Source of the DNA: Verrucomicrobiota bacterium
Lineage (GTDB): Bacteria > Verrucomicrobiota > Verrucomicrobiia > Opitutales > Puniceicoccaceae
Length of the DNA: 33,484 nt
Assembly (NCBI GenBank): GCA_038744685.1
Contig: JBCDMB010000031.1
Coordinates: forward strand, 1-33,484
Reading direction: 5' to 3'
The notes under the pieces are model-generated. The model saw only the letters and a program-made list of their open reading frames with translations, was not told where the DNA came from and did no database searches. Of the stretch, positions 1 to 33,484 are shown in pieces (positions within the stretch are counted from its first letter, which is position 1; every line of letters begins with the position of its first letter). Both the position numbers and the translations under genes were made by a program.

Positions 1-18
1 GCAAACGCCTCATGATCC

Positions 19-65
19 ATTGCTCTGGCTCCAGTCGGGCTACGCCCTCCTTACGCCAGAGCAAT
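19..65. repeat. REP-like palindromic hairpin
   Basis: Perfect 11-bp arms, ATTGCTCTGGC at 19-29 and GCCAGAGCAAT at 55-65, enclose a smaller GGGC-TAC-GCCC hairpin at 37-47. The inner sequence (CAGTCG followed by GGGCTACGCC) is nearly the same as the hairpin just upstream of the transposase at 4113, which reads CAGTCG, three extra bases, GGGCTACGCC. The two probably belong to one REP family. It could also serve as a transcription terminator for a gene left of the window, but no T-tract follows it. Confidence 0.6.
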
Positions 66-521
66 CCAACCACAACCATTAACAAGAACACTACCTTCCT
101 GAGGACCGAAAAACAAAAAGCGAAAGATTCTGGACACTACCCTCTATTAAGATTTCGAACAAGATTTGGCCTGGAACTGCAGACAGGCGGAGATTGCCAG
201 ACGTGATTGGAGGTTAGGTTTGAGTTCGACATTGGCTATCTTTCGAAAGAGATCCCGATAGCGATACCGAGGGTGGCACCACTTGGCCTCAAACAGCAGG
301 GGGAGATGAAATACGAATCCATGATCGAGGGGTGAACCCTCATCCTACCAGGAATTCTTAGATTAGATCTCAAATAACGAAAACGATCGAGCTCACAGGA
401 AGCCTGAAAGGGAGAATCGAAGACACCACTCTCAACCGATGACTCCTCCACGCCCTTCGATTTTCCGCCGTAGCCGGCCTAGCCGGGAACAGATAAGGTG
501 AGAGCAGGCCCCACCCGCTCC
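66..521. other. Spacer with no gene recognised
   Basis: No convincing coding region is seen here. Short open frames, for example 236-451 on the minus strand, have no recognisable domain and unnatural composition. A short GATA/CGATA-rich stretch near 251-272 resembles the low-complexity CGATA-type runs common between genes in Opitutia. Confidence 0.4.
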
Positions 522-562
522 AAAAAATGAAAGCGCCCGACCCCGAAGGACCGGACGCTTTC
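522..562 (-). terminator. Rho-independent terminator of the PEP-CTERM unit
   Basis: Read on the minus strand, a 15-bp stem (GU pairs included; GAAAGCG pairs with CGCTTTC at its base) closes on a TTCG tetraloop and is followed by A and six Ts. It begins 22 bp after the stop codon of the PEP-CTERM gene. The GNRA/UUCG-class loop and T-tract make it a textbook intrinsic terminator. Confidence 0.9.
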
Positions 563-584
563 GGTTGGGAGGGAGAAAGTTACC

Positions 585-1187
585 TTATCGACGACGGCGG
601 ATCAGAGCCAGTCCGAAGCCAAGCGCACCCGCGAGAAAGGCGAATGAGGAAGGTTCTGGCACGACGGTCAGATTCGCTTGGCTACCTGAAACCTGAGCTA
701 GCGTTCCACCACCGCCGAAGGTCAAAGTGTCGGAATTGTTTGATGGCGCGACCCATGAGTTGTCAGTTACGAACCCATAGGCATCACCAAACTCTGGACT
801 TACAGACGCGCTAGATACGACACTATCGAAAAATACGATCCCAAAAGCATCACCGTCGTCAATGCTGTTGTCGCCCAAAGTGAATGATGCGTTCCCAGGG
901 ACGGTGTTCAGAAACGTTGTCGCGTTAAACGAAACAATGTAGTCGTCAGAAGACTCAAAAAACGAACCAGAGGCAATCGTGTCGCCAACAACGATTCCTC
1001 CGTCGAGTAAGAACCCGTTTCCTTCAGTATCAAAAACTACAAAAGCAGCCCATCCTGATCCGATAGGCGAACCAGACTCGTTCAGCACACCAGAAAGAGC
1101 GGTACCGCTTATAGTGACACCCTTCAGGGGCACCAGGGCCAAGGCACCGACTAACGCAAAGGCAAAATAAGTTAGTTTCTTCATCAT
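585..1187 (-). CDS. PEP-CTERM sorting domain protein
   Basis: A 200-residue exported protein. Residues 1-25 form a signal peptide (MMKK start, hydrophobic core to about residue 19). The C-terminus has the full PEP-CTERM tripartite signal: VPEPS at about 176-180, a hydrophobic segment, then a terminal RRRR. This marks it for processing by an exosortase, which is not encoded in the window. The middle is Ser/Gly/Asp/Phe-rich with no catalytic motif, like many surface or extracellular-matrix proteins of this class. GAAAGGA stands 7 bases before the first ATG, one of the few good Shine-Dalgarno sites here, and supports the start. It lies 29 bp downstream of the TIGR02597-type gene on the same strand, so the two are probably co-transcribed. 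Ligand or function is unknown. Confidence 0.88.
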   Translation of the reverse strand: MMKKLTYFAFALVGALALVPLKGVTISGTALSGVLNESGSPIGSGWAAFVVFDTEGNGFLLDGGIVVGDTIASGSFFESSDDYIVSFNATTFLNTVPGNASFTLGDNSIDDGDAFGIVFFDSVVSSASVSPEFGDAYGFVTDNSWVAPSNNSDTLTFGGGGTLAQVSGSQANLTVVPEPSSFAFLAGALGFGLALIRRRR

Positions 1188-1216
1188 TCTATCGTCCTTT
1201 CAATTCTTCGGATTGG

Positions 1217-2302
1217 TTAGTCAAGGGTGTAGGGAATTGGGGGTAACCAACTGCCGAGTCCGGGCAAGCCGTCCGCTTTGCGAACGATAAGGGGTGCTCC
1301 TGCCGGAATCTCGACATCATCAGACAAGACAAATGTTCCATCGGAATACCACCCAGGGGTTCCTCCCCCTATCTGGCTTCCGTCGTGATAAACATAAACT
1401 GCACTCGGCGAAGGGTTCAAGGCATCGTTTTCAGAGGTGAAAACCAAGAGTCTATCTGTCGGGTTAAGCAGATCCGTTGAGACATCCACAACGGATTCGA
1501 GACCAGATTGTCCGAGCGTCAAAGATACCGGAAATGGGTTTGTGATTCGGTTGTCTTGCGCCTCGTTGGCGATCCGTCCAACACTGATACCAACGGTCGT
1601 AATGGGGACATCACCGGCAATGGTGAGCGTGGAATCTGCGCCGCTCACATTTCTGACGGTAATGTAGGACTCCGGACTCACTAGGACGTCGTCGGAGGGG
1701 AGAAATGTTCCATCCTCGAACCAACCCACTTCACCGCCACCGAGCTGGCTACCGTCATGAAGAACAAACACAAAGCCGGCCGATAAGTTTGTACCGCTTT
1801 CGCTCAGATCGTTGATGAAGACGAATGCTTTGGGAGCGAGAAGATCGTCAGAGACCGGAACTCCATTCGCTTCGCCCAACAGCTCTCCGAGGGTCCAAAA
1901 CGGTATAATACTGACGGCGGTTTCAACAATGAGTCCCAAGGATTCGAGGTCGTCCTCAACGGTTACAGAGCCGTCACCAACGCTTGTGATTGGAAACCAT
2001 CTCCCCTCAAGGGATCCACCTAATACAAGAAGGTAATGTGTCCCCGCAAAACCAGACCCTGCTGTTACCCCAGAAAGTCCAACAGAACCCGAAGTCACTG
2101 AGCTTACAACACCCCTGAGACTTGCGACATCTTGAAACGTAACTCCAATCAATGTGTCAGTCCCGTCCACTAAAGTTGTAGAGTTGTACCCCACTGGATC
2201 CGTTGCAGCCGAATCATCCGGTTCCGGGTCCTGCGCGTTGGCTGACAAAAAGATGGCTGCGGACGCGACCGCAACCGCGGAAAGCAATTTGGGCGATTTC
2301 AT
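1217..2302 (-). CDS. TIGR02597 family exported protein
   Basis: A 361-residue secreted protein, start chosen at the ATG followed by KSPKLLS because it yields a clean signal peptide ending near SANAQ. An upstream in-frame ATG at 2395 would bury this signal. The opening DPVGYNSTTL and the paired HDGSQ...GW..DGTF blocks fit my recollection of the Verrucomicrobia-centred family TIGR02597, function unknown. The HDGSQ block occurs twice, near residues 182 and 306, each followed by a GGG-x2-GW-x2-DGTF-x2-SDDV stretch, so the protein carries an internal duplication of about 124 residues. No cysteine pairs or catalytic motif are obvious, and a beta-rich surface role is likely. It is the first gene of a two-gene unit with the PEP-CTERM protein. 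Family name moderately sure; function unknown. Confidence 0.75.
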   Translation of the reverse strand: MKSPKLLSAVAVASAAIFLSANAQDPEPDDSAATDPVGYNSTTLVDGTDTLIGVTFQDVASLRGVVSSVTSGSVGLSGVTAGSGFAGTHYLLVLGGSLEGRWFPITSVGDGSVTVEDDLESLGLIVETAVSIIPFWTLGELLGEANGVPVSDDLLAPKAFVFINDLSESGTNLSAGFVFVLHDGSQLGGGEVGWFEDGTFLPSDDVLVSPESYITVRNVSGADSTLTIAGDVPITTVGISVGRIANEAQDNRITNPFPVSLTLGQSGLESVVDVSTDLLNPTDRLLVFTSENDALNPSPSAVYVYHDGSQIGGGTPGWYSDGTFVLSDDVEIPAGAPLIVRKADGLPGLGSWLPPIPYTLD

Positions 2303-2851
2303 AAACGGAGTAAGGTTCAGTGAGTTTTTGGATGATGGCAAGTGCGAAAAGACATGATTTGATACTTCCATAGCTATCATATCTACTCCATTCAAATCCG
2401 GTCCAGCCGCACTGTCATGAATAACGGGTCGAAAGAGACTTTTATTGGCTGATTATGAATACTTTACCAAAAATTCAAAACGGTAAACTGATCGATCTGT
2501 GCACCATCAGGTGACAAAGTTGGAACACGAGGAAATCTCCTCGAGCGATAAAGTAGTGCTGATTCAGATTTTCCTGCTGATGGCTTGGAAGACTGTCAAC
2601 AGGTACGTGGGGCGACCATGGGACGGGGTTTTATTTTCGAAAAGCCTTCCCCCCGGAACTGAGTTCCGAGGCTACGCTCGTAAAGACCTCCTTCCCCGGA
2701 ACACATTCGACCACGCTCGTGTAAGGCAATTTCCGAGGCCACCCTCCCCCTCTTCAAACTTACCACTTCACCCTTCAAACTTCCTCAACACCCTTCTAAC
2801 TTCAAACTTCACCCTTCCCGCCCGCCTCTTCTTTCGATTGGCTGATCACGA
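2303..2851. other. Divergent spacer between TIGR02597-type gene and dxr
   Basis: 549 bp without a supported gene. It must hold promoters for both flanking genes; no clear -35/-10 pair was picked out. At 2646-2745 there are degenerate repeats around CCGGAAC and CCGAGGC (CGAGGCTACGCTCG near 2669 is palindrome-like and resembles the GGGCTACGCC core of the REP hairpins). At 2752-2817 there is a polypyrimidine repeat, listed separately. A 176-codon open frame starting at 2499 overlaps dxr and looks non-coding. Confidence 0.5.
2752..2817. repeat. Polypyrimidine imperfect repeat upstream of dxr
   Basis: CTTCAAACTT occurs three times (2752-2761, 2773-2782, 2800-2809) and ACTTCACCCTTC twice (2765-2776, 2806-2817), giving a strand-biased C/T tract that ends 34 bp before the dxr start. 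The complementary strand reads as GAAGTTTGAAG-type purine repeats. Role unknown; it may be slippage-prone. Confidence 0.6.
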
Positions 2852-3997
2852 ATGGATCGACCTAAGAAGATCATCTTGCTGGGAGCTACGGGAAGTATTG
2901 GAACGAGCACTCTGCGGATTCTGCGGGCGCACCCGGATCGGTTGCAATTGGTGGGAGTGGCGGCACACTCCAAGGCCGAGGAATTGGCGGCGATCGTTCG
3001 CGAATTTCGAGTGCCGCATGCAGCCCTGACGAATGCGGATGCGGCAGACGATGCTGTCCGAAACGGAGTCTTTCCTTCCGACTGCACACTCCATTCCGGC
3101 AAAGCGGGCTTAACGGCCATCGCCAGCGAACCGGAGGCGGATATGGTTCTCGTCGCTGTCGTGGGCACTGCTGCCCTCCGTCCTACTCTGGCGGCCATCG
3201 AAGCCGGGCGGGATATCGCGCTGGCGAGCAAAGAAATTCTCGTCCTCGGGGGCTCGTTTGTCATGGAAGCCGCCCGAAAAGCCGGAGTTCGTCTCTTACC
3301 GACCGACAGTGAACACAACGCGATCTTTCAGTGTCTCGAGGGTCACCCCAACCAGTTTCTCGACGGGATTATTCTGACCGCCTCGGGAGGAAGGTTCCGG
3401 GACCGTGACCCGAAAACGCTGGATAACGTGACTCCTGAGGAAGCGACCGATCACCCGAACTGGTCCATGGGTCCGAAGATCACGGTCGATTCGGCAACGA
3501 TGGCCAATAAGGGACTCGAGCTCATGGAGGCGCGCTGGCTCTTCAACCTGCCTCCTGAAAAACTCGAGGTGGTTCTCCACCGGCAGAGCATCGTGCACTC
3601 TTTTGTCCGTTTCGTGGACGGCTCCATTCTAGGGCAGCTGAGTCCACCCTCCATGACGTTTGCCATCCAGCATTGTCTACTCCATCCAGAGCGCGCGGAA
3701 GGGGTGGAGCCCACTCTCGATTTTCAGGAAACGTTTACCCTCGACTTTGCTCCTCCCCCGGAGGGCCGATTCCCCTGCCTCAACCTCGCTTTCGAGGCGC
3801 TCCGCTCCGGCCCGACAGCCATGGCTGTGTTCAATGCAGCCAATGAGTTGGCCGTCGCCGATTTCCTCGCTCGGAAAATCAAGTTCCCCGCAATCCCGCA
3901 AAGAATCGCCGAGGCACTTGAACAATTTGGCGAGCAAAAAGTGAGGAGTTTGGAGGACTTGCTTGCATTGGATGCGGAAGTGCGGGAAGCGAGGTAG
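2852..3997 (+). CDS. dxr: 1-deoxy-D-xylulose 5-phosphate reductoisomerase
   Basis: Second enzyme of the non-mevalonate isoprenoid pathway. It converts DXP to 2-C-methyl-D-erythritol 4-phosphate with NADPH and a divalent metal in the cytoplasm. At 381 residues it has normal family length. Visible motifs are the NADPH-binding GATGSIG at 11-17, LASKE at 124-128, the metal/substrate motif D152-S153-E154-H155, SGGRFRD at 178-184, and the long conserved block at 201-227 containing GPK.TVDSATM and the third metal ligand E223 (NKGLE). All expected catalytic residues are present, so it should be active. It stands alone; rseP, which follows dxr in many bacteria, is absent. The stop codon lies inside a dispersed repeat (3991-4050), and the gene end adjoins a transposase insertion. 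Confidence 0.97.
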   Translation: MDRPKKIILLGATGSIGTSTLRILRAHPDRLQLVGVAAHSKAEELAAIVREFRVPHAALTNADAADDAVRNGVFPSDCTLHSGKAGLTAIASEPEADMVLVAVVGTAALRPTLAAIEAGRDIALASKEILVLGGSFVMEAARKAGVRLLPTDSEHNAIFQCLEGHPNQFLDGIILTASGGRFRDRDPKTLDNVTPEEATDHPNWSMGPKITVDSATMANKGLELMEARWLFNLPPEKLEVVLHRQSIVHSFVRFVDGSILGQLSPPSMTFAIQHCLLHPERAEGVEPTLDFQETFTLDFAPPPEGRFPCLNLAFEALRSGPTAMAVFNAANELAVADFLARKIKFPAIPQRIAEALEQFGEQKVRSLEDLLALDAEVREAR

Positions 3998-4050
3998 GGC
4001 GCAGTCTTCGACAAGCCGCGCGGAGGGTGAACAGGAGCGGGGATTTATTT
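3991..4050 (+). repeat. Dispersed 60-bp imperfect repeat, copy A
   Basis: Aligns without gaps to 10880-10939, with 43 of 60 positions identical by eye. The best shared blocks are GAGG-AGGGCGC, TCTT-GACAAG, GCGCGG and the final TATTT. This copy overlaps the last codons of dxr and sits between dxr and the RAYT gene. Confidence 0.55.
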
Positions 4051-4058
4051 CCGGAACA

Positions 4059-4090
4059 CCCGGCTTGCCCCGCAGTCGCGGGGCTACGCC
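4059..4090 (+). repeat. REP-like element, left flank of the transposase
   Basis: Contains CCCGGCTTGCC (4059-4069), whose exact reverse complement is at 4600-4610, and a perfect hairpin GCCCCGC-AGTC-GCGGGGC (4067-4084) followed by TACGCC. Its core matches the hairpin at 19-65. It ends 22 bp before the transposase start, the normal position for a RAYT-associated REP. Confidence 0.65.
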
Positions 4091-4112
4091 GTACCCTTAT
4101 CCTCTTGGGGGG

Positions 4113-4619
4113 ATGCCGGAAAAACCATCTTCGTGTCCATGTAGGAAGCATCTGCCTCATGAAATTCCTCCGTGGGTGTCCGACCAGTCCGTTTACTTCC
4201 TAACAATTTGCTGCAAACAAAGGTCCCATAACGATCTGGTGCAAAACGGTATACCCGAGAAGCTACTCGAGTCTGCGGCTTTCTATGAAAGGCAGAGAAA
4301 GTGGTTGTGCCGCCTCATGGTTCTCATGCCTGATCATCTGCACGGGCTTTTCGTTTTTCCGCAAGACGCTTCGGTAACGAAAACCATCACCGCTTGGAAA
4401 TCGCATCATGCACGAAAAACTGGTATCAAGTGGCAAGACGGTTTCTTCGAGAACCGCATTCGAAACGACACGGAATTTGATGAAAAGTCAGCCTACATTC
4501 TCAAGAATCCTCTTCGGGCAGGATTGGTGAAAGAGGTCGATGACTGGCCTTTCGTTCACGACACTAGAAACCCACCAAGGCGTATTCCCACGGACGGGCG
4601 GCAAGCCGGGGGTTACTAA
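4113..4619 (+). CDS. REP-associated tyrosine transposase (RAYT)
   Basis: A 168-residue Y1-type HUH transposase of the TnpA-REP group, which cleaves single-stranded DNA at REP hairpins. Seen: the HUH motif H75-L-H77 in MPDHLHG, the nucleophile Y128 in SAYILKNPLRAGLV, and the WQDGFFENRIRN stretch before it, all typical. The ATG at 4113 was chosen because GGGGGG precedes it and homologues begin shortly before the HLP.EIPPWV segment. The longer frame from 3963 would overlap dxr and translate the REP. Inverted REP-like arms flank the gene, and the last codons (from about residue 157) run through the right-hand arm. It is probably domesticated and single-copy here, as RAYTs usually are. The HUH motif and tyrosine are present, so it could be active. 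Confidence 0.85.
   Translation: MPEKPSSCPCRKHLPHEIPPWVSDQSVYFLTICCKQRSHNDLVQNGIPEKLLESAAFYERQRKWLCRLMVLMPDHLHGLFVFPQDASVTKTITAWKSHHARKTGIKWQDGFFENRIRNDTEFDEKSAYILKNPLRAGLVKEVDDWPFVHDTRNPPRRIPTDGRQAGGY
4596..4618 (+). repeat. REP-like element, right flank of the transposase
   Basis: GGCAAGCCGGG (4600-4610) is the exact reverse complement of 4059-4069. The match continues with one mismatch to AACACCC versus AACCCCC on the outer side. The arm lies within the last codons of the transposase gene, so the REP and the protein C-terminus share DNA. Confidence 0.6.
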
Positions 4620-4688
4620 AAGGACCCTAGTTTACTTACAGAACTCCGAGGCTTGCTAAAGGCGGCTCTCTACCCATTTTGTAGCTCT

Positions 4689-5411
4689 TCAACTCCCCGA
4701 ATCACACAAGGGACACTTCACCTCGGCCAGGTCCGCCGGAGGATTGAGATCGGGGCCTGCGACCAAGCGCAGGGCGATCATACTGGCCAACACCAAAGCC
4801 ATACCTTGCTGAATCCGGCGCATCCCTAACGGAGAAATTCTCGTTTGGATGCGCGCATATTGGGTATGTGTGAGCCAAATCAGCGGGAGTGTTCCGAGGG
4901 CGAAGGCGAAAAGGAACTCTGCCCCGTTGATTGCCGATCCGGTCACAAGTGCCACCCCGATCACCAGATACAACGGACCGCAGGGGAGGAAAGGCGTAAC
5001 GAGTCCCAAGAGTCCACCAGCTGAAGTGCGAGGCAGCTTACGCACACGGGTGCTGAAACGAAAAAACCATTTGCTGACAATCTTCGGCTTGGGAATCCGT
5101 TTCTCGAGACCAAATGCAATCGCCACAAAGAACAGCACCAGAGCCCACGGAAGAATGGTCAAAGCACTAGCATCAAACCACGCAAAGGGTGCCGCACCGA
5201 TCGCCCCTGCGATCGCGCCAAGTCCTGTGTAGGCGAGGACCCGCGCCCCGTGATACACGGAAGTGACCACGACCGGATTCGCCTTCTCGTTGGCATTTTG
5301 CGGGAGAAACGCGCAGGCCAGCGGGCCACACATTCCGACGCAATGCACCGAGGTGACCACGCCCGCGAAAAACGCAGTTGTCGGTCCGGTTATGGTCTCT
5401 GGATCAATCAT
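4689..5411 (-). CDS. TauE/SafE-like membrane protein of the cbb3 cluster
   Basis: A 240-residue inner-membrane protein with about six hydrophobic segments. It belongs to the sulfite-exporter TauE/SafE or DsbD-2-like group that regularly accompanies cbb3 oxidase genes. The N-terminal motif H23-C24-x3-C28-G-P (VHCVGMCGP) in the first membrane segment is the family signature. The C-terminus ends in CPLC (233-236), a second possible metal- or thiol-active pair. In cco clusters these proteins are thought to help with copper or thiol handling during oxidase assembly; this role is inferred, not shown. It is the last gene in the cco direction, separated from the preceding 44-residue gene by about 240 bp containing two large inverted repeats, so its expression may be partly uncoupled. 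Confidence 0.82.
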   Translation of the reverse strand: MIDPETITGPTTAFFAGVVTSVHCVGMCGPLACAFLPQNANEKANPVVVTSVYHGARVLAYTGLGAIAGAIGAAPFAWFDASALTILPWALVLFFVAIAFGLEKRIPKPKIVSKWFFRFSTRVRKLPRTSAGGLLGLVTPFLPCGPLYLVIGVALVTGSAINGAEFLFAFALGTLPLIWLTHTQYARIQTRISPLGMRRIQQGMALVLASMIALRLVAGPDLNPPADLAEVKCPLCDSGS

Positions 5412-5471
5412 TTTGGTGGTGAGAGGTTGGAGAGGTATACTAGAAGAGCCACAGGTAGTTTGTCAGCGTTT

Positions 5472-5519
5472 CTTAATCGTAATCGTAATTATTCAGTGAC
5501 GTTGTCGATTAGGATTAAG
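5472..5519. repeat. Inverted repeat, 14-bp arms
   Basis: CTTAATCGTAATCG (5472-5485) and CGATTAGGATTAAG (5506-5519) pair with one mismatch. It lies 60 bp upstream of the TauE/SafE-like gene inside the cco unit. TAATCG-type runs are common between genes in Opitutia. There is no T-tract in the right position for a terminator. Confidence 0.65.
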
Positions 5520-5530
5520 ATAAAACGGAA

Positions 5531-5605
5531 GGAGCGGCGACTTCAGTCGCCGAAGGCAATTGTTCCTTGCGGATGGAACCCATCGGCGGCTGAAGCCGCC
5601 GCTCC
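5531..5605. repeat. GGAGCGGCGACTTCAGTCGC-type palindromic repeat
   Basis: Two 22-base arms (5531-5552 and 5584-5605) are reverse complements except at two positions. Each arm is itself a small palindrome around CTTCAG. The same architecture (GGAGCG, GACTTCAGTC) recurs in the copies at 19692-19747 and 33295-33350. This points to a REP/BIME-like family in this genome. In the cco transcript it would form a large stem. Confidence 0.75.
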
Positions 5606-5648
5606 ACCAATTCGCTAAGATAAGGTTTTTCATCGCTCATTCAGAACT

Positions 5649-5783
5649 TCAATACTGTGCCGGTTTAATCTGTTCCGGAGCATTATTGACTGCGACGTAA
5701 ATAAAGAAGAACCACGCACCCACCGAGAGCAGGAAGATGATCACGAGAAAGATCCACGGGTATTTTTTCAGGATTGAGGTCAT
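5649..5783 (-). CDS. 44-residue single-span membrane protein in cco operon
   Basis: Reads M-T-S-I-L-K-K-Y-P-W, then one hydrophobic span (about residues 10-31), then a short polar tail ending PAQY. This gives an N-in, C-out single-pass protein. It lies 96 bp after ccoG on the same strand and before the TauE/SafE-like gene. That is the position where ccoH/fixH is found in other bacteria, but it is far shorter than FixH (about 150 residues) and lacks its periplasmic domain. It may be a minimal cbb3 accessory or structural peptide. A 29-codon frame starting at the ATG at 5867-5869 ends with its stop overlapping this ATG. Whether that frame is translated is unclear. Confidence 0.6.
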   Translation of the reverse strand: MTSILKKYPWIFLVIIFLLSVGAWFFFIYVAVNNAPEQIKPAQY

Positions 5784-5879
5784 TGCAAGAGTCCAAAGGG
5801 CAGAGCCTGCGGCCCACCAATCGGGGTTTGCCGAAGGAAATCGCCTTTCCTAGCTTCCCATTTCTCCATCGTCACTGCC

Positions 5880-7346
5880 CTACTCTCCAAAAACAGGTTC
5901 AAAATCGTCCCGCAGCAAACGGGGATCCGGACCGAGAAATTCGATCCCTCGTGCGACGGTAAAATCTCCCGGATTGCCATGGATTTCGATCGTAACCGGA
6001 AACGGTCCCTCATACTCTGCCTTGGGAACAGTGAGCACGAAAGGACGAACCGTCTCTCCCATTGCAGGAAGCACCACTTCGCCATCAAAGCCCGCAGTCG
6101 TCAGCTCATCGTTACTCGAAAGCGCACTCACGCTAAAAGTGACCGGTTGGTTGCGCTTGTTGATTAGACGCACGTTGAATTGATTTCGTATTGATTCTTC
6201 GGATACGAAAAAAGGTGAACCAGTCATGCGGCTTACCCCCAGGTTACCGGGCTTCAACTTTGTAACCGAGATGCCGAAGGCGGCGATCCCAAAGCTCATC
6301 AACGCAAAATAGAGAAATAGGCGCGGACGGATAAACTTCTTCGTCTTACCCGCCAAACCATTGAGCGAGTCGTAGCGAACCAAACCCTTTGGACGCCCGA
6401 TCTTTTCCATGACATCATCGCACGCATCGATGCAGTTCGAGCACCCAATGCACTCCATCTGAAGACCTTGCCGAATGTCGATACCCGTTGGGCAAACCTC
6501 CACGCAACGGAAACAATCGATGCAATCCCCTTGAGCCCCGACCATGTCCTCAATCCCCGCTTCCCTGCGCGCTTTCTTTCGTCCACGCGGTTCACCCCTC
6601 GTCTCGTCGTAACCGATCACCACCGTGTCATCATCGATCAGGGCCGATTGCAGCCGGCCGTAAGGACAAATGATCAGGCACAGCTGTTCGCGGAACCATG
6701 AAAAATTAAAGTAAAGCACTCCTGTAACAAACAGTATGAAGACGAAAGCCCGCGGATGAGCTCCAGGCCCTTCGGACATCCATGAAAAGAGAGCATCAAG
6801 GGAAATGAAATAAGAGAGGAAAATGTGAGCGATCGCCCCAGCCAGCAAAATGAAGATGGCGTGCTTTGCGCCTCGCTTGACTACCTTCTCCGGGCACCAC
6901 TCCATTCGGTCCAACTCCTTCTGTTTGCGGGCGGGACCTTCAATCCACCTCTCAATCCTCCGGAAAACATGCTCGAGGAATACGGTCTGCGGACAGGCCC
7001 AACCGCACCAAAGCCTGCCGAAAAGTGCCGTCACAAAAAAGAGGAGAAAGCCGAGTCCGGTGACAAAGAAGAAAAGGATCCAGAGGTCCTCCGCAGCCAA
7101 CGTAAGTCCAAACAGGTGAAATCGCCTTTCCGCCAAATCGAGGAAAACCGCCGGGAACCCGTTCACCGGAATCCAAGGCAGCGAGACATAGATCAGGATG
7201 AGAAAGATCGCACTAAAACGACGCCAAAAGGTGAATACGCCCCGAACATCGGCGGGGTGGAGAAAATTGCGGGATCCGTCCTGAGCAATCGTCGTGACCG
7301 AATCGCGCGTCGGCCTTTGCCGATTACGGCTCACTGGCGCCTCCAC
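5880..7346 (-). CDS. ccoG: cbb3 oxidase accessory protein CcoG
   Basis: A 488-residue membrane ferredoxin (FixG/RdxA family) implicated in copper reduction and cbb3 oxidase assembly. Order of parts: cytosolic N-terminus, membrane segments around 42-60 and 88-107, CGWACP (C114, C118), further segments, then two 4Fe-4S motifs, C275-x2-C278-x2-C281-x3-C285-P and C299-x2-C302-x2-C305-x3-C309. A membrane segment follows near 343-362, then a C-terminal Ig-like FixG domain (about 365-488). A second membrane cysteine pair lies at C223 and C227. The first ATG overlaps the end of ccoP by 23 bp, consistent with translational coupling. All signature cysteines are present. The copper-exporting ATPase ccoI, often next, is missing from the window. 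Confidence 0.95.
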   Translation of the reverse strand: MEAPVSRNRQRPTRDSVTTIAQDGSRNFLHPADVRGVFTFWRRFSAIFLILIYVSLPWIPVNGFPAVFLDLAERRFHLFGLTLAAEDLWILFFFVTGLGFLLFFVTALFGRLWCGWACPQTVFLEHVFRRIERWIEGPARKQKELDRMEWCPEKVVKRGAKHAIFILLAGAIAHIFLSYFISLDALFSWMSEGPGAHPRAFVFILFVTGVLYFNFSWFREQLCLIICPYGRLQSALIDDDTVVIGYDETRGEPRGRKKARREAGIEDMVGAQGDCIDCFRCVEVCPTGIDIRQGLQMECIGCSNCIDACDDVMEKIGRPKGLVRYDSLNGLAGKTKKFIRPRLFLYFALMSFGIAAFGISVTKLKPGNLGVSRMTGSPFFVSEESIRNQFNVRLINKRNQPVTFSVSALSSNDELTTAGFDGEVVLPAMGETVRPFVLTVPKAEYEGPFPVTIEIHGNPGDFTVARGIEFLGPDPRLLRDDFEPVFGE

Positions 7347-7893
7347 TCACGCTCTCGGGAGAATGATGGGAGAGCACAAAGGCGACGACCTCGGCGACTT
7401 TCTTAGGTCCTAGCGAGGGACCCCATGCCTGCATACCAGTTCCGTCAATTCCCTGATCGATTGTTTGGTATACGGCAACGGGCTCACCCCCGTGAACCCA
7501 CTCATTGTCGGCAAGGTTGAATCCAATCCCGCCTTCAAGATTCGCCCCATGGCAGGTGGTGCAAATAGTCTGGTAGGTCTCCCTTCCTGCTTCGACAAAC
7601 TGGGCATTGCGGCTCATCTTCCAGAGATTGTCGTTATCGAGCATCGCTAAAGTGGCCTCCAGATTCGCAGCCTCAATCACCTGCATCTTTGCATCCAGAC
7701 GGGCAACGTCTGTTGTACCAACGTCCGACTGAAAGAAGAAAAACCAGTAGACGAAAGCGAAGGCTATCGCACCGTAAAGGCTGATCAGCCACCAGTTGGG
7801 AAGACGCTGATCGTATTCCTGAATCCCATCGTATTCGTGATCCATCAGGCGGACGCCTTCCTGAAGGTCGTCGTTTTTTTGGCGATCGTTCAT
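7324..7893 (-). CDS. ccoP: cbb3 oxidase subunit III, mono-haem CcoP
   Basis: A 189-residue membrane-anchored cytochrome c. The N-terminal FixP-type segment (HEYDGIQEYDQRLPNWW, about 19-35) leads into a membrane span (about 36-54). A periplasmic c-domain follows with one haem site, C111-T-T-C114-H115, and probable axial ligand M154. Classical CcoP carries two such haem motifs in about 300 residues; here only one is present and the protein is correspondingly short. It is translationally coupled to ccoQ (ATGA overlap at 7890-7893) and overlaps ccoG. It would pass electrons from periplasmic donors to CcoO. The short form seems intact, not truncated, because both ends are family-like and the reading frame is coupled on both sides. 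Confidence 0.93.
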   Translation of the reverse strand: MNDRQKNDDLQEGVRLMDHEYDGIQEYDQRLPNWWLISLYGAIAFAFVYWFFFFQSDVGTTDVARLDAKMQVIEAANLEATLAMLDNDNLWKMSRNAQFVEAGRETYQTICTTCHGANLEGGIGFNLADNEWVHGGEPVAVYQTIDQGIDGTGMQAWGPSLGPKKVAEVVAFVLSHHSPESVSGGASEP

Positions 7894-8075
7894 GTGTCCT
7901 TCGGTTCAGTAATTTTGGTCTCTTCTTCGAGAGGCAGATTTGCCATTACTTCCGCTTTTTCCTTCCTCATCCGCACAGCTCTCAGAACGATTACCAGAAA
8001 CAGCAGGAAACTGATCAGAAATGCGAGGATCGGGAGAATTTCCTGCCACTCGGCGTATTGGATTCGCTTAAACAC
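7890..8075 (-). CDS. ccoQ: cbb3 oxidase subunit IV, CcoQ-like
   Basis: A 61-residue protein with one membrane span (about residues 13-31), followed by a basic stretch (RAVRMRKEK) and an acidic tail. Size, topology and position between ccoNO and ccoP are those of CcoQ/FixQ, which stabilises the oxidase. Sequence similarity in this family is always low, so the call rests largely on context. It begins 16 bp after ccoNO and overlaps ccoP by four bases. Confidence 0.85.
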   Translation of the reverse strand: MFKRIQYAEWQEILPILAFLISFLLFLVIVLRAVRMRKEKAEVMANLPLEEETKITEPKDT

Positions 8076-8091
8076 AGCTCAGTCCTCCCGG

Positions 8092-10530
8092 TCAGCGAAT
8101 AGAAGCCGTGGTGACCGTCTCATCGTAGGCCCCTAGTTTTTGCAGGTAAGCAATCACCGCGATCATTCGGCTGTCCGGCTCTACCAAATACCCGCGCTCT
8201 CTGAGGTCCCGGGCGATTTCGAGAGCCTGCTTCTCAACCATACTCCGCACGATCTCGTCATCCAACTCGACCGGATAGGGAACTCCCAGCCAATCGCGCT
8301 GCACCTCGATACGATCGGTCAGGGAATCGAGATCAATGCTTTGGTCCGCCAGCCAGTAATAGCTGGGCATATTGGATCCCGGCGAGGTGTCCCGCGGATT
8401 CATTAGGTGAAGGTAGTGCCAGACATTGTCCCGCTTCCCAATTCTCATCATTTGGCTATCGTCCCGAATGGCACCCCCCTCCCGAGCGAGGTCTGGTCCG
8501 GTCCGTTTGGAACCCCATTGAAACGGAAAATCGTAAATGGACTCGCCGAGACGAGAGTAACCCTGACCGTCTCCCGGTCCGTAGCGGAGGACGTCAGGAA
8601 CCATCGTACGGATCATCTGGCTGTGACAGTTGTAACAACCTTCACTAATATAGGTGTCCCGACCCGAGAGTTCGAGGGGCGTGTAAGGCGTCTGCAGCCT
8701 CCCCTCGATATTGGAGGCCCGCTCGACAGTAATCGTTGGAATGAGCTGAATCGCACCGCCGATTGCCACTGCAATAAAGGTCAGAACGGTGAACCCAACC
8801 CAGTTGCGCAAAAGGCTGTTGTACCAGTCCACCCATCGAGCACCGCTGATCTCGAAGTGGGCTACTGCGATCAAAACTACGAAGATCGAACCCAGCATTC
8901 CGAGAACGAGAAAAGCCCCGCCACCGAAAAGCCAGAAGCTACCGAAGATGACCAAGCCGGTGGAATACATAACCGGCGCATTGAGGAAAGCGGAGAGGAT
9001 TCCCGGTTCGCGGTCCTTATCGATCTCGACCTCGATTGAACCGTTGGTCGGAACGCCGGCGCGGATCGTCCGATAAATGTTGTAGGCCAGAATGAAATAC
9101 CCCGCGAGGTAGAACACCCCTCCGATTACGCGAAACAGCATTGGCGCCCGGATTGCGTTGAGCGTTTCGACAAAATCGGGGTAGGCGAGGACAGTCCCAT
9201 CCACTGCGTTGAGCATCAACCCCTGGGTGATCCCAGAGACCCACATCGATGCGATGTAGAGAAGGATGCCCACCATCCCGAGCCAGAAGTGCATATTCGC
9301 AAGTGCGATCGAGTGAAGACCTCGGCAGCTGACCTCCTCGTCAAACGCACTTTCGGTGCTCCCTTTCTTTCGCCACAAGCGCGGGGCAAGCCAGTAAAAC
9401 ATCCCCGCTGCCATGAAGCCGTTCCATCCTAACGTTCCGCTGTGCACATGCCCAATCGTCCAGTCGGAATAATGGGAAAGACTGTTGAGGGCTTTGATCG
9501 AAAGAAGCGGCCCTTCGAAGGTAGCCATCCCGTAGAAAGTGACACCCGCAGCCAAAAACTTGAGGACGGGATCGGTCCGCAGCCGATGCCAGGCTCCCCG
9601 CAAAGTCAGGAGGCCGTTGAGCATCCCACCCCATGACGGAGCCCAAAGCATGAGGCTGAAGATCATTCCAAGAGCCTGCAGCCAGCCCGGAAGGGCGGTG
9701 TTCAGGAGATGGTGAGGACCTGCCCAAATGTAGAGGAACACCAGCGACCAAAAGTGGATTACCGAGAGGCGATAGCTGTACACCGGTCTTTGCGCCGCCT
9801 TCGGCACAAAGTAGTACATGATTCCGAGAATTGGAGTCGTGAGGAAAAACGCTACCGCGTTGTGACCATACCACCACTGTACCAAAGCGTCCTGCACCCC
9901 GGCAAAGACCGGATAGCTGTGGACGAGACTGGTCGGAATCGAAATGTGGTTGACGATGTAGAGCATCGCCACGGTCACGACGGTCGCGATGTAGAACCAC
10001 AGTGCAACGTAGAGGTTTCGCTCGTTGCGTTTGGCAATCGTCCAGAAGAAGTTGATTCCGAAAACTACCCAAATGAGGGTCACCGCAATATTGATCGGCC
10101 AGATCAGCTCCGCGTATTCTTTCCCCCGAGTGAATCCAAGGGGAAGAGTGATCGCCGCTGCCACGATGATCAGCTGCCAGCCCCAGAAATGGATTTTTGA
10201 AAGAAGATCGGAAGCCAGCCGCACGCGACACAGGCGTTGCGTGGAGTAATACACTCCCGCAAACATCATGTTCCCCACGAAAGCAAAGATCGCGGCATTG
10301 GTGTGGAGTGGACGGAGTCGCCCGAAAGTGATCTGTTGAAGACCCTCGTTCTGGATCAAACCGAAAGTGATCCACTCGAGGAACTTCCCATTCATTTGCC
10401 AGAAATTCAGCTGGGATGCGATTAGGGAGCCGGCGGCCATACCAATCACTCCCCAGAAAATCGAAGCGATTACAAATTGGCGAGTGATCCGGTCGTCAAA
10501 CTCGATAGTGACACGAGAACTACTAGTCAT
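8092..10530 (-). CDS. ccoNO: cbb3 oxidase CcoN-CcoO fusion
   Basis: An 812-residue fusion of the catalytic subunit CcoN (about 1-490) and the mono-haem cytochrome CcoO (about 565-812), joined through extra membrane segments (about 518-560). CcoN ligands are visible: H76 (LRPLHTN, low-spin haem b), H223 (YGHNAV) and H273-H274 (GPHHLL) for CuB, and H361/H363 (GHVHSG) for the haems. The CcoO part has a membrane anchor (about 578-598), haem c site C632-Y-N-C635-H636, and probable axial M721 (GSNMPSY). The protein reduces oxygen to water with proton pumping at high oxygen affinity. Separate ccoN and ccoO genes are the rule in Proteobacteria; the fusion is known from Bacteroidota- and Verrucomicrobiota-like lineages. 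It starts 5 bp after ccoS. Confidence 0.96.
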   Translation of the reverse strand: MTSSSRVTIEFDDRITRQFVIASIFWGVIGMAAGSLIASQLNFWQMNGKFLEWITFGLIQNEGLQQITFGRLRPLHTNAAIFAFVGNMMFAGVYYSTQRLCRVRLASDLLSKIHFWGWQLIIVAAAITLPLGFTRGKEYAELIWPINIAVTLIWVVFGINFFWTIAKRNERNLYVALWFYIATVVTVAMLYIVNHISIPTSLVHSYPVFAGVQDALVQWWYGHNAVAFFLTTPILGIMYYFVPKAAQRPVYSYRLSVIHFWSLVFLYIWAGPHHLLNTALPGWLQALGMIFSLMLWAPSWGGMLNGLLTLRGAWHRLRTDPVLKFLAAGVTFYGMATFEGPLLSIKALNSLSHYSDWTIGHVHSGTLGWNGFMAAGMFYWLAPRLWRKKGSTESAFDEEVSCRGLHSIALANMHFWLGMVGILLYIASMWVSGITQGLMLNAVDGTVLAYPDFVETLNAIRAPMLFRVIGGVFYLAGYFILAYNIYRTIRAGVPTNGSIEVEIDKDREPGILSAFLNAPVMYSTGLVIFGSFWLFGGGAFLVLGMLGSIFVVLIAVAHFEISGARWVDWYNSLLRNWVGFTVLTFIAVAIGGAIQLIPTITVERASNIEGRLQTPYTPLELSGRDTYISEGCYNCHSQMIRTMVPDVLRYGPGDGQGYSRLGESIYDFPFQWGSKRTGPDLAREGGAIRDDSQMMRIGKRDNVWHYLHLMNPRDTSPGSNMPSYYWLADQSIDLDSLTDRIEVQRDWLGVPYPVELDDEIVRSMVEKQALEIARDLRERGYLVEPDSRMIAVIAYLQKLGAYDETVTTASIR

Positions 10531-10535
10531 TGCTA

Positions 10536-10685
10536 CTAAAGAGTGTGAGAGTCGTCATCCCGGAGAGGCATTAGGGAATCCTGCTCGGGGCTACCCGAAT
10601 TGCGTCGATGCAGCAGAAGAAAGAGGCAAAGAAATAGCGAGGCGAGCAGCAGGCTGACTAGGAGGGTTAGACCGATTACATTCAT
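10536..10685 (-). CDS. ccoS: cbb3 oxidase maturation protein CcoS
   Basis: A 49-residue protein with one N-terminal membrane span (about 3-25) and a short tail ending DSLMPLRDDD-SHTL, which resembles the acidic LL/PLxDD tail of CcoS. CcoS is needed for cofactor insertion into the oxidase. The ATG at 10685 was chosen because it begins directly before the span, as in the family. A longer frame from 10784 would add 33 residues encoded by AT-rich promoter-like DNA. It is the first gene of the operon, 5 bp before ccoNO. Confidence 0.78.
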   Translation of the reverse strand: MNVIGLTLLVSLLLASLFLCLFLLLHRRNSGSPEQDSLMPLRDDDSHTL

Positions 10686-10739
10686 TGGAACGAAGAGATC
10701 GTCACGCAGAAAAGCCGTGCCCAGGGGAAATTGATTTTC

Positions 10740-10745
10740 ATTATA
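10740..10745 (-). promoter_or_regulatory. Candidate -10 box for the cco operon
   Basis: Minus-strand TATAAT, about 55 bp upstream of the ccoS ATG, in an AT-rich island (about 10741-10860). No good -35 hexamer is found 16-18 bp upstream (best is ATTTCA), which suggests an activator-dependent promoter. A TTGAT half-site of the FNR type lies at 10731-10735, but its partner half (ATTAT) is poor. Confidence 0.45.
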
Positions 10746-10793
10746 CCTAAGATTAGCAATTTGAAATTTTAATATGCAAGACATAAGTATTTA

Positions 10794-10808
10794 TGATACT
10801 CATTCTCA
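10794..10808 (-). promoter_or_regulatory. Fur-box-like palindrome upstream of cco operon
   Basis: Minus-strand TGAGAATGAGTATCA matches the 7-1-7 Fur consensus TGATAATNATTATCA at 12 of 14 specified positions. It lies about 50 bp upstream of the candidate TATAAT box, in the spacer between ccoS and the end of the LptF-like gene. The only transcript starting from this spacer on either strand is the cco operon, so iron control of the iron-rich oxidase is a reasonable guess. Confidence 0.4.
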
Positions 10809-10879
10809 ATAGTTGCATTTCTAATAAGTCTATCTTTTCGCCTCGATTCGAAGATCTTATCGTAAAAGAAAATCGCACC

Positions 10880-10939
10880 GAGGCAGGGCGCCATCTTTGA
10901 CAAGGTGCGCGGTCGTTAGATAAAACCGGAGATCTATTT
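10880..10939 (+). repeat. Dispersed 60-bp imperfect repeat, copy B
   Basis: Partner of 3991-4050 in the same orientation (43 of 60 identical, no gaps). It lies just beyond the 3' end of the LptF-like gene. Both copies contain GCGC-rich half-palindromes around GACAAG. Confidence 0.55.
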
Positions 10940-10969
10940 GGGCATGCTCTGTTTGACTGAGTCGGAGCC

Positions 10970-12064
10970 CTAGGCGTTCCGGCGGTACATCCAGACGCCC
11001 GCGACACCAGCCAATACAAGAGGGGTCCACGTCGACGCCAGCACAGGGAGCCAGCTCCTCTGTCCAGCGAAAGAAAAGACCGCGGTCACGGCAAAGAAGC
11101 CGAGATAGATCCAGACCGCGCGAAAGAAGCCACTCGAAGCACCCGACCTGCCCGTCCCAAGCGCGCAGGGTATCGCGATCAGGACCACGACGAAAAACTG
11201 GAGGGGAGCCGAGAGTACCGCGAGGTAACGGACCCGATACGGTTTGGCCTTTGGATCCCCCTCACTTTGCCGAAGAAGCTGGTCCAACTGCAGGAGTGAT
11301 AGATCCTTCGGACGTTGGCTAAAACCCAATAAAAGAATTGGCGTCATGCGGCTTCCCTCCAGGACCATCTCGTCGAAAGGCACGAGTTCGCCGGGCAGCT
11401 CATCTGCAGGCGTAATTGGGAGGACGACTCCATTGGTGAGAGTCCATTGGCCCTTTTCTTCGTCATACACTCCACGAGCGGCTTCGATGCGCTGCGGAGC
11501 CTCTGAAGAAGAAAGGTTTACACTCAGCCCAAACGCTTCATCGGAGGTTCGTCGATAGTTTTCGACGAACCACAGTTCGTCGTTCTGGGGGAGGTAAGCA
11601 GCGAGGTCACGAGAGGTGCCCCAAAAATCTTCTGAACCTCCGGCAAGAGCGTCCTCTTTGACCCTCTCCCGGAGAAGGCGGGAGGACTCCATTGACGACG
11701 GAGCGAGAGAACCGTTCAACCAAAGAAGAAGTCCCGCTAACCCCAACGCAGCTACCCAGAACGGACGGCTCAACCGGAAAAGACTCACACCCGCTGAACG
11801 AATCGCCACGATCTCTCCATTTCGTTGCAGGCTGGCGAGGGAGAAGAGGAGGGAGAGAAAAAAACAAATGGGAAGAAGTGAGGGCAGGTAACCGGGTATA
11901 AGAAGAAAAAAGTAAAGGAGAACCGTTTCCAGAGAAGCCTCCCGATCGATAAATCGGGGAAGCTCATTGTAGACCTCACCGAGGAGAAGAAGCCCAAGAA
12001 TCGCGGCCACCGCCAGACCGAAAATCTTCAGCCATTCGCCGAAAATGTAACGGTCGATCCGCAT
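10970..12064 (-). CDS. LptF/LptG family permease
   Basis: A 364-residue inner-membrane protein of the YjgP/YjgQ family, the transmembrane half of the LPS transporter LptB2FG. The start MRIDRYIFGEWLK is typical of the family. Layout: three spans before residue about 120 (near 12-30, 55-80, 102-118), a periplasmic beta-jellyroll domain (about 125-270), and three spans to the end (about 280-361). Only one of the usual lptF/lptG pair is present; the partner must be elsewhere. It follows the namZ-like gene by 5 bp on the same strand, so both are probably translated from one transcript. That is an envelope-themed pairing. Whether it is the F or G type cannot be decided here. Confidence 0.85.
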   Translation of the reverse strand: MRIDRYIFGEWLKIFGLAVAAILGLLLLGEVYNELPRFIDREASLETVLLYFFLLIPGYLPSLLPICFFLSLLFSLASLQRNGEIVAIRSAGVSLFRLSRPFWVAALGLAGLLLWLNGSLAPSSMESSRLLRERVKEDALAGGSEDFWGTSRDLAAYLPQNDELWFVENYRRTSDEAFGLSVNLSSSEAPQRIEAARGVYDEEKGQWTLTNGVVLPITPADELPGELVPFDEMVLEGSRMTPILLLGFSQRPKDLSLLQLDQLLRQSEGDPKAKPYRVRYLAVLSAPLQFFVVVLIAIPCALGTGRSGASSGFFRAVWIYLGFFAVTAVFSFAGQRSWLPVLASTWTPLVLAGVAGVWMYRRNA

Positions 12065-12069
12065 CTTTC

Positions 12070-13365
12070 CTATGGGTAGATGTAATACTGCCGACTGAAA
12101 TCCTGAAACGTCTTTGCTTCACGTTCGAACTTTTCTAAAAAGTAGTTCAGGTCGACCCTGCGACCGCGGGTCGAAATCGCATCCCACCATTCAGTGGAAC
12201 CCACGTGTTTATTGAAGAGGATCATTTCTGCCTCGGAAGCTGCCGCGAAAGGGTTGATCCGGCTCCATTGGGCAGACAGCCTCATCATCTCGAAACTGAG
12301 CTGGGTGGGGCGAAGAACGCTGTAGTCGGTCACCACTACATACACTCCCGTAGTTACCTGACGATTTGGCTTACTGTAGCGACGATCCTGATACGATAGT
12401 CCGGGGATATTCAGTCTCCTCATATCGCCGCTCAGGGTAGCTGCGGACTTTCCGGGGTAAGTCAGCAAGCGGAAGGGAAATGGGGTGCCGTATCCATGCC
12501 GGAAATCCCCGATCTGTGAACCCAGGCCAGTCATCGGGTAGCCAATAGCTGCGGAGACATCGGGGATTGCCGGCGACGTAGCGATCCAGCGAAGTCCGGT
12601 CTGAGGCCAGAGCATGCTGCGCCGCCATCCCTTCATCGGAACAATTTTGAGGCTCCCCTCCAGACGCACCCGGTCGGGAACATCCATCCAGCCAGGCACC
12701 TCCTTGAGCATGCGAGCCAGCTCCCCGATAGTTAGACCATACACGTAAGGCACCCGATAGGCACCCACATAACTCATCCAGCGAGTCTCCATCATCGGTC
12801 CGTCTACCTTGAGGCCACCCAGCGGATTGGGACGATCCAGCACTATAAATTCGACGCCTTCCTCGAAACAGGCCTCCATCGCCAACTTCATGCAGCTAAT
12901 GTAGGTGTAGGAACGCACTCCGAGGTCCTGAAGATCGACCACCATCACATCGAGATCCTCAAGCATTGCTGGAGTCGGCTTCCGAGTTTCTCCATACAGG
13001 GAATAAACTGGCAGCCCCGTATTCTCATCCAAATGGTCGTTGATCTTCACATTGGCTTTTTCGTTGCCGTAGACCCCGTGTTCAGGCCCAAAGAGCGCCA
13101 CGAGGTTCACATTGGGGGCTTCAAAAAGGATTTGAATGGTCGATTTCCCCTGCCGGTTTACCCCTGCCGGATTGGTGAGGAGCCCGACCCGCTTCCCCTC
13201 CAAAAGGTCAAAATCCCTCTGGGTCAGGTGGTCGATTCCCAAGAAAATTGAGCTGACCTTGCGCGGAGACTCTCCCTGAGACTGCTGTGCAACTACCTTC
13301 GGGGGAACTAGAGTCAGTGCACAAGAAGCGGTGAGGAAAAGAAACAGAGCGGACGCAACCTTCAT
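12070..13365 (-). CDS. namZ: DUF1343 exo-beta-N-acetylmuramidase, NamZ-like
   Basis: A 431-residue exported hydrolase of DUF1343. The characterised Bacillus subtilis NamZ of this family removes MurNAc from the non-reducing ends of peptidoglycan fragments (glycoside hydrolase family GH171). The ATG at 13365 was chosen because it gives a signal peptide (MKVASALFLF..., likely cleaved near VVA-QQ). The frame extends to 13647 but then overlaps the divergent reductase gene. Motifs visible: GKRVGLLTNPAG, FGPEHG, the YSLYGE.RKPTP stretch, DLQDLGVRSYTY, and DRPNPLGG, all characteristic of the family. It would act in the periplasm, likely in wall recycling. It is first in a unit with the LptF/G permease. 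Confidence 0.87.
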   Translation of the reverse strand: MKVASALFLFLTASCALTLVPPKVVAQQSQGESPRKVSSIFLGIDHLTQRDFDLLEGKRVGLLTNPAGVNRQGKSTIQILFEAPNVNLVALFGPEHGVYGNEKANVKINDHLDENTGLPVYSLYGETRKPTPAMLEDLDVMVVDLQDLGVRSYTYISCMKLAMEACFEEGVEFIVLDRPNPLGGLKVDGPMMETRWMSYVGAYRVPYVYGLTIGELARMLKEVPGWMDVPDRVRLEGSLKIVPMKGWRRSMLWPQTGLRWIATSPAIPDVSAAIGYPMTGLGSQIGDFRHGYGTPFPFRLLTYPGKSAATLSGDMRRLNIPGLSYQDRRYSKPNRQVTTGVYVVVTDYSVLRPTQLSFEMMRLSAQWSRINPFAAASEAEMILFNKHVGSTEWWDAISTRGRRVDLNYFLEKFEREAKTFQDFSRQYYIYP

Positions 13366-13578
13366 TCTCAGATGGATTACTTTGTGTGAGTCACCAAGAC
13401 GAGTAGAAATTGGCCCATTATTTCTTTGTCGGCACTCAGAGGTACTTTGGATGCATCTTTGTAGTGAGAAGAAGATTGCAGTAGCCCAGAAGCAGGAACC
13501 AACTTCAAAACAGTTACTGAAGAATCTCGATTCCCGGTTCACGGTTGCTACTCGCCGAAACCCTTTCATTCTCCACGA

Positions 13579-14568
13579 ATGCGCGGTTTGGTATTGGTGA
13601 CGGGAGCAAGCGGATTTGTCGGTGGAGCTGTCTGCAGAGCGTTGCAAAACAAAGGATATTCGGTGCGGGGGACCGGAAGACGGGAAAGACCCAGAGAATT
13701 ACCCTCCGACGTAGAGTATCTTCCCGGCGATCTTTGTGACACTGGGTTCACCAAGAATCTTGTCGAGGGAGTCGATGCGGTTGTCCACGCAGCTGCAAAA
13801 GCAGGGATTTGGGGTCCGTTGGAAGAGTATCGCAGGGCCAACGTGGAAGCTACCTCAACCCTGCTGGAGGCCGCCCGTGACGGACAACCGGAAGCGTTTG
13901 TCTATACCAGCACTCCAAGCGTGGTCTTCAACGGTAAACCCATCCAGAACGGAGACGAGAACCTTGCTTACGGAACCAATTTTCCCTGTGCCTACCCGGC
14001 AACAAAAGCGGAAGCCGAACGATTAGTGCTTGAGGCAAATGACTCAGGATTTCGGACCCTTGCGCTGCGGCCGCATTTGATCTGGGGACCCGGTGATCCT
14101 CATCTGTTCCCGAGAGTATTTGAGCGCGTCGATGCAGGAAAACTGAAAATTGTGGGCGATGGAACCAACCGGGTTGACCTCACCTTTATCGAAAACGTTG
14201 CTTCCGGCCACGTTGCCGCAGTCGAGTCCCTTCTCACGGGCAAGGGAGGTGGCGAGGCCTTCTTTCTCACTCAGGACGAGCCCGTCGAGCTCTGGCCATT
14301 TATCAATAGGGTTCTGAAGGCAACCGGTAGGAGCGAGCTGAACAAAAAGGTGCCGTTGTCTCTTGCCTACAGAGCTGGTGCGATCTGCGAATTTCTATGG
14401 GGACTTCTTAGAAGAAAGGAGGATCCTCCCATGACGAGGTTTGTGGCCAAGGAGCTAGCAACTGACCATTGGTTCTATTCGCGCGCGGCACGGGAGACTC
14501 TTGGATACGTCCCAGCGGTTTCGATGGAAGAAGGCTTGGCCCGTTATCTGGAGTCGCTGAAGAATTGA
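13579..14568 (+). CDS. NAD(P)-dependent reductase, OleD / 3-beta-HSD family
   Basis: A 329-residue extended short-chain dehydrogenase. The Rossmann motif G9-A-S-G12-F-V-G15, the AAAKAG.WGP stretch (71-80), the catalytic Ser in YTST (S111) and Y139-x3-K143 (AYPATK) are all present. The run ALRPHLIWGPGDPHL (162-176) is very like OleD, the 2-alkyl-3-oxoalkanoate reductase of long-chain olefin synthesis. Related NSDHL-type sterol enzymes share it. OleA, OleB and OleC are not in the window, so an olefin role is not supported by context. Substrate unknown, probably a hydrophobic beta-keto acid or steroid-like molecule. It is transcribed divergently from the namZ-like gene across a 213-bp spacer. 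Confidence 0.85.
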   Translation: MRGLVLVTGASGFVGGAVCRALQNKGYSVRGTGRRERPRELPSDVEYLPGDLCDTGFTKNLVEGVDAVVHAAAKAGIWGPLEEYRRANVEATSTLLEAARDGQPEAFVYTSTPSVVFNGKPIQNGDENLAYGTNFPCAYPATKAEAERLVLEANDSGFRTLALRPHLIWGPGDPHLFPRVFERVDAGKLKIVGDGTNRVDLTFIENVASGHVAAVESLLTGKGGGEAFFLTQDEPVELWPFINRVLKATGRSELNKKVPLSLAYRAGAICEFLWGLLRRKEDPPMTRFVAKELATDHWFYSRAARETLGYVPAVSMEEGLARYLESLKN

Positions 14569-14804
14569 GAACCTGTATCCAGACTCTCTATTGAAACCGG
14601 CATTCGTTTTTGGCCCTTCCATCCACATCAGTGGGGCCATGCCTCCAAACCCAAAGTGCAAAATAGCAATCGAGCAGAAGAAACCCGTGGTCTCAGGAGA
14701 ACCCGGCCTAAGCTGTGTTTGAAATCTGGATTGATTCATAAAGTCCAAAGCTCGCCCGAACCACAGCTGCCCCACGTCACTGTCAGACCATTCGAATTTT
14801 CCCC

Positions 14805-16160
14805 ATGCAGAAAAAGGGCCTGAATCCTCATTTTCCGATTGATCCTGCCCGTTGGCCTTTCCCTTACGCGTGGATGGTAGCAATTGTCGGCACGCTTGGC
14901 ATGATCGTCACTGTGCCTTCGACACCCCCCGGCTTCGCGCCATTCGTCGATCCGGTGATGAACGATTTGGGAATATCGCGTTCTCGACTTACCTTTGCCT
15001 ACACTTGGGGAACTATCTTTGCCGGGCTCGCTATTCCCTTTGGTGGGTTCTGGATTGATCGACTCGGCGTACGGGTCACTGGAATCATCGGTTTTGCTGG
15101 CTTCGGATTGAGCATGCTTGCCCTCGGATCGCCTGAACGAATGCTCCGCCTGTTTGGAGCAGTCGGAATCGGGTCGGAAACGGCTACCTTCGTTTTCTTT
15201 TTCGGTATCTTTTTTCTACTCCGTTTTTGGGGTCTGGGAATTACAATGACGGTTTGCCGTTCGATGGTCTTCCGCTGGTTCGTTCGTTGGAGGAGTCTCG
15301 TTGCCGGAATCAACGGGATGATCCTTTCGCTCTCGTTCTCCAGCGCTCCATTCCTTCTCAATGGGTTGGTGGTCTTTTTCGGCTGGAAGGAAACCTGGTT
15401 GGTACTCGGAGTGGTTTCTTCCATCGGCTTCGTTGTAGTCGCCTACCTTTTCTTTCGTGAGTCGCCAGAGGAATCTGGTTTGGAAGTCGATTCTCCAGCG
15501 AAAAAGGTCGGTTTGGATGCCCGTGCACCAGAAACCGAAACCGGTATGGTAGACCGGGATTACACTGCTTTTGAAGCGATGAAAACACTCGCCTTCTGGC
15601 TAATGCTCTCCGGTCTCTCGATGAATGCTTTTATCGGGACTGGAACATCGTTTCACATCGTCTCTCTTGCAGCTGATCTCGGAGATTTTAACCGTGAGGC
15701 AGCTCTAAAACTGCTCCTTTACGTAGGATTTTTCAATGTCATCACGTCCCTAAGCCTCGGATTCGTAGCCGAGAAAATCCGACTTCGCTACCTCCTCTTT
15801 TCCATGATGATCGGTCAGACACTTAGCTTGCTCGGCCTTCTCGCCTTCCGTGAAGAATGGGGTCTGTGGGCCTATGCTCTGGGCAGTGGGTGCGCCTGGG
15901 GGATCTTCGGGATTTTAGTGAGTGTCCCGTGGCCCCGATTTTTCGGCCGGAAACACCTCGGATCGATCAATGGTATTGTGACCGGTGCGGTCGTCGTCGT
16001 GAGCGCAATCGCACCATTTGCCTTCGGGATTTCTCTCGAACAAACAGGCACCTATCAATTTGCAGTCTTTGGATGTCTGGGTTTGACCCCGATCCTCGCA
16101 ATTCTTGGACTGTTGGCACGAAATCCGCGTCGTAGCCGCAAACAATCGAAAGACTCTTGA
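14805..16160 (+). CDS. MFS transporter
   Basis: A 451-residue polytopic protein with about 12 hydrophobic segments. The loop between spans 2 and 3 reads GGFWIDRLGVR, close to the MFS G-x3-D-R-x-G-R/K signature. The central cytoplasmic loop (about 225-252) is charged, dividing two six-span halves. The general look is of the monocarboxylate / oxalate-formate antiporter group, but substrate cannot be read from sequence. Ten bases separate it from the 491-residue gene, which in turn overlaps the RidA gene, so the three probably form one unit. The product may import or export the metabolite handled by them. Confidence 0.85.
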   Translation: MQKKGLNPHFPIDPARWPFPYAWMVAIVGTLGMIVTVPSTPPGFAPFVDPVMNDLGISRSRLTFAYTWGTIFAGLAIPFGGFWIDRLGVRVTGIIGFAGFGLSMLALGSPERMLRLFGAVGIGSETATFVFFFGIFFLLRFWGLGITMTVCRSMVFRWFVRWRSLVAGINGMILSLSFSSAPFLLNGLVVFFGWKETWLVLGVVSSIGFVVVAYLFFRESPEESGLEVDSPAKKVGLDARAPETETGMVDRDYTAFEAMKTLAFWLMLSGLSMNAFIGTGTSFHIVSLAADLGDFNREAALKLLLYVGFFNVITSLSLGFVAEKIRLRYLLFSMMIGQTLSLLGLLAFREEWGLWAYALGSGCAWGIFGILVSVPWPRFFGRKHLGSINGIVTGAVVVVSAIAPFAFGISLEQTGTYQFAVFGCLGLTPILAILGLLARNPRRSRKQSKDS

Positions 16161-16170
16161 CCGTAAATAC

Positions 16171-17646
16171 ATGGAAAACACCACACTTACCACCAATCGC
16201 AAGGCCCTCACGGTCAATCTGAACGAACGCCTCTACGGAACCTTTGCGGAAATAGGCGCCGGACAGGAAGTGTCGCGACACTTTTTTGTCGCGGGAGGAG
16301 CCGCCGGCACCATCGCCAAGAGCATGTCGGCCTACGACATGAAATTCAGTGATGAAATCTATGGGAAGGCGAATCGATACGTGTCGCGCGACCGTCTCAT
16401 CCAAATGATGGATCACGAGTATCAGCTTCTCGATGAACGACTCAAAGAAATCCGGGGCGACAAGACTCAGTTTTTCGTCTACGCGAATACCGTTTCAGCC
16501 CGAAACTATAAGGGGACCAACGAGTGCCACGGTTGGATGGGGATGCGATTTCAACAGGAACCCTCCGAGGCTCCCATCGACATCATTCTACACGTGCGGA
16601 TGCTAGACAATTCAAACATGCTACAGCAAGACGCACTCGGAATTTTTGGAGTGAATATGATCTACGGAGCGTTGATGCTCCACGCGGACGCGGACACCTT
16701 TATCGAGTCTTTGAAGGATAACCTCGGAGCAAGCAGGATCGAAGTGGATATGATCGAGTTCAATGGCGAAGGTTTTCAGGACTCGAATAACCGCATCCTT
16801 TCCCTCAAGTTAGTGGAGGCTGGACTGACCAACGCGGTGATGTTTGCCCCGGGCAATGCTGTTCTACAACCCTCCGAAATTCTTCATAAAAAGTCTCTGC
16901 TCGTCGAAAGAGGAAGTTTCCGCCCGGTCACCAAGGTCAATATTGATATGCTGGAGAAAGCGGGAGCACAGTTCCTGCAACAACCGAAGGTTCAGGACTC
17001 CAAAGTAGAAGTCGCGATGGAAATCACCATGGGAAACCTTCGGGCCGGCGGTCACATCGACTACGAGGATTTTCTCCACCGGACAGACATCATTACGAGC
17101 CTCGGGTTTTCTGTGATCGTCTCGAACTATTTCGAGTTTTTCCGCTTGGCAGCCTACTTTAGGCGCTACACCGAGAACCCGATTGGAATTGTCCTCGGAA
17201 TCAACACGTTGGTGCAAATTCTCGATGAGCAATACTATGACAATTTGGAAGGAGGCATTCTCGAAGCGTTTGGAAGACTGTTTAAAGAAGACGTGAAACT
17301 TTTCATCTATCCAATGAATGGTTCCGGCTTCAAAGCCTACAAACACCAACTGGATGCTGATTCGATGGAAGAGGAGGTGAATCCACTGGCAAAAGAAGTT
17401 CTTATTACCGCTGAGAACCTAAGAATAGCCGACAACCTTACTGGTCTCTACAGCTACCTTTTGGAGAATGACTTTATCGAGCCGATCCGGAGCCACGCTG
17501 TGGAAAACATGAACATTCTCTCCCGGTTCGTGATCGAGAAGATTCAAAAGGGAGACGAGACCTGGAAAGACCTCGTCCCCGAACCTGTCGCTACCTACAT
17601 CGACGAACACGGTCTTTGGCAACCGGAGGAGTCTAAAACAGCGTGA
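16171..17646 (+). CDS. Conserved protein of unknown function (491 residues)
   Basis: A soluble 491-residue protein with no signal peptide or membrane span. The ATG at 16171 was chosen because upstream codons overlap the MFS gene and the conserved-looking part begins at LNERLYGTFAEIGAGQEV. Other recognisable stretches are GGAAGTIAKSMSAYDM, YVSRDRLIQMMDHEY, NECHGWMGMRFQ and VERGSFRPVTKVN. From memory, homologues of this kind occur in Bacteroidota, Planctomycetota and Verrucomicrobiota under unreliable automatic names (TonB-dependent receptor, nicotinate-nucleotide adenylyltransferase). Neither name fits: there is no beta-barrel, and no nucleotidyltransferase HxGH motif was seen. The high internal regularity suggests a cytosolic enzyme. 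It lies between an MFS transporter and a RidA gene. Confidence 0.8.
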   Translation: MENTTLTTNRKALTVNLNERLYGTFAEIGAGQEVSRHFFVAGGAAGTIAKSMSAYDMKFSDEIYGKANRYVSRDRLIQMMDHEYQLLDERLKEIRGDKTQFFVYANTVSARNYKGTNECHGWMGMRFQQEPSEAPIDIILHVRMLDNSNMLQQDALGIFGVNMIYGALMLHADADTFIESLKDNLGASRIEVDMIEFNGEGFQDSNNRILSLKLVEAGLTNAVMFAPGNAVLQPSEILHKKSLLVERGSFRPVTKVNIDMLEKAGAQFLQQPKVQDSKVEVAMEITMGNLRAGGHIDYEDFLHRTDIITSLGFSVIVSNYFEFFRLAAYFRRYTENPIGIVLGINTLVQILDEQYYDNLEGGILEAFGRLFKEDVKLFIYPMNGSGFKAYKHQLDADSMEEEVNPLAKEVLITAENLRIADNLTGLYSYLLENDFIEPIRSHAVENMNILSRFVIEKIQKGDETWKDLVPEPVATYIDEHGLWQPEESKTA

Positions 17647-18104
17647 GTGCGGAAGACACTCTCCTACAGTCTGGGATTCAACTCCCACCCGCCCCAAAAC
17701 CCGTTGGATCCTACGTGCCAGTCGTTCAGACGGGAGACCTTCTCTTTCTTTCCGGTGCTCTGCCGCTTTGTGCAGAAGGACTAACCCACGTAGGTAAAGT
17801 GGGTAGGGATTTTTCCATAAGTGAGGCAGCACAAGCCGCCAGACAATGTGCGATGAATCTGGTGGCCTTGCTACGGGGCCATTTGGGTTCTCTCGACAAA
17901 GTGGATCGCGCAGTCTCGCTCACAGGTTTTGTGAATGGAGTGGATGACTTCTCCGATGCAGCCGCTGTAATGAATGGAGCCTCGGATTTTATTCTAGAGA
18001 TCTTCGGGTCTGCCGGTTTGCACACTCGGGCAGCTGTGTCAGTAAACGGTCTCCCGAAAGGGGCCGCTGTCGAGGTGACTGGAGTTTTTCAGACTTCAAG
18101 CTAG
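17643..18104 (+). CDS. RidA/YjgF family enamine-imine deaminase-like protein
   Basis: A 153-residue RidA-fold protein of the longer YjgF branch (opening LPPAPKPVGSYVPVVQTGDLL in two recognisable pieces, then LFLSGALPL). Such proteins trimerise and hydrolyse reactive enamine/imine intermediates. The conserved Arg that binds the substrate carboxylate is visible in LHTRAAVSVNGLPKGAAVEV. The GTG start overlaps the previous gene's TGA (GTGA at 17643-17646), which fixes the start and indicates coupling. With the MFS and 491-residue genes it may detoxify an intermediate of their shared pathway. It ends 38 bp before the convergent menF. Confidence 0.9.
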   Translation: MSAEDTLLQSGIQLPPAPKPVGSYVPVVQTGDLLFLSGALPLCAEGLTHVGKVGRDFSISEAAQAARQCAMNLVALLRGHLGSLDKVDRAVSLTGFVNGVDDFSDAAAVMNGASDFILEIFGSAGLHTRAAVSVNGLPKGAAVEVTGVFQTSS

Positions 18105-18142
18105 AGCAACTGTGTCTCAAACCAAGGCCTGGGTAGACTCCA

Positions 18143-19549
18143 TTACCGGTCCACTCCAAGAGCGCTTAGCATTGCAGCAAACTTAATCTCGGTCTCTCGC
18201 AACTCTTTCTGAGGCGAAGACCCCTCGACAATTCCAGCACCCGCAAAAAGCCGGGCCGAATCGCCCTCCATTCGAGCCGTTCTAAGCGCAACAACAGATT
18301 CACCGGAATCCGAAGGCTTTTCCCAACCAAGACAGCCCGAGTAGAGACCCCGCGAGAAACTCTCAAGTTCTTCGATCAATCGCCCAGCCTCTTGATGAGG
18401 AACCCCGTTGACCGCGGGAGTTGGGTGAAGCGCTCCGATCAGGTCAATCAGCGAAAGCCCTTCTGGATTCTGACCGGAAATCGGCGTTCGAAGATGCTGA
18501 ACGTTCGGCAGCCGAAGAAGCTGAGGGTTTCTCGCTGCCTCCGGACATAGACCAAGACCCTCCAAGGAACGACTAATCTCTTCGACGACGAAACGATGTT
18601 CCCGCAAGTCCTTCTCGCTGAGGAGCAGATTCTCTCCCAGTTCAGAATCCTCGGAAAGGCTACTGCCGCGCGCAACGGAGCCAGCAATTGCCTCCGTATC
18701 GAAACGTCCGTTCCGCAGGCGGACCAATCGTTCTGGAGTGGCACCGATCCAGCTCGCTCCACTCCCCCGAGAATACGAGAAGGCAAAACAATTCGGATAG
18801 CTTTCCCTCAACAAACGAAGTGTCTCCAGGGGTCGGAAATCGTCCTCTGCTTCGAGATCCAACCACCGCGATAAAACCACCTTCTCCAAAGTGGTATTCT
18901 GAATTGTGGACAATGCCTGCTCCACTCGTTCACGAAATCTTTCCGTAGCTTCAGCTCTGACATGGCGAACGGAGACAAGGGAGCCTGCGCCTACACCACG
19001 ATACGAACTCTCCGTGACTGATTTGTGTGCCCGCAGGATCCTTTGCGCCTCTGGGAGAAGGTCTGCACTTTCCTCCACAAGCACATTCGCCACGGCAATA
19101 CATTCACGATCTGTCCTGCAAACCTGCCAGCGTGGAATAAACACCGTCGCTGCAGGAGAGTTCATTTCATTGAACGCAAACGCGTGAAAAAACAACGGAC
19201 CTGAAAACCAACCATCAAGATCTCCAGTCTTCACTATATGTTCCGACCACCTCTTTACGAATGCACTCGCCTCGTCAAAACGATCGGGTCCGGACGAATC
19301 CAAACGAACCACAGACTCGGCTCCAGAGACAGAGGTAGATCCACGCTCCAAGTAGAGGTGTGGCTCATTCGACTCCTGAATCGCTTGCAATACCGCGAGA
19401 GGATCCTGGTCACTCACCCGCAATGAAATACTAGCGATCGCCGGATGACCCGACGTCAGGGCACTCTCGCGAACGTATTCAAGAAACCGCAACAAACCCT
19501 CAAGGTCGCGATTTCCAAACTTGTCTGCCGGGACTTCTTTCATTCCCAA
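18143..19549 (-). CDS. menF: Isochorismate synthase MenF
   Basis: A 468-residue chorismate-binding enzyme that isomerises chorismate to isochorismate, the entry to menaquinone synthesis. The C-terminal catalytic domain (about 205-468) shows KVVLSR with K223, ATPERL with E273, EAIAGSVARG (286-295), LLSEKDLREHRFV, the HPTPAVNG block (375-382), YSGCLGW and the Mg-binding tail GAGIVEGSSPQKELRETE. These match the isochorismate/salicylate synthase group; the lack of glutaminase-type partner genes argues against anthranilate synthase. Two start codons two apart (MGM) are possible. It stands alone: no menD, menH or other men gene is nearby, and a siderophore (EntC-like) role cannot be excluded. The gene is convergent with RidA. 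Confidence 0.92.
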   Translation of the reverse strand: MGMKEVPADKFGNRDLEGLLRFLEYVRESALTSGHPAIASISLRVSDQDPLAVLQAIQESNEPHLYLERGSTSVSGAESVVRLDSSGPDRFDEASAFVKRWSEHIVKTGDLDGWFSGPLFFHAFAFNEMNSPAATVFIPRWQVCRTDRECIAVANVLVEESADLLPEAQRILRAHKSVTESSYRGVGAGSLVSVRHVRAEATERFRERVEQALSTIQNTTLEKVVLSRWLDLEAEDDFRPLETLRLLRESYPNCFAFSYSRGSGASWIGATPERLVRLRNGRFDTEAIAGSVARGSSLSEDSELGENLLLSEKDLREHRFVVEEISRSLEGLGLCPEAARNPQLLRLPNVQHLRTPISGQNPEGLSLIDLIGALHPTPAVNGVPHQEAGRLIEELESFSRGLYSGCLGWEKPSDSGESVVALRTARMEGDSARLFAGAGIVEGSSPQKELRETEIKFAAMLSALGVDR

Positions 19550-19867
19550 AAGAACTTAGCGACCAAGGTTACCATCACGAATTGAAAACAACAATTTACC
19601 TTCAACGCGAGATTCATAGACCAACCTCACGTAGGTGCAATTAGAGCCACGGGGTAATGTGGAAACTACACCACTCCAACGGGGCGGACAAAAGTCCGAG
19701 CTCCTCAAGACCACCATTATGGAGCGTGGACTTCAGTCCGCATCGGTGCCATTAGCCCGATACCCCGCACTTTTAATCACAACCACCTCATGTTTGAGCG
19801 GGATTCCAAGATTGCCAACACTCGGAGACCGCGACACTTTTGGAGTTTTTCTCTTATCAAAAATCCA
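19550..19867. other. Spacer between menF and argF
   Basis: 318 bp holding the start regions of both divergent genes and one copy of the 56-bp dispersed repeat (19692-19747). No promoter with both hexamers was identified, and no small gene is supported. A 26-codon in-frame extension of argF (ATG at 19790) exists but is not family-like. Confidence 0.5.
19692..19747 (+). repeat. 56-bp dispersed repeat, direct copy
   Basis: The reverse complement of 33295-33350 matches at 50 of 56 positions without gaps. The right part is itself palindromic, a GGACTTCAGTCC-type core following GGAGCG. The centre CTCCTCAAGACCACCA is identical in both copies. The architecture is related to the repeat at 5531-5605. 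Confidence 0.85.
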
Positions 19868-20818
19868 ATGAGGCACTTTCTCAAAGAGACCGACTTCAGC
19901 CCAGCGGAAATTCCAATGGTTTTCTCAATGGCTGCCGAGTTCAAGCGCTTGCGGGACGGGTCGTATCCGAGAGTGCTGGAAGGGCAAAGCTGGGGGATGA
20001 TTTTTTACAAGAACAGCACACGGACCCGGATTTCATTTGAAGTAGGCCTCCACGAACTGGGAGCCCACCCTGTCCGGCTTGATGCGAGCAACACCCAGAT
20101 TAACCGCGGCGAGAGTATTGCCGATTCGGCTCGGGTAATGGGCCGCTATCTTCATGGCTTGGTCATACGAACTTTTGGCCAGGAAATTGTCGAAGAATTC
20201 GCTGAGCAGGCTGGCATTCCAGTCGTCAATGCGCTTACTGACTACCTACACCCCTGCCAGATCTACTCCGACGTGTTCACTCTGGCTGAAAAATGGGGAG
20301 GTGACGGAGCCAACCTCGATTCCGTGGCAGGCAAAAAAGTCGCTTTTTTCGGCGACTGTAATTCCAATATGGCGAATTCCTGGCTGTTGGCTGGTGAACT
20401 GTTCGGACTCGAAGTGGTTCTTAGCGGACCCGCCGGATTCGGTCCTGGTGAACGAATTCAAAAAGACTTGGAAAAGCTTTCCCCCGGAAAAAAGCCCTCT
20501 TTCGTTCAGGATCCTTTCGAAGCGGTAGCCGGAGCAGATGCCATCTATACCGATGTTTGGGTGAGCATGGGAGATGAGGCGGAAGAGAGCTCGAGACTTG
20601 CGGCGATGCAACCCTTCTCGGTCACACTGGATCTACTTTCATCTGCAAAACCCGCAGCTCTTTTCCTCCACTGCATGCCTGCCCACCCAGGACAGGAAGT
20701 ATCTCAGGAGGTCCTTGATAGTGAAAACGCAGTCCTCTTTGACCAAGCGGAAAACCGGCTTCACGTCCAGAAAGCCATCCTAGCACAGGTCGGAGACCCA
20801 GAAAATCGACCCTCGTGA
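19868..20818 (+). CDS. argF: Ornithine carbamoyltransferase
   Basis: A 316-residue cytosolic enzyme joining carbamoyl phosphate and ornithine to citrulline in arginine synthesis. Carbamoyl-phosphate motif S50-T51-R52-T53-R54, HPCQ (128-131), the ornithine-side [12 protein letters not shown] and VSMGDE, and H268-C269-M270-P271 are all present. HCMP with the SMG loop identifies ornithine rather than aspartate as substrate. The ATG at 19868 was chosen because homologues start with a short basic segment before FLKETDFS; the upstream frame to 19790 adds unrelated sequence. There is no clear Shine-Dalgarno. Its stop overlaps the GTG of ppk1, an unusual pairing, since arginine genes such as argD or argB often accompany it. 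Confidence 0.95.
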
Positions 20819-23016
20819 CCACCCGCAAGAGAACACCAGCCGTCCTTCCGGAAGGCGTTAAGAGTCCTTATCACGGCGACCGGCCATTCTTTAACCGGGA
20901 ACTCAGCTGGCTTGCCTTCAATCAGCGGGTTTTGGAGCAAGCCACCAACCCAGAATACCCTCTTCTCGAACGAGTCCGTTTTATTGCTTTCGTCAGCTCG
21001 AACCTCGATGAGTTCTTTGAAATTCGGGTGGCGGGTCTTATGCAGAAAGTCGATTCCGGAATTACCCGGACCGGACTGGACGGTCTCCAACCCAAAGAGC
21101 AACTCCAGAGAATTCGTCGCCTCTCATCCCGACTCGTTCGCGACCAGTATGCTTGCTGGAACCAGCAATTGGTTCCTGATCTTCGCGAGGAGAATATCGT
21201 TTTCAAAAAGGTGAAGGAATTGAACCGTGGTGAAAACGCTTGGATCAAACGTTACTTCGAAGAGAGCGTTTTCCCGGTTCTCACGCCGCTAGGCGTCGAC
21301 CCCGGTCATCCGTTTCCGCAGATTAGCAACAAATCCCTGAACATCCTTGTCTGTATCCGAAGTCAAGAAGCCGAAGCCGAGGAGTTACTCGCCATCCTTC
21401 CCGTGCCGTTGATCCTTCCCCGGATTGTTGCCATTCCCAATAAAAGGACCCGATCACAGACCTACGTGTTTCTCAGTGACGTAATTGGCCGATTTGCCAG
21501 CACGCTTTTTCCCGGCTTCGAAACCCTTTCAACTCACGCTTTTCGAATCACGCGAAACAGCGACCTCTACATTGATGAGGAAGAAGTCGATAACCTCCTT
21601 CAGACGATCGAAGAAGAGCTTCATAAGCTCAAAAAAGGTGCGTCCGTCCGCATCGAGATTTCAGATACCGTTCCCGACACCGCCCTCGATCGACTCCTTG
21701 ATTCAATCAATCTCGGGCACGAGAGTGTTTTTCGTATCGATGGTCCAATCAACCTCCTCCGGGTAATGGAGTTTTACGATATGGTAGACCGACCGGATCT
21801 GAAGTTCCCTCCCTTCCTTCCGTCAACTCCGCCTGCCCTTGCGGATGCGGGAAACATATTTGAAGCCGTTTCCCGAGAAGACTTTCTCCTCCATCATCCG
21901 TTTGAATCGTTTCATCCCGTAATTGAATTTCTGAGACAAGCTGGCGACGACCCAAAGGTCTATGCGATCAAGCTGACCCTTTACCGAACAAGTGGAGATT
22001 CTCCGATCATCAATGCCCTGATTGAGGCTTCCAACAAAGGCAAACAGGTCACCGCACTAATCGAACTGAAAGCCCGTTTCGACGAAGCCAACAATATCCA
22101 ATGGGCCCGCCGGCTTGAGGAGGCGGGAGTGCACGTCGTCTACGGACTCGTCGGCTTGAAGACTCACTGCAAATGCTGTCTTGTCATTCGAAGAGAGCCC
22201 GACAACACGTTGAAAAGATTCGTCCACTTGGGGACCGGGAACTATAACCCGAAAACCGCCCGCCTCTACACGGACTACTCCTTTTTTACCGCGAAGGACT
22301 CGATTACCGAGGAGGTTGCCGATCTGTTTAACTCCCTTACCGGATTCGCTAAATCGCCCACCTTCAAACAGCTACTGGTCGCCCCCTTCAATCTCCACGC
22401 TTCCGTTCTACGCTTCATCAGACAGGAAACTAATAATGCAAAAGCGGGAAAGGCCGCCCGGATTATTGTTAAGGTGAACAGCCTCATTGATCAGGACACG
22501 ATCGAGGCTCTTTACGAAGCGTCCGCGGCTGGTGTGCAGGTCGACCTGATCGTCCGGGGCATCTGCGGACTAATCCCGGGGGTGAAAGGTCTCAGCGAAA
22601 ACATACGGGTTCGTTCGATTCTAGGACGTTACCTCGAGCATTCCCGGGTCTACTACTTCCAAAATTCCGGCCGAAAGGCTCGTATCTACATTGGAAGCGC
22701 TGACTGGATGCCACGCAACTTCATCCGCCGGGTCGAAGCGGTTTTCCCCGTTGATCGAGCAGACCACCGCAAACAAATCCTGGATACTTTGAAAACCCAC
22801 CTCCGTGATACTTCTCAAGCGAAGCAATTGAGGCCCAGCGGGACCTACGCTAAACTTCCAGCCTCCCGCAAATCACCGCCCTTCTCGGCTCAGAATCACT
22901 TTATCGAACAAGCGCTCTTGCGTCACCAGCAAGTCGCCGAAGAGGAACGACCCATTCCTCCACCCCAAACGACTCGACCCAATCCTTTGGCCTCGGAGAC
23001 GGTTCCGAAGGCATAG
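20815..23016 (+). CDS. ppk1: Polyphosphate kinase 1
   Basis: A 733-residue enzyme that polymerises the terminal phosphate of ATP into polyphosphate. The GTG start overlaps the argF stop (GTGA, 20815-20818). The N-terminal block [17 protein letters not shown] (55-71) is diagnostic. The two PLD-like catalytic domains contain the autophosphorylated histidine H451 (GLKTHCK), HLGTGNYN (H471) and the second conserved histidine H609 (LEHSRVY), equivalent to H435 and H592 of the E. coli enzyme. Length is slightly above the usual 690-720 because of a Pro/Lys/Gln-rich tail after about residue 665. No exopolyphosphatase gene (ppx) is adjacent. It should be active. Confidence 0.96.
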
Positions 23017-23054
23017 TGCGTGAATTCGGTATAAGACTCTTCAGTTGAATGCCA

Positions 23055-24701
23055 TTAATGCGAAGCGGTATGCTCACGCGTTCTTCTTCCTTTCATGCTG
23101 CTCATCCACCCTCCTGCGGCGAGAAGGCAAAACCCCAGGATGACGAACCACCAATTCCCGACCGACTCCGAAGTTCTCCAAAGTCTCTCGAGGATTGGAA
23201 GACAAAGAATAACGACGGGGGAGAGTCTTCGAAACCGCCACCAAAACGCTGTAGCAGAAAGGAGAAGGATGGCGACAACGAACCAGTCCGACGGTCTTAG
23301 AGATGACTCCAAACTAAAGAATCCGGCAGCGCCCAAAATACCCGCAGAAATGACTGAGAGAGGAAATAAATTGTCCTTTCGAAAGCACAAAGAAACGGCT
23401 GAGAAACCCAGACCTAGAATCCAGGCAAGACCCGCTTCAAAACTAATCCCAAGAGTCTGAAAAAAGTCTCTCTGCTGACAAAATTCAGCTAAACGAATCG
23501 AGCCGATGATCACAGCGAGCAGAGAAAGTGGATACTTGTTAAGGAAGATCCCAGCCCCAAAGAGGAAAAACACCAAAGTAGCCACGAACGCTTCCCAATT
23601 CAGCGATTCAGGAGAGTTCGGGACATATCCAGCGATAAGAACCGCGCAGATCAGGTATGCACTGGATATCCATATAGAACTAGGTCTCCTTCGACGAATT
23701 CCAAACCAAATGGCCCCCGCTGCGCCTAGAAACAGCGTGCTCAGCGGATGTCCCAAAACCTCCACACTGAGCGTCAGGGGAGAGCTGAAATATCCATCTA
23801 TCGCACCAACAAGAACCGCAAGTAGAGGGATACCGGTAATGACGGCTCCAATGTCGGTGAATCTACTATTCGATTGGTCAAGCACCTCTACCAACATCAA
23901 AACGCATAGCGTCCCAATTAGAAAAAAATCACCGGGCGAGGTCGGAACGTGGAAGATATACCCTACTGCATAAAGATGAACTCCGAGACCAACAAACAGG
24001 AGGAGGCACACCAAGTGAAACATCGGACTCCGCTGAAGAAAGGGAACGTCTTCGCGATGAGTGAAACCAACCTTTCGTCCCATCTGACCGTAGACGATCA
24101 ATCCACAAATCGTAACGAAGAGAACGTTAGTGAACCACCAACCCCTGGTCTCGAAATCGGGAGCAAAATCACGCAGTGAGAGTTTGATCAGAATGACTCC
24201 AATGAGAAAATTCCACAAAATCACGAGAACGAGGCAGCCGTAAGACAATCCATTCATCGGTATGCCAACCCATCGCCTCAGCGATTCAATTTTTCCGATG
24301 CCTACCAAGGCGCCAAGGATTCCGATGGCTAGCGCAACATTCGGTCCATTGTAGGCTATCGTTACCAATGCGATCGCACTTCCAACCAAGAAAGGTGGGA
24401 TCAGCACCACCAGTGTGATCGCATCGTCCATCACCCGGTAGGCGGTGACAATGAAGAGTAGCGTCCCCAGAACAGCCAACTCGTAAAGATTCAAAGCACC
24501 TACAGAAAAGAATGCTGAAAGAGGATCCGTCGATTGTAGCAACTGCGGACCCAATATCATCAGGATGCCGTAAATGACCGAGAGAGCGCTCAAGCAGTAA
24601 AATACTGTGCCTCCTGAAACCCTCAGAAAGTGCCCGAAGCCGCCTCTTTCGGGCTCACGGCTTTTCTCTTCGCTGGGGCTCCTCGTTCCCCTTGTTTCCA
24701 T
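23055..24701 (-). CDS. Polytopic membrane protein, unknown function
   Basis: A 548-residue protein with a charged cytosolic N-terminus (about 1-25) and roughly 14-16 predicted membrane spans, ending in a basic tail. No transporter signature, catalytic motif or recognised domain was found. The composition (Leu, Ile, Phe, Gly, with short loops) is like DUF2339 or other orphan polytopic proteins, but none can be named. It is divergent from the TetR gene with only about 150 bp between, so the TetR operator at 24821-24852 may also reach its promoter. It is convergent with ppk1 (39-bp gap). Given its neighbour, an export role for an arsenical is conceivable, but there is no sequence support for one. 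Confidence 0.7.
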   Translation of the reverse strand: METRGTRSPSEEKSREPERGGFGHFLRVSGGTVFYCLSALSVIYGILMILGPQLLQSTDPLSAFFSVGALNLYELAVLGTLLFIVTAYRVMDDAITLVVLIPPFLVGSAIALVTIAYNGPNVALAIGILGALVGIGKIESLRRWVGIPMNGLSYGCLVLVILWNFLIGVILIKLSLRDFAPDFETRGWWFTNVLFVTICGLIVYGQMGRKVGFTHREDVPFLQRSPMFHLVCLLLFVGLGVHLYAVGYIFHVPTSPGDFFLIGTLCVLMLVEVLDQSNSRFTDIGAVITGIPLLAVLVGAIDGYFSSPLTLSVEVLGHPLSTLFLGAAGAIWFGIRRRRPSSIWISSAYLICAVLIAGYVPNSPESLNWEAFVATLVFFLFGAGIFLNKYPLSLLAVIIGSIRLAEFCQQRDFFQTLGISFEAGLAWILGLGFSAVSLCFRKDNLFPLSVISAGILGAAGFFSLESSLRPSDWFVVAILLLSATAFWWRFRRLSPVVILCLPILERLWRTSESVGNWWFVILGFCLLAAGGWMSSMKGRRTREHTASH

Positions 24702-24753
24702 GGAGAGAAGAATACATCCACAACCACCCAGTTTCCACTAAAATCGTCGTGTC

Positions 24754-24798
24754 GGGCGTAGAATTCGCCCTCTGGCGGCATTTTTGCCTTCCAGGCAA
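24754..24798. other. Two small hairpins between divergent genes
   Basis: GGGCG-(7)-CGCCC at 24754-24770 and TTGCCT-TCC-AGGCAA at 24784-24798. Neither has a following T-tract in the direction needed for termination. They may be REP-like remnants or contribute to control of the two divergent genes. Confidence 0.45.
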
Positions 24799-24818
24799 GA
24801 ATTCAGCCAAATTTCCAT

Positions 24819-24852
24819 TTGACAAAAACAGACAGACTTGTCTGTTTTTGTC
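24819..24852 (+). promoter_or_regulatory. TetR operator overlapping a TTGACA promoter
   Basis: Perfect inverted repeat with 14-bp arms (GACAAAAACAGACA at 24821-24834; TGTCTGTTTTTGTC at 24839-24852) and a 4-bp centre GACT. The core AGACAGACTTGTCT resembles known operators of TetR-family repressors. A perfect -35 hexamer TTGACA (24819-24824) is embedded in the left arm. The operator ends 3 bp before the ATG at 24856, so a transcript from this promoter would be nearly leaderless. Repressor binding would block RNA polymerase directly, which implies autoregulation of the whole downstream unit. Confidence 0.85.
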
Positions 24853-24855
24853 TTC

Positions 24856-25461
24856 ATGAAGAAAATCCGCGACAAAATCCTCGAAACCGCAGGAGACCTG
24901 TTTCAGCGCCGTGGCTACACTTGCGTTGGAATCAACGAAATAATCGAGACCTCCGGCGTTTCGAAGGCAGGCTTCTACGACAATTTCGCCAGCAAAGAAA
25001 TTCTCTGCGTAGAATGGTTACAAACGACTCACAAGCGATCCGAGCAGCATCATGCCAACATACTTGCGGAAACGGGTTCCTCAGCACAGAAGGTAGTTGA
25101 CTACTTTCACGCCCTCGCTGACTTCATGGCCTGTCGTGAATACCGTGGGTGCCCATTCAGCAACACGGCTTCCGTAATCGATGCAAAAAGCCCACGCATT
25201 CACGCAGAAATCGAGAGTCACAAGATTTTTATCCGCGAGTTTTTCGTCGATCTGGCAACTGAGATCGTTCCTGAAGGTAATTTTGAAGAGCTCGGCAATC
25301 ATTTGTTTCTCCTTTACTCGGGTGCGGCAACCGAGGCGCAGAATCTACGGTCAGAATGGCCCATCTCGACCGCTGCCCGTATTGCAAAGGCCTTAACGGA
25401 GCACGCCCAACGTCCCAGTGCGGATGAGCAACGAAGGAAAGAGGAGCTTCTTGCTGTCTGA
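24856..25461 (+). CDS. TetR/AcrR family transcriptional regulator
   Basis: A 201-residue repressor. The N-terminal helix-turn-helix domain (about 1-55) has the typical ILETAGDLF..RGY, GINEIIETSGVSKAGFYDNFASKE pattern (shown here in parts). The C-terminal ligand domain follows, with RGCPFSNTASV at about 97-107, a stretch common to LmrA/AcuR-like members. Four cysteines (C23, C51, C93, C99) could in principle bind a trivalent arsenical; this is speculation. The ATG at 24856 was preferred to an in-frame TTG at 24838 because the TTG lies inside the operator. Gene start and operator are adjacent, so autoregulation is likely. First of seven genes on this strand. Arsenic operons normally use ArsR, so a TetR regulator here is unusual. 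Confidence 0.9.
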   Translation: MKKIRDKILETAGDLFQRRGYTCVGINEIIETSGVSKAGFYDNFASKEILCVEWLQTTHKRSEQHHANILAETGSSAQKVVDYFHALADFMACREYRGCPFSNTASVIDAKSPRIHAEIESHKIFIREFFVDLATEIVPEGNFEELGNHLFLLYSGAATEAQNLRSEWPISTAARIAKALTEHAQRPSADEQRRKEELLAV

Positions 25462-25511
25462 ATCTGTTGAATTCAATCAGGCGTGGAATCAGCTACCTAC
25501 CCAATGAGTTC

Positions 25512-26252
25512 ATGACCAGACTTTTCTCACTTCTTCTTTTCAAGACTGTCGTTGCCGGTCCTCTTCTGGCTTCGACGGAAGCGTCACCGGACTACAGCGT
25601 CTATGCAGAGCTCTTGGACCGCTACGTGACGCCCGATGGAGTCCTCTACGACCAGTGGTTCTCGAACCCGAACGACCTGGCCGACCTCGACGATGTGCTC
25701 GCAGAGTTTGCCCAGGTTGACTACACTCAACTGGAGCCAAACGAAGCGACCGCTTTTCTCATCAATCTCTACAACGCTGCCATGATTGCCGCCGTCTTCG
25801 ATCACTACCCGCTAGACTCCGTGAGATCTATTGGGCTCCTTCCGTTTTCCATTTTTCGTCGCGACTTCATCGAGCTCAACGGAGAGAAAGTCAGCCTTGA
25901 TGAAGTCGAAAAAGGAATCCTTCTCGAGGAATTCGGAGATCCTCGGATCCATTTTGCGGTCAACTGCGCCAGCGAGAGCTGCCCCGCGCTTCGAGGAGAG
26001 CCCTTTACCGGTGACGCGCTGGACGCCCAGATGGATGAGCAAACAAGACTCTTCGCAAATGGACCTCATGCCGCAAAGGTGTCGTTGGAGGAAGAGTCCA
26101 CTGCTTACTCTGAACTCTTCAAGTGGTATGACGCCGACTTTCCCGGCGACGACCCTGCTACCTATCTGAACCAATACCGCGACGATCCTCTTCCAGAGGG
26201 ATTCTCAGTGGAATGGATTCCCTACGACTGGGCCCTCAACTCGACAAGCTAG
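25512..26252 (+). CDS. Exported DUF547 protein
   Basis: A 246-residue protein with a signal peptide (MTRLFSLLLFKTVVAGPLLAS, about 1-21 including the cleavage zone). DUF547 hallmarks are FLINLYNAA (82-90), FDHYPL, H147-FAVNC152-ASESC157-PALR and the C-terminal F.VEWIPYDWALN. The biochemical role of DUF547 is unknown; conserved Asn, His and Cys residues suggest an enzyme. Such genes are seen next to the TIGR04282 glycosyltransferase and ArsS genes in several bacterial groups, so it probably belongs to the arsenosugar pathway or to handling of its product outside the cytoplasm. A TTG start at 25467 is possible but would place extra residues before the signal. It lies 50 bp after tetR and 29 bp before arsS. 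Confidence 0.85.
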   Translation: MTRLFSLLLFKTVVAGPLLASTEASPDYSVYAELLDRYVTPDGVLYDQWFSNPNDLADLDDVLAEFAQVDYTQLEPNEATAFLINLYNAAMIAAVFDHYPLDSVRSIGLLPFSIFRRDFIELNGEKVSLDEVEKGILLEEFGDPRIHFAVNCASESCPALRGEPFTGDALDAQMDEQTRLFANGPHAAKVSLEEESTAYSELFKWYDADFPGDDPATYLNQYRDDPLPEGFSVEWIPYDWALNSTS

Positions 26253-26281
26253 CAGAAGAACAAAGCCGCTTCCTTTTACTG

Positions 26282-27292
26282 ATGATCAACCGACCCGACG
26301 GAGTCCCTCCCGAAAGTAATTCCTTCGATATTGCTCTTGCTCGTAGTGGTCAGGTCCTTCGTCGATCAAAACCGGAGATCCTCCAACTCAATCTCGGTAA
26401 ACTCTGCAACCTTACCTGCATTCACTGCCATGTAAGTGCCGGGCCTCGCCGAAAAGAGATTATCTCCTCGGAGACAGTCGACCAGATTCTTGCTTGGTAT
26501 ACCAAACATCCACTACCAGTTATAGATTTGACGGGTGGCGCTCCGGAGATGGCTCCGGAATTTCGTCGCATCGTGCGTCACATCCGGAAGGTAAACCCAT
26601 CTGCCCGCATCCTTGATCGATGCAACCTTGTGATCGTCAACGAGCCCGGTTTCGAGTGGGTTGGAACCTTTCTCGAGGCGGAAGAGCTCGAGATCGTAGC
26701 TTCCATGCCGTGCTACTCTCACGAGAACGTCGACGCGCAACGAGGGAACGGTGTCTTTGATCGAAGCATAGCCGCACTGCAGGAATTGAATCAACGCGGT
26801 TTCGGAACCGGTCATTCGCGGAAACGACTCGATCTAGTCTTCAACCCGAATGGAGCAAAACTACCGCCCTCTCAACAAGAACTGGAGGTAGACTACAAAA
26901 GGGAGCTCAAGAAACACTTCGACATTACCTTCGACAGCTTGATCACCATAACCAATCTTCCGATCGCCCGTTTCGCCCGTTGGCTCCGAAGGGAAGGTCA
27001 CTACGAGGACTACATGAAAACTCTTGTGGACGCCTTCAACCCCTCGACGGTGAACCGCCTGATGTGCCGCAACACCATCAGCGTAGGTTGGCGGGGAGAA
27101 ATCTACGACTGTGACTTCAATCAGATGTTGGACATGCGCCTCGCAGATCGCTCAGGGAATGGACTTTTCCTCTGGGATATTGATCCGACTTCTCTTGAGG
27201 GACGGACGATCGCAACTGGCGATCACTGTTTTGGATGCACGGCAGGCAGCGGATCTTCGTGTGGAGGGTCGCTAGTCGAGGATAAAAGCTAA
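26282..27292 (+). CDS. arsS: Arsenosugar biosynthesis radical SAM protein ArsS
   Basis: A 336-residue radical-SAM enzyme thought to transfer the 5'-deoxyadenosyl group of SAM to dimethylarsenic, the committed arsenosugar step. The 4Fe-4S motif C42-x3-C46-x2-C49 (LCNLTCIHC), the SAM-binding LTGGAPE and the C-terminal cysteine-rich signature (IYDCDFNQ; HCFGC, then a GSGSSCGGSL tail) match ArsS with its DUF3641-type C-terminus. The ATG at 26282 was chosen because the conserved LQLNLGKLCN block then starts at residue 34, as in homologues. An earlier ATG at 26213 would overlap the DUF547 gene by 40 bp. It lies 18 bp before arsM. Confidence 0.93.
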   Translation: MINRPDGVPPESNSFDIALARSGQVLRRSKPEILQLNLGKLCNLTCIHCHVSAGPRRKEIISSETVDQILAWYTKHPLPVIDLTGGAPEMAPEFRRIVRHIRKVNPSARILDRCNLVIVNEPGFEWVGTFLEAEELEIVASMPCYSHENVDAQRGNGVFDRSIAALQELNQRGFGTGHSRKRLDLVFNPNGAKLPPSQQELEVDYKRELKKHFDITFDSLITITNLPIARFARWLRREGHYEDYMKTLVDAFNPSTVNRLMCRNTISVGWRGEIYDCDFNQMLDMRLADRSGNGLFLWDIDPTSLEGRTIATGDHCFGCTAGSGSSCGGSLVEDKS

Positions 27293-27310
27293 CCCGAAAA
27301 TTGATTTTCT

Positions 27311-28357
27311 ATGACAACCGAGACACTAGACTACCACAACAACACCCAAGACTATTACGGGCGTGTTCTTCAAACCAACAAGGACCTCAAGACTTCGGCC
27401 TGTTGTGAGAATGCCTCACCTCCGGCATGGCTGAAACCTCTTTTTCAAAACCTCGATGGCGAAATCATTGAACGCAGCTATGGATGTGGCTCTCCGATTC
27501 CAACTGCGCTGGAAGGTCAAACCGTGCTCGACCTCGGATGTGGAACCGGCCGCGACGTTTTTCTTGCCTCTCAGCTTGTCGGACAAAATGGGAAAGTGAT
27601 TGGAGTCGATTTCACAGACGAACAGCTGGAGGTCGCCCGCCGCCATCGTGATAGCCAAATGGAACGTTTTGGGTTCAAAACTCCCAACGTTGAGTTCTTG
27701 CAAGGGCCTCTCGAGGATCTCCACGCACTCCGCATAGCCGATGAATCCATTGACGTCGTGATCTCGAATTGCGTGCTCAATCTCTGCCGTGACAAAGCCG
27801 ACGTCATCTCGGAAGTATTTCGCGTTTTGAAACCCGGAGGAGAACTCTACTTTTCCGACGTCTTCGCTTCGAGGCGCCTCCCGATCCACCTCGCCAACGA
27901 TCCCGATTTTCACGGGGAATGCCTCGGCGGCGCTTGGTATTGGGAAGATTTTCGCCGCCTCCTCCTCAAAGAAGGCTGCCCGGATTATCGTGTCGTCTCT
28001 CAATCAAAAATTAACCTCGAAGATCCGCGGATGGCTGCCCTCTCCGATGGCATTACCTTCGAGTCCGCTACGGTCCGCTGTTTCAAAATCGCCAGCCTCG
28101 AAGATCGCTGTGAAGACTATGGACAAGTCGTCACCTACAAAGGAACGATCCCCCAACACCCCAGAGTTTTCCCTCTGGATCCAGGGCATCTTTTCGAAAA
28201 AGGGCGACCGGAGCGGGTATGCGGCAACTCGGCTGCCATGATCGAAGAGACCCGCTTCGCGCGACATTTCTCCACGACTGGAGACCGCTCCCACCACTTC
28301 GGCCTCTTCCCCGGGTGTGAACCGGCTGCAACAGAAGAAGGATCCGGCTGCTGCTAG
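27311..28357 (+). CDS. arsM: Arsenite S-adenosylmethionine methyltransferase ArsM
   Basis: A 348-residue methyltransferase turning As(III) into mono- and dimethylarsenicals. The Rossmann SAM site VLDLGCGTGRD (72-82) and the arsenic-binding cysteines are present: C59 (SYGCGSP), C154 (SNCVLNLC) and C204 (GECLGG), equivalent to C72, C174 and C224 of the well-studied algal ArsM. An additional Cys pair C31-C32 (ACCEN) fits the fourth conserved cysteine region. The C-terminus carries a further Cys-containing extension ending GSGCC, reminiscent of metalloid-binding tails. All catalytic residues are present, so it should be functional. It is in tight order after arsS, and supplies the dimethylarsenic substrate that ArsS uses. 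Confidence 0.95.
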   Translation: MTTETLDYHNNTQDYYGRVLQTNKDLKTSACCENASPPAWLKPLFQNLDGEIIERSYGCGSPIPTALEGQTVLDLGCGTGRDVFLASQLVGQNGKVIGVDFTDEQLEVARRHRDSQMERFGFKTPNVEFLQGPLEDLHALRIADESIDVVISNCVLNLCRDKADVISEVFRVLKPGGELYFSDVFASRRLPIHLANDPDFHGECLGGAWYWEDFRRLLLKEGCPDYRVVSQSKINLEDPRMAALSDGITFESATVRCFKIASLEDRCEDYGQVVTYKGTIPQHPRVFPLDPGHLFEKGRPERVCGNSAAMIEETRFARHFSTTGDRSHHFGLFPGCEPAATEEGSGCC

Positions 28358-28394
28358 GTCTCCAAAACCCCAAGACGTCCGATTCCAGAGATTC

Positions 28395-30731
28395 GTGAAT
28401 CCAATATCCAAATACACCAGATGGCTCCACTCCAAGTGGCCGGCCGGCACAATCGAAAAACTACCCCTGGCAGGCGAAGATGGTGAAACGAACATTTCCG
28501 GTATTCGGGTTTCTGGTGATCTTACTGGTATTCCCCTCCTCAAATTCAGTGCCGACACTGGAGCGCGTGCGGTGCGGGCATTCCTCAAAGATTCCGGATT
28601 CAAGCCCACGCGGGACTCTTCGGACGAGACACTTGATCTGGCCATAATCGGAGGTGGAGTGTCGGGTATAGCTGCTGCCCGGGAGGCGAGGGAAAACGGG
28701 CTTCACTTTACCGTATTCGAAGCCCAGGAAACATTCTCGACCATCCGCAATTTCCCAAAAGGAAAACCGATTTTCACCTATCCCACCGACATGGAGCCGA
28801 CAGGTGGGATGCACTTTCGGTCGGAAGTAAAGGAAGCATTGGTTGACGAACTGGTCGAACAGCAGGACGAAGCGGGAATCGTCCCCGTCATTGCGCGGAT
28901 CGAATCAATCAAGAAAAAGGGAGACATCTTTCTGCTGAATCGCCCGGAGGCAGACCCCTTGAAGGCAAGAGCCGTTCTAATTGCGATTGGCCGTAGCGGT
29001 AATCACAGAAAAATGAATGTTCCGGGAGAGGAGAAAGACAAGGTCTTCAACCGCCTTCATGATCCCAAGGAATACTGCGAGCAGGAGGTCCTGATTGTTG
29101 GAGGGGGAGACAGCGCGGTTGAGGCGGCGATAGCCCTCACCGTATGTGGATCAAACGTCACCCTCAGTTATCGGAAGGAATCTCTCACGCGTCCCAAACC
29201 TGAAAACTTGGAGAAGATCTATGCCCTCGTGGCAAATCCGGACGCCGACGTTGGTGTGGACGAGCCAGGATCGGAGCGAGTGACCACTTCGGCCGCACGA
29301 TGGATGCGGGGAGCGAACCCCGCTGGAAAGCTAACCCTTAGACTCAACACAGAACCCACCGAGATCCGCGATGATTCTGTCGTTTTGAAAGACCGTGCCA
29401 GTGGAGACGAGGAAGCAGTCGCGAACGACGTCGTATTTTCGATGATCGGAAGAGAGCCGCCTCTCGACTTCTTTCGCCGCTCAGGGCTGAAAGTGTTTGG
29501 GGACCGGGGAGTTAAGTTCTGGCTCGGCCTGGTAGGTGTCCTCGCCTTCATGGCGTTTTTGTATCACCTCAAGGCCTACAAAACCTTTTTAGGGTTGGAC
29601 AACACGAACCTTTGGCAAATTTTCTCCTCGAAAAATTGGTTTCCGTTCAACATTCCGAAGTTGGGTCAGGAAGGTGGGGCACTCCACACGATCTTGCATG
29701 CCGCCTCGACGGATCCTGGCTTCCTCTTTGCCTTCACCTACACCGCCATCATAGTCATTTTCGGAGTCCGGCGGATCCGTCGGCGAAAAACTCCTTACGT
29801 CACCTGGCAAACCCTGACTCTTATGGCGATTCAGGTCGTCCCGCTCTTCCTCCTACCCTACGTCCTGTTCCCCATCCTCTACCAGCAAGGCGTTTTCACG
29901 AGCGGAGGAGTTGGCGAGTGGTTTGGAATGACCTTCCTTTCCGACGGCCAGGGTGGAGAACCGAACCAGTTCTGGCGCGCCTTCGGATTCATCCTCGCTT
30001 GGCCTCTATTCATTTACAACATCTTCACGGAGGCCCCGATTTGGGGCTGGATCATCCTCGGCTTCATTCAGACTTTTGTCATCATTCCGCTGATTATCCG
30101 CCGCTGGGGGAAAGGAGCTTATTGCGGTTGGATTTGTTCCTGCGGTGCGATGGCAGAAACCCTTGGTGACAAGCACCGCCATAAAATGCCCCACGGGCCG
30201 AAGTGGAACAAAGTCAACATGGTAGGCCAGGTGATTCTGGCGATCGCATTTCTCCTGCTCATTCTGAGGATTATTGGGTGGGCGACGCCTTGGGACGGAT
30301 TCGATAAGGCAGTCACTGGATTCATCGATAAAAACGAGCTGTTGAGTTACAAGGTTCTCGTTGATCTCTGGCTAGCGGGCGCGATCGGATATGGTCTGTA
30401 TTTTCACTTCTCTGGCAGAGTTTGGTGTCGATTCGCTTGCCCGCTGGCAGCACTCATGCACATCTACGCCCGCTTCAGTAAATTCCGCATCTTTGCAGAG
30501 AAGAAAAAGTGCATCTCCTGCAACGTTTGCACGTCGGTTTGCCACCAAGGAATTGACATCATGAATTTCGCGAACAAGGGCATCCCTATGGAAGATCCTG
30601 AATGTGTTCGCTGTTCCGCCTGCGTCCAGTCCTGTCCGACCGGAGTTCTCACCTTCGGCCACTATGATAAGGAAATGAAACCCGTTTACGACCTCCTCTC
30701 TGCGAGCCCGGTGCGCATGCGGGAGGATTGA
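28395..30731 (+). CDS. Flavoprotein / membrane polyferredoxin fusion
   Basis: A 778-residue protein (GTG start; a GTG at 28317 would overlap arsM). N-terminal half: GDLTGIP (41-47, an FAD GD-type motif), then G86-x-G-x2-G91 (FAD/NAD Rossmann), a second Rossmann motif IVGGGDSA (G236-G238) and SMIGREPP (349-356), together like a thioredoxin-reductase-type flavoprotein with the GD element placed first. Membrane half: about seven spans (near 375-392, 441-458, 473-496, 526-544, 550-568, 610-629, 655-672), CGWICSC (C577, C581, C583) and CRFACP (C678, C682) of the NapH/NosR/CcoG kind, then two 4Fe-4S motifs (C706-x2-C709-x2-C712-x3-C716; C737-x2-C740-x2-C743-x3-C747). Likely moves electrons between NAD(P)H, the quinone pool and an arsenosugar-pathway redox step, for example ArsS or As(V) reduction; this is inference. 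Position in the arsenosugar unit is firm. Confidence 0.85.
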   Translation: MNPISKYTRWLHSKWPAGTIEKLPLAGEDGETNISGIRVSGDLTGIPLLKFSADTGARAVRAFLKDSGFKPTRDSSDETLDLAIIGGGVSGIAAAREARENGLHFTVFEAQETFSTIRNFPKGKPIFTYPTDMEPTGGMHFRSEVKEALVDELVEQQDEAGIVPVIARIESIKKKGDIFLLNRPEADPLKARAVLIAIGRSGNHRKMNVPGEEKDKVFNRLHDPKEYCEQEVLIVGGGDSAVEAAIALTVCGSNVTLSYRKESLTRPKPENLEKIYALVANPDADVGVDEPGSERVTTSAARWMRGANPAGKLTLRLNTEPTEIRDDSVVLKDRASGDEEAVANDVVFSMIGREPPLDFFRRSGLKVFGDRGVKFWLGLVGVLAFMAFLYHLKAYKTFLGLDNTNLWQIFSSKNWFPFNIPKLGQEGGALHTILHAASTDPGFLFAFTYTAIIVIFGVRRIRRRKTPYVTWQTLTLMAIQVVPLFLLPYVLFPILYQQGVFTSGGVGEWFGMTFLSDGQGGEPNQFWRAFGFILAWPLFIYNIFTEAPIWGWIILGFIQTFVIIPLIIRRWGKGAYCGWICSCGAMAETLGDKHRHKMPHGPKWNKVNMVGQVILAIAFLLLILRIIGWATPWDGFDKAVTGFIDKNELLSYKVLVDLWLAGAIGYGLYFHFSGRVWCRFACPLAALMHIYARFSKFRIFAEKKKCISCNVCTSVCHQGIDIMNFANKGIPMEDPECVRCSACVQSCPTGVLTFGHYDKEMKPVYDLLSASPVRMRED

Positions 30732-30766
30732 TCAGAGAGAAAGACGCTCATATAGAATCACTTCCA

Positions 30767-31537
30767 ATGATTGCATTTATCGTAGGTTCAGGCTTCTACG
30801 AATTGGAGGGATTCTCACCGGTCGAGACGGTCACGCGGTTTGGGAATGTGAGATACCTGACGGGGAAAATCGCAGAAAACCCGGTTTTATTGCTCCCTCG
30901 CCACGGAAGCGGCCATACCTACCTACCCCATCAAATCAATCACCGCGCAAACCTTCTCGCTCTCAAGGAAGCAGGAGCTGAAAGGGTGGTTTCGTGTTCG
31001 GTCTGTGGAGTGATCAACCCAGATTGGTCACTCGGTGCCCCCCTGGTCGCGAAAGAACTTTTCTTCCCCGAAAACCGGCTCGGCGATGGCACGACATGCA
31101 CAGTTTTTCAGGAACCAGCTGAGCCCGGTAGAGGTCATCTCCTTGCGGGATCTTTTTTTCATTCATCCCTCTCCTCGCAAATCGAAAGTCATTTCAAAAA
31201 GTCGCACTCCAATTGCCATATCGGGTCCTATGCCCACGCGAATGGTCCGCGCTTCAACTCAAAAGCGGAGATCAAAGCTCTACGGGTTGCCGGAGCCGAC
31301 TTCCTCTCGCAAACCTGTGGTCCCGAGGCCGTCCTAGCAAATGAACTCGAGTTACCTTATGCCCTCGCCGGATTCTCGGTGGACTATGCAAACGGCGTCC
31401 AATTGGATCCCACCCCAGTCGAGACTCTTCAGGCGAACCTGAAGCGAGCGAAAGATGCGTTTGTAGACTTGATTCAGACTCTCTCCTCTCAGCCACAGGA
31501 CTACACTTTCGAAAACTTTGTCTACCGCTTCGACTAG
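30767..31537 (+). CDS. MTAP/PNP family nucleoside phosphorylase
   Basis: A 256-residue phosphorylase of the PNP_UDP_1 superfamily. Motifs: GSGFYEL (7-13), the phosphate site RHGSGH (45-50), PHQINHRAN (54-62), NGPRF.SKAEI (159-169), and VDYANG (205-210). D206 in the last motif is the position where Asp favours 6-aminopurines (adenine) and Asn favours 6-oxopurines, so an adenosine-type substrate is likely. The usual Met of MTAP in the M-T-x2-PE loop is replaced: here SQTCGPEA (181-188), with Gln in its place. That Met packs against the ribose/5'-substituent, so a different 5'-group, such as a dimethylarsinoyl, is conceivable. ATG at 30767 was chosen; a TTG at 30728 is also open. It overlaps the glycosyltransferase frame by 20 bp. 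Confidence 0.85.
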   Translation: MIAFIVGSGFYELEGFSPVETVTRFGNVRYLTGKIAENPVLLLPRHGSGHTYLPHQINHRANLLALKEAGAERVVSCSVCGVINPDWSLGAPLVAKELFFPENRLGDGTTCTVFQEPAEPGRGHLLAGSFFHSSLSSQIESHFKKSHSNCHIGSYAHANGPRFNSKAEIKALRVAGADFLSQTCGPEAVLANELELPYALAGFSVDYANGVQLDPTPVETLQANLKRAKDAFVDLIQTLSSQPQDYTFENFVYRFD

Positions 31538-32144
31538 AACCCAGCGTCCGTCCATCCTCGCCTTTCTCAAGGCGCCAGTTGCCGGAACCGTCAAAACCAG
31601 ACTGGCCAAGGAGATCGGGAACGAGAAAGCCCTCGAAGCCTACCGGTGGCTCGTGGAGCGCCAGCTGTCCGACCTTCCCAGGGATTGGAACCTCGAGATT
31701 CACTATGCACCGTCCAATTCCCTTCAGCTTATGCGGGAATGGTTGGGCTCCGAACGTTTCTACATCCCCCAGTGCGAAGGTGATTTAGGCAAACGACTTG
31801 TCCATGGGATTGCAGATTGTTTCAAAAGAGGAGCCAACACAGTCCACTGCATCGGAGGAGACTGTCCCACCCTTGGTCCGACTGAATTCTGCTTGGCAGA
31901 GCGTCATCTCACCGAGGGAACTGACCTCGTTTACGGTCCAGCTTTCGACGGAGGCTATTACCTGATCTCCCTGCGAAAACCGGCACACGAGGTTTTCGAA
32001 GGAATTCCCTGGAGCAGTGAGCAAACCCTCACCGAGTCTCTCAAAAAAGCGGAACAGCATTCGTATTCTTTTCGCTTACTCCCTGCTCACTCAGACGTCG
32101 ACGAGCTGACCGACTGGCAAAAACTCCGAGTAGATCCAATCTAG
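31518..32144 (+). CDS. TIGR04282 family arsenosugar biosynthesis glycosyltransferase
   Basis: A 208-residue GT-A-like nucleotidyl/glycosyltransferase. KAPVAGTVKTRLAKEIG matches the family's PxPGxVKTRL start, CEGDLGKRL, the metal/nucleotide GGDCPTL, GPAFDGGYYLI and IPWSSEQTL are all family-typical, and the tail ends D-V-D-E (SDVDELTDW). The TTG start overlaps the nucleoside phosphorylase by 20 bp (31518-31537), giving coupling. It is the last gene of the cluster. NCBI names the family for arsenosugar biosynthesis; its exact donor and acceptor are not known to me. Confidence 0.9.
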   Translation: MSTASTRTQRPSILAFLKAPVAGTVKTRLAKEIGNEKALEAYRWLVERQLSDLPRDWNLEIHYAPSNSLQLMREWLGSERFYIPQCEGDLGKRLVHGIADCFKRGANTVHCIGGDCPTLGPTEFCLAERHLTEGTDLVYGPAFDGGYYLISLRKPAHEVFEGIPWSSEQTLTESLKKAEQHSYSFRLLPAHSDVDELTDWQKLRVDPI

Positions 32145-32221
32145 GAAGCTGACTCCATCCACATTTGCGGCGGATGCTTCTTTCCGTTCGGGATAGACCC
32201 GTATCCTTGCGCTATTCGTCT

Positions 32222-33196
32222 CTACCCTTCTTGGGCCTCTACCAATCGGAACGGGTGCAACTGTGATCCAATCCCATCCTGAAGGCGAAAATACAGATCA
32301 CGCCCGGAAACATTCGCTTTCAGAATCCTGTCTTGTCCTTCTTCACCACCCGGCATTCGAAAGAGCTTCCCATCTTCCAAAGGTATCTGAGCGAACTGAG
32401 CCGATTCGAAATAGGGGTGAAGTTCCTCGAGCTGGTTCTTCTCGTATTCCTCCCAGCTTTTCAGGGTTTCTCCGCGATCCGTCTTGATCCGACTGAGCTC
32501 ACTACGGAACCTTTCCATGGACTCCTCCATATCCCGCCAGGCGCCAATATAATCCTCCAATCGCTTCAAGTAGGTAAAGTTTGCCTCCCGGGTCAGGTTT
32601 GAAGCTTTGACCATTTTGCGCGTTCTATCCATCCACTTCCTATGGGTCAGCTCCAGAAGCCCAATTCTAGACGAGATGGACTTGATATCCAGATTGCCAA
32701 CGGCAAACCGGACCTCGCGAATCAGACCAGAAGTCGTGCTACTCTTGATTCGCTTGGAGTGGGTCTTGCCGTAGTAAGTCGGGAAAATGATGATTGTCTG
32801 TCTCGGGCAATAAAAGGATCCATAACGGTAGAACTTCCGCTTCTTGGAATATCCCTCTTTGGTCACTACATCCGGTGTTTTCGTTTTGAGCCACTTCACT
32901 TCGGACTCAAACCGATCCGCGACCAACTCTTCAATGTCGAGGCTTTCGACATTGAAGAGATTCACTAAAATCCCTTCACCCTCATCGAGCATACTTTCAA
33001 CCTCTGGTTTCAAGTCACCAACAAGAAGAACTGGTGGCTCTTGCAGGAATCGATCCCAACTGCCTGTCGAAAGAGAAAATTCCAATTCCTCGCTCGAACT
33101 TTCCTTCCCGGATAACACCTGATCCGCGGCACTCTCTCCAACAAAAAGGGTGATCGAGCAACCTAGCCACAAAATACTGCGGAACACATCTGGCAT
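32222..33196 (-). CDS. Exported hypothetical protein with coiled coil
   Basis: A 324-residue protein with a signal peptide (about 1-24, MPDVFRSILWLG..., cleavage near SAAD-Q). Residues about 185-265 are rich in Glu/Lys/Arg with regular heptad-like Leu/Met spacing and probably form a coiled coil. A short basic stretch KTHSKRIKSSTT precedes it. There is no catalytic or binding motif I recognise, and no neighbour on its strand. It is convergent with the arsenosugar unit (77 bp away). Confidence 0.7.
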   Translation of the reverse strand: MPDVFRSILWLGCSITLFVGESAADQVLSGKESSSEELEFSLSTGSWDRFLQEPPVLLVGDLKPEVESMLDEGEGILVNLFNVESLDIEELVADRFESEVKWLKTKTPDVVTKEGYSKKRKFYRYGSFYCPRQTIIIFPTYYGKTHSKRIKSSTTSGLIREVRFAVGNLDIKSISSRIGLLELTHRKWMDRTRKMVKASNLTREANFTYLKRLEDYIGAWRDMEESMERFRSELSRIKTDRGETLKSWEEYEKNQLEELHPYFESAQFAQIPLEDGKLFRMPGGEEGQDRILKANVSGRDLYFRLQDGIGSQLHPFRLVEAQEG

Positions 33197-33294
33197 GACC
33201 TAGGATCTTATCCGTTTCATTCAAGGCGTCAAGGTCCGACCGCTCTTGAAACCGACCCTGGGTGCAACTACAGTGAGGGGATCTGGCTAATCGA

Positions 33295-33350
33295 ACTGAT
33301 GCGGACTAAAGTCCGCGCTCCATTGTGGTGGTCTTGAGGAGCCCGGACTT
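33295..33350 (-). repeat. 56-bp dispersed repeat, inverted copy
   Basis: Reverse complement of 19692-19747 with 6 mismatches in 56. Contains GCGGACTAAAGTCCGC, a palindrome around TAAA. Placed between the hypothetical gene at 32222 and the small open frame at 33365. The inverted pair encloses 13.5 kb of argF, ppk1 and the arsenosugar unit. Confidence 0.85.
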
Positions 33351-33364
33351 GTAGGATAAACCTC

Positions 33365-33484
33365 ATGAGTCAGTTTTTACAGTTCTTCCGAGAATGGATA
33401 TCTTTCATTCGTCGGAGGAAGGACTGGAAAAAGTCGCTTCGGACTGAAAGAGTTCGGGGCAGCCAGGGGGCCGGCGGCGGTGGC
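33365..33484 (+). CDS. Partial open frame at window end
   Basis: Opens with MSQFLQFFREWISFIRRRKD and stays open for 40 codons to the last base; Trp/Phe/Arg-rich N-terminus followed by a Gly-rich run. It may be the N-terminal membrane-facing end of a protein that continues outside the window. No family assigned. Confidence 0.35.
   Translation, partial: MSQFLQFFREWISFIRRRKDWKKSLRTERVRGSQGAGGGG

Follow-up and report, generated by a model that had tools for sequence, protein, structure and literature searches.

Genes and features of the operon

The window, a stretch of 33,484 nucleotides from a Verrucomicrobiota bacterium, holds seven genes on the same strand, which encode, in this order, a TetR-family regulator, a DUF547 protein, ArsS, ArsM, a flavoprotein/polyferredoxin fusion, an MTAP-like phosphorylase and a TIGR04282 protein (Table 1). 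With the likely start codons, neighboring genes are separated by 5 to 37 bp or overlap, the start of the TIGR04282 gene lying within the end of the phosphorylase gene. The likely starts of the fusion (GTG 28395) and the phosphorylase (ATG 30767) were picked by aligning relatives, and their frames are open from GTG 28317 and TTG 30728, respectively; the likely tetR start is ATG 24856, with an open frame reaching back to TTG 24838. The frames and profile matches bear out the sequence-only reading that preceded this analysis, which had described seven genes pointing in one direction with short gaps or overlaps. Because a genome of the same genus (G131, locus L046) has the identical seven genes in the identical order, the arrangement is not a product of chance.

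Table 1. Features of the operon, with coordinates in the window
Feature	Coordinates	Strand	Basis
Inverted repeat, putative TetR operator	24821..24852		Perfect 14-bp arms, 4-bp spacer
TetR-family regulator	24856..25461	+	TetR_N match
DUF547 protein	25467..26252	+	DUF547 match
ArsS radical SAM enzyme	26213..27292	+	TIGR04167, CxxxCxxC motif
ArsM-type arsenite methyltransferase	27311..28357	+	PRK11873 / NF038099 profile scores, both below cut-off
Membrane fusion, flavoprotein half and NapH-like [4Fe-4S] polyferredoxin half	28395..30731	+	Profile matches
MTAP-like phosphorylase, clade A	30767..31537	+	PNP_UDP_1; SQTCGPEA and DYANGV motifs
TIGR04282 protein, probable nucleotidyltransferase	31518..32144	+	TIGR04282 profile; model fold

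The inverted repeat, a likely operator for the TetR protein (TetR_N, 39.5 bits), stops 3 bp short of the tetR ATG, and L046 retains its core ACAGACNNGTCTGT. Gene spacing and the repeat suggest a single transcript under TetR, which would repress the operon through the repeat until released by an inducer. Scans for promoters (2 found, shuffled mean 3.4) and terminators (12 found against 9.0) stayed at the level of shuffled sequence. Among the 97 arsS loci compared, a relative of this TetR was seen in the same genus only.

ArsS is identified by family membership (TIGR04167, 423.8 bits, above the curated cut-off of 300), with both the CxxxCxxC motif and the C-terminal cysteine motif present and conserved in the alignment, and an arsenic-adenosine product is predicted. 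The ArsM-type protein scores 184.3 bits with PRK11873, below the cut-off of 263, and 120.5 bits with the profile for arsenosugar-type ArsM (AsSugarArsM, NF038099), which has a cut-off of 400. The DUF547 protein (84 bits) is a recurring neighbor of arsS, and by eye its N-terminus looks like an export signal. Its best sequence match in the PDB (E 0.0039, to repeat proteins) was taken as chance, and its predicted fold matched nothing at E < 1e-3.

Proposed pathway and its redox partners

The distribution of the genes was followed in 288 genomes of the phylum Verrucomicrobiota, which are non-independent samples and were counted with thresholds set after the first results had been seen; 18 carry arsS. 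The clade-A phosphorylase, the fusion and TIGR04282 all track arsS in this survey, often unlinked to it, which answers affirmatively the question raised earlier of whether the genes co-occur elsewhere. A second comparison covered 99 arsS loci, collected as sets of 17 and 80 (L056 was left out as the same stretch as L034) and including Burkholderia and Pseudanabaena plasmid loci added once their annotation was known. The 40 control stretches comprised up to 20 kb from the start of each of 39 contigs from arsS genomes, plus one inner stretch, some being only 1 to 5 kb long. Since the profiles for this count were built from arsS neighborhoods, and recurrence there was the reason for including the VTT, reductase and PHO4 families, its p values are too good. 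A simple gene caller recovered arsS in just 83 of 98 sequences, and the counts therefore rest on profile or tblastn matches.

Gene content and co-occurrence in other genomes support the earlier designation as an arsenosugar operon, and we favor, with moderate confidence, a TetR-controlled operon with the following steps, where we infer all functions other than those of ArsS and ArsM. As established for their families, ArsM would methylate arsenite to a dimethylarsenical, and ArsS would link this to the 5'-deoxyadenosyl group of SAM. The phosphorylase would use phosphate to cleave the resulting arsenic analogue of methylthioadenosine into adenine and arsenoribose-1-phosphate, which the TIGR04282 protein would convert with an NTP to NDP-arsenoribose. 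TIGR04283, an inverting GT2-type protein, would be the transferase of the pathway, forming the beta-riboside by attaching arsenoribose to its acceptor, which is probably a lipid or glycerol. In the fusion, electrons would pass from NAD(P)H via FAD to the [4Fe-4S] clusters, which would in turn reduce the ArsS radical SAM cluster, pentavalent arsenic intermediates, or both. The genome has a TIGR04283 gene scoring above cut-off, away from the operon at G000:C1:228540-229199 and beside DUF547 and DUF3047 genes; because of this location, the operon probably does not encode the whole route on one transcript, contrary to what had been suggested.

A second radical SAM family, rSAM-B (members in L147, L239, L242, L246 and L252), scores far under the ArsS cut-off and is a candidate replacement for ArsS, judged from its gene context. 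It occurs in 14 of the 288 genomes, none with arsS and 11 with TIGR04282, and arsM is close by in 10 of the 14 loci. These ArsS-free clusters contain arsM, TIGR04282/TIGR04283 and often DUF547 and a reductase; a clade-A phosphorylase accompanies rSAM-B once, as does a diverged redox fusion (L252), and L147 has its polyferredoxin module as a NapH-like gene with an FNR-type reductase gene. The radical motif is at residues 40-47 in the L242 protein and at residues 194-201 in BgArsL (PMC8552651), which makes an ArsL-type identity unlikely. We tentatively propose two radical SAM entries to arsenosugars, where rSAM-B would replace ArsS and form an arsenic-carbon bond to the adenosyl or another group of SAM, and a phosphorylase and a nucleotidyltransferase, not a glycosyltransferase, would then yield NDP-arsenoribose. 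If true, NDP-arsenoribose would be a new kind of activated sugar. The operon and its relatives also suggest that the rSAM-B family is worth examining for arsenic-carbon bond formation.

The fusion combines a half resembling YpdA and thioredoxin reductase (TIGR04018, 122) with a NapH-like polyferredoxin half (TIGR02163, 63.7), both scores being below cut-off. Its flavin half has no CxxC motif, and the GGGPCG segment of Bdr aligns to GGGVSG, with serine in place of the active-site cysteine of Bdr; the active-site cysteines expected of Bdr/YpdA or thioredoxin reductase are absent. For this reason, electron transfer is a better fit than disulfide reduction. Ten of the 288 genomes carry the fusion, seven together with arsS (p 1e-7); within the 37 genomes that have TIGR04282, the tie between fusion and arsS is not significant (p 0.11). 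Profile matches near arsS (5 of 99 loci, 0 of 40 controls) are likewise not significant, and one of the five (L109) is merely a thioredoxin-reductase-like frame. Two single-contig genomes, G091 and G268, have the fusion without arsS or rSAM-B, among genes with no visible arsenic link, which rules out a protein exclusive to arsenic. These two genomes would also suit a general membrane electron carrier that is in the operon by happenstance and does not serve ArsS, a reading compatible with the main explanation. We find it somewhat doubtful, as TIGR04282 is present in all ten fusion genomes, and the fusion sits in the cluster here, in L046 and L035, and in diverged form in L252. Flavoprotein reductases occur in 20 of the 99 arsS loci and in the Pseudanabaena arsS cluster, so a redox protein as such is no novelty in arsenosugar clusters. 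Of what had been claimed for this gene, the role in redox supply is supported, and its novelty is overstated, only this particular fusion being unusual.

The TIGR04282 protein and the phosphorylase

The last gene product scores 163.5 bits with TIGR04282, above the curated cut-off of 134, and its model has a pLDDT of 95.9. After 3cgx, the nearest structures are 7p97, a 3-phosphoglycerate guanylyltransferase (Z 20.8), 2i5e, a probable nucleotidyltransferase (Z 19.2), and Rv2983 (Z 17.3), followed by IspD, TarI and GlmU. Apart from 3cgx, all of the 50 VIA-align matches listed are nucleotidyltransferases, counting Rv2983 and human ISPD. The fold by itself does not establish function in this family. 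The protein is probably a nucleotidyltransferase that would activate arsenoribose-1-phosphate, and the family name, arsenosugar glycosyltransferase in NCBIfam, is perhaps wrong. The sequence-only reading had followed that name and assigned a glycosyltransferase acting on arsenoribose, whereas the model resembles nucleotidyltransferases. It is unlikely that the protein is itself a glycosyltransferase, working on arsenoribose-1-phosphate from the phosphorylase or on free arsenoribose: the GT-A fold is common to true glycosyltransferases, and WrtF (ranks 22 and 32) is the only one named among the 50 Foldseek matches listed, the putative label of 3cgx aside, but the VIA-align matches speak otherwise, as does a CofC match of the L147 member (42 bits, below the cut-off of 105). 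Moreover, a separate transferase is at hand, since the GT2-type TIGR04283 is found near arsS about as often (43 of 99 loci) as TIGR04282 (42 of 99) and the two are often fused into one frame. TIGR04282 is present in 37 of the 288 genomes, comprising 18 of 18 with arsS and 19 of 270 without (p 1e-18).

The phosphorylase matches PNP_UDP_1 (PF01048; 90.1 bits, gathering cut-off 25.1), and its closest solved relative is MTAP, although the MTAP profile score (TIGR01694, 132.8 bits) is below the curated cut-off of 274.85. It belongs to clade A, a long, fully supported branch separate from ordinary MTAPs, with altered motifs: the DYDCW of adenosine-type MTAP at the purine site is DYANG, and a methionine is replaced by glutamine, so the substrate could differ from that of MTAP. 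Clade A is found in eight of the 288 genomes, seven with arsS (Fisher p 8e-9) and the eighth with rSAM-B in its place; all eight have TIGR04282, which the phosphorylase gene adjoins in six. In three of these six pairs, arsS is on a different contig or about 280 kb distant. The clade is lineage-restricted: it was found in none of 79 further arsS genomes (E <= 1e-40), of which 28 have weaker matches at the level of ordinary MTAP (best E 3.1e-36), in G194 alone among 197 genomes of that genome's class, and 17 plasmid records gave distant matches, none of the 15 listed exceeding 31.7% identity. Most ArsS bacteria therefore use other means, or ordinary enzymes, at this step. MTAP-like genes near arsS (9 of 99 loci, 1 of 40 controls) are not significant alone (p 0.16), and MTAP-type phosphorylases with ordinary motifs are present in some proteobacterial arsS loci. 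Because of these loci and its tracking of arsS, the phosphorylase is the best candidate for stripping adenine off the ArsS product, which makes the earlier assignment of this step a likely one.

Ordinary MTAPs act on methylthioadenosine (MTA) and 5'-deoxyadenosine, and membership in that family would fit an enzyme outside the arsenosugar line that salvages these by-products of SAM enzymes. No second MTAP-like phosphorylase was seen in the genome, the two other PF01048 proteins being nucleosidase-like and below the named cut-offs. We nevertheless consider this quite improbable, given the separate branch with its changed motifs and the restriction of clade A to eight genomes, all with TIGR04282 and either ArsS or rSAM-B; so narrow a distribution fits housekeeping salvage poorly. 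Detoxification without arsenosugars, where arsenolysis by the phosphorylase would aid arsenate reduction, ArsM would methylate and the fusion would reduce arsenicals, suits the redox protein and ArsM and finds a parallel in the handling of PNP as a candidate gene for human arsenic metabolism (PMC1257606), but is very improbable since it leaves ArsS, TIGR04282 and the phosphorylase-TIGR04282 pairing unexplained.

Comparison with known systems

In the portions of the literature available, the steps after ArsS are covered by proposals, such as a postulated 'adenosyl nucleosidase' (PMC10456119), with no identified enzyme. The arsenosugar operon proposed here and its relatives nominate a specific phosphorylase, an activating enzyme and an electron donor, all of them open to testing with a small set of purified proteins.

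For the individual proteins, the likeness to MTAP (TIGR01694) lies in the family, the RHG motif and the first Asp of the purine-site motif, whereas the phosphorylase has SQTCGPEA for GMTxxPEA, an added FPENRL segment, DYANG for DYDCW and a score below cut-off. The TIGR04282 protein shares its fold with the CofC/FbiD-type guanylyltransferases 7p97 and Rv2983 (Z 20.8 and 17.3), at 14 to 17% identity, and its substrate is expected to differ. The flavoprotein half of the fusion resembles Bdr/YpdA (bacillithiol disulfide reductase), but differs by the serine at the active-site position and by the fused polyferredoxin.

Cyanobacterial arsenosugar systems, represented by ArsM and ArsS of Synechocystis (PMC8552651) and a plasmid arsS cluster of Pseudanabaena galeata, share arsM and arsS with the operon. 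The P. galeata cluster also has a pyridine-nucleotide-disulphide reductase, but the annotation of its 19-kb stretch has no phosphorylase, TIGR04282 or polyferredoxin, and it has two VTT-type genes and an ArsR-type gene about 8 kb away. The plasmid cluster of Burkholderia glumae shares arsS, TIGR04282, an MTAP-family phosphorylase, DUF547 and redox genes, with TIGR04282, TIGR04283 and MTAP consecutive on the opposite strand about 6 kb from arsS. Unlike the operon, it carries genes on both strands, has ordinary MTAP motifs and TIGR04283 within the cluster, and encodes CcdA/thioredoxin and an FAD-dependent oxidoreductase where the operon has the fusion.

Operon layout and its recurrence in the phylum

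The seven genes share one strand of a contig (C31) within a 3.6-Mb genome. The arsS and TIGR04282 frames each overlap the preceding gene, and the remaining intergenic gaps span 5 to 37 bp with alignment-favoured starts, which bears out the earlier sequence-only reading of one orientation with short gaps or overlaps. With high confidence, we regard the genes as an operon whose members belong to an arsenosugar pathway. The core of the inverted repeat upstream of tetR, ACAGACNNGTCTGT, is also found directly upstream of tetR in the same-genus genome, and control of the seven-gene unit by TetR is quite likely. Promoter and terminator scans of the window gave no excess over shuffles. Taken as a whole, a TetR-controlled arsenosugar operon with the chain proposed below is a reading that we hold to be somewhat probable.

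Features discussed, with coordinates or gene order (window positions unless a genome, G, contig, C, or fetched locus, L, is named; G000 is the window's own genome)
Feature	Location	Strand	Remark
Seven-gene operon	24856-32144	+	gene calls and family searches
Perfect 14-bp inverted repeat	24821-24852		ends 3 bp upstream of tetR ATG
Another perfect 14-bp inverted repeat	32927-32959		5-bp spacer; within the ORF below
ORF	32222-33196	opposite	no Pfam or NCBIfam match
TIGR04283, transferase candidate	G000:C1:228540-229199		over cut-off
DUF3047-TIGR04283-DUF547	L195:8150-10454 (G000:C1)		arsenosugar-like module, unlinked to window operon
TIGR04282 gene with in-frame stops	G220:C1:1328390-1328950		genome without arsS
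Fatty acid hydroxylase family	L252:6403-7230		
arsS-VTT-DUF547-phosphorylase-TIGR04282	L041		
arsS-(unassigned ORF)-DUF547-(small ORF)-fusion-GT2-GT87/GT2-arsM	L035		
arsM, fused TIGR04282/TIGR04283, arsS, DUF547	L045		
VTT-DUF547-phosphorylase-TIGR04282	L144, L146		arsS distant or on other contig
VTT-phosphorylase-TIGR04282	L143		arsS distant or on other contig
DUF547-phosphorylase	L145		arsS distant or on other contig
DUF547-fusion	L148, L149		arsS distant or on other contig

Co-occurrence elsewhere had been set beforehand as a test. The identical order, from tetR to TIGR04282, was found in G131 (locus L046), the sole other genome labelled as the same genus in the 288-genome sample, and parts of it recur in more distantly related genomes, at the loci of the table. 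Because these pieces persist as separate modules in relatives, the window operon can be described as their union.

Across the 288 genomes, arsS (over cut-off) was found in 18, the specialised phosphorylase group that includes the window's enzyme (clade A; E <= 1e-40) in 8, the fusion (E <= 1e-200) in 10, TIGR04282 (E <= 1e-40) in 37, and a second radical SAM family (E <= 1e-45) in 14. With p values that ignore kinship and multiple looks, and thresholds picked after the first scores, arsS is present in 7/8 phosphorylase genomes (p 8e-9; 1.6e-6 without the window's genus) and 7/10 fusion genomes (p 1e-7; 1.4e-5 likewise), and TIGR04282 in 18/18 arsS genomes vs 19/270 others (p 1e-18); within the 37 TIGR04282 genomes, arsS carriers and non-carriers differ for the phosphorylase (7/18 vs 1/19, p 0.017) and not significantly for the fusion (7/18 vs 3/19, p 0.11). 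All phosphorylase and all fusion genomes carry TIGR04282. Three fusion genomes lack arsS: G206, which carries the second radical SAM family, and G091 and G268, in which neither was found. The interrupted TIGR04282 gene of G220 is probably a decaying remnant.

The phosphorylase and the sugar chain

By sequence comparison, methylthioadenosine phosphorylases (MTAPs) are the nearest solved relatives of the window phosphorylase. SQTCGPEA and DYANGV, plus an FPxNRL segment, are invariant in the eight clade-A members; in 11 aligned rows from the 34 other sequences of the set, the first motif is GMT or GMS, and the second is D[YWF]D[CS]W in six and N..AAG in four, the latter sharing its Ala with clade A. 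In the tree, the clade is a single group with 100/100 support, and its branch measures 4.1 changes per column; the program warns that long branches, including L147, make placement uncertain. Some proteobacterial arsS loci contain MTAPs whose motifs are of the ordinary kind: L112 and L130, which form one supported pair, and L185 (B. glumae), L119 and L121, which form another group; those of L119 and L121 lie on the opposite strand, the latter about 8 kb off. In the ArsS product, dimethylarsenic takes the place of the methylthio group of methylthioadenosine, and because of this resemblance recurrent MTAP-type use fits the chemistry. Clade A was found in none of 79 further arsS genomes, and is therefore one lineage's solution. 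The proposal that the phosphorylase acts on the ArsS product gains from its MTAP-type relatives and from arsS in most clade-A genomes, and we predict this activity as reasonably probable. A radical SAM enzyme is described as adenosylating arsenic in PMC12159101, and PMC10456119 reports a postulated "nucleosidase" for the arsenosugar route.

The TIGR04282 gene lies immediately 3' of the phosphorylase gene in 6/8 clade-A loci, and overlaps it in the window, L041 and L144. A structure model built from 37 sequences (pLDDT 95.9, pTM 0.91) has as its top match, among the best 50 of 1000 Foldseek matches, 3cgx, a "putative nucleotide-diphospho-sugar transferase", followed by 3-phosphoglycerate guanylyltransferase 7p97 (Z 20.8), with 2i5e, Rv2983, IspD, TarI and GlmU further down. 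Among the invariant residues are the K and R of a KTR close to the N-terminus, GxD, DGG, and a DxD close to the C-terminus. The earlier assignment as a glycosyltransferase fits less well with these chiefly nucleotidyltransferase matches, and the model makes nucleotidyltransferase activity likely. The simplest chain would then lead from nucleoside to sugar-1-phosphate, NDP-sugar and glycoside. Phosphorolysis yields an alpha-1-phosphate and GT2 enzymes invert, so that the product would be a beta-riboside; natural arsenosugars are beta-ribosides. No paper joining arsenosugars with a nucleotidyltransferase or with methylthioadenosine phosphorylase was found, an earlier proposal beyond the literature searched being possible, and the accessible portions of PMC8787705, PMC13077682 and PMC11009773 hold nothing on the steps at issue.

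The operon probably falls short of a whole route on one transcript, because the TIGR04283 transferase candidate is encoded elsewhere in the genome, flanked by DUF3047 and a second DUF547 gene. The DUF3047 family adjoins arsS in other loci as well. Another match to TIGR04283 in this genome scores 131.7 bits and forms the tail of a longer C4 frame, which resembles the GT87/GT2 protein of L035. TIGR04282 and TIGR04283 are fused in one frame of ~420-520 aa in L045, L048, L087, L239, L240, L242-L246 and L249, which supports consecutive steps. In L035, L148, L196 and L252, a cellulose-synthase-like GT2 adjoins a long protein with a TIGR04283-like domain at its end; Pfam assigns the long protein of L035 to GT87, and those of the other three resemble it. 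In L035 and L148 this pair adjoins the redox fusion.

A second radical SAM family

In G194 (locus L147), the clade-A phosphorylase gene overlaps that of a radical SAM protein other than ArsS (59.9 bits to TIGR04167, cut-off 300; best model Rv1681, 105.9, cut-off 380), with arsM, TIGR04282, an FNR-type reductase and a NapH-like protein as neighbours and a diverging TIGR04283-like gene at 174.8 bits, just under the cut-off of 182. Among the 19 TIGR04282 genomes without arsS (18 fetched loci and L147, with one G189 locus also fetched), relatives occur in L239, L242, L246 and L252, and the five sequences served as family query. With the same limits on p values, the family is found in none of the 18 arsS genomes and with TIGR04282 in 11 of its 14 (p 1e-8), and none of the 37 TIGR04282 genomes has both this family and arsS (p 9e-5). 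One or the other is present in 29/37 TIGR04282 genomes vs 3/251 others, and neither in 8/37. An arsM gene shares the stretch in 10/14 loci; in the four others, the radical SAM gene is near a contig end in L265 and L266, and not in L269 and L270. Aligned as profiles, the family and ArsS match with 98.4% probability across 261 columns, and their C-terminal cysteines coincide, but a common core is expected for any pair of radical SAM families. No NCBIfam model scores above cut-off, and Pfam yields generic domains only. We consider the family a candidate replacement for ArsS. In L252, a diverged redox-fusion copy (335 bits to the fusion profile) adjoins TIGR04282 in the same cluster.

The redox fusion and known arsS systems

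The flavin half of the fusion resembles Bdr/YpdA and thioredoxin reductases, and the other half combines cysteine motifs of the NapH type with two [4Fe-4S] ferredoxin motifs. On a plain reading of the sequence, the protein would take electrons from NAD(P)H and pass them on to iron-sulphur clusters; that it donates them to a radical SAM enzyme is a tentative suggestion, ArsS or an arsenical being possible acceptors.

Within 8 kb of arsS, 99 loci (17 from the phylum sample, 79 of 80 further loci, the window and two plasmids) were compared with 40 control stretches from arsS genomes, giving arsM 35 vs 2, TIGR04282 42 vs 1, TIGR04283 43 vs 3, VTT 22 vs 0, a CoA-disulfide-reductase-like flavoprotein 20 vs 1 (p 0.005), DUF547 13 vs 1 (p 0.049), PHO4 transporter 8 vs 0 (p 0.06), MTAP-like 9 vs 1 (p 0.16) and the fusion profile 5 vs 0 (p 0.18), with p values flattered because the profiles derive from such loci. 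The L109 match is partial and thioredoxin-reductase-like only, so true fusions number 4/99. Members of a fatty acid hydroxylase family are repeatedly encoded close to arsS or TIGR04282 (L094, L102, L069, L252 and others), which may hint at an arsenolipid as end product.

SsArsS and SsArsM are described in the accessible part of PMC8552651. Compared with Bdr, which has GGGPCG, the fusion has GGGVSG at the aligned place, and its flavin half has no CxxC. The view that the redox protein is foreign to arsenosugar systems applies to the polyferredoxin fusion and not to flavoprotein reductases as such: by the neighbourhood counts, in arsS clusters such a reductase is frequent, a phosphorylase occasional and the fusion rare.
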